Below are positions 1 through 36,299 of a stretch of DNA of 36,299 nucleotides, in pieces. The notes under the pieces are model-generated. The model saw only the letters and a list, made by a program, of their open reading frames with translations. It was not told where the DNA came from and made no database searches. The position numbers and the translations under genes are program-made. Source of the stretch: an uncultured Bacteroidia bacterium (lineage in GTDB: Bacteria > Bacteroidota > Bacteroidia > J057 > CALLMJ01); the NCBI GenBank assembly GCA_938005475.1, contig CALLNY010000077.1, positions 1-36,299 on the forward strand, given 5' to 3'. Within the stretch, counting starts at the first letter, position 1; the number at the start of each line of letters is the position of its first letter.

Positions 1-1739
1 GTAGCGGTTCTGTTAATAATCGTTTGGCCACCAGCCGCACTTACTTTCTGCGTAAAAGATGTATTATAACCCCCTTCTAAGGTAATATAACTTTTCATGA
101 CAATAGGCTGATTGATGTTGTAGGTCCCCACAGCCATTTTAATGACGGTTGCTTGGCAATTTACAGAAGCAATAGCGGAAAAAATATTAGCAGGGTCTGA
201 GGGAGTGAGCCCAGAACCGGACCCAGTAGGCGTTACATAAAGAACATCACAAGTGGTACTACCAGATACTGCCACATCAGTTACGGTAATGGTAGTAGTT
301 GCAGGAGTAGGACAACCGGGAGCCGTAACCGTTACGGTATAAGTATTCGCTGTTAAACCACTTCTAGTAGAAGAAGCCACACTTACATCCGTACCTAAAC
401 CATGAGACCAAGCAAAAGTACAATTTGTACAAGGATTTCCGCCTATGGTAGCGGTTACCGTAGAAGTACCCGTGGTAGCAGGGCAAAGTTGAATAGAGGC
501 AGGGGAAGCTGCTGCTACAGGAGGTGAAACCACAGTAACCGTCGCACTCACTGAACGACTACATCCACTAGGACTGGTTACAGTTAAGGTATAAGTGGTA
601 GTGGTAGTAGGGGAAACCGTAATATTTTGAGTAGTAGCATTATTGCTCCAATAATAAGTATAACCCATAGGCATAGCAGGTCCATTTAATGTAGCACTAC
701 CACCTTGGCAAATCGTTGCAGAAGCAGGAGAGATAGTAAAAGGTGCAATTCCTTCGAAAGAGTAAGAATAGGGTGCCATTGTATTGCCACATTTATCTTG
801 AACCATCGTAGCAAGTAAAGAAACCGTACCCGAAGAAGTTCCTACATTTAATGTTACAACTACTTGATTGGTAAAACTACTCGTTCCACAACCTACACCA
901 GCAACGGAAGCAATACTCCATCCACCAGGGTTAGCTGTTAAACTAAAATTCGCAGGGTTAATCGTAGAACATGCAATAGGTTCACTAAAATTGAGGGTGA
1001 TAGTATAGGTACTGGGATTGGTACAATTCAATGGTGAAGATGTTACTGTAGGTACATTGTTATCAAAAATAGAAGCTGTTCCATTAAAAGTGATAGTATA
1101 ACCCGTATTATCCTTAGTGAAATTATCCACTACCAATACATAAGTTTCACCTGCGGTTACATTTAAACCCGGCATAAGTGGTGAAGCACTTGCATTATAA
1201 CAAAGCGGTATAGTGCCACTAGGAGGCAAAGTTAGACCGGTAGTTCCGTATGTAGCAGAGAAGTTACAACGGACGGGCTGTATAGAACCGCTTTGTATTT
1301 GAGAACAACCTAAATTAGGCAAACCTGTTACATTGTACAAAGCAAAATCATAATCATAAGAAGTATTAATCAAAAAACCAAAGGTACCCGAAGTTTGAAC
1401 GGTGAAAGTATACCATACGGTTTTTTGCTCTCTCGCCAAAAGGCACAGTCCATTTCCTGAACCACAACCACTAGGATTGGGTAAATCTTGCACAAAGCCA
1501 TAATTTTCATAGGAATTGGTTTGGGTGTAAGTTTGTTGACAAACAGGAATAGCATTTGCGCAATCTGAATTCGGGCTAGTAGCAAATGTAGAGTAGTTCA
1601 TGGGTTTAGGAGGAAGTGCATTCAGCGAATCCACAATGCGTAGTTTTTCTGCAACCCTATCAGGGTCAGGCAAGTTATTCTGGGCATATCCTATCCAAGG
1701 TGCCCCTAATACTAACAAGAGCAAGATTTTTTGCTTCAT
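1..1739 (-). CDS. Large secreted surface protein with Ig/PKD-like repeats (partial, 3' end off the left edge)
   Basis: An open frame of 579 codons starts at ATG 1739 and is still open at base 1, so only the N-terminal part is present. Residues 1-20 (MKQKILLLLVLGAPWIGYAQ) form a clear signal peptide. Next comes a Cys-containing domain with a WYTF-type strand and a 'DYDFALYNVTG' segment, common at the N-terminus of large Bacteroidota exoproteins. Ig/PKD-like modules rich in Thr, Ser, Val and Gly follow, including one containing 'ATICQGGSATLNG'. The last visible part ('VIKMAVGTYNINQPIVMK') looks like the start of a parallel beta-helix. Such proteins are normally T9SS-exported adhesins or SprB-like surface proteins. 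The sorting domain, if any, lies outside the window. Secretion is confident; adhesin or gliding function is inferred. Confidence 0.85.
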   Translation of the reverse strand, partial: MKQKILLLLVLGAPWIGYAQNNLPDPDRVAEKLRIVDSLNALPPKPMNYSTFATSPNSDCANAIPVCQQTYTQTNSYENYGFVQDLPNPSGCGSGNGLCLLAREQKTVWYTFTVQTSGTFGFLINTSYDYDFALYNVTGLPNLGCSQIQSGSIQPVRCNFSATYGTTGLTLPPSGTIPLCYNASASPLMPGLNVTAGETYVLVVDNFTKDNTGYTITFNGTASIFDNNVPTVTSSPLNCTNPSTYTITLNFSEPIACSTINPANFSLTANPGGWSIASVAGVGCGTSSFTNQVVVTLNVGTSSGTVSLLATMVQDKCGNTMAPYSYSFEGIAPFTISPASATICQGGSATLNGPAMPMGYTYYWSNNATTQNITVSPTTTTTYTLTVTSPSGCSRSVSATVTVVSPPVAAASPASIQLCPATTGTSTVTATIGGNPCTNCTFAWSHGLGTDVSVASSTRSGLTANTYTVTVTAPGCPTPATTTITVTDVAVSGSTTCDVLYVTPTGSGSGLTPSDPANIFSAIASVNCQATVIKMAVGTYNINQPIVMKSYITLEGGYNTSFTQKVSAAGGQTIINRTA

Positions 1740-1793
1740 TACATGTGTAATTTTGTAGTTCACTTTATTCATATTTTGTTGGATTTTCATCGG

Positions 1794-1823
1794 CAAAAAT
1801 ACATAATTATTTTTTTATACAAA
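1794..1823 (-). promoter_or_regulatory. Bacteroidota-type promoter of the surface-protein gene
   Basis: Read on the minus strand, TTTG (1820-1823) is followed after 18 bp by TATTTTTG (1794-1801), matching the Bacteroidota primary sigma pattern TTTG-N19-TAnnTTTG. The start codon is at 1739, giving a leader of about 45-50 nt. Confidence 0.6.
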
Positions 1824-1950
1824 ATTTTTTTTTAAAAAAATAAAAAAAATTCAATCATATTATTATGCTTTTCGTTATTGATATTCAAAAAAAGAACAGA
1901 CAAGTTAGAAATTGTTTTCCACTTCTTAACATTTACAAAGTGCATAACTT

Positions 1951-1970
1951 TTTAATTGTTTGCAATTAAA
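1951..1970. promoter_or_regulatory. Perfect 8-bp inverted repeat upstream of pdxJ (operator candidate)
   Basis: TTTAATTG and CAATTAAA flank a 4-nt TTTG spacer, a perfect dyad. It ends 6 bp before the -7-like element TAATTTTG (1977-1984), so a bound protein would cover the -33 region of the pdxJ promoter. The regulator is unknown. Confidence 0.45.
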
Positions 1971-1976
1971 TTCTCC

Positions 1977-1984
1977 TAATTTTG
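1977..1984 (+). promoter_or_regulatory. -7 promoter element of pdxJ
   Basis: TAATTTTG matches TAnnTTTG. A TTG at 1956-1958 lies 18 bp upstream as a possible -33 element. Transcription would begin near 1991, leaving a leader of about 31 nt that contains the small dyad GCTAAT-AA-ATTAGC (1992-2005). Confidence 0.5.
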
Positions 1985-2021
1985 CAAGTAAGCTAATAAA
2001 TTAGCAGTTTTGTGAATTGAA

Positions 2022-2750
2022 ATGGTTCAATTAAGCGTCAATATCAATAAAGTTGCATTATTGAGAAATTCGAGGGGAGAAAACACCCCAAATCTAATAG
2101 AATTTGCCAAAAAATGTTTAGACTTTGGAGCCGATGGCATCACCGTTCATCCAAGACCTGACGAAAGACATATCCGTTATGCTGATGTTTATGAATTAAA
2201 AGATATACTAAACAAATACCAAAAAGAACTTAACGTAGAAGGATATCCCTCTGATCAATTTCTCAAAATGATAGAAGAAGTAAGACCTGCCCAGTGTACA
2301 TTAGTACCCGATGCTCCTAATGCCTTAACTTCTAATTCAGGCTGGGATACCAGAAGATATTTTGCTTTCCTGAAAGAAGTAGTAGCACATTTAAAAAATC
2401 TAAAAGTTCGTGTCTCTATATTCCTAAATTGCGATTTAGAATTACTACGCTATGCCCATAAGTTAGAAACGAATAGAGTTGAACTTTACACAGGTCCTTA
2501 TGCGAAATTTTATCCTTATAATCCTTATTTAGCAGTCCAACCTTACATAGAAACAGCAAGACTAGCCGAGATTTTAGGATTAAAAATCAATGCAGGACAC
2601 GATTTGAACCATAACAATTTAAATTATTTCTTACAACAAGTACCCACGGTCCAAGAAGTTTCTATTGGACATGCCATTATTTCAGATTGTCTATATTGGG
2701 GTTTAGAAGAAACTCTAAAAAAATATATCAACTGTCTAAAAACCTCTTAA
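2022..2750 (+). CDS. pdxJ: Pyridoxine 5'-phosphate synthase PdxJ
   Basis: PdxJ condenses 1-deoxy-D-xylulose 5-phosphate with 3-amino-2-oxopropyl phosphate to make pyridoxine 5'-phosphate, the ring-closing step of DXP-dependent vitamin B6 synthesis in the cytoplasm. The 242-residue length is normal for this TIM-barrel family. Family signatures are present: 'LSVNINKVALLRNSRG' at the N-terminus, 'GITVHPRPDERHI' with His43, 'NVEGYPS' with Glu73 and 'NAGHDLN' with His193, equivalent to the catalytic His/Glu/His of the E. coli enzyme. The ending 'GHAIISDCLYWGLEETL' is also typical. It is the first gene of a plus-strand run: the phosphatase gene starts 11 bp after its stop. A -7 element and two palindromes lie just upstream. 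Confidence 0.97.
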   Translation: MVQLSVNINKVALLRNSRGENTPNLIEFAKKCLDFGADGITVHPRPDERHIRYADVYELKDILNKYQKELNVEGYPSDQFLKMIEEVRPAQCTLVPDAPNALTSNSGWDTRRYFAFLKEVVAHLKNLKVRVSIFLNCDLELLRYAHKLETNRVELYTGPYAKFYPYNPYLAVQPYIETARLAEILGLKINAGHDLNHNNLNYFLQQVPTVQEVSIGHAIISDCLYWGLEETLKKYINCLKTS

Positions 2751-2755
2751 TTTTG
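2748..2755 (+). promoter_or_regulatory. -7-like element overlapping the pdxJ stop codon
   Basis: TAATTTTG overlaps the TAA stop of pdxJ and lies 6 nt before the phosphatase ATG at 2762. If used, transcription would start at or next to the ATG (a leaderless mRNA). No good -33 TTTG is visible, so this is tentative. Confidence 0.35.
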
Positions 2756-2761
2756 CAAATC

Positions 2762-5700
2762 ATGAAAAAAAGTGGAGTTACGAACCGTTTTAGTACATTA
2801 TTCTATTTAATACTTTTTTTGGTAGTCATACCACTACTCACGAGCATTTATTTAGTTTGGCAAGAAAAAACAAAACACCTTCCTAAATTAGAACAAATCA
2901 ACACCATTGAGGTTAAATTAGAATCCTTAAAAAAAATAAGTTTACAAAAAATTGCTTTGTCCTTTGCGAGTGATACGCTTCCCTTGAAAGAAACCGTAAA
3001 AGAAGATGAATTATTCCAAAATAGTAATGAACTCAAACGAATAGCAAAAGATTTCTTGGATGTAGACTCTTTAAGCCAATTGGTAAAACTAAGCAATCAA
3101 TTTGAAAACACGTTAAGAACTTATCTAGGTGTAAGGGAAAATTATGCAAGCCAATCCCCAAAAGAAAAAAATGAAACTACCCTAAATTCTTTATTCAGCT
3201 ATGGAACAGAATTAGCAAGATTACATACCAATATCCAAGAAACGTTAACCAATTTAGTAAATGATTTAAACAAAAAAAGAGACCTCATCAATACTCAATT
3301 TGCTTATAATCAGTTTCTTTTATTTCTAATTTTAGGTGCAACCTTAATTTTATTTTTAATCACTCTCCTAATTACTATCATTTATTTCAATCGCTCACTC
3401 CAAAAACCTATCCAACAAATCAGTCAAATTTTACTAAAATTCAAATCAGGAAACATTCAAAATAATGAACTCGTAATTGAAAATAGTCCTATTCCCTTAC
3501 TATCTGAAACTTTACAACATCAAAAAATAAAAAATGATGCAATCCAAGAATTCGTTACTTGTATTTTAGAAGAAAAAAAAACTACTCTGTCCTCCGAACA
3601 AATTCCAAATGAACTATTCCAATCTTTAAAGCAAATTCAAGATCAATTAAAATCCTATAAATATAGCAGTTCCCAATGTTTAAAAGAATTAGAAGAAACG
3701 AAAAATTCTTTTGCAATTAAAGAAGAAGAACAAAGAAGGCAAATCATCAAATTGAATCACCGTTTACAAGGAATAGATGCGTTTATAGCTATTGCGGAAT
3801 CGGATTTACAAGGTAAAATTACTTTTTGCAATCAAACTTTCGCAAACTATTTTGAATATCAACCCTCCGAGCTTATTCATCAACCCTTCAAAATACTCAA
3901 TTCTGGTTATCATGATAAGGAGTTTTTCAAAGATTTATGGGATACTATCACCAAAGGAAAAACTTGGAAAGGATATATACGAAACAAAACTAAAAACGGA
4001 CAGACGCTCTGGCTGGCCGTTGCTATCCACCCCATTCAAGATGCACTAGGTAAAATTACCAAATTCATTTACTCTGCTTTAAATATTCAAGCTCTCAAAC
4101 TAAATGATGAAGAAATTCAAAACGCACTAAATCAAACTGTAAAAGAATTAAATAGCCTAAAAAGCCTTTACTCCAAAGCCATTCAAGAAAGAGACGAAAT
4201 CAAAAAATTATATGATGAACAAAAACAATTGGAATATCGCTTAATTCAACAACAAGCCGCCATTCAGGAATTTACAAAAAATCCAGCTATCAAAGAAGGA
4301 AAAATTAGCGATGCTATTAGGCTCATCACAGAATCTACCTGCTACACTTTAAACCACGAACGTGTTGGATTTTGGTTATTCAATGATGAAGAACATACCC
4401 TTACTTGCGTAAATTTGTTTGATAGACAAACGCTACAACACTTCGATAATCTCGAAATTCAAGAAAAATACGCCAAAGAGTATTTTGAACTATTAAAACA
4501 AAATGAAACCTTAGCAATCGATAATATTTTAACACACGAAGCTACCAAACGTTTGTCCGATTATTATTTTATACCACACAATATTTCCTCTTTAATTTCC
4601 GCACCAGTACGTTTAAGTGGGAACGTGGTAGGATGCTTTTCTGTGGAGCATGTAGGAAAACCTATTCAATGGACACCCGACCAAATCGCTTTTATCAATG
4701 CCGTTGCGGATATCTTATCCGTTTCCCTTGAACAAGGAAACCGTAAAGTTATGGAAGAAGAATTACGAACAGCCCTTGAAGAATCCCAAGCCCTCGAAGA
4801 AGAACTGCGACAAAATGCAGAAGAAATTGAAGCTACAAATGAAGAACTACGAAGAGCTCAAATTGAACTAAAAGGACAAATTGAAGCCTTGAACTCCGCC
4901 GCTATCGTCTCTGAAACTAATATCCATGGACTTATTACCTATGTAAATTCTGAATTCCTACAAATTTATAATTACCATAAAGATGAAATCTTCGGTAAAA
5001 ATCATAAAATACTAAAATCCGGTTGGCACCCCCCCGAGTTCTACAAAGAAATGTGGGATACTATCCTACGTGGAAAAGTATGGAAAGGTGAAATCAAAAA
5101 TAAATCCAAAGACGGCTGGTATTACTGGATCAACTTAACTATAACCCCTGTTATAGGCTCTGACGGTAAACCCTACAAATTTATTGCAGTAGGTTTTAAT
5201 ATATCCTCTCAAAAACTTCAAGAAGAACAATTAAAAACCGCTCTTGAAGTTGCTTTACAACAAGAAGTAATGCTTCGTGAAAATACCGAAGAATTAATTG
5301 CCGCTAATGAAGAAATGCGTAGAACTCAAGTAGAACTCATCGGACAAATCTCCGCTCTTAATAACTCCTCCATGGTCTTCGAAACCGATATGGAAGGAAA
5401 TATCACTTACCTAAACACCGAATTACTCAAAACTTTACACTATGATAAAGACGAACTAATGGGAAAAAGATATACCATCTTAAAATCCCCTAATCAAAAC
5501 GACAAAATTTACCAAGAACAATGGAAAAGTGTCCTGAACGGTAAAATCTGGAAAGGTGAAATAGAACTCGCAACCAAAGAAAAAAAATCCGTCTGGGTTT
5601 GGATGACCAACACTCCTGTCCTCGACTCTGACGGCGAACCTATTAAATCTATCAACGTATTATTTGATATAACCCCACAAAAAGAACAAGAATTCCGTTT

Positions 5701-7060
5701 AAAAAGACAACAAGCCGCATTACTCGAAATTACCTCCCATCCCTCCGTTAAAGAAGCAAAAATCGACGAAGCTTTTGCTATTATCGCTCAAATTGGGCTT
5801 GTAACCCTGGAAGTGGACAGAGCTTCTATCTGGCTTTTCGAAGAAAGTGATATGCGTATCCGTTGTATGACCACCGCACAAGCCGATGGTGTTATCCATA
5901 AATATCAAAAAGGTACTGTTCTCCAAAGAGATTTTTATCCTAACTATTTCAAAACCCTTGAAAAAGACCGTGTCATTGCCGCTAATGATGCCGTTAATGA
6001 CACCCGAACCAAAGAACTGGCTATTCCTCTACTCGTCCCTAGTGGTATTCATTCTGTACTCGACTCCGCTGTTCGTCAAGGTGTTAAAACAGTGGGTATC
6101 CTCTCTTTTGAAAGTAGAACCCGACCCCGTAATTGGACACTCGACGAACAAAATTTCGCCGCTTCTCTCGCTGATACCATCGCCCTCGTCCTTGAACAAC
6201 ATGAACGCCTTAAAGCCGATAAACTTAAAGAAGCCTACGCCCAACTAGAACTTATTAACCAAGAAGTAATTAAACAAAAAGAAGAAATTGAAGAAAACGC
6301 TAAAAGTCTAACCGAAAGTATTAAATACGCTAAAAGAATTCAACAAAATATCCTACCTTCAAAAGAACTACTCAATAGTCTTTTTAAAAACTACTTTGTA
6401 ATTTTTAGACCACGCGATATTGTTGGGGGAGATTTTTACTGGGTTGCAGGACATGAATCAAAAAGAGTTGTGGTCGTTGCGGATGGTACAGGGCACGGCG
6501 TTCCCGGCGCCTTCCTAACTATGATCGGCAATATCCTTCTTAACCAAATCGTAAACGAAAAAAAAATCCTTAAACCTGCTGACATTCTCTACTGGCTACA
6601 TATCGGTGTAAGACAAACCCTAAAACAAGATGCCGAAGAATCTACCTCTCGCGATGGTATGGACGTTACCCTCATCACATTGGATATTGAAACCTACGAA
6701 TGCGAATATGCAGGTGCCAATCTACCGCTTAACTATTACCAAGACTGGGAAGTCCATGAAATTAAGCCCGATAAACAATCCATCGGTGGCGAGCAAATGG
6801 AAGAAGAACGTACTTTCACCAACCATAAAATTCAACTCAAACCCGGCGATGCAGTCTATCTTTATACCGACGGCTTCGTAGACCAAATGGGAGGACCCGA
6901 CGAAAAAAGATTCTCTACAAGACGTTTCCGTGACCTCATCCTTAGAACTCAAACTGAATCTATGGCTACCCAAAGAGCTTTGCTCAACATGGAATGGAAA
7001 GAATGGAAAGGTGACCTTGAACAATTAGATGACGTTACCGTCTTCGGTTTAAGAATTTAA
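2762..7060 (+). CDS. Membrane multi-sensor PAS/GAF SpoIIE-type serine phosphatase
   Basis: A 1432-residue RsbU/SpoIIE-type PP2C phosphatase with several sensor domains. Two membrane helices (about 10-33 and 185-210) enclose an extracytoplasmic sensor region. Next come a coiled coil, PAS1 (about 340-446), GAF1 (507-658), PAS2 (710-818), PAS3 (866-973), GAF2 (988-1148), a linker with 'SIKYAKRIQQNILP', and the phosphatase (about 1190-1432). Metal-binding motifs are intact: 'GGDFYW', 'ADGTGHGVPGAFLTM' and 'YTDGFVDQMGG'. Such enzymes dephosphorylate anti-sigma-factor antagonists or similar STAS proteins; no partner gene is in the window. The coiled-coil-plus-PAS unit is duplicated. I use ATG 2762: the in-frame upstream extension to 2687 runs inside pdxJ and would add 25 non-membrane residues before the helix. 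polA starts 3 bp after the stop. Confidence 0.93.
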   Translation: MKKSGVTNRFSTLFYLILFLVVIPLLTSIYLVWQEKTKHLPKLEQINTIEVKLESLKKISLQKIALSFASDTLPLKETVKEDELFQNSNELKRIAKDFLDVDSLSQLVKLSNQFENTLRTYLGVRENYASQSPKEKNETTLNSLFSYGTELARLHTNIQETLTNLVNDLNKKRDLINTQFAYNQFLLFLILGATLILFLITLLITIIYFNRSLQKPIQQISQILLKFKSGNIQNNELVIENSPIPLLSETLQHQKIKNDAIQEFVTCILEEKKTTLSSEQIPNELFQSLKQIQDQLKSYKYSSSQCLKELEETKNSFAIKEEEQRRQIIKLNHRLQGIDAFIAIAESDLQGKITFCNQTFANYFEYQPSELIHQPFKILNSGYHDKEFFKDLWDTITKGKTWKGYIRNKTKNGQTLWLAVAIHPIQDALGKITKFIYSALNIQALKLNDEEIQNALNQTVKELNSLKSLYSKAIQERDEIKKLYDEQKQLEYRLIQQQAAIQEFTKNPAIKEGKISDAIRLITESTCYTLNHERVGFWLFNDEEHTLTCVNLFDRQTLQHFDNLEIQEKYAKEYFELLKQNETLAIDNILTHEATKRLSDYYFIPHNISSLISAPVRLSGNVVGCFSVEHVGKPIQWTPDQIAFINAVADILSVSLEQGNRKVMEEELRTALEESQALEEELRQNAEEIEATNEELRRAQIELKGQIEALNSAAIVSETNIHGLITYVNSEFLQIYNYHKDEIFGKNHKILKSGWHPPEFYKEMWDTILRGKVWKGEIKNKSKDGWYYWINLTITPVIGSDGKPYKFIAVGFNISSQKLQEEQLKTALEVALQQEVMLRENTEELIAANEEMRRTQVELIGQISALNNSSMVFETDMEGNITYLNTELLKTLHYDKDELMGKRYTILKSPNQNDKIYQEQWKSVLNGKIWKGEIELATKEKKSVWVWMTNTPVLDSDGEPIKSINVLFDITPQKEQEFRLKRQQAALLEITSHPSVKEAKIDEAFAIIAQIGLVTLEVDRASIWLFEESDMRIRCMTTAQADGVIHKYQKGTVLQRDFYPNYFKTLEKDRVIAANDAVNDTRTKELAIPLLVPSGIHSVLDSAVRQGVKTVGILSFESRTRPRNWTLDEQNFAASLADTIALVLEQHERLKADKLKEAYAQLELINQEVIKQKEEIEENAKSLTESIKYAKRIQQNILPSKELLNSLFKNYFVIFRPRDIVGGDFYWVAGHESKRVVVVADGTGHGVPGAFLTMIGNILLNQIVNEKKILKPADILYWLHIGVRQTLKQDAEESTSRDGMDVTLITLDIETYECEYAGANLPLNYYQDWEVHEIKPDKQSIGGEQMEEERTFTNHKIQLKPGDAVYLYTDGFVDQMGGPDEKRFSTRRFRDLILRTQTESMATQRALLNMEWKEWKGDLEQLDDVTVFGLRI

Positions 7061-7063
7061 TTT

Positions 7064-9811
7064 ATGAAATTATTCCTTATTGATGCCCTTGCAATCATCT
7101 ATCGCTCCCATTTCGCTTTCATTAAAAATCCTCGTATCACCAGCTACGGTAAAAATACCTCCGCAACATTCGGTTTTGTTAGAACTTTGTATGAGATTAT
7201 TAACAAAGAAAAACCTACCCACCTCGGCGTCGCTTTTGACCCCCCAGGACCCACCATAAGACATCAAGAATTTGAACACTATAAAGCTCATAGACAAGAA
7301 ACCCCCGAAGATATTATTCAAGCTATCCCCGATATTAAGAGAATTTTAAATGCCTGGCACATCCCTATCTTGGAAATTAATGGTTTTGAAGCCGATGATG
7401 TAATTGGAACACTCGCAAAAAAAGCCTCATCCCAAAATATAGACGTCTTTATAGTCACTCACGATAAAGACTACGCTCAACTTGTTGATGACCACATCTT
7501 TATGTATACCCCCCCCACCAGTAAAAAGCCTTTTGAATTACTTAACCGCAATAAAGTAAAAGAAAAATTTGGTGTCTTCCCTGAACAAATCCCCGACCTG
7601 CTCGGACTTATGGGAGACCCCTCCGATAACTACCCCGGTATACCTAAAATAGGTGAAAAAACCGCGCTAGAACTTATTCTTCAATATCATACCCTTGAAA
7701 ATGTCCTTGCTAACGCTCATAACATTCAAAAAAAATCTATCCAAGAAACCTTAATCCAAAACGCCCACCTCGGTATAGCCTCTAAAAAACTCGCTACCAT
7801 CTATACTGATATCAATATTACGTTAAATATGCAAAACCTTAAATTAGATCCACCCGATAAAAAAAAACTACTTCAAATTTTTACCGAACTCGAATTTAAA
7901 ACACTGTCTGAAACAATTCTAGGAGAAACCATTCATTATAACTCGACTCTACAAAAAAAAAATTTATTTTCTAATGAAAATTCAACAAATATCCTCCCAA
8001 ACCTCCAAACTATCCAAAATACACCCCACCAGTATTTTATTTTACATTCCCAATCTGAAATTTTGAACTTAGTTGATAAATTATGCTCCCAAAAAGCTGT
8101 TTGCTTCGATTCTGAAACCGACCAACTCGAAGTAATCGATTCCCAGTTGATTGGATTGAGCTTGTGTTTTCAAGCTCATGAAGCATATTACATACCTATC
8201 CCACAACACTACACCGAAGCAATTAATATCTTGAATTTATTTAAACCTTTCTTTGAAAATCCTAATATCCTAAAAATCGGACAAAACCTCAAATATGATT
8301 TGCTAGCCCTAAAAAATTATAACATCCACGTCGCTCCACCTTTTTTTGATACCATGATAGCCCACTACGTCTTGGATACAGAAAGTAAGCATAATATGGA
8401 TTTTCTAGCCGAAAAGTATTTAAATTATACGCCTATTTCCATTGAAACCTTAATCGGCAAAAAAGGAAAAAACCAAAAAAGTATGAAAGATATTGCCCTC
8501 TCCAAAGTAGCAGAATACTCCGCAGAAGACGCCGATATAACCTTTCAACTATACAAAAAATTTGAACCGCTTATTACACAAAATCAGGTAGACAGAATTT
8601 TTTATGAAATTGAACAACCACTTATGCCAGTTCTAGCAGAAATGGAGTTTAATGGTATTAAAATAGATTGTAATATACTAAAAGAAATTTCTATTGAATT
8701 GCAAAAAGAACTACAAAACCTTGAAAAACAAATTTATGAACTAGCAGGTAGTACCTTTAATATACAATCTCCCAAACAATTGTCAGAAGTTTTATTTGAT
8801 AAACTTCAACTAAAAAAAGGAAAAAAAACCGCAACAGGGCAGTTATCCACTAGCGAAGAAACTTTATTAGAACTTGCTAATGAACATCAAATCGTACGTA
8901 AAATTTTAGATTACCGTCAGATAGCAAAATTAAAGTCTACGTATGTAGATGCTTTACCTGAGTTAATTAACCCTAAAACGCAAAGATTACATACTACCTT
9001 TGCACAGACTGTTGCAGTTACTGGACGTTTAAGCTCTGTCAATCCTAATCTACAAAATATACCCATAAGAACAGACAAAGGTAAAGAAATAAGAAAAGCC
9101 TTTATTGCTTCCGAAAATCATGTTTTACTTTCTTGTGATTATTCTCAAATTGAGTTAAGAATTATGGCTGCATTAAGCCAAGATGAGAATTTAATAGAGG
9201 CTTTTGCTAAAAAAGAAGATATCCATGCTGCTACAGCTTCTAGAATTTTTAATATTCCGATTGAAGAAGTAAACAGTGATATGCGCCGTAAAGCTAAAAC
9301 TGCTAATTTTGGAATTATTTACGGAATCTCTGCTTACGGACTTGCCCAACGCCTTAACATAAACCGTACCGAAGCCAAAAAATTGATTGATACCTACTTT
9401 GAAAAATACCCCAACGTAAAAACTTACATGGATAACTGCATCAAAACTGCACGTGAAAAAGGCTACGTAGAAACTTTAATGGGAAGAAAAAGATACCTCA
9501 AAGATATTCACTCTGCAAATTTTACGGTCAGAAGTTTTGCAGAACGTACTGCTATCAATACCCCCATTCAAGGTACTGCCGCTGACATCATTAAATTAGC
9601 TATGATAAAAATCCATGACCTCATTCAAAAAAATCATTGGAAAACCCGTATGATTTTACAAGTCCATGATGAACTTCTCTTTGAAGTACCTGAAAATGAA
9701 ATATTCATTGTTCAAAGCCCCATTCAACATGCTATGGAAAATGCCTTCACATTGACCGTACCATTAGAAGTGAATTTAGGAACGGGAAATAATTGGTTGG
9801 AAGCTCATTAA
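7064..9811 (+). CDS. polA: DNA polymerase I, with 5' nuclease and proofreading domains
   Basis: Full-length family A polymerase of 915 residues, used in Okazaki-fragment maturation and gap-filling repair. Residues 1 to about 290 are the 5' nuclease: 'LFLIDALAIIYRSHFAF', 'VTHDKDYAQLV' and the H3TH segment 'DNYPGIPKIGEKTA'. The 3'-5' exonuclease keeps its acidic residues in 'FDSETD' (Asp349, Glu351), 'NLKYD' and 'YSAEDAD', so proofreading should be active, unlike in many Pol I homologues. Polymerase motif A is 'CDYSQIELR' (about 692), motif B 'RRKAKTANFGIIYG' (Phe in the O helix) and motif C 'LQVHDELLFE'. It is spaced 3 bp from the phosphatase gene and 6 bp from the CPBP gene, implying co-transcription. 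Codon use in the first third looks richer in C-ending codons than in the rest. Confidence 0.98.
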   Translation: MKLFLIDALAIIYRSHFAFIKNPRITSYGKNTSATFGFVRTLYEIINKEKPTHLGVAFDPPGPTIRHQEFEHYKAHRQETPEDIIQAIPDIKRILNAWHIPILEINGFEADDVIGTLAKKASSQNIDVFIVTHDKDYAQLVDDHIFMYTPPTSKKPFELLNRNKVKEKFGVFPEQIPDLLGLMGDPSDNYPGIPKIGEKTALELILQYHTLENVLANAHNIQKKSIQETLIQNAHLGIASKKLATIYTDINITLNMQNLKLDPPDKKKLLQIFTELEFKTLSETILGETIHYNSTLQKKNLFSNENSTNILPNLQTIQNTPHQYFILHSQSEILNLVDKLCSQKAVCFDSETDQLEVIDSQLIGLSLCFQAHEAYYIPIPQHYTEAINILNLFKPFFENPNILKIGQNLKYDLLALKNYNIHVAPPFFDTMIAHYVLDTESKHNMDFLAEKYLNYTPISIETLIGKKGKNQKSMKDIALSKVAEYSAEDADITFQLYKKFEPLITQNQVDRIFYEIEQPLMPVLAEMEFNGIKIDCNILKEISIELQKELQNLEKQIYELAGSTFNIQSPKQLSEVLFDKLQLKKGKKTATGQLSTSEETLLELANEHQIVRKILDYRQIAKLKSTYVDALPELINPKTQRLHTTFAQTVAVTGRLSSVNPNLQNIPIRTDKGKEIRKAFIASENHVLLSCDYSQIELRIMAALSQDENLIEAFAKKEDIHAATASRIFNIPIEEVNSDMRRKAKTANFGIIYGISAYGLAQRLNINRTEAKKLIDTYFEKYPNVKTYMDNCIKTAREKGYVETLMGRKRYLKDIHSANFTVRSFAERTAINTPIQGTAADIIKLAMIKIHDLIQKNHWKTRMILQVHDELLFEVPENEIFIVQSPIQHAMENAFTLTVPLEVNLGTGNNWLEAH

Positions 9812-9817
9812 ATTTCT

Positions 9818-10762
9818 ATGAAAAAAACAGTTTGGTTATTTTCTATTACGCTTTTTCTTTTGAGTTTTGCTTTAGCCTTTGTTTTTAATTTGTTTGGTGG
9901 AAAGTGGAATAGCGCTAGTGCCGCCATCATTATTATTATCAACTCTATTATTCCTTTGGTTGTTGTCTTGATACTCCACAAATTTATTTTATATACCCCT
10001 ATCAGTAATTCTATCGGAAAAATTAAAATATGGAATTTATGGAATTTAGTGGTAATCTTTGGACCCATAGTTTATATTTTATTAAGCATCGTGCTACTTT
10101 CGTTATTTCCGGGAATTGAAATTGATCCTAATAAACCTTTATTTTTAGAACAATTTAAAATCTTCCTTTCTCCATCAGTTTATGATAATATCTATATTCA
10201 AGCATTTAAAACCGATATACCTATTCTATGGATAAATCTAATCATTGCAATTTTCTGGGGGCTTACCTTCAATTTTGTTATAGGCTTTTGTGAAGAAATT
10301 GCATGGAGAGGTCTATTGTTTTATCAACTACATAATTTCTCCTTCCTCAAACAATCTTTAATACAAGGAACAATATGGGCTATATGGTACGCTCCTTTTG
10401 TCATTTTTACTTCAATAATCAATCCTTTTTACGCAATCATTATCAACACTATTTTCTTTTTGTTGCTCTCTCCAATTTACCTTTTTGTGCGTTATGCCTC
10501 CAATTCCATTATTTCAGTCGCAATTTTACATGGAATAATTTCCAGCTTTTCCTATTTCGCTGATATAGTTACCAGTGACCAACAAGCACAGTGGCTTAGT
10601 AGTTATATCCAAATCAATTTTTACCTCCTTATTTTATCTAATTTTATTTTATTTATCTATATTTACGCTGTAAATCCTGTTTTTAAAGTAAAATTTACAG
10701 AAAACCAAAGTAACTTTATTCGTAAAACTACTTCTATTAAACCTCTTAAAAATGAAGATTAA
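9818..10762 (+). CDS. CPBP-family (CAAX/Abi) intramembrane protein
   Basis: A 314-residue polytopic membrane protein with at least seven hydrophobic segments. The CPBP (Rce1/Abi) signature 'EEIAWRGLLFYQL' places Glu159, Glu160 and Arg164 on a membrane helix, followed by 'GTIWAIWYAPFVIF' and a later 'ILHGIISS' with His238. Family members are intramembrane glutamate proteases or CAAX-processing enzymes; some serve in bacteriocin immunity. The second motif normally carries a His (FxxxH or WxxWH); here that position appears to be Tyr191, so activity cannot be assumed. The gene follows polA by 6 bp and probably shares its transcript. Substrate unknown. Family assignment is confident; biochemical role is not. 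Confidence 0.85.
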   Translation: MKKTVWLFSITLFLLSFALAFVFNLFGGKWNSASAAIIIIINSIIPLVVVLILHKFILYTPISNSIGKIKIWNLWNLVVIFGPIVYILLSIVLLSLFPGIEIDPNKPLFLEQFKIFLSPSVYDNIYIQAFKTDIPILWINLIIAIFWGLTFNFVIGFCEEIAWRGLLFYQLHNFSFLKQSLIQGTIWAIWYAPFVIFTSIINPFYAIIINTIFFLLLSPIYLFVRYASNSIISVAILHGIISSFSYFADIVTSDQQAQWLSSYIQINFYLLILSNFILFIYIYAVNPVFKVKFTENQSNFIRKTTSIKPLKNED

Positions 10763-10848
10763 ACGCAATCTATTTTTTCAGTTACAGTTATAGTTGTACA
10801 AGTCTTATTTTAGTATGATTATACATTTTGCAATATAAAAATTTTTAT

Positions 10849-10879
10849 TTTGAATATTATTAATAAATCAGTATCTTTG
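10849..10879 (+). promoter_or_regulatory. Bacteroidota promoter of the MbnP-like operon
   Basis: TTTG (10849-10852) is followed after 19 bp by TATCTTTG (10872-10879), an exact match to TTTG-N19-TAnnTTTG. The start codon is at 10892, only 12 nt after the -7 box, so the leader would be about 6 nt. An upstream in-frame ATG at 10850 lies within the promoter and is unlikely to be used. Confidence 0.7.
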
Positions 10880-10891
10880 CAGAAAAATATT

Positions 10892-11596
10892 ATGAAATAC
10901 CTTTGGATAATTTGCTTTTTCTTTATTATAAGTTGTAACAAAGAAAAGAATAATTATAAAGAAGATGAGGTGGAGGTAAATTTATCTTTTGCTATGAAAT
11001 ATGGGAATAAAGAATTAAAAATTAATGATTTCCATGTTACAGAAACCCAGGATACCTTTAGAACTACTATGCTTAAGTTTTATATTTCAAATGTAGTACT
11101 TATTAGGAAAGATGGCTCGGAGTACAAAGAACCAGATAGTTATCATTTATTTTCATTAGAAAGTCCTACAAAAAATTCAGCAAGAATAAAAGGAGTACCA
11201 AATGGAGAATATACCCAAATACGTTTTGCATTAGGGATTGATAGCGTAAGAAATCATAGTGGTGCTCAGGTCGGAGATTTAGATCCTGCCAACGGCATGT
11301 TCTGGACCTGGAGTGAAGGTTACTTGTTTCTTCGTTTTGAGGGAGTTATCAAAAAAACGCCTTCCAAAGGCTTAATTGTTCATATCGGAGAAGACCGCTA
11401 CTATACCCCTTACGAAATCACCCTGTCTCAACCTTTATTAGTTCAAAGCAACCCCAAAAATTATAACATACCCCTAAAATTCGATCTCTACCATCTTTTT
11501 AACCATCCTTACAAAGTAGATATAGATAGTTTGGCTCACGGTTATCCCGGCAAAGTAGTTGATAATTTACCTTTCTTAATAAATTATAATTTATGA
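10892..11596 (+). CDS. MbnP-like lipoprotein
   Basis: A 234-residue predicted lipoprotein. 'MKYLWIICFFFIISC' gives a short hydrophobic stretch ending in a lipobox Cys. The body matches the MbnP-like family: 'LKFYISNVVLI', 'DSYHLFSLES', 'GVPNGEYTQIRFALGIDS', and the hallmark 'GMFWTWSEGYLFLRFEG'. In methanotrophs MbnP is a periplasmic copper protein whose Trp is oxidised to kynurenine by the di-haem enzyme MbnH; homologues are widespread in Bacteroidota. No MbnH-like peroxidase lies next to this gene; its partners are a microprotein and a secreted protein of unknown family, linked by ATGA overlaps. I chose ATG 10892 because it places the lipobox correctly and follows the promoter. Copper or metal handling is inferred from family only. 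Confidence 0.85.
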   Translation: MKYLWIICFFFIISCNKEKNNYKEDEVEVNLSFAMKYGNKELKINDFHVTETQDTFRTTMLKFYISNVVLIRKDGSEYKEPDSYHLFSLESPTKNSARIKGVPNGEYTQIRFALGIDSVRNHSGAQVGDLDPANGMFWTWSEGYLFLRFEGVIKKTPSKGLIVHIGEDRYYTPYEITLSQPLLVQSNPKNYNIPLKFDLYHLFNHPYKVDIDSLAHGYPGKVVDNLPFLINYNL

Positions 11597-11721
11597 AAGA
11601 ATGGATAGAACGCCTCAAAAGATGGAATAAAAACTATTTTAGTACGGACTTTTGGATGTATTTAATCATGACTTCTATTATCGCAGTATCATTTTTGATT
11701 TGGTTAATTTTTTTTAAATGA
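11593..11721 (+). CDS. 42-residue single-span membrane microprotein
   Basis: ATG 11593 overlaps the TGA stop of the MbnP-like gene (ATGA), and its own TGA (11719-11721) overlaps the ATG of the next gene, again as ATGA. The 42-residue product has a basic, Trp-rich amphipathic start (MKEWIERLKRWNKNYF) and then one hydrophobic helix of about 20 residues ending in 'WLIFFK', so it should be an inner-membrane protein with a cytoplasmic N-terminus. No family is recognised. The double translational-coupling arrangement is the best evidence that it is a real gene, since random short ORFs rarely interlock on both sides. Confidence 0.75.
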   Translation: MKEWIERLKRWNKNYFSTDFWMYLIMTSIIAVSFLIWLIFFK

Positions 11722-12335
11722 GAGTTCTAAATTATCTCTATTTAATCTTTTTTTTTCCTTGCATAGCACTCTGTCAATTTTTTACTAATGAAGGAGAAGG
11801 AAATTGTAAAGTAGATGCCTCCTACATGAAACCTATCATAAAACGCTTCAATCCTTTTTTTATTGAGCATAATTATGATGATGATACTAAAAATGAAACC
11901 GCTAAACTCAGCGAAGGAAAAATTATAATTATTGACCAACGAGCTTGCATAAGACATCATATTGCTATTCAATATATTATCTCTCCTGATGAACTTAAAG
12001 TTAATTCCTCTAATTACAAGATACTTATTAAAGAATGCTTCAGTTTATTGAATAAATTATTTTTTCAAGATTTTGATTACCTCAAATTCAAAACAGAATT
12101 TGAAACTATTTTCTACAAAAAAATAGAAGAAAATGGTATAGGAAGAGCTTTTAGCTTTCCCATTGATGATAGAACATTCATTGCTCAATTAGATTTTGGC
12201 GATTGGGGAAGTAAATTACACCTAGAAATTGTTAAATATCTATATACTCAAAACATTAACCTACCTGGCGTTCCTGAATATACTGATGATGGCTACTTTC
12301 AACCAATTAAATTATCCCAACCTAAATCAAAATAA
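11718..12335 (+). CDS. Secreted protein of unknown function
   Basis: A 205-residue protein with an N-terminal signal peptide (hydrophobic 'YLYLIFFFPCIALCQ', likely cleaved near residue 20). The mature part is mixed alpha/beta with Cys residues near positions 30 and 77 and a segment 'IPIDDRTFIAQLDFGDWG'-like in character (as read: 'FPIDDRTFIAQLDFGDWG'). I do not recognise a family. It starts in an ATGA overlap with the microprotein, so it is the third gene of the MbnP-like operon and probably acts in the same envelope process. It converges with the DEAD-box gene, whose stop lies 8 bp away; no strong terminator hairpin is seen between them. Confidence 0.8.
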   Translation: MRVLNYLYLIFFFPCIALCQFFTNEGEGNCKVDASYMKPIIKRFNPFFIEHNYDDDTKNETAKLSEGKIIIIDQRACIRHHIAIQYIISPDELKVNSSNYKILIKECFSLLNKLFFQDFDYLKFKTEFETIFYKKIEENGIGRAFSFPIDDRTFIAQLDFGDWGSKLHLEIVKYLYTQNINLPGVPEYTDDGYFQPIKLSQPKSK

Positions 12336-12343
12336 AAGCTTTT

Positions 12344-14104
12344 TTATTTCTTTTTTCGTTTAAAATTTTCAAATACAATACTATCCTTTGTCCCCTCTGC
12401 TTTAGAGACTACTCTACTAATTTTTCTGTCCGTTTGATGTTCTTTAGATTTTGTTTTCTTTCTTTCCACAGAAAAAATCGTCTCATTTTTATTTCTTTTG
12501 TTTCTTGGACCACTCTTACTATCTTTAGAAGAAGCTTTTGCAACTTCAATTTCTATTGTTCGTTTCCCTAATTTTATATTTTGTAATCTATCAAAAACGG
12601 TAGTTTTATCTCTTTCCGAAATTTCAAAGAAAGAATAAGAATCATTCATTCTAACGTTGTTGATAAACTTTTTAGGTATATCTGTCATACGGTGTAACCA
12701 CTGAACAAACTCTAATTTATCAAATCCATCTTTTCTACCAATATTAATGAACAAACGAATTTGTTTCGTATTGTTCAAGATGTTGAGATCAACTGCATCT
12801 TTATAATATTCAGTAAAACGTTGGAATTCAAGGGTACAGAAACGAAGTAAAATTTCTTCACGAGAAAGGTCTTTAAGTTGTTCTAAAATAGTGTTTTGGT
12901 ATTTATGGATAATATCATTATCAATTTGTATATTTTTGAATTCTTCGAAGAAATGAAGTACTCTTTTTTCTATCACATCTTGTGCAGTAGGTATAGGAAG
13001 AATTTGAATTTTAGTTTTAATCCGTTGTTCAACTTGCTTTAAACGTTGTTTTTGGGAATTTGTAACAATGCTAATGGAGACGCCTGTTTTTCCGGCTCTT
13101 GCAGTACGCCCTGAACGGTGAATATAGGATTCTATATCATCAGGAACACCATAATGAATGACATGTGTAATATTATCGATATCAATTCCTCTTGCGGCAA
13201 CATCTGTAGCAACTAATATTTGTAGGCTTTTATCACGAAAACGGGTCATAACTTTATCCCGAATGGCTTGGCTTAAATCGCCGTGCAGCGCATCAGCGTT
13301 ATAACCATCTTTTATGAGTTGTTCTGCAACTTCTTGGGCTTCGCTTTTAGTTCTTGTAAAAATAATTCCGTAAATATCAGGATAATAATCTACGATTCGT
13401 TTTAATGCTTCATAACGAAAATCTTTGTCAATAATATATGCTTCATTACGAATGTTCTGCGCTAAGGTGTTTTTTGGGCCTATGGAAACCTCCTGGGGAG
13501 CAGTCATATACTTTTTGACTAACTGACGAATTTCGTCGGGCATGGTAGCAGAGAAAAGCCATATATATTTTTGTTTGTTGGTCGTGAAGGCAAGAATTTC
13601 ATCTACGGTTTCTCGGAAACCCATGTTTAACATCTCATCAGCTTCATCTAAAATGAGATACTGAATATTCTGAAAATTAGTATTTTTTCTGTTAAGATGG
13701 TCTATAATTCTTCCAGGGGTAGCCACAATAATTTGTGGACCTCTATTCAGTTCTTTGATTTGTTTCTCCATACTTGCACCGCCATAAATACATGCAATAT
13801 TGGCTTGTGATATATTTTTAGCAAACTTTTCTAGTTCTCCTGCTATCTGCACACAAAGCTCTCTGGTTGGACTTAAAATTAAAGCCTGTGGTACATTCAA
13901 TTGAAAATCAATTTTATGTAATAACGGTAACCCATAGGCTGCGGTTTTTCCTGTTCCAGTTTGTGCTAATCCGATGAAATCACAATCATTAGTTAGCAAT
14001 ATAGGTAACGATTTTTGTTGTATTTCTGTGGGATGTACATATCCCATTGCTTGAATGGCATTAAGGATTTCTGGATTTAATCCTAGTTCTGTGAATGTTG
14101 TCAA
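12344..14104 (-). CDS. deaD: DEAD-box RNA helicase with DbpA-like RNA-binding domain (DeaD/CsdA type)
   Basis: An ATP-dependent RNA helicase of 586 residues, expected to act in ribosome assembly, RNA decay or cold adaptation. The Q motif is 'FTELGLNPEILNAIQAMG', motif I 'AQTGTGKT', Ia 'PTRELCVQ', II 'LDEADEML', III 'SATMP', V 'ATDVAARGIDI' and VI 'YIHRSGRTARAG', together covering residues 1 to about 380. The region about 460-535 ('LFINIGRKDGFDKLEFVQWL') resembles the DbpA/CsdA C-terminal RNA-binding domain. A Lys/Arg-rich tail follows. This layout fits DeaD/CsdA better than tail-only RhlE. It is probably monocistronic, with its own promoter at 14135-14166. Confidence 0.93.
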   Translation of the reverse strand: MTTFTELGLNPEILNAIQAMGYVHPTEIQQKSLPILLTNDCDFIGLAQTGTGKTAAYGLPLLHKIDFQLNVPQALILSPTRELCVQIAGELEKFAKNISQANIACIYGGASMEKQIKELNRGPQIIVATPGRIIDHLNRKNTNFQNIQYLILDEADEMLNMGFRETVDEILAFTTNKQKYIWLFSATMPDEIRQLVKKYMTAPQEVSIGPKNTLAQNIRNEAYIIDKDFRYEALKRIVDYYPDIYGIIFTRTKSEAQEVAEQLIKDGYNADALHGDLSQAIRDKVMTRFRDKSLQILVATDVAARGIDIDNITHVIHYGVPDDIESYIHRSGRTARAGKTGVSISIVTNSQKQRLKQVEQRIKTKIQILPIPTAQDVIEKRVLHFFEEFKNIQIDNDIIHKYQNTILEQLKDLSREEILLRFCTLEFQRFTEYYKDAVDLNILNNTKQIRLFINIGRKDGFDKLEFVQWLHRMTDIPKKFINNVRMNDSYSFFEISERDKTTVFDRLQNIKLGKRTIEIEVAKASSKDSKSGPRNKRNKNETIFSVERKKTKSKEHQTDRKISRVVSKAEGTKDSIVFENFKRKKK

Positions 14105-14134
14105 GGTAGTATTTTATAAATTCTAAATGAAACG

Positions 14135-14166
14135 CAAAATTACAAACATACTAATCAACAAACAAA
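14135..14166 (-). promoter_or_regulatory. Promoter of the DEAD-box helicase gene
   Basis: On the minus strand TAATTTTG occupies 14135-14142, with TTTG at 14163-14166 (20-bp spacer) and another at 14159-14162 (16-bp spacer). The start codon at 14104 leaves a leader of about 24 nt. Confidence 0.6.
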
Positions 14167-14173
14167 TTTATGT

Positions 14174-14803
14174 TTAAATATTTAGAATATTATTAGCTTT
14201 GTAAAATATGGTGGTACAAGTTTTCATGGGAACGATAGGAGCAATACCCCAAAAACTAATTTCTTTGAAACCTAATGATTTGAAAAATTCAAGAATTTCT
14301 GGATAAGCATCTGAGTTATCTAAAATAATTACCCCGTTCGTTTTTAATTTTTTTACGGCATTTTGGGAGCATTCTAAACGTTTTCTTCCGTCTATCAAAA
14401 TTAAGTCATATAAATGAGAAGTTGTTAATATTGATTGTTCATATTCAGTGGAATGCAGATTTTTAAGATATAAATGGACATTAGGGGGAATTTTATTTCT
14501 GATGTGTTCATACCATTCTTTCTCATGTTCAACAGAATCAATATGCTGAACATAATTGGAGAACCACAAAGTAGAATTTCCACAACCATACTCAAAAAAA
14601 AAGAAAGATTTATTTAGACGTGGTCGTATGAAATCTAAAAAAGGATAGTTCAACCAAGGAATTGGATTTCCCTGTTTGTCTATTGGTTTTTTATAGATAA
14701 AAGATTTATACCACCCATTTTCTCTTAATTCACTTCTAACAGCTAGTTGTATCCAGGGACCTAATCCTAATGAATTTAGCACGGACCAAATAATTTTTTT
14801 CAT
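14174..14803 (-). CDS. Class I SAM-dependent methyltransferase-like protein
   Basis: A 209-residue protein with a Rossmann-type methyltransferase start 'FFFFEYGCGNSTLWFS' (motif I E/D-x-G-x-G), then 'HIDSVEHEKEWYEHI' carrying the acidic residue that would bind the SAM ribose, and 'YDLILIDGRKRLECSQNAV' plus 'GVIILDNSDAYPEI' as later strands. This pattern is shared with methyltransferases linked to glycan or FkbM-type modification, but the acceptor is unknown. I start at ATG 14803: the frame is open up to 14998, but that part lies inside the 3' end of the acylase gene and reads as low-quality coding sequence. It follows the acylase by about 50 bp and could share its transcript. Confidence 0.75.
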   Translation of the reverse strand: MKKIIWSVLNSLGLGPWIQLAVRSELRENGWYKSFIYKKPIDKQGNPIPWLNYPFLDFIRPRLNKSFFFFEYGCGNSTLWFSNYVQHIDSVEHEKEWYEHIRNKIPPNVHLYLKNLHSTEYEQSILTTSHLYDLILIDGRKRLECSQNAVKKLKTNGVIILDNSDAYPEILEFFKSLGFKEISFWGIAPIVPMKTCTTIFYKANNILNI

Positions 14804-14852
14804 GAGTAAAGGATGCACAAAATTAAAGCTTTTTAATGGTAATCTATATAAT

Positions 14853-16946
14853 CTATGGGAGAGGATTAGGAGAATAAATTTTGGAGGCGTATTTTTTTTG
14901 ATTTTCAAAGCCTTGTAAAATGAGGCGAGTTTTTTGCTGAATATAAGGTAACATTTGGTCGGTATAGTGGGGGGAATGAGGGTTTGCAGAGCTTCCATAA
15001 GCGTTGATAGTGTAGGCTTTGTAGGTTCCCTCCTTTGGATTAAAATCTACCAGCATAATTAAACTTTCCCCGGAAACATTTTTAAGGCGTCCATCTTTTT
15101 CCATTTTAGGTAAGCCAGCGGCTAATACTTCAGGACCTCCTTGGAAAGGCAAATCTACTTTTCCCCTACGATGACGAAATAAATCCCCCCATTTTACTTC
15201 AACAGATTTAAAATATTTTTTTAAGTGATTAACAGCAAAACGAACTCCTTCAATGAAATCTTTTTCAGTAAATTCCATAAAGCCACTCATGATTTCATAA
15301 CTTCCATAGCCTTTCTTATCAATCATAAAAGCAAGTGTAAGACCCCAGAGTGAAGCAGTTGAATTTTCACGTGACATACAAAAATCAAAGTTTTGCATTT
15401 GGGAGATCACATTTTGTAAATCTGGATAATTTTTAGGATTTATGTCCCAAAAATTTTTGAGTGTTTTAATCAAAGTGCTATTCGTTGAATAACAAATATC
15501 ATACTTTATGCGAATAAAATCGTTCCAAGAGATTTTATGGAGTGGTTGTATGAGTTCAAAAAGTCTTTGGGCACGGTTGTTAATATAACATTCTAGCCCT
15601 AGAGTTTCATCGAAATCGGCTTGATTGAGATTTTGAGATTCACAGGAAGCAAAACAAGCGGTGTTGTTCGTATTAAAAAGGTAACCGCAATCAGGATTAA
15701 GGTAGTGAGGGAGTTTCTCTAATGGGTAATAATGTTTCCAAACCAGATGGGAAGAGTTACCTGGGACAGCCTGGTTCCAATTGTAACCTTTTTCACGAAT
15801 AGGGATTAACCCTAAGTGATGATAATAAATATTTTCGAAGCGGTCTGCATAAATTACATTGAAAAGAGCGGCGGCGTGCATTTTTAAGGCTTGTTGAAAC
15901 TCATGGAGGTTTTGGGCTTTGTTCATTCTATACCATTGTTCAGCAACCCGAATTTCAGTAGCGGCAGGAACTTTGATAGCATAAAAATTTCCATCTTTTC
16001 CTTGAATTACTGGTCCTATTTTACTCCACCAAGCTTTCTTTTTAACTTGAATTTTAATTCCACTGATTTTTAGTTCTAATGGAATGGTGTGTGGCTCTAA
16101 ATTTACCCATTGCCCGTCCCATTCATATTGATTTTTATTTTGGGGGTTCATTTTAAGCATGAAGTGGTCACAAATATCTGGTAAATTAAACGTATGAGCC
16201 CAAGCTAAATTGGGAGTATAACCCAAAAAAATCGTAGTACCACCAGGAAATAAGCCCCCATGAATATTCCAACCCTCTTCACTGTGTAATTCTGCTTCAT
16301 ACCAAGCAAAACGCCCCTCCAAAGGTTGATGAGAGTTGATAGCCAAAAAAACATGTCCATTATCCGTTTTATTAGAGTTTATTGCAATAGCATTAGAACC
16401 TAAAGTCATGCGAAAACGAAAACCTCTTTTATAATCTTGAATAGTTCCATCTAATAATCTCTGTACAATAAAAGGAGCTTGTGAGAACAAAGTCATAATT
16501 GCAACATAACCAGAAAGCACGTTTTGTGGGGTTATAGGAAAAGATTTTTTGACCAATACTTTATCGGGATATTTTTTTGCATAAGCATTGATGCCTTCCG
16601 TGTAACCTTGTAACACTTTTTTGAAATCTGGACTTAATCCATTTTCATAATTCGCTTCTACATATTCACGTATTTTAAAAAGTTTAACAATAAAATCATA
16701 GCCTGCACCTTCTTTTCCTTTATAAAGTCCGAGCATAGCTTTGCCTGTTAAAAGATTTTCTTGGATTGAAATAAAATCATCTTCGGCATTTGCCCATGCT
16801 AAACCATAAGCTACCTCAGCGTCCGTTTTTGCGTAGATATATGGTACTCCAAGACTATCTCGAAGAATGGTTATATTCTTCGGATTGATTTGCGAATTTA
16901 CTGATAGGGATAAAAGTAATAAACTCAATAAAGCAAATAAGTTCAT
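14853..16946 (-). CDS. Penicillin-acylase-family Ntn hydrolase
   Basis: A 697-residue secreted acylase precursor. Residues 1-19 form a signal peptide ('LLSLSVNSQ'). The alpha chain starts at 'ITILRDSLGVPYIYA' and 'YGLAWANAEDDFISIQ'. The autocatalytic cleavage site is 'TLG-SNAIAINSNKT': Ser184 would become the N-terminal nucleophile of the beta chain after linker removal. The beta chain contains 'PGGTTIFLGYTPNLAWAHT' (oxyanion and substrate pocket) and a late 'GPEVLAAGLPK' and 'YTINAYGSSANPHSPHY'. Family members hydrolyse amide bonds of beta-lactams, cyclic lipopeptides (aculeacin) or acyl-homoserine lactones; substrate cannot be told from sequence. No T9SS sorting domain is visible, so it is probably periplasmic. 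Confidence 0.92.
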   Translation of the reverse strand: MNLFALLSLLLLSLSVNSQINPKNITILRDSLGVPYIYAKTDAEVAYGLAWANAEDDFISIQENLLTGKAMLGLYKGKEGAGYDFIVKLFKIREYVEANYENGLSPDFKKVLQGYTEGINAYAKKYPDKVLVKKSFPITPQNVLSGYVAIMTLFSQAPFIVQRLLDGTIQDYKRGFRFRMTLGSNAIAINSNKTDNGHVFLAINSHQPLEGRFAWYEAELHSEEGWNIHGGLFPGGTTIFLGYTPNLAWAHTFNLPDICDHFMLKMNPQNKNQYEWDGQWVNLEPHTIPLELKISGIKIQVKKKAWWSKIGPVIQGKDGNFYAIKVPAATEIRVAEQWYRMNKAQNLHEFQQALKMHAAALFNVIYADRFENIYYHHLGLIPIREKGYNWNQAVPGNSSHLVWKHYYPLEKLPHYLNPDCGYLFNTNNTACFASCESQNLNQADFDETLGLECYINNRAQRLFELIQPLHKISWNDFIRIKYDICYSTNSTLIKTLKNFWDINPKNYPDLQNVISQMQNFDFCMSRENSTASLWGLTLAFMIDKKGYGSYEIMSGFMEFTEKDFIEGVRFAVNHLKKYFKSVEVKWGDLFRHRRGKVDLPFQGGPEVLAAGLPKMEKDGRLKNVSGESLIMLVDFNPKEGTYKAYTINAYGSSANPHSPHYTDQMLPYIQQKTRLILQGFENQKKYASKIYSPNPLP

Positions 16947-16979
16947 TTTTTTAAAAAAAGTCTAATTTTGAATGGAATG

Positions 16980-16987
16980 CAAATATA
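16980..16987 (-). promoter_or_regulatory. -7 element upstream of the acylase gene
   Basis: Minus-strand TATATTTG matches TAnnTTTG, 33 nt before the start codon at 16946. No convincing -33 TTTG at the right distance. Confidence 0.4.
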
Positions 16988-17030
16988 GAAAAAATCATGT
17001 CAACGAAACTTTATTTTTCAAAATAATTTG

Positions 17031-17062
17031 AAAAAAAGAGGCTGTGTTTTGCAAACAGCCTC
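17031..17062 (-). terminator. Rho-independent terminator after the CocE-like gene
   Basis: The arms GAGGCTGT (17038-17045) and ACAGCCTC (17055-17062) form a perfect 8-bp GC-containing stem with a 9-nt loop. On the minus strand it is followed by seven T (17031-17037). It sits 27 bp past the stop at 17089. Confidence 0.85.
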
Positions 17063-17088
17063 AAAAATGCTCATTACTAATCAAGAAA

Positions 17089-19929
17089 TTAGTGTACTAC
17101 AATCAATTTTTGAGTAGCCACTATCTTTTGTTCATTGTTCATAATATTGATGATGTAAGCACCTGCCTCAAATTGGGAAGTGTTAATATTAGTGAAATTA
17201 CTCAACTTGCCTATTGAAACGGTTTGTCCTAAAATATTAGCAACTTGATAAGAAAAATCCCCGGTTTCATTAAAAACAATCGTTACATTATCGTTTGCAG
17301 GGTTAGGGTAAACAGTTAAACTTGGGTTTTTAGAGGGCTTATCCGTAGAAACAGGGTATAAGGTACCACCTTTTAAAGGAAGAATAATTTGTGTAGGCAT
17401 ATTGTTAGCAAAAGCGATGGTTTGGTTCACTGGTCTTGAATACATTGTAACACCTTGATAAGTATAGGTTTTATCTTCGTAGGGTCTTCTACGGAAGAAT
17501 TCATTTTCTTCTAGTGGTATATTAGGATTAGATTGATATCTTGGATAGTTAGAACTAGAAATTAGCACTTTAATTTTATGTCCTTTACCAAAGGAGTAGG
17601 CAATAGGGAGCATTTTGAATTTCAATTCATAGATAGAGTCTGATTTTGCATTTGACCATTTGATAGTATCAACGGCTTGATTACTGATGAGCCATTTATC
17701 TTCGGCGTAAGCTCTTGCATAATCTCTTGCACAAATATTCATAGCTCCTTCACATACAAATAATTCACGCCCATCAGGGCATACATCAAGAATTCTGACA
17801 ATAAAATCACAATTAGATTCATTTAAGAATTGCGTACCTTGCGGTTTGGTTTTAGCGTATAAAATAGCAATAGGCTCACCAATGATAGATAGGGAGTCTG
17901 TGATAGTGTTTGAAACGAATTGCAAAACATCGGGTCTATCCATAGTTTTGGTTTTCCAGTCGAGGTTGGCGAGGTCCATTTGTCCTTGACTGGTTCTAGA
18001 ACCATCAGGCGTATAAACAATCATATTATTACCACCTGTCGTGATTACAGGGTTATTAGGGTCAGAGATGTAAGATAAGGTACCTTCATTAGTTGTAGGT
18101 TTGACAAAGTCTAAGGTACCATTTTGGTGTAGGTAGAGCGGTGTTGGTGTTACAATACTAGGAATAGGGAAGGTGTCAGCTTCGAACCAGTAATTACCTA
18201 CACTGGGATTACCGTTTAAACCGTCGTAGGGGTCATTACCATTAGGTCCAACTACATAAAATCTTACGGGTTTCATGCCACCAGGTTTTGAAGCATCTAA
18301 TTCAATATTCTGAACGGAAGTAAGCACGGCTCCAGAGGTGTCTCCAATTAGAGACTGCCCTGTTGCGGGAATAGTGATATATTGAATTTGATTAGAGTCA
18401 GATAAAGCACTTTTAATTTTGATAGGGAAATTAGATAGAGGACCTGTTCCGTTAATAAAGTTAAAGAACTCGGCAAAAGAAGCGGTGAATGTATCAGCAG
18501 GCACCATGATTTGCGTTCCAGGGATACCTATGTTTTGCCATTCGTTGATAGGAGGAAAGATTACCGTAGGTTCTCCAAGTAATTTACGAAACCAAACAAT
18601 CATTTCCGATTTTCCAATATCACCAATATTAGAGGTAGAGATATCATCAAAAGTTACTCCAAGTATATGACCCACATTGTCTTTATATGTTACATCTCCT
18701 GTTTTTTTGGAGCCAATGGTTTGATGTGCCCAAGGACCGAGTACAAGTTTTTGGTAATAACGATTTTGCGTTTTAAGTTCTTTTAGTAGGTATTGCCAAG
18801 TTTGAATTTGCCCATCAGTAAAGATGTCCCACCAACCTGTTAGATGGTAAATAGGAACATCGAGGTAAGTATATCTACTAACGGGTCCATTACGCATAGG
18901 ATTTCCATTTATATCAAGGGTAGCGCGGCTCATATCCATAACAGGACGTAATTCAGAGTGAGGGTAGTGAGCTGCGTTATCAACAGCCCAAGCATCAATA
19001 GCAATTTCAGCGGCTTTAAGTGAAGTAGTTACATGAGGACCAAAATCTTGCAAAGAATGAATTCCATTATGGACACTAGTATCCGTTGGGTCATTAACGA
19101 AATTGTAACGTTCTACTTGGCCTCTAAGCCAACCATCAATAATTCTTTCACGATAAACACCATTATGATGCCCTGTGGCATGATAATGTTCAGCAGAAGC
19201 AACAATAGGAACTAATGCTTTAAGCCCCGGTTGGTTAGGGTCAATTTTATGAGCACCTGCTAACTGATATTGAGAATTACCCAGAGCGGAAGCTCCCAAC
19301 ATTCCCACGTTTCCATTACATAATAATTGGTCAGTAGAATCAATTACAAGGTCGCCGTTAGAATCGTATCTTAATCCATTGAGAATCCATTGCAAGGTAT
19401 TATAACCGTCTTCATGAGTATTGGCTTCTTTATTGGGCGTTCTATCAAGAGGATGACCACTAGTAGGAGAGTTTAAATAGGGTCTTTTGTCCCAAGAATC
19501 AGAGTACATAGGAATATAAACACCTTCCGAACGATACCTTCCTCGCATATCTTGAAGAATACCTGCATATCCCATCAATGCTTCTAATTGTCCTTGGGTA
19601 GGGTCTTCTTTATTGTATGGGGTTCTAGTGAATATAACTGGTAACTGCCAAGGATTAGCTTGACCAGGATAATAATAATATTGAGTTCCTTTTTTAGCTA
19701 TCTTTATGGTTATATTGTTACCGAACAAGTTAAAACTTGCATTAAAATCATCTTGGAGAATAGGAACGAATACATCGGTTGCTAGTCGTGCACCATCCGG
19801 CATCATGACCATATGCTCTTTTCGTTCTACCATCTCCTCAATACCATCTATTGTTCCATTATTATTGCCTTGTGCATAAATATTTTGAATACAAGACAAT
19901 GCAAGGATTCCTAAAAAAAATTTTTTCAT
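17089..19929 (-). CDS. CocE/NonD-family S15 hydrolase with T9SS sorting domain
   Basis: A 946-residue secreted serine hydrolase of the X-Pro dipeptidyl-peptidase/CocE family. A signal peptide (MKKFFLGILALSCIQNIYAQ) precedes the alpha/beta-hydrolase domain. The nucleophile lies in 'GMLGASALGNSQ' (Ser214), the acid in 'TGWWDIFTDGQ' (Asp368) and the His in 'LGPWAHQT' (His402). A C-terminal jelly-roll region follows (with 'GHKIKVLISSSNYPRY'). The last 80 residues ('SLTVYPNPANDNVTIVF' to 'QKLIVVH') are a type A T9SS sorting domain, so it should be exported across the outer membrane. The acyl-peptide, ester or glutaryl substrate is unknown. Start at ATG 19929, because an upstream in-frame start at 19959 falls in the -7 promoter element at 19957-19964. 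It ends at a strong terminator. Confidence 0.93.
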   Translation of the reverse strand: MKKFFLGILALSCIQNIYAQGNNNGTIDGIEEMVERKEHMVMMPDGARLATDVFVPILQDDFNASFNLFGNNITIKIAKKGTQYYYYPGQANPWQLPVIFTRTPYNKEDPTQGQLEALMGYAGILQDMRGRYRSEGVYIPMYSDSWDKRPYLNSPTSGHPLDRTPNKEANTHEDGYNTLQWILNGLRYDSNGDLVIDSTDQLLCNGNVGMLGASALGNSQYQLAGAHKIDPNQPGLKALVPIVASAEHYHATGHHNGVYRERIIDGWLRGQVERYNFVNDPTDTSVHNGIHSLQDFGPHVTTSLKAAEIAIDAWAVDNAAHYPHSELRPVMDMSRATLDINGNPMRNGPVSRYTYLDVPIYHLTGWWDIFTDGQIQTWQYLLKELKTQNRYYQKLVLGPWAHQTIGSKKTGDVTYKDNVGHILGVTFDDISTSNIGDIGKSEMIVWFRKLLGEPTVIFPPINEWQNIGIPGTQIMVPADTFTASFAEFFNFINGTGPLSNFPIKIKSALSDSNQIQYITIPATGQSLIGDTSGAVLTSVQNIELDASKPGGMKPVRFYVVGPNGNDPYDGLNGNPSVGNYWFEADTFPIPSIVTPTPLYLHQNGTLDFVKPTTNEGTLSYISDPNNPVITTGGNNMIVYTPDGSRTSQGQMDLANLDWKTKTMDRPDVLQFVSNTITDSLSIIGEPIAILYAKTKPQGTQFLNESNCDFIVRILDVCPDGRELFVCEGAMNICARDYARAYAEDKWLISNQAVDTIKWSNAKSDSIYELKFKMLPIAYSFGKGHKIKVLISSSNYPRYQSNPNIPLEENEFFRRRPYEDKTYTYQGVTMYSRPVNQTIAFANNMPTQIILPLKGGTLYPVSTDKPSKNPSLTVYPNPANDNVTIVFNETGDFSYQVANILGQTVSIGKLSNFTNINTSQFEAGAYIINIMNNEQKIVATQKLIVVH

Positions 19930-19956
19930 ATTAAATAAACCTAAACTTTTACAAGG

Positions 19957-19964
19957 CAAAATTA
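19957..19964 (-). promoter_or_regulatory. -7 element upstream of the CocE-like gene
   Basis: Minus-strand TAATTTTG lies 27 nt before ATG 19929. Its overlap with the alternative start at 19959 argues for the shorter protein. Confidence 0.45.
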
Positions 19965-20087
19965 ATATTTGTTTCTAACAATAAAAAAAAATTTATTGAT
20001 TAATTTGTTTTATTAAAGTTTTTTAATAGTTGAATTTGATTTTTTGAAGTGATTAAATCAAAATATTTTTAAAAGCGTTTTAGAGTT

Positions 20088-20510
20088 TTAAGGTTTATGA
20101 TTCATGAACTCTTGAAGTAAAATAGTAGCGGCAATGGTGTTGATGAGCCTTTTATCGGAGCGTTTTTTTTTAGGGCAATTACCTTCAATTAAAGCTTTCT
20201 GGGCTATTTTAGAGCTGAATCGTTCATCCCAAAGATGAATGATTAAATTAGGGAATTGTTCCATTAACCATTGATGAAATAAGCGTACTTCTTCTGTGAT
20301 ATGGGTATCTGTTTGGTTCCAATTGGTGGGATAACCTAAAACAAAGGAATGAAAAAGTTCTTTTTTTGCTTTCTCTAGTAACCAATTTTTTAGTTTAGGA
20401 GTATCAATACAATCAACAGGAGTAGCAATCAATTGCAGGGGGTCTGTCCAAGCAATACCGGTTCTTTTTGAGCCGTAGTCAATAGCAACAATTCTACCTT
20501 TGATACTCAT
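20088..20510 (-). CDS. ruvX: RuvX/YqgF-family putative Holliday junction resolvase or pre-16S rRNA nuclease
   Basis: A 140-residue RNase H-fold protein of usual length. Family motifs are 'GRIVAIDYGSKRTGIA' (Asp11), 'FVLGYPTNWNQTD' (normally GLP) and 'HLWDERFSS' (Glu96). YqgF is known to process the 5' end of 16S rRNA in E. coli and was first proposed as a Holliday junction resolvase. The usual third acid in the terminal helix (VD-x-x-x-A) reads 'LINTIAATILLQEF', with Asn124 in place of Asp, which may lower activity. The start lies 3 bp after the stop of the MBL hydrolase, so the two are probably co-transcribed. Confidence 0.92.
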   Translation of the reverse strand: MSIKGRIVAIDYGSKRTGIAWTDPLQLIATPVDCIDTPKLKNWLLEKAKKELFHSFVLGYPTNWNQTDTHITEEVRLFHQWLMEQFPNLIIHLWDERFSSKIAQKALIEGNCPKKKRSDKRLINTIAATILLQEFMNHKP

Positions 20511-20513
20511 TTA

Positions 20514-21359
20514 TTAGTGAAGATTAGCAAGCGGAAAAGTATCTTTGGAGTAGTATTTACCTTTTTCATCTATACCTACTAAACCGCATTCATGATAAGG
20601 ATCATGTTCGTAGAAAATCACAATATTTTCATTAACGCATTCTTCGAGAAATAATTTTCTTTCTTCGAGGGTTACAAGGGGTCTGATATCATATCCCATG
20701 ACGTAAGGCAATGGTAAATGCCCATAGGTAGGAAAGAGGTCTCCTGCGTAAAGAATTTTATAATTTTTATAGGTAATCAAAGGTAATTGTTGAGCTTCTG
20801 TGTGCCCATTTACTAACAAAAGTTGAATATATTGATTGAAAGCGGTTTCACCTTTTAATAATTTTAATTGTTGAGAGTCTTGGAGAGGCTGTATATTTTC
20901 GGTGAAGAAACTAGCTTTTTCGCGGTCATTTGGGTTAAGTGCCCAGGAAAGTTGTTTTTCTTGAATCCAATAATTGGCATAAGGGAAAGCTAGGACAGAC
21001 TTGTGATTACTGTCCCATTCAGTGGAACCACCTGCGTGATCAAAATGTAGATGGGTGATAATAACATCGGTGATATCATTTTTTTGGAAGCCAAGAGCGT
21101 GCAAGCTTTTTTCTAAGTTAGCGGATTCGTGGTCTATGGCATAGAGATTTTTAAATTTATTATTATATTTATTTCCAATACCGTTGTCGATTAAGATAAG
21201 CTTATCACCATCTTCAATCAAAAGGCAACGCATAGCTAGTTCAATTCTATTAAATTCGTCAGCGGGATTGGTTTTATTCCATATTGTTTTAGGGACCACA
21301 CCGAACATAGCGCCGCCATCTAACTTAAACTTTCCTGTCTCAATAGTATGTAGTTTCAC
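20514..21359 (-). CDS. MBL-fold metallo-hydrolase
   Basis: A 281-residue cytoplasmic metallo-beta-lactamase-fold hydrolase. The zinc motif HxHxDH is 'THLHFDHAGG' (His103, His105, Asp107, His108), followed by 'NGHTEAQQLPL', 'ILYAGDLFP' and a late 'FYEHDPYHE', so all metal ligands appear to be present. The layout resembles AHL-lactonase-like and general lactonase members, but the family is broad and no substrate can be named. ruvX follows 3 bp later. A -7 box TAATTTTG lies at 21376-21383, 16 nt before the ATG. Confidence 0.9.
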   Translation of the reverse strand: MKLHTIETGKFKLDGGAMFGVVPKTIWNKTNPADEFNRIELAMRCLLIEDGDKLILIDNGIGNKYNNKFKNLYAIDHESANLEKSLHALGFQKNDITDVIITHLHFDHAGGSTEWDSNHKSVLAFPYANYWIQEKQLSWALNPNDREKASFFTENIQPLQDSQQLKLLKGETAFNQYIQLLLVNGHTEAQQLPLITYKNYKILYAGDLFPTYGHLPLPYVMGYDIRPLVTLEERKLFLEECVNENIVIFYEHDPYHECGLVGIDEKGKYYSKDTFPLANLH

Positions 21360-21375
21360 GAGTTTAGAATTAACG

Positions 21376-21383
21376 CAAAATTA
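21376..21383 (-). promoter_or_regulatory. -7 element for the MBL hydrolase-ruvX pair
   Basis: Minus-strand TAATTTTG, 16 nt before ATG 21359 and just downstream of the comA stop. No clear -33 element. Confidence 0.4.
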
Positions 21384-21390
21384 GTTGATT

Positions 21391-22158
21391 TTATAAAAAA
21401 GTAAAAAAAGTATCACTTCTTAAACCCAACCTCAAAGTTTCTAAACCAATAACATCATTGATAGCGATATTTCCTAGATTGACATTAGAACCTAACAACT
21501 TGATAAAGAAGACCTGTTGTTCTTTTTTAGGGGCTTCAAAAATTAAGTTTTCATAAGAAACAGAATATAAAATTTCATCTACGAGACCATCACGCACTTC
21601 ACCGCCCGAACGATAAACCCCCACATTGCCCCCTTCACGTGCCTCCGTAATCACTTTCCATGAACCTGCTTCAAGCTCGTTTTGTATAGATTGTACCCAT
21701 TTGAATGGAGCCATTTCTTTGTTCGAATCCTTAGAACCTACCTCCGATAAAACTACATAGTTCTTGGAGTATTTTGATATAAGTCCTAATTTTTCATCGT
21801 CTGATAAATCTAAGCTTCCAGAAGAAATTTCTACATGAGTGATTTTATAGTCTTCTAAAAGTTTTTCAAACAAATGTTCTGCTTTACGTACATAAAAAAT
21901 CTCTAATAAAGTCCCTCCAAAATAAACAGGAATATTAGCAGAATGATATAATTCAATTTTTTGTTTCAGTTTAGGTGTTACAAACGAAGTTGCCCATCCC
22001 AACTTAATTAAATCTATATAATGCTCAGCTACTTCAATAAGATTTTCCGCCTCTTTTATTGATAAACCTTTATCCATGACCATCGTTATACCTTTATGTT
22101 TACGGGGCTTCTGTTCTCGAATCGGTAAATTTGGAATTTCAAAATTGATAAAATGCAT
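21391..22158 (-). CDS. comA: Phosphosulfolactate synthase (ComA family)
   Basis: A 255-residue TIM-barrel protein of the ComA family, which adds sulfite to phosphoenolpyruvate to make (2R)-3-phosphosulfolactate. In methanogens this is the first step of coenzyme M synthesis; in some bacteria it feeds sulfolactate formation. Typical segments are 'GITMVMDKGLSIKEAENLI', 'HYIDLIKLGWATSFVTPKLK', 'IPVYFGGTLLEIFYVRKA', 'HVEISSGSLDLSDDEK', 'VITEAREGGNVGVYRSGGEV' and 'NVNLGNIAINDVIGLETLR'. The gene starts 3 bp after the stop of a TPR-protein gene, so they form a unit. comB and comC (phosphatase, dehydrogenase) are not in the window. A link to sulfonate metabolites or sulfonolipids is inference. Confidence 0.9.
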   Translation of the reverse strand: MHFINFEIPNLPIREQKPRKHKGITMVMDKGLSIKEAENLIEVAEHYIDLIKLGWATSFVTPKLKQKIELYHSANIPVYFGGTLLEIFYVRKAEHLFEKLLEDYKITHVEISSGSLDLSDDEKLGLISKYSKNYVVLSEVGSKDSNKEMAPFKWVQSIQNELEAGSWKVITEAREGGNVGVYRSGGEVRDGLVDEILYSVSYENLIFEAPKKEQQVFFIKLLGSNVNLGNIAINDVIGLETLRLGLRSDTFFTFL

Positions 22159-22161
22159 ATT

Positions 22162-23742
22162 TCATTCTTTTTTATAATTTTCTATTAGAAATTTTATTTC
22201 GCTATCTTCTTTTAAATCAGGGTTATAGTCATACAAATAATCTACATAATTTGGATATTTCAATAATGCATTCTCTAAATAAAAGAAACCTATATTTCTA
22301 CTACCTAATCCAAAACTTAATGCGGCAGATTGAAACATCAATTTCGCAGTTAATTCTTGATCTACACATTCTAAATAAAAATTTTCCCGTAAGATATGAT
22401 TGATATACTCATTTCCTTTTAAGTACTCTATGTAAGTTTTTCTCAATAAAAACTCAATTTCTAAACCTTCCCCATAATAATCATTAGAAATTCCCTGCAT
22501 ATATTCCAAAGCATTAGTAAAGTTCCCTAATTTAATTTCTATATCAATGTATCTCAAACATATATCAAAATTAAAAGTGTAATTCAGATAAGTTAGACAA
22601 TAAATTGCGGCTTCTCTGTATCTTTTTAACTCATACAAGCAGTTTGCTAGTCCATGATAAGCATCAATGAATTCTTCGTCTATATTGATACATTTTTTAA
22701 AATAACGTCTTCCATCATCATAAAGCCCTAAATTATGGTAACAAACTCCAATAGCAAATAAAATATAACTATTATAGTCATCTAATAAGCGTATTTGAAA
22801 TAATAACTTTAAAGCCTCTTCATATTGTTCCAAACCAATTAAAATATGCACTTTTTCGATTAGGTAATCCATATTTTCTTCATCTAGTGCAACAGCATAA
22901 TCAATTGCTTTTAATGCATCTTTATATTTATTTTGATTATAATACAATAATGCTAAATGATACCACGCCTCTGCATAAAATAGGTCAATCTCAAGAATTT
23001 GACTTAACAACTTCTCTGCAAAACTAAAATCTAATATTTTACTATCTCTACATATATTAGATTGTACCTTTGGATTTTTTTCTCGAAATGCTAAAACATA
23101 GTAATGAAGAGAATCATCGTGATTCCCTAACTCTAAATGACACTCAGCTATTTTTAAATAAATTTCGGACCTATCTTCAACGTTTAATTCTACTACATAA
23201 AGATACCAATCTATCGCTTCTCCATATCTTTCTAGATTTCTTAAAGCTAAACCTTTTAGCATTAAAAATGAGTAATTATTACCAAAATAACCTATACTAT
23301 ACTCTATCCATGCCAAAGCCTCTTCATATTTATCTTTATTCGTAAGATAATTAAAACGATACTCGTAAAAAAAAGGAACATCAGGATAAACTTTGATAGC
23401 ATAATCAAGTAATTCTTCACAAAGGTTTGTTTGGGAATTTAATCTATAAAATTCATATAGCTCTTCAATTTGATATATATCCATGAAATAAAATTCCTTC
23501 CTTTCTAACATGGCCTCAAATTTGATTTGATATTCTCTTACTTCATCAGAAGGATTAAACTCCTCATCTTCATCATAATCCCCATCTTCTATCTTAAAAT
23601 CATAATTTTCTTCCAAGTCAAAATCAAAACAAACCTCTAAAATATCCTCAAAACTATCATCTATATCCTCATAGCTATCATCTATATCCTCATAGCTATC
23701 ACCTATATCCTCATAGCTATCATCATAATTAAAGTCTTTCAT
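22162..23742 (-). CDS. TPR-repeat protein with acidic repeated N-terminus
   Basis: A 526-residue cytoplasmic protein, without signal peptide, made almost entirely of TPR-like helical hairpins (for example 'AWYHLALLYYNQNKYKDALKAIDYAVALDEENMDYL' in shortened form 'AWYHLALLYYNQNKYKDAL'). TPR arrays usually act as scaffolds. The first 40 residues are very acidic and contain four near-identical seven-residue units (SYEDIxD) encoded by a 21-bp tandem repeat. Next gene comA begins 3 bp after its stop, suggesting co-expression and possibly a functional link. A similar TPR-comA pairing is, as far as I recall, common in Bacteroidota, but I cannot verify it here. No promoter matching TAnnTTTG is evident; a degenerate TAATTTTA lies upstream. 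Confidence 0.88.
   Translation of the reverse strand: MKDFNYDDSYEDIGDSYEDIDDSYEDIDDSFEDILEVCFDFDLEENYDFKIEDGDYDEDEEFNPSDEVREYQIKFEAMLERKEFYFMDIYQIEELYEFYRLNSQTNLCEELLDYAIKVYPDVPFFYEYRFNYLTNKDKYEEALAWIEYSIGYFGNNYSFLMLKGLALRNLERYGEAIDWYLYVVELNVEDRSEIYLKIAECHLELGNHDDSLHYYVLAFREKNPKVQSNICRDSKILDFSFAEKLLSQILEIDLFYAEAWYHLALLYYNQNKYKDALKAIDYAVALDEENMDYLIEKVHILIGLEQYEEALKLLFQIRLLDDYNSYILFAIGVCYHNLGLYDDGRRYFKKCINIDEEFIDAYHGLANCLYELKRYREAAIYCLTYLNYTFNFDICLRYIDIEIKLGNFTNALEYMQGISNDYYGEGLEIEFLLRKTYIEYLKGNEYINHILRENFYLECVDQELTAKLMFQSAALSFGLGSRNIGFFYLENALLKYPNYVDYLYDYNPDLKEDSEIKFLIENYKKE
23642..23725 (-). repeat. Four-copy 21-bp tandem repeat in the TPR gene
   Basis: Units at 23642-23662, 23663-23683, 23684-23704 and 23705-23725 differ by only one to three bases each. 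They encode the SYEDI(D/G)D heptads at the N-terminus. The length is a multiple of three, so copy-number change would keep frame. Confidence 0.85.
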
Positions 23743-23816
23743 GTTGAAATTAGTATTAACTCTTTTGGAGTTGTAAAATTACTAAGTTATTCTGGTAAAA
23801 AAAATTTTATTTTGAT

Positions 23817-23843
23817 AAAAAAAGCACTTAAAATTAAGTGCTT
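23817..23843 (-). terminator. Rho-independent terminator of rpmE2
   Basis: The dyad at 23822-23843 (AAGCACTTAA, AA, TTAAGTGCTT) is followed on the minus strand by a run of T from the A tract at 23817-23823. It is 29 bp past the L31 stop at 23872. Confidence 0.8.
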
Positions 23844-23871
23844 AATAAACATGTATTTGATTATAGGTTAA

Positions 23872-24123
23872 TTATTTCTTTTTATTTCCGTAACGAGAGA
23901 AGAATTTATCTACCCTACCTGCTGTATCAACAAATTTTTGTTTACCTGTAAAAAAGGGATGAGACTTACTAGAAATTTCCAATTTTATAAGCGGATACTC
24001 ATTACCATCTTCCCACACTATCGTTTCTTTTGATTTAGCACAGGACTTCCCTAAAAATGCAAAATCACAGGAACTATCTTTAAATACCACAAATCTGTAA
24101 TCGGGATGTATGTCTTTTTTCAT
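23872..24123 (-). CDS. rpmE2: 50S ribosomal protein L31 type B
   Basis: The 83-residue length and start '[18 protein letters not shown]' match type B L31, which lacks the zinc-binding CxxC pair of type A. Internal motifs include '[20 protein letters not shown]' and '[11 protein letters not shown]'. Two Cys are present (in '[12 protein letters not shown]') but not in a CxxC pair, so it is probably zinc-independent. It stands alone with its own promoter at 24140-24170 and its own terminator, a normal arrangement for this gene in Bacteroidota. Confidence 0.97.
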
Positions 24124-24139
24124 TTTCTTTTTTAAACTG

Positions 24140-24170
24140 CAAAATTATTACCTTATAAGATAAAATCAAA
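24140..24170 (-). promoter_or_regulatory. Promoter of rpmE2
   Basis: On the minus strand TTTG (24167-24170) and TAATTTTG (24140-24147) are 19 bp apart, an exact fit to the Bacteroidota promoter consensus. ATG 24123 follows after 16 nt. Confidence 0.7.
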
Positions 24171-24319
24171 ATTTTTTTTACTTTTATAAGAAAACTAATC
24201 ACTTTGTATTGACGATAGAAGAAGCATTTCTTTTAAACATAATACCATCAAAGATTACTAATCATTTTAACTTCAAGTATTACTAACTCGTTATCAGATA
24301 ATTTTTAGTATAAGTTTGA

Positions 24320-25354
24320 TTACTTAACAATTTTCAATCGGTTCAATGCTTCATGATAGGCACGTGATTGTTTAAGATGGTCATTATAATCCGAAGAAAA
24401 ATCATGGTACCCAGAAAAATCAGGTTTAGCGCAAAAGAAAATATAATGATGATTTTCAGGATACAAAGCCGCTTCTAATGAAGCTATACCAGGAGCATTG
24501 ATAGGACCGATAGGTAATCCTTTGATTTTGTATGTATTATACGGAGAATCGATTTCTAAATCAGACCTTAACACTCGAGTTTTCGTAAAATCTCCAATAG
24601 CAAAAATGACCGTTGGATCGGCTTGTAAACGCATATTTTGTTTTAACCGATTATAATAAACTCCCGCTATACGCTTCTTCTCTGAATCTTGATAAGTCTC
24701 TGCTTCTACAATGGAAGCCAAAGTACTGATTTGTATAGCGGTCATACCTAATTTCTCTAATTGATCCTGATGCTTCACAAAGAACTTCTTATATTCATTC
24801 ACAAAAAATTCTAACAATCTCTCAGGCTTAATATTCCAATACACTCGATAAGTATTTGGAATGAAAATTGAAATGACCGTCTCACGAGTTAGTCCATGCC
24901 TCTGTAAAAAATCAGAAGCTAAACAAGCTTCTAACAATTGATTTTCAGTAAGTTCTAAATTACTAGCTATGACATGGGCAATTTCTTGTAATGTTCTTTT
25001 AGATTCAAAACGAACCCAAACAGGGTCTTGATTTCCTGCACGTAGCTTCTTAACCAAAACCATGTTAGACATACCCTTCTTTACTACATAATGCCCAGGC
25101 TTCACTAACTGAGAATATTTTAAAAGTTTTGATACTATTTCAAAATTTCTTTGATTATTTAAAACTTGATTTCTTTGTAAACTATCTAAAACCTCCTGAA
25201 AACTTGCTCCCGTACGCACATAAAGCGAATAATCTTTGTTAGTATTACTTCCATAAATTATGTTAATGAAATATACCGTTACTAACACCAACAATAAAAT
25301 AATTCCTATGAGGATTTTTTGTATTCTTGAAATAGAACTTAATACGTTTTTCAT
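24320..25354 (-). CDS. mltG: Endolytic murein transglycosylase MltG
   Basis: MltG cleaves nascent glycan strands and is thought to set their length by releasing new chains from the membrane. The 344-residue protein has one N-terminal membrane helix (about 13-33), a LysM-like segment, then the YceG catalytic domain: 'STLASIVEAETYQDSEKKR' with the catalytic Glu at 217, 'GVYYNRLKQNMRLQADPTV' and 'IDSPYNTYKIKGLPIGPINA'. Length and layout are normal. It starts 6 bp after the stop of the OmpA/FG-GAP gene, suggesting co-transcription with that peptidoglycan-binding envelope protein. Confidence 0.96.
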   Translation of the reverse strand: MKNVLSSISRIQKILIGIILLLVLVTVYFINIIYGSNTNKDYSLYVRTGASFQEVLDSLQRNQVLNNQRNFEIVSKLLKYSQLVKPGHYVVKKGMSNMVLVKKLRAGNQDPVWVRFESKRTLQEIAHVIASNLELTENQLLEACLASDFLQRHGLTRETVISIFIPNTYRVYWNIKPERLLEFFVNEYKKFFVKHQDQLEKLGMTAIQISTLASIVEAETYQDSEKKRIAGVYYNRLKQNMRLQADPTVIFAIGDFTKTRVLRSDLEIDSPYNTYKIKGLPIGPINAPGIASLEAALYPENHHYIFFCAKPDFSGYHDFSSDYNDHLKQSRAYHEALNRLKIVK

Positions 25355-25360
25355 CAGTGC

Positions 25361-27661
25361 TTAAATTTTGGTGATTTTCATTTCTGTTCTACGGTTTTTT
25401 TGTTTGTTTGCGGGAGTATCATTGGGTGCAACAGGCTTGCTTTCCCCATAACCTTTCCATGTCAAACGTGAGCTGTCTACCCCACTCTTAATTAAATAAT
25501 CAACCACCGATTTCGCCCTTGCATCAGATAACTTTAAGTTATACTCATCAGAACCATCTGAATCGGTATGTCCTGATATTTCTATGTGAATAGTGGGGTT
25601 TTCCTGCATGATATTTACTAATTTCTCTAAAACAGTTATAGATTCCTTTCTTAAAGTCGCTTTGTCATAATCATAGTAAATATTTTCAATCACAAATACC
25701 TTATCTAATTCCATTTTGGAGAGGGGTATATCTTGAATGAAGGGATTTTCTTGTGTATATTTTTCTGTCAGGCTAATAAGAACAGTGTTGAATAAATACA
25801 ATTTTTTATTAGCTTCCAGCATATATGTTCCAAAGGGTAGAATAAATTCAAAAGAGCCATCGCTATGCGTATTCATTTGTTGAAGAACATTCTGTTTACT
25901 ATCCATCACCTTAACATTTGCATTGGCTAATTTCTCTTGAGTATCTTTATCATAAACGGTACCTTTTACTTTGGCTATTTTCTCTTTTTCATTTGGTACC
26001 AAATCAAAATTTTTCTCTACACCAATTTTAGCATCTTTTTCATAAATAGCAAATTCCACTGATTGCGGATAGTATCCCTCCGCCGAAACTTCTATTTTAT
26101 AATTCCTTGCAAAAGGTAACACTTTTTTGTAATTACTTAATTTCTCTTGAAATAAAATTTTTCCATAGACATCTTTAATAATGATAACGGCTTCCAAAGG
26201 TTTTAATGTTTTGGCATCGCGTATTTTACCAAATATGAAACCTTCTACCTCTCTATCTAAATAAATATCTTTGTCGAGTTTAGTTATCTCCTTAGAAAAT
26301 TCCAACTTGTCTCGGTATTCAGGATAATTAGGAGCTTTAACTACTATTTTGTATCGGTATTCACAAGGTACTTTTAAAGAGTATTTTCCATTGGATGCTG
26401 TTTGAGTTCCTGCAATAGTTTTTCCATTATCATCTACAATAGAAACCACTGCTTGCAACGAAGTTTTGGTTCTCATATCAAAAATTGTACCTTCTATCGT
26501 ACATTCTTTTAGTTTTTTATGTTCGGGTTCAATAGAAATATTACGGTGTACATTTAAATTATTGTCTTTAAATGAAGCGGTGATGATATCTTTGTCGCCG
26601 TCGCCGTCCATATCGTAACCTAAAATTCTTGCGTTCCAATTACCTGAACGAAATGAATTACGAGAACTGAAATGCCCTTTCCCATCATTCAAATGTACAT
26701 TGACGTTTTGGTCTCGCGATGACGCAGTAATTGCATCTATATCTCCATCTAAATCAAAATCATCTAACACAATATCAAAATTCATGGCTCCCGTTAAAAC
26801 AGGCTCAAAAGATTTAAACGTTTTATCGCCGTTATTATGAAACCAATAAATATTATTTCCTAAATAGGTAGCGGCAACCACATCAGGGAGACCATCCTTG
26901 TTTATATCTGCAACTTCAAACCCCCAAACCGCATGGCCTCCACAAGCCAAAGCAGTACCTTTCACATAATCCGTTCCCGTAGAATAATGTATATAAACAT
27001 AACCATCATCACAAGAAGTAATAATATCCTCTCTTCCGTCTTTATTCATATCCCGTACAACCACTTTACGCGGCTTTTCCCCCGTTAAGAATGATCTATA
27101 AAAATTAAAATTACCGTTACCATCTCCTGTGAAAAGGTAAACTTTGTTCTCTGAATTGGATACAGAAACTAAATCAATGTTACCGTCTCGGTTACAATCG
27201 CCAGCAGTAACCCAGTGAGGGAAAATGCCAGCATCTATAGATTTCATGGAAGTAAAAATTCCTTCGCCCTGATTGATATGCCAATTCATTTTTCCATCTT
27301 TAATAGAAACCGTAGCTAAATCAGGCTTTCCATCCCTATTAAAATCAGCCGCCCAAATAGCCCTCGGAAAATTACCAGTCCGATACGACTTCGCCGCAGT
27401 AAGATTGCCTTTACCATCATTAAAATGTATATTAATTTTACTATCTACCTGAGAACAAGAGGCTAAATCCACTGTACCATTACCATCAAAATCGGCTGCC
27501 GCAACACCCCATGGCTCTTCTCCCGATGGTATACTATACTTCGGTAAAAATATCGTATGCGATATATAAATCGTAGAATCTACCCCTGATAAATTTTCTA
27601 CTTGTGAATATCCATAAAAAGCAATAAAAACAGCTAATAAAACAAGCTTGATTATTATCAT
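25361..27661 (-). CDS. OmpA-family protein with FG-GAP repeats and CarboxypepD-regulatory domains
   Basis: A 766-residue envelope protein with a signal peptide ('LLAVFIAFYGYSQ'). Residues about 30-375 hold roughly seven FG-GAP/VCBS repeats with Asp-rich loops such as 'DFDGNGTVD', 'DFNRDGKPD', 'DINKDGLPD' and 'DMDGDGDKD', which usually bind calcium. Three CarboxypepD-regulatory-like beta-sandwich domains follow (about 386-655). The end (about 655-766) is an OmpA peptidoglycan-binding domain with 'ISGHTDSDGSDEYNLKLSD' and the 'NRRTE' motif. It should anchor a repeat-rich surface or periplasmic propeller to murein. It heads a unit with mltG 6 bp downstream. A -7-like TATTTTTG is at 27675-27682. 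No function beyond anchoring can be assigned. Confidence 0.92.
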   Translation of the reverse strand: MIIIKLVLLAVFIAFYGYSQVENLSGVDSTIYISHTIFLPKYSIPSGEEPWGVAAADFDGNGTVDLASCSQVDSKINIHFNDGKGNLTAAKSYRTGNFPRAIWAADFNRDGKPDLATVSIKDGKMNWHINQGEGIFTSMKSIDAGIFPHWVTAGDCNRDGNIDLVSVSNSENKVYLFTGDGNGNFNFYRSFLTGEKPRKVVVRDMNKDGREDIITSCDDGYVYIHYSTGTDYVKGTALACGGHAVWGFEVADINKDGLPDVVAATYLGNNIYWFHNNGDKTFKSFEPVLTGAMNFDIVLDDFDLDGDIDAITASSRDQNVNVHLNDGKGHFSSRNSFRSGNWNARILGYDMDGDGDKDIITASFKDNNLNVHRNISIEPEHKKLKECTIEGTIFDMRTKTSLQAVVSIVDDNGKTIAGTQTASNGKYSLKVPCEYRYKIVVKAPNYPEYRDKLEFSKEITKLDKDIYLDREVEGFIFGKIRDAKTLKPLEAVIIIKDVYGKILFQEKLSNYKKVLPFARNYKIEVSAEGYYPQSVEFAIYEKDAKIGVEKNFDLVPNEKEKIAKVKGTVYDKDTQEKLANANVKVMDSKQNVLQQMNTHSDGSFEFILPFGTYMLEANKKLYLFNTVLISLTEKYTQENPFIQDIPLSKMELDKVFVIENIYYDYDKATLRKESITVLEKLVNIMQENPTIHIEISGHTDSDGSDEYNLKLSDARAKSVVDYLIKSGVDSSRLTWKGYGESKPVAPNDTPANKQKNRRTEMKITKI

Positions 27662-27860
27662 AAAAAACTTTCAGCAAAAATAAATAAAATTTTCAAATAC
27701 AAGCTGTATTGCAATATCAGATCACTAATCTCAACGTAACACAAGATGGAATTTCACACCAAACTAACACCCATTCACCCACCAACACTAACTCCCATCT
27801 CCTTCGCCTTTGAGCAACTACGAAATTGAAACCTACATAACCAATGACTACGATAATCAC

Positions 27861-27891
27861 AAAAAAAGGGAGTAATAAATTTTACTCCCTT
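27861..27891 (-). terminator. Rho-independent terminator of the SBBP-repeat gene
   Basis: Arms AAGGGAGTAA (27866-27875) and TTACTCCCTT (27882-27891) make a 10-bp stem with a 6-nt loop; on the minus strand it ends in a T tract (complement of the A run at 27861-27867). It is just 10 bp past the stop at 27902. Confidence 0.85.
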
Positions 27892-27901
27892 ACTTTTTTG
27901 C

Positions 27902-29527
27902 TTAATTACAAATAATATTTTTCGTACCACCACTACTTATAGAACCACCACTGCTCACAGAAGGTGTAAGAATAACCTGAGTACCACCACTTCCAACAAT
28001 ACCACCACTTCCCACGGAACCTCCGCTATTCGGATTACAACTAGCACATGCGTTTCCATTTGCGTCCAATCTCACAATGTAAAAGTCACGACCTCCTGCT
28101 CCAAAGGATTCTGTCCACCCTGAAACCATATAGCTACCATCGCTCTCCTGTATGATTGATGAAGCACCATCATTACCACTTCCTCCCACGGTTCTCGTCC
28201 ATTCTAATCCTCCCGAACCATTCAATTTCACAATGTACATGTCATTACCTCCTGCTCCAAAGGAATTAGTATACCCTGCAATCGCATAGCCCCCATCACT
28301 CGTCTGTATGATTGAATAAGCATTATCATCACCACTTCCCCCCACGGTTCTCGTCCATTCTAATTCTCCCGAAGCATCTAATTTTGCTATATAAATGTCT
28401 AAATCCCCTGCTCCATAGGAATAAGTATGACCTAAAACCAAATAGCCCCCATCACTCGTCTGTACGGCTACATCACCACCATCCCCCAAACTTCCCCCCA
28501 CGGTTTTCGTCCATTGTAACGTTCCCGAACCATCCAATTTCACAATGCATATATCATTCACTCTTGAATATGAGACCCAAGCATTTCCTACAACCAGGAA
28601 GTCCCCATCACTCGTCTTTATGATTGATCTAGAAAAAACATCATTACCAATAACTCTTGTCCATTGTATCCCTCCCCAAGAATTCAATTTCACTATATAA
28701 ATTTTCATACTTCCTGATCCATATGTATATCCTGAAAGCACGTAGCCCCCATCGGTCGTTTGCACAATCATTGGATAAATAGGAAAAGTACGATCCTCAC
28801 CAGTCCCTCCCACAGTTCGTGTCCATTGTATTGATTTCGTAGCATCCAGTTTCACAACATAAAAGTCCCAGTCACCTGAACCAAAAGAATTAGTATATCC
28901 TGCAATCGCATAACCCCCATCACTCGTCTGTATGATAGTGCGACCTTCTTCATTTTGGTTACCTCCTATGGTGAAACAGAAAGAACTAACACAAACATCT
29001 GAGGATGCCGTAATTACGTTGGAGTTTGAGCTGGCTGCACAGCCGTTTGCTCGTACACGATAGTAATACGTTGTCCCACATGTTAGCCCCGTAACATTGT
29101 ATGAGACCACATTTCCTACGTTCAAGTTATTGTAACCAGTTACAAAATTAGTAAATCCTGCATCCAATGCAACATCTAAAAAATAATTGGTAGCTCCAGA
29201 GACACTAGTCCAATTCGCAGTAAAACCAGAAGTTGTAATACCAGAAGCGGCATTGGCAGTAGGAACACCAGGAGGTACACAGCCACATCCCAAATTTATC
29301 CACGTACTAGATGGAGCATCCCAAAATTGATAGCATTGTGTATCAGTATTGAATATTAAAAGAGAATTTGCAGGAGAGGGAATCGCATTACGTTCAGCGG
29401 TCGTCATCCGCGGCACTAATAAACCACTGTTGTTACTTGTTACGTCTAATTTAGCACTGGCATCAGGCGAGGAAGTACCTATACCCACATTCTGTGCTAG
29501 CAATTGATTAGCCAGCATAAACACCAA
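27902..29527 (-). CDS. Secreted SBBP/delta-60-like repeat protein with FN3 domain
   Basis: About 541 residues are given from the first usable start (TTG 29527; the first ATG is 29518). The mature N-terminus 'QNVGIGTSSPDASAKLDVTS' is common in Bacteroidota exoproteins. Residues about 90-170 form an FN3 domain ('TSGFTANWTSVSGATNYFLD'). Then come about six repeats of roughly 52 residues ('YIVKLNGSGGLEWTRTVGGS', 'SIIQTSDGGYAIAGYTNSFG'), a beta-propeller-like SBBP pattern. The C-terminal tail is Gly/Ser-rich ('SGGSVGSGGIVGSGGT') and no classical T9SS domain is evident. Upstream codons read KKIKRAVFLTGLVFMLANQ, an excellent signal peptide, but without ATG, GTG or TTG before it; an ATC at 29552-29554 sits where the start would be. 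Function unknown; probably surface-exposed. Confidence 0.85.
   Translation of the reverse strand: MVFMLANQLLAQNVGIGTSSPDASAKLDVTSNNSGLLVPRMTTAERNAIPSPANSLLIFNTDTQCYQFWDAPSSTWINLGCGCVPPGVPTANAASGITTSGFTANWTSVSGATNYFLDVALDAGFTNFVTGYNNLNVGNVVSYNVTGLTCGTTYYYRVRANGCAASSNSNVITASSDVCVSSFCFTIGGNQNEEGRTIIQTSDGGYAIAGYTNSFGSGDWDFYVVKLDATKSIQWTRTVGGTGEDRTFPIYPMIVQTTDGGYVLSGYTYGSGSMKIYIVKLNSWGGIQWTRVIGNDVFSRSIIKTSDGDFLVVGNAWVSYSRVNDICIVKLDGSGTLQWTKTVGGSLGDGGDVAVQTSDGGYLVLGHTYSYGAGDLDIYIAKLDASGELEWTRTVGGSGDDNAYSIIQTSDGGYAIAGYTNSFGAGGNDMYIVKLNGSGGLEWTRTVGGSGNDGASSIIQESDGSYMVSGWTESFGAGGRDFYIVRLDANGNACASCNPNSGGSVGSGGIVGSGGTQVILTPSVSSGGSISSGGTKNIICN
28100..28970 (-). repeat. About six tandem ~155-bp repeats inside the SBBP gene
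   Basis: Blocks with the plus-strand cores 'CCCCCATCACTCGTCTGTA' and 'GGTTCTCGTCCATTCTAA' recur at roughly 150-165 bp spacing (for example near 28288, 28449, 28602, 28746 and 28916). The repeats encode the SBBP blades. Copies between 28189 and 28500 are especially similar, suggesting recent duplication or gene conversion. Confidence 0.75.
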
Positions 29528-29554
29528 TCCTGTTAAAAATACAGCTCTTTTGAT

Positions 29555-29879
29555 TTTTTTAAAATTAAGATTTCGTCTTAAACATAAAGGTAATTTTTTT
29601 ATTTGTCAAGTTTTTTTTTATTTTTTTAAAAAAGTTTAAGAACAAACAGCTAACAAATTGATTATTATAAATTTGTTATTAAGAGGAAGGGCTTTCTGCA
29701 AGGAAGCTGAGCAATCGAAACTGCAATCAACACTATATTAGGAACCCAAAAACTACTCAATGAGCTTGTAAAAAAGAAAGCTTTGTAGCCACAGATATAC
29801 TATTGGTATCTTGCAGTAATTTATTTAAAAACCATTAGATAAAGTGCCTATGAAAATTTTGTTCATTTTATCAAATATA
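29555..29879. other. Non-coding stretch between the SBBP gene and the nuclease-like remnant
   Basis: No convincing gene is seen. It holds the probable SBBP promoter region (minus-strand TACCTTTA near 29585, a near match to TAnnTTTG, and a TTGAC-like stretch upstream) and an AT-rich dyad TAACAAATT (29651-29659) with AATTTGTTA (29670-29678), which lacks a T tract and is not a clear terminator. Confidence 0.4.
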
Positions 29880-30028
29880 TCAAAGGTAATCTTTTATACG
29901 GATGTTTAAGGATTGCTCAATTTGTTGGTCTTCAATACCAAGATTTCGCTTCATCTTAATTGAATTTATGATTTGTTGTCTTAACAATTTTTCTTTTTCC
30001 TCTGTTCTTTGCTGCTCTTGCTCCGCTC
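29880..30028 (-). pseudogene. 3' remnant of a coiled-coil-tailed protein (possibly Rpn/PD-(D/E)XK transposase-like)
   Basis: Directly after the CNNM gene stop, the next frame on the minus strand reads as a coherent C-terminus: a charged coiled coil ('AEQEQQRTEEKEKLLRQQ') followed by 'IINSIKMKRNLGIEDQQIEQ' and a short tail ending at TGA 29880-29882. No start codon or N-terminal domain precedes it. Charged coil plus helical tail resembles the C-terminus of Rpn-family recombination-promoting nucleases, which are frequent in Cytophagales, but the nuclease domain is absent. Probably the end of a gene lost by deletion. The family guess is weak. Confidence 0.35.
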
Positions 30029-31294
30029 TTATTGAAGTAATATTTCGACGAGTTCTATTCGTGTTGGGGTTGATTCTAATATTTTGATATTTAGATTATT
30101 ATAATGGATATTTTCTCCTTTTTGTGGAATAAGTCCAGCGATACTAGTAATAAAGCCAGCAAGGGTAGTGTATTCTCCTTCGGGAATTTCGAGGTAATAC
30201 TTTTTATTGAGATAATCAATTTCATGGCGAGCAGAAAAAATAAAATGGTTATCTGATTTTCTTTCTTCGATTAGTCCTTCTGGATTGGTTTCATCAAATT
30301 CATCTTCAATCTCACCTATAACGGATTCAATTAAGTCTTCAAGCGTGACTAATCCAGAGGTTCCACCAAATTCATCTAATACAACAGCGATACTTTTTTT
30401 CTTAGCATTAAATTCAGAGAGTAACTGATGCGCTAACATAGATTCAGGGACTTTTATAACATTTTTTAGGATATCGTTTAGGTGTTTAGGTCTTTTCAAC
30501 AAATCTAATACATGGATGTATCCAATAATGTTATCAAGGGATTCTTTATAGATTAAAAGGCGTGAGAGTTCAGTTTCAATAAATTTATTTTCAAGTTCTT
30601 GAATAGAAGTATTGAAAGGGAGAGCAATGATTTCAGTGCGGGGAATCATGATTTCACGAATTTTTAACTCATTAAAATACAAAGCATTAGCAAAAAATTC
30701 AGGATTGATTTCAGGTTCTTTTTCTGTATTCTGGAAATTTTGTTCAATATAGAATTCCAAATCGGATTTAGTAAAAGGCTGAACTTTTTCATTTTCATGG
30801 ATGTTAAACCAAGGAAACAAAACTTTGTGATTGATATAATTAAGAAAAATTACAGCAGGTTTTAATAGTTTACTCAAAAGATAAATTATGGGGGCGGCAA
30901 GAAGTATAGCTCTGTCTGCATTCTTTCTAAAAATTACTTTGGGAATATATTCCGCAAAAAGTAGTACTAAGATGGTAGAAATAACAGTTTGGAATAAAAT
31001 GTATTCAAAACCTAATTTTTGTAAATCATAACCTAAATGTAAAGTGGCATAATCAAGTAGAAAAGCCATAATCATTGAGTATATAACCAACATAAAGTTA
31101 TGACTGATTAACAAAATAGATATAAATTCAGGGGTATTTTTATAAAAATAAGATAAAATTTTGGCAGCCCATTCGCCTCGTGAATTTCTCAATTCAATTT
31201 TAAAACGATTAGCTGAAAAAAAGGCAATTTCCGTACCCGATAAAAACCCCGTAATCAATAGAACTATCAAACACAGAATAATCCCACCTAACAT
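30029..31294 (-). CDS. CNNM/CBS/CorC-HlyC domain membrane protein (hemolysin family)
   Basis: A 421-residue protein with the standard layout: an N-terminal CNNM membrane domain (about 1-190, starting 'LLITGFLSGTEIAFFSANR'), a pair of CBS domains (about 205-325, 'REIMIPRTEIIALPFN' and 'IGYIHVLDLLKR'), and a CorC/HlyC transporter-associated domain ('VVLDEFGGTSGLVTLEDLIE', 'EYTTLAGFITSIAGLIPQKG'). Family members are linked to magnesium or cobalt efflux; the name hemolysin is historical. GldE of gliding bacteria has the same layout, but here no gld neighbours are present, so I do not assign that name. It starts 18 bp after a small membrane-protein gene. Confidence 0.93.
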   Translation of the reverse strand: MLGGIILCLIVLLITGFLSGTEIAFFSANRFKIELRNSRGEWAAKILSYFYKNTPEFISILLISHNFMLVIYSMIMAFLLDYATLHLGYDLQKLGFEYILFQTVISTILVLLFAEYIPKVIFRKNADRAILLAAPIIYLLSKLLKPAVIFLNYINHKVLFPWFNIHENEKVQPFTKSDLEFYIEQNFQNTEKEPEINPEFFANALYFNELKIREIMIPRTEIIALPFNTSIQELENKFIETELSRLLIYKESLDNIIGYIHVLDLLKRPKHLNDILKNVIKVPESMLAHQLLSEFNAKKKSIAVVLDEFGGTSGLVTLEDLIESVIGEIEDEFDETNPEGLIEERKSDNHFIFSARHEIDYLNKKYYLEIPEGEYTTLAGFITSIAGLIPQKGENIHYNNLNIKILESTPTRIELVEILLQ

Positions 31295-31312
31295 GCTCCT
31301 TAGTTAATCGTT

Positions 31313-31525
31313 TTAATTATTCAGTTCAGAGTCTCGATTTATAATATCGGAGTTATCTTTTTGTGCAAGGCGCGAGTAACGCCTAAAGGAATATAAAAAA
31401 GTGGAGAGTAGTAATGCTACCAGATATAAAAGTTTTTCCCTGATTACTAAATTATCATAATTAAATACAAAAATAAGGCTGATTAAAATTGACATGAAAA
31501 GCCAAAAAAGCTCAATGAATTTCAT
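31313..31525 (-). CDS. Small two-helix membrane protein
   Basis: About 70 residues from ATG 31525. Two hydrophobic segments ('FIELFWLFMSILISLIFVF' and 'LLYLVALLLSTFLYSF') are followed by a charged tail ('RRYSRLAQKDNSDIINRD'). No family recognised. A TTG six codons upstream (31543) would make it overlap the preceding gene, but ATG 31525 lies just after a good promoter and is preferred. The gene sits between a TM-anchored unknown protein and the CNNM gene (18 bp away). Confidence 0.7.
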   Translation of the reverse strand: MKFIELFWLFMSILISLIFVFNYDNLVIREKLLYLVALLLSTFLYSFRRYSRLAQKDNSDIINRDSELNN

Positions 31526-31529
31526 AATG

Positions 31530-31561
31530 CAAAAATAGTTCAATTTCTCGCATAAATCAAA
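31530..31561 (-). promoter_or_regulatory. Internal promoter giving a near-leaderless transcript
   Basis: Minus-strand TTTG (31558-31561) and TATTTTTG (31530-31537) have a 20-bp spacer. ATG 31525 begins only 4 nt after the -7 box. The promoter spans the 3' end of the preceding gene, whose stop is at 31540. Confidence 0.6.
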
Positions 31562-32097
31562 TCCAGTTGAATTAGAATTTTAAGTATTTGCGTTAAGTGT
31601 TGCCATGCTTTTGTTTCCGATGGCTCTGCTAAGATAGTGTAAAAAGCTTGTTGATTTTTTATTTCTAAAACTCCCCAACCATAATCTTTTTGGGTTTTAC
31701 GTATCTGTGTCCATAAATCAGGATAATTTTTTAATATTTGTGAATTGCAAAACAAATTTTCATCAATTTCAATCCATGTGTCTTTTTCACCTAATTTTGA
31801 GAAGATATTTTTACTGGCAATTTTAACATCAGGTATTTTTTCTTGGAAGTTAAAAAAAATTTTTAATACGTGATTAAACGAACGCCCTTTGCCGTGTTTC
31901 AGCCAATTAATTTTCCAATTTTCGTGGATTATTTCAGGAATTTTCGGATTTGTAAAACGAAAAGTATGAGCAATAGTTAAATTCCATTGTTTGCAAAAAA
32001 GCAAAAAATTTTTTTGAGTAGAAGAGTAATTTTGATATAGTAAGACCAATTTAATGGTTAAAATGACGAGGAATAGAAGTGTAAAAGTGTAAATCAT
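31540..32097 (-). CDS. Membrane-anchored protein of unknown function
   Basis: A 185-residue protein with one N-terminal membrane helix ('YTFTLLFLVILTIKLVLLY') and a soluble domain with several Trp residues ('HENWKINWLKHGKGRSFNHV', 'DYGWGVLEIKNQQAF'). No family is recognised. Its start is 1 bp after the polyprenyl synthase stop, so the two are almost certainly co-transcribed, and the next small membrane-protein gene has an additional internal promoter within its 3' end. Localisation: inner membrane with the domain in cytoplasm or periplasm undetermined. Confidence 0.8.
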   Translation of the reverse strand: MIYTFTLLFLVILTIKLVLLYQNYSSTQKNFLLFCKQWNLTIAHTFRFTNPKIPEIIHENWKINWLKHGKGRSFNHVLKIFFNFQEKIPDVKIASKNIFSKLGEKDTWIEIDENLFCNSQILKNYPDLWTQIRKTQKDYGWGVLEIKNQQAFYTILAEPSETKAWQHLTQILKILIQLDLIYARN

Positions 32098-32098
32098 A

Positions 32099-33073
32099 CT
32101 AATAATTGCGATCGATAGTATAGTTTACGAGGTCAATAAGGGATTGTTTACTGGGGCTTTCAGGGAAAGTTTTAAGGATATCCATAGCATCGTTTTTATA
32201 TTGTAACATAATTTGTTGAGAGTAAGCAATTCCATGATTTTGAATAATAAACTCTTTAATCCATTGAAGTTCTTTTTTGTTTCCTTTATGATTTTTTACG
32301 AGGGAAATAACTTTTTTGCGGTCATACCAGGAAGCTTGATTTAAAGAATGAATTAGAGGGAGTGTCATTTTTTTTTCTTTGAGGTCAATACCTAAGGGTT
32401 TACCGATTTGTTCTTCACTGTAGTCGAGCAAATCATCCTTAATTTGGAAGGCGAGACCAATTTTTTCTCCGAAGAGCCTCATATTTTCAATGATATTTTT
32501 ATCATTCGTAACGGAGGCGGCACCGCATTCAGTACAAGAAGCAATGAGAGAAGCGGTCTTCATACGAATAATCTCGAGATAAACTGCTACATCAATATTA
32601 AGGGTTCTTGCTTTTTCAATTTGAAGGAGTTCTCCTTCACTCATTAGCTTTACAGCATTAGAAACGATTTTAAGTAATTGGAAGTCATCGGCTTCCAAAC
32701 TCATTAGAAGCCCTCTTGAAAGTAGGTAGTCACCAACAAGCACGGCTATTTTATTTTTCCATAGAGCGTTTAAAGAGAAAAAACCTCTTCTTTCTTCTGC
32801 GTCATCAACTACGTCATCGTGAATAAGTGTAGCAGTATGTAAAAGTTCAACTAAAGCGGCACCTCTATAAGTAGCGGGTTGTATCCCCCCACAAATATTT
32901 GCTGTAAGTAATACAAACATAGGGCGTATCTGTTTCCCCTTTCTTCTAATAATATACTGCATAATCTTATCCAGTAGCATTACTTTAGTTTTTAAGGCAT
33001 CTCGAAAGTGAACCTCAAATTGTCGCAGTTCTTTTTCTATTGGGGATTGTATCTCTTTTAAACTTTTTGCCAT
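32099..33073 (-). CDS. Polyprenyl (long-chain) diphosphate synthase
   Basis: A 324-residue trans-prenyltransferase that elongates farnesyl or geranylgeranyl diphosphate with isopentenyl diphosphate, expected here to make the side chain of menaquinone. The first Asp-rich motif is 'LIHDDVVDDAEERRG' (Asp86, 87, 90) and the second 'QIKDDLLDYSEE'. Other conserved parts are 'GKQIRPMFVLLTA' and 'KTASLIASCTECGAA'. Family IspB/HepT; chain length is not certain (MK-7 would be usual in this phylum). ATG 33073 is used because the upstream alternative (33094, TTG) precedes the -7 box TAGTTTTG (33082-33089) that would drive the gene. Confidence 0.93.
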   Translation of the reverse strand: MAKSLKEIQSPIEKELRQFEVHFRDALKTKVMLLDKIMQYIIRRKGKQIRPMFVLLTANICGGIQPATYRGAALVELLHTATLIHDDVVDDAEERRGFFSLNALWKNKIAVLVGDYLLSRGLLMSLEADDFQLLKIVSNAVKLMSEGELLQIEKARTLNIDVAVYLEIIRMKTASLIASCTECGAASVTNDKNIIENMRLFGEKIGLAFQIKDDLLDYSEEQIGKPLGIDLKEKKMTLPLIHSLNQASWYDRKKVISLVKNHKGNKKELQWIKEFIIQNHGIAYSQQIMLQYKNDAMDILKTFPESPSKQSLIDLVNYTIDRNY

Positions 33074-33081
33074 AAATTGTA

Positions 33082-33089
33082 CAAAACTA
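33082..33089 (-). promoter_or_regulatory. -7 element 8 nt before the polyprenyl synthase ATG
   Basis: Minus-strand TAGTTTTG matches TAnnTTTG. ATG 33073 follows after 8 nt, so the leader would be nearly absent. No clear -33 TTTG. Confidence 0.45.
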
Positions 33090-33113
33090 CACAAAAAAAT
33101 TGAAAATAAGTCT

Positions 33114-33962
33114 TTATTTTTTGGGTTCCTTTGGTACCTTTATAAAGATATTTGCTAAAATACCACTTAAAATGCAAATCATTCCAATAATATGATAAAA
33201 ATTGATAGTTTCATTGAAAAATAAATAACCTAAAAAAATAGCATATAAAATACCAAGATAGTTTAAAATACTTAATTTAGATAATTCCTCAATTTGATAG
33301 GCACGTGTCATAGTTGTTTGTGCTATTTGAGTAAGAAAAGCCATACTCAAGACCATGACCACTTCTTTCCAACTTAATGTTTTCCATTCTAATACAGCAA
33401 AAGGAAAAGAAAGTAACATAGCAATGAAGACAAAATAAAATACTACGAGCTCAGGTTCATCGGTATTTCTTAAAGTTCTGACCAAATTATATGAAACTCC
33501 TGAGAAAAAACTAGAAGCAAGTCCAACTATTAAATACAAGTAACTCACAGAGTTATCCACCCTTTTTATAATAAATACTCCTAAAAAAGCTATGATATAA
33601 AAGACAAATCTTAAAATAGGAAAATGTTCATGTAAGAAAAACAGTGCAATGAGGGCTGTAAAAATAGGAGATAAATATTGAATGGTTACCGCAGTAGCGA
33701 GAGGCATGTTTTGTATAGTATAAACAAATAAACTAAATGCAATAAAGCCTGAAATACCTCTCAAAATGAGATTCCTTTGATAATTACCTTTCAGCGAAAT
33801 TCGATGCTTTTTTAGATAAATAAAAGAATATATACTGTTAAAAATAGAACGTAGAAATACAATTTGAAAGACAGAAATATAACTTAACTCTTTAATAATC
33901 AAATTTATAAACGCAAAACTTAAAGTAGAAATCAACATTAACTGTACTCCCGTGCTGAACAT
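33114..33962 (-). CDS. EamA-family (DMT superfamily) transporter
   Basis: A 282-residue inner-membrane protein with about ten hydrophobic helices arranged as two EamA repeats. The first repeat ends with 'ATAVTIQYLSPIFTALIALF' and the second with 'LSKLSILNYLGILYAIFLGY', the usual paired signature of drug/metabolite exporters. Likely substrate: an amino acid or small metabolite, not predictable. The start ATG 33962 follows a -7 element TAATTTTG (33974-33981) by 11 nt. It precedes the polyprenyl synthase in the same direction but a promoter separates them. Confidence 0.88.
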   Translation of the reverse strand: MFSTGVQLMLISTLSFAFINLIIKELSYISVFQIVFLRSIFNSIYSFIYLKKHRISLKGNYQRNLILRGISGFIAFSLFVYTIQNMPLATAVTIQYLSPIFTALIALFFLHEHFPILRFVFYIIAFLGVFIIKRVDNSVSYLYLIVGLASSFFSGVSYNLVRTLRNTDEPELVVFYFVFIAMLLSFPFAVLEWKTLSWKEVVMVLSMAFLTQIAQTTMTRAYQIEELSKLSILNYLGILYAIFLGYLFFNETINFYHIIGMICILSGILANIFIKVPKEPKK

Positions 33963-33973
33963 AAAAAGGTTCG

Positions 33974-33981
33974 CAAAATTA
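33974..33981 (-). promoter_or_regulatory. -7 element of the EamA transporter gene
   Basis: Minus-strand TAATTTTG with an ATTG about 21 bp upstream (34003-34006 on plus as CAAT). The ATG at 33962 lies 11 nt downstream. Confidence 0.45.
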
Positions 33982-34040
33982 TAAACAAATCTTAGGCAGT
34001 AACAATTCTTTTATAATAAAATTTGAACTATTCAGTAAAT

Positions 34041-34061
34041 AAAAATGGGACAAAAAGTCCC
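34041..34061 (-). terminator. Likely terminator after the sqr gene
   Basis: Minus-strand GGGAC-TTTTT-GTCCC hairpin (arms 34047-34051 and 34057-34061) followed by a T run at 34041-34045. The stem is only 5 bp, but GC-rich, and it lies about 90 bp past the sqr stop at 34152. Confidence 0.6.
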
Positions 34062-34151
34062 TAGTATGATATTGTAAAACAATAAATTAGAATTTAATTG
34101 GGTATTAAAGCCCTGTAAATAAGAAGCCTATTCAGTACTTTCGTATAATAA

Positions 34152-35421
34152 TTAAACGGGAATTCCTTTTAGCATTTTATTCCAATAGAGGTAAGGCAAA
34201 ATGTATTTTTTGAGTATCCATAACCTCCAATGAGGCTTATAAGAATCGAATATGAGCATGCGTTTAAGTTTGGGGTCGGGGGTAAATTCGTTTTTATAGT
34301 TAAATTCTGCAAGCACCATTTCTCCATACCCTGTTACTAATGGACAGGATGAATATCCTTGATAATCAAAATTTTGAATAGTTTTTCCTTTTAAATAGCT
34401 TAAAACATTATCCACTAATACGGGAACTTGCTTACGAATAGCGGCACCAGTTTTTGCGGTGGGTAGTGCAGCCGCATCCCCTAAACTAAAAATATTAGGA
34501 TATACGTTGTGTTGTAAACTATGGATATTTACATCTACCCAACCCAGCGAGTTAGTTAAACCTGATTCTTTAATAAATGAATGAGTAGTTTGTGGTGGAG
34601 CTAAATGTAAGAAATCAAAGGCTATCTCAACTTTATTTTCTGGTAGGATAGTAGTTCTTAATTTAGGGTCATCATTTATAATACATTGATTTTCATTAGG
34701 TAATACATTTTTAAAGGTAATAGTTCTTTTTTGAATATCAATTTTTACTGGGGCAAGCCCTAATTTGAGATGAATGTCATATTCTTTTACTTTTTGCATC
34801 AAGGTTTCTGCTATAATTTTAACACCAAAAATAACAGAACCCGGCAAAGCCAAAATGACATTACTTTTTTCCTTCAGACCATGCTTTCGGATGTAGTCTG
34901 CAGACAAGTAAGCGGCTTTTTGAGGTGCACCACCACACTTAATTGGAGTTGTAGGCTGTGTAAAAATTGCATTTCCACCTTTAAACTTTTGCAATAATTC
35001 CCAAGTCTTCTCCGGATTTATGTAATTACTACATACTACTCCCCTATCTAATGCCTCTTTAAGCCCCTCAATCATAGAAAAATCATAAGTAACACCTGTC
35101 GCTACTATCAAAACCTGATATGCTATCCTACCTTGCTTTTGTAAGGTTACTTCATAAGATTTTGGGTCAATTTTGATTGCATAATCTTTTATCCACTCTA
35201 CACCATCAGGAATAAAATTGCTCTCTTCTCGAATACAATTTTTTAATGAGTAACAACCAGCCCCGACCAAGGTATACGCAGGCTGGTAATAATGTTTGTC
35301 CGAAGGCTCTACTAAACCTATTTTTTAAATGGGGATTCGCTTTTTTTAAAAACACAGCAGACATTATTCCTGCCGTTCCACCACCTAAAATTAAAACTTC
35401 ATATTCCTTTTGAATTCCCAT
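34152..35421 (-). pseudogene. sqr: Sulfide:quinone oxidoreductase-like FAD protein, interrupted by a frameshift
   Basis: SQR oxidises sulfide and passes electrons to the quinone pool. The N-terminus from ATG 35421 has the FAD motif 'VLILGGGTAGIMSA'; after codon 33 the frame is lost, and the rest reads in another frame ('IGLVEPSDKHYYQPAYTLVG' onwards to 'WNKMLKGIPV'). Deleting one A from the A6 run at 35321-35326 (T6 on plus) restores one ORF of about 422 residues. The catalytic Cys pair of the eukaryote-like SQR group is present in 'TPIKCGGAPQKAAY' and 'YSSCPLVTGYGEM'. The C-terminus holds amphipathic membrane-binding helices. Without the shift a truncated C-terminal product could start at an internal ATG. 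Cause may be real mutation, sequencing error or slippage. Downstream terminator at 34041-34061; operator-like palindrome upstream. Confidence 0.85.
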
Positions 35422-35463
35422 AATAGTATTTTTTTTTGCGATATATGCTTGTCTTTTTATTCA

Positions 35464-35485
35464 TTAAGTAACATAAGTTACATAA
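35464..35485. promoter_or_regulatory. CRP/FNR-type palindrome upstream of sqr
   Basis: Arms TTAAGTAAC and GTTACATAA flank an ATAA spacer; the second arm is the reverse complement of the first with one mismatch. GTAAC-N4-GTTAC geometry resembles sites of CRP/FNR-superfamily regulators. It lies 43 bp before the sqr start at 35421, in the 138-bp gap to the DUF5522 gene. Identity of the regulator is inference. Confidence 0.5.
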
Positions 35486-35559
35486 AATAAAATTTTTTTA
35501 CGCCTATGATTTTTTGTTACGTATATACCATTAAAAAACATCACATATTACAAAAATGA

Positions 35560-35757
35560 TTACTTATTGGGATTTTTATTAGTATCATTATTTTCAATAA
35601 TATCTAAAATGGATAAAAAATTTTTGCGTTTAAACCCATAGGGACAATGCCTACACCCACTTTTGCAACAATAACCCCGCTCCTTTAAATATTTTTCTGT
35701 AAATACATACTTACCATTTTCTAAATAGTAATCTTCGTTTTCTACTAATTTTTTCAT
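35560..35757 (-). CDS. DUF5522 small Cys-rich protein
   Basis: A 65-residue protein with a compact Cys cluster 'RGYCCKSGCRHCPYGF', the signature of DUF5522, which may bind a metal ion (function unknown). The start is ATG 35757; an in-frame ATG four codons upstream (35769) falls inside the -7 box TATCTTTG (35767-35774), so the shorter form is preferred. It lies upstream of the sqr gene in the same direction but with a 138-bp gap containing the palindrome, so it is probably a separate transcript. Confidence 0.85.
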   Translation of the reverse strand: MKKLVENEDYYLENGKYVFTEKYLKERGYCCKSGCRHCPYGFKRKNFLSILDIIENNDTNKNPNK

Positions 35758-35766
35758 AAATACATA

Positions 35767-35774
35767 CAAAGATA
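35767..35774 (-). promoter_or_regulatory. -7 element of the DUF5522 gene
   Basis: Minus-strand TATCTTTG matches TAnnTTTG; ATG 35757 follows after 9 nt. No clear -33 element at the expected distance. Confidence 0.5.
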
Positions 35775-35871
35775 ATAAAAATCTATAAATTTGTACTTAA
35801 AAAATGAAACTTATTTGCATCTAATTACGTATAAAGCATGAACATCATATGTAACATGACAACACAAAAAT

Positions 35872-36299
35872 ATGAAGCATTCAGTTCTCGTTTTAAATCA
35901 AAACTACGAAGCTATTTCTATTTGCACGGTTAGAAGAGCTTTTTTATTAGTTTTTTTAAAAAAAGCCGAGTTAATAGATGCCTTAGAAGGGGAATATATT
36001 CGGAGTAGCTTAAATTTATATGAAATACCTTCAATTATTCGTCTAAAAAATTATGTTAAAGTACCTCACAGAAAAGTTGCACTTTCAAGAGTCAATATTT
36101 TTAGAAGAGATGGTGAGCGTTGCGTTTACTGTGGTACAACCAAAAATTTAACATTGGACCATGTAATTCCTCGTTCAAAAGGAGGCGTTGATTCTTGGGA
36201 AAATTTAGTAACGGCTTGTCATAGTTGTAATTCCAAAAAAGGAAATAGAACGCCCGAAGAAGCGGGTATGCCTCTGCTTCAAAAACCTTTTAAACCTTC
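35872..36299 (+). CDS. HNH endonuclease (partial, right edge)
   Basis: An open frame of 142 codons from ATG 35872 to the window end. After a conserved N-terminal domain ('[20 protein letters not shown]'), residues about 80-125 contain '[20 protein letters not shown]', '[20 protein letters not shown]' and 'GNRTPEEAG', a full HNH motif with two zinc-ligand Cys pairs (CxxC twice). This is the stand-alone HNH family widely found in Bacteroidota chromosomes, usually about 170 residues, so little is missing. Likely a DNA nicking or repair nuclease; no restriction partner is near. Confidence 0.9.

Follow-up and report, generated by a model that had tools for sequence, protein, structure and literature searches.

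Does a gene for an MbnP-like lipoprotein that lacks its usual genomic partners belong to a dedicated envelope system? The window analyzed here is a 36,299-nucleotide stretch of an uncultured Bacteroidia genome (contig CALLNY010000077.1, C77 of genome G000), in which such a gene is followed by a gene for a 42-residue microprotein and one for a 205-residue secreted protein (Table 1). A first-pass annotation had interpreted this trio as an undescribed and possibly metal-related envelope system. Our analysis upheld its description of the parts, namely an MbnP-like lipoprotein, a single-span microprotein, and a signal-peptide protein without a curated family in one coupled operon, but not the dedicated system built upon them. 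Instead, we consider it quite probable that the trio is an operon with coupled translation that one lineage put together from three envelope genes of independent distribution, and not a conserved dedicated system.

The operon and its MbnP-family lipoprotein

Table 1. Genes and promoter-like element of the operon, with positions in the window.
Feature	Position	Strand	Description
Promoter-like element TTTG-N19-TATCTTTG	10849..10879	+	Bacteroidota-type; consensus match only, no mapped start site
MbnP-family lipoprotein gene	10892..11596	+	234 aa; start ATG 10892; PF20243
Microprotein gene	11593..11721	+	42 residues, single span; Bacteroidia-wide uncurated family
Exported-protein gene	11718..12335	+	205 residues; order-restricted single-copy family

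The three genes are joined by two ATGA overlaps, exactly as the first-pass annotation had stated. The TGA stop codon of the MbnP gene (11594-11596) overlaps the ATG of the microprotein gene (11593-11595), and the TGA of the microprotein gene (11719-11721) overlaps the ATG of the 205-residue protein gene (11718-11720). Through stop-start re-initiation at these overlaps, translation of the three genes may be coupled. An alternative TTG start listed for the first gene, at 10850, falls inside the promoter element, and the ATG was taken as the start. The Bacteroidota promoter that had been claimed can be read in the sequence as TTTG at 10849-10852, a 19-nt spacer, and TATCTTTG at 10872-10879. Because TTTG-N17-20-TANNTTTG matches seven times on the two strands of the window, compared with a mean of 1.9 and a maximum of 5 in 50 first-order Markov sequences, one such match is weak evidence alone. 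The sister species retains the -7 element TATATTTG but not the exact -33 element. A search of the region 9500-12600 against Rfam found nothing.

The assignment of the first gene to an MbnP-like lipoprotein was borne out by its lipobox (IISC) and by its match to the Pfam MbnP family PF20243 (E 5.5e-46; 157.3 bits against a curated cut-off of 27). Its score against the NCBIfam equivalog model TIGR04052 (MbnP_like_WxW) was below the 140-bit cut-off (58.3 bits, E 7.2e-16), and the gene was therefore filed under PF20243 only. The GMxWxW motif is kept as GMFWTW, with M136, W138, and W140 invariant in all 20 aligned MbnPs, and H164 is intact. The PDB entry 7l6g, titled metallo-mystery pair protein, matched with an E-value of 0.8, which is not significant alone, over the same motif. 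In MbnP, copper is bound through a kynurenine derived from tryptophan. We take the window protein to be a surface or periplasmic lipoprotein, and it retains the motif found in MbnPs that bind copper; any modification of it would have to come from a di-haem enzyme whose gene lies elsewhere.

MbnP and its partner MbnH form a pair that is conserved far beyond methanobactin producers, had no clear function at the time of that report, and can be found near TonB receptors (PMC3621798). While the window copy resembles the MbnPs of such pairs in its family match, its GMxWxW motif, and a histidine, it differs in its sub-threshold TIGR04052 score and in its neighbors, which are the microprotein and 205-residue protein genes with neither MbnH nor a TonB receptor adjoining. 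The second MbnP of the same genome (G000:C43:3490-5383; L080), in contrast, has an adjacent di-haem peroxidase, with a CDICGC-containing exported protein encoded upstream. In several families (L080, L084, L094, L095), exported proteins with a CDxCGC motif and a length of about 300-350 aa are repeatedly encoded next to MbnP/MbnH pairs. MbnPs were found in 47 of 60 genomes of relatives, where the gene after them most often encodes a di-haem peroxidase some 350 aa long, and a CCP_MauG match was listed nearby for 54 of the 88 MbnP matches. Among the 34 apparent orphans, 20 loci were read; eight proved to have an MbnH absent from the listing, and the remainder mostly looked like real orphans. On this evidence from 20 of the 34 loci, the idea that an MbnP without an adjacent MbnH is exceptional was rejected.

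Two other features of the window were recorded. A gene at 2687-7060 (+) encodes a sensor of 1457 aa with multiple PAS/GAF domains and, at its C-terminus, a SpoIIE phosphatase domain. On the reverse strand, a listed open reading frame with a weak methyltransferase-24 match (14174-14998) and a penicillin amidase open reading frame (14853-16946) overlap by 146 nt, and the true start is probably an internal ATG.

Conservation of the trio and of the exported protein

We evaluated the conservation of the trio in the genus and then in the order. The genus comparison covers two species, which are the sole sampled members of their family. The other species (G001, an uncultured Bacteroidia MAG and the same genome as L053) has the same trio, with gene order and both ATGA overlaps unchanged, and in a single-sequence scan of the genome contigs this sister MAG was the only match. 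The flanks differ: in the window the operon follows an Rce1-like gene and is followed by a helicase-like one, and in G001 other genes take these places. Between the two species, dN/dS was 0.145 for MbnP, 0.18 for the microprotein, and 0.145 for the 205-residue protein. All three genes are under purifying selection, and the operon is genuine and maintained in this genus.

In the remaining 20 genomes of the order, the gene for the 205-residue protein was not found with the other two; the loci that were read have other neighbors, with the microprotein and MbnP genes located elsewhere. The single 7.5-Mb contig of G012 illustrates this dispersal: the microprotein gene lies at 0.21 Mb, MbnP genes at 0.52 and 1.82 Mb, and the 205-residue protein gene at 3.87 Mb, all more than 0.3 Mb apart. 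In the genomes compared, the trio occurs only in the two species of the genus, and the lack of conserved neighbors seen outside the genus is what the first-pass annotation had itself named as refuting an envelope system. Such a system would combine a copper-binding MbnP, the microprotein as an inner-membrane anchor or regulator, and the 205-residue protein as a secreted partner. We regard it as unlikely, even though both species have kept the operon and its overlaps despite changed flanks, constraint on the three genes is similar, the MbnP retains GMxWxW, and the conserved cysteine and histidine residues of the 205-residue protein could bind metal. Against these points, linkage of the genes was seen in no other genome of the order, although every one of them carries the 205-residue protein gene and MbnPs are frequent there, and relatives of the microprotein adjoin many unrelated genes. 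Because only two species were compared, and the trio stayed intact while its flanks changed, functional linkage inside this lineage is possible.

All 22 genomes of the order carry the gene for the 205-residue protein at one locus each; in G020 it shows up as two partial matches, at the ends of contigs. None of 394 sampled genomes of other Bacteroidota has it, and no homolog was found in the plasmid collection. The protein matched nothing in Pfam, NCBIfam, or the PDB, and a PDB profile search with 20 members of the family found nothing. It had been described as a signal-peptide protein that could not be placed in any family, and these searches agree and point to no unrelated known family. For the protein alone, the structure prediction that had been proposed gave a pLDDT of 37 (AlphaFold2 with two sequences, the protein and one homolog), too poor for a fold search. 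The alignment identified C30, P46, E60, Q74, C77, R79, H81, and F147 as invariant and a CxRHH motif as conserved. The window protein has the features by which membership was judged, namely single copy, a signal peptide (judged by eye), and C30, C77, R79, and H81. We take it to be a soluble, exported protein specific to the order, in which the two invariant cysteines probably form a disulfide.

Elsewhere in the order, the gene that precedes it is thiD-like in several families (f4, f5, f6, f8), encodes a glycosyltransferase (PF00535) in a number of f3 genomes, and is epimerase-like in two genomes. These neighbors do not point to one function. Here and for the microprotein loci, the names of neighboring genes were read by eye from the sequence unless a Pfam identifier is given. 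The thiD-like gene is directly upstream in five genomes (L055, L056, L057, L061, L071) and about 2-3 kb away in G001.

A widespread Bacteroidia microprotein

A plain search with the window microprotein identified two relatives, the copy in the sister species and a weak match from another order (G026, E 2.4e-4). The latter (L079 6007-8715, G026:C65) lies directly 3' of genes for a TonB-dependent receptor and a small CarboxypepD_reg-like secreted protein. A profile of three sequences found more short open reading frames across the class, with E-values down to 6e-9, and an 18-member profile matched in 92 of 395 genomes at E <= 0.01. The 58-member profile matched in 100 of 390 Bacteroidia genomes, and 97 of these, from 25 families, had E-values of 1e-5 or less; the E-values show a gap between 3e-5 and 7e-4. 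Iterated profiles inflate the scores of their own members by construction, and the decisive evidence is the independent finds, i.e., members absent from the profile that found them: G512 and G489 (6e-9, three sequences), G504 (6e-12, 18 sequences), and G469 (2e-10, 58 sequences). Of the 32,159 open reading frames of the examined loci, 117 matched below 1e-5, many of them profile members or repeated loci, whereas the same set reversed gave no match below 0.1. The microprotein is nearly always present as one copy per positive genome, as it is in the window genome. The roughly 290 genomes without a match (about 75%) may reflect real loss or insensitivity of the profile.

Members of this family have 32-43 residues (about 37), a basic N-terminal segment, a YFxDxWQYL motif, and one span ending at the C-terminus; the average net charge is +2.4 before the conserved Asp and about +0.2 after it. 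The open reading frames read after the three-sequence search were consistent in having 36-44 residues, the basic N-terminus, YFPADLWAF or a similar string, and the terminal span. The window microprotein shares this pattern, with NYFSTDFWMYL as its motif and an E-value of 2.0e-14 against the 58-member profile, of which it is itself a member. The start codon is ATG in 57 of the 58 members. For most of the closer pairs, pS was about 0.5-0.9, with synonymous sites near saturation, and pN about 0.04-0.25 (e.g., 0.64 and 0.042 for L251/L253, and 0.73 and 0.10 for L227/L242). The earlier identification of a single-span microprotein is supported by this purifying selection, its single hydrophobic stretch, and the homologous open reading frames in other families. 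An open reading frame this short, set exactly between two overlaps, could be spurious or a mere coupling device between two larger genes. We consider this highly improbable in view of the selection, the homologs in other contexts, and the empty reversed controls.

We refer to the family as uncurated in the sense that neither Pfam nor NCBIfam contains it and that, at the sequence level, the PDB does not either. Eighteen members were searched against Pfam and NCBIfam, including the small-protein models, and none had a significant match; one match to DUF5989 (E 0.039) was judged to be chance. A literature search for the motif strings DIWQYL, PADLWAF, DFWQYL, DVWQYL, and NYFPAD found nothing.

The gene contexts of the microprotein are varied: read by eye, they include lgt with an inositol-monophosphatase-like gene, and PaaC/PaaD-like, PorP/SprF-like, FtsX-like permease, and ABC-F-like genes. 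Neighbors differ between lineages and are often common within genera, as expected of an old gene in slowly rearranging genomes. In 16 of the 58 loci the gene is coupled to the one upstream, with a start no more than 30 nt before or 5 nt beyond the end of that gene, and the upstream genes are mostly unrelated to one another, so coupling alone implies little. TAnnTTTG occurs within 60 nt upstream in another count of 16 of 58 loci, some by chance. The microprotein is not MbnP-specific, and a role specific to MbnP is disfavored because it occurs independently of the operon context. It could still have been co-opted in this genus as a membrane partner of the 205-residue protein or of MbnP, besides or instead of a general role, being the only copy in its genome and in exact overlap with both genes. 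Since coupling elsewhere involves such unrelated partners, we think this recruitment doubtful, slightly more so than a dedicated system.

CydX (PMC4325964), AcrZ, and Prli42 are single-span bacterial microproteins. They resemble the window microprotein in having 30-50 residues, one span, and a short N-terminal segment. The window family differs in that it matches no curated small-protein model and has no single recurring partner operon. There was no CydX match among the 18 members searched, and neither clustering nor inspection by eye found a cydAB-like cluster among the neighbors of 57 microprotein loci.

What is established for the microprotein is an open reading frame under selection, a single hydrophobic stretch, a charge bias, single copy, and context independence. 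These features suggest a core-like protein of the inner membrane that many Bacteroidia encode, usually in one copy, and that is expressed from whichever transcription unit contains its gene. From the charge distribution, the basic N-terminal segment would be N-in, followed by one span to the C-terminus. It would most likely serve a conjectural, widespread complex of the inner membrane as a small subunit with an accessory or regulatory role. We give roughly even chances to the full proposal that an uncurated, ancestrally widespread Bacteroidia microprotein is a constitutive part of a conserved machine in the inner membrane, as its small subunit or regulator, and is embedded in an MbnP operon in this genus.

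The family of the 205-residue protein, with no known fold, is present in single copy and so makes a clean marker for its order. Genes as short as that of the microprotein are often missed by automatic annotation. A one-copy membrane microprotein in at least 25 families that is absent from Pfam and NCBIfam would indicate an unrecognized component of a Bacteroidia membrane complex, and its role is directly testable in a cultured strain.
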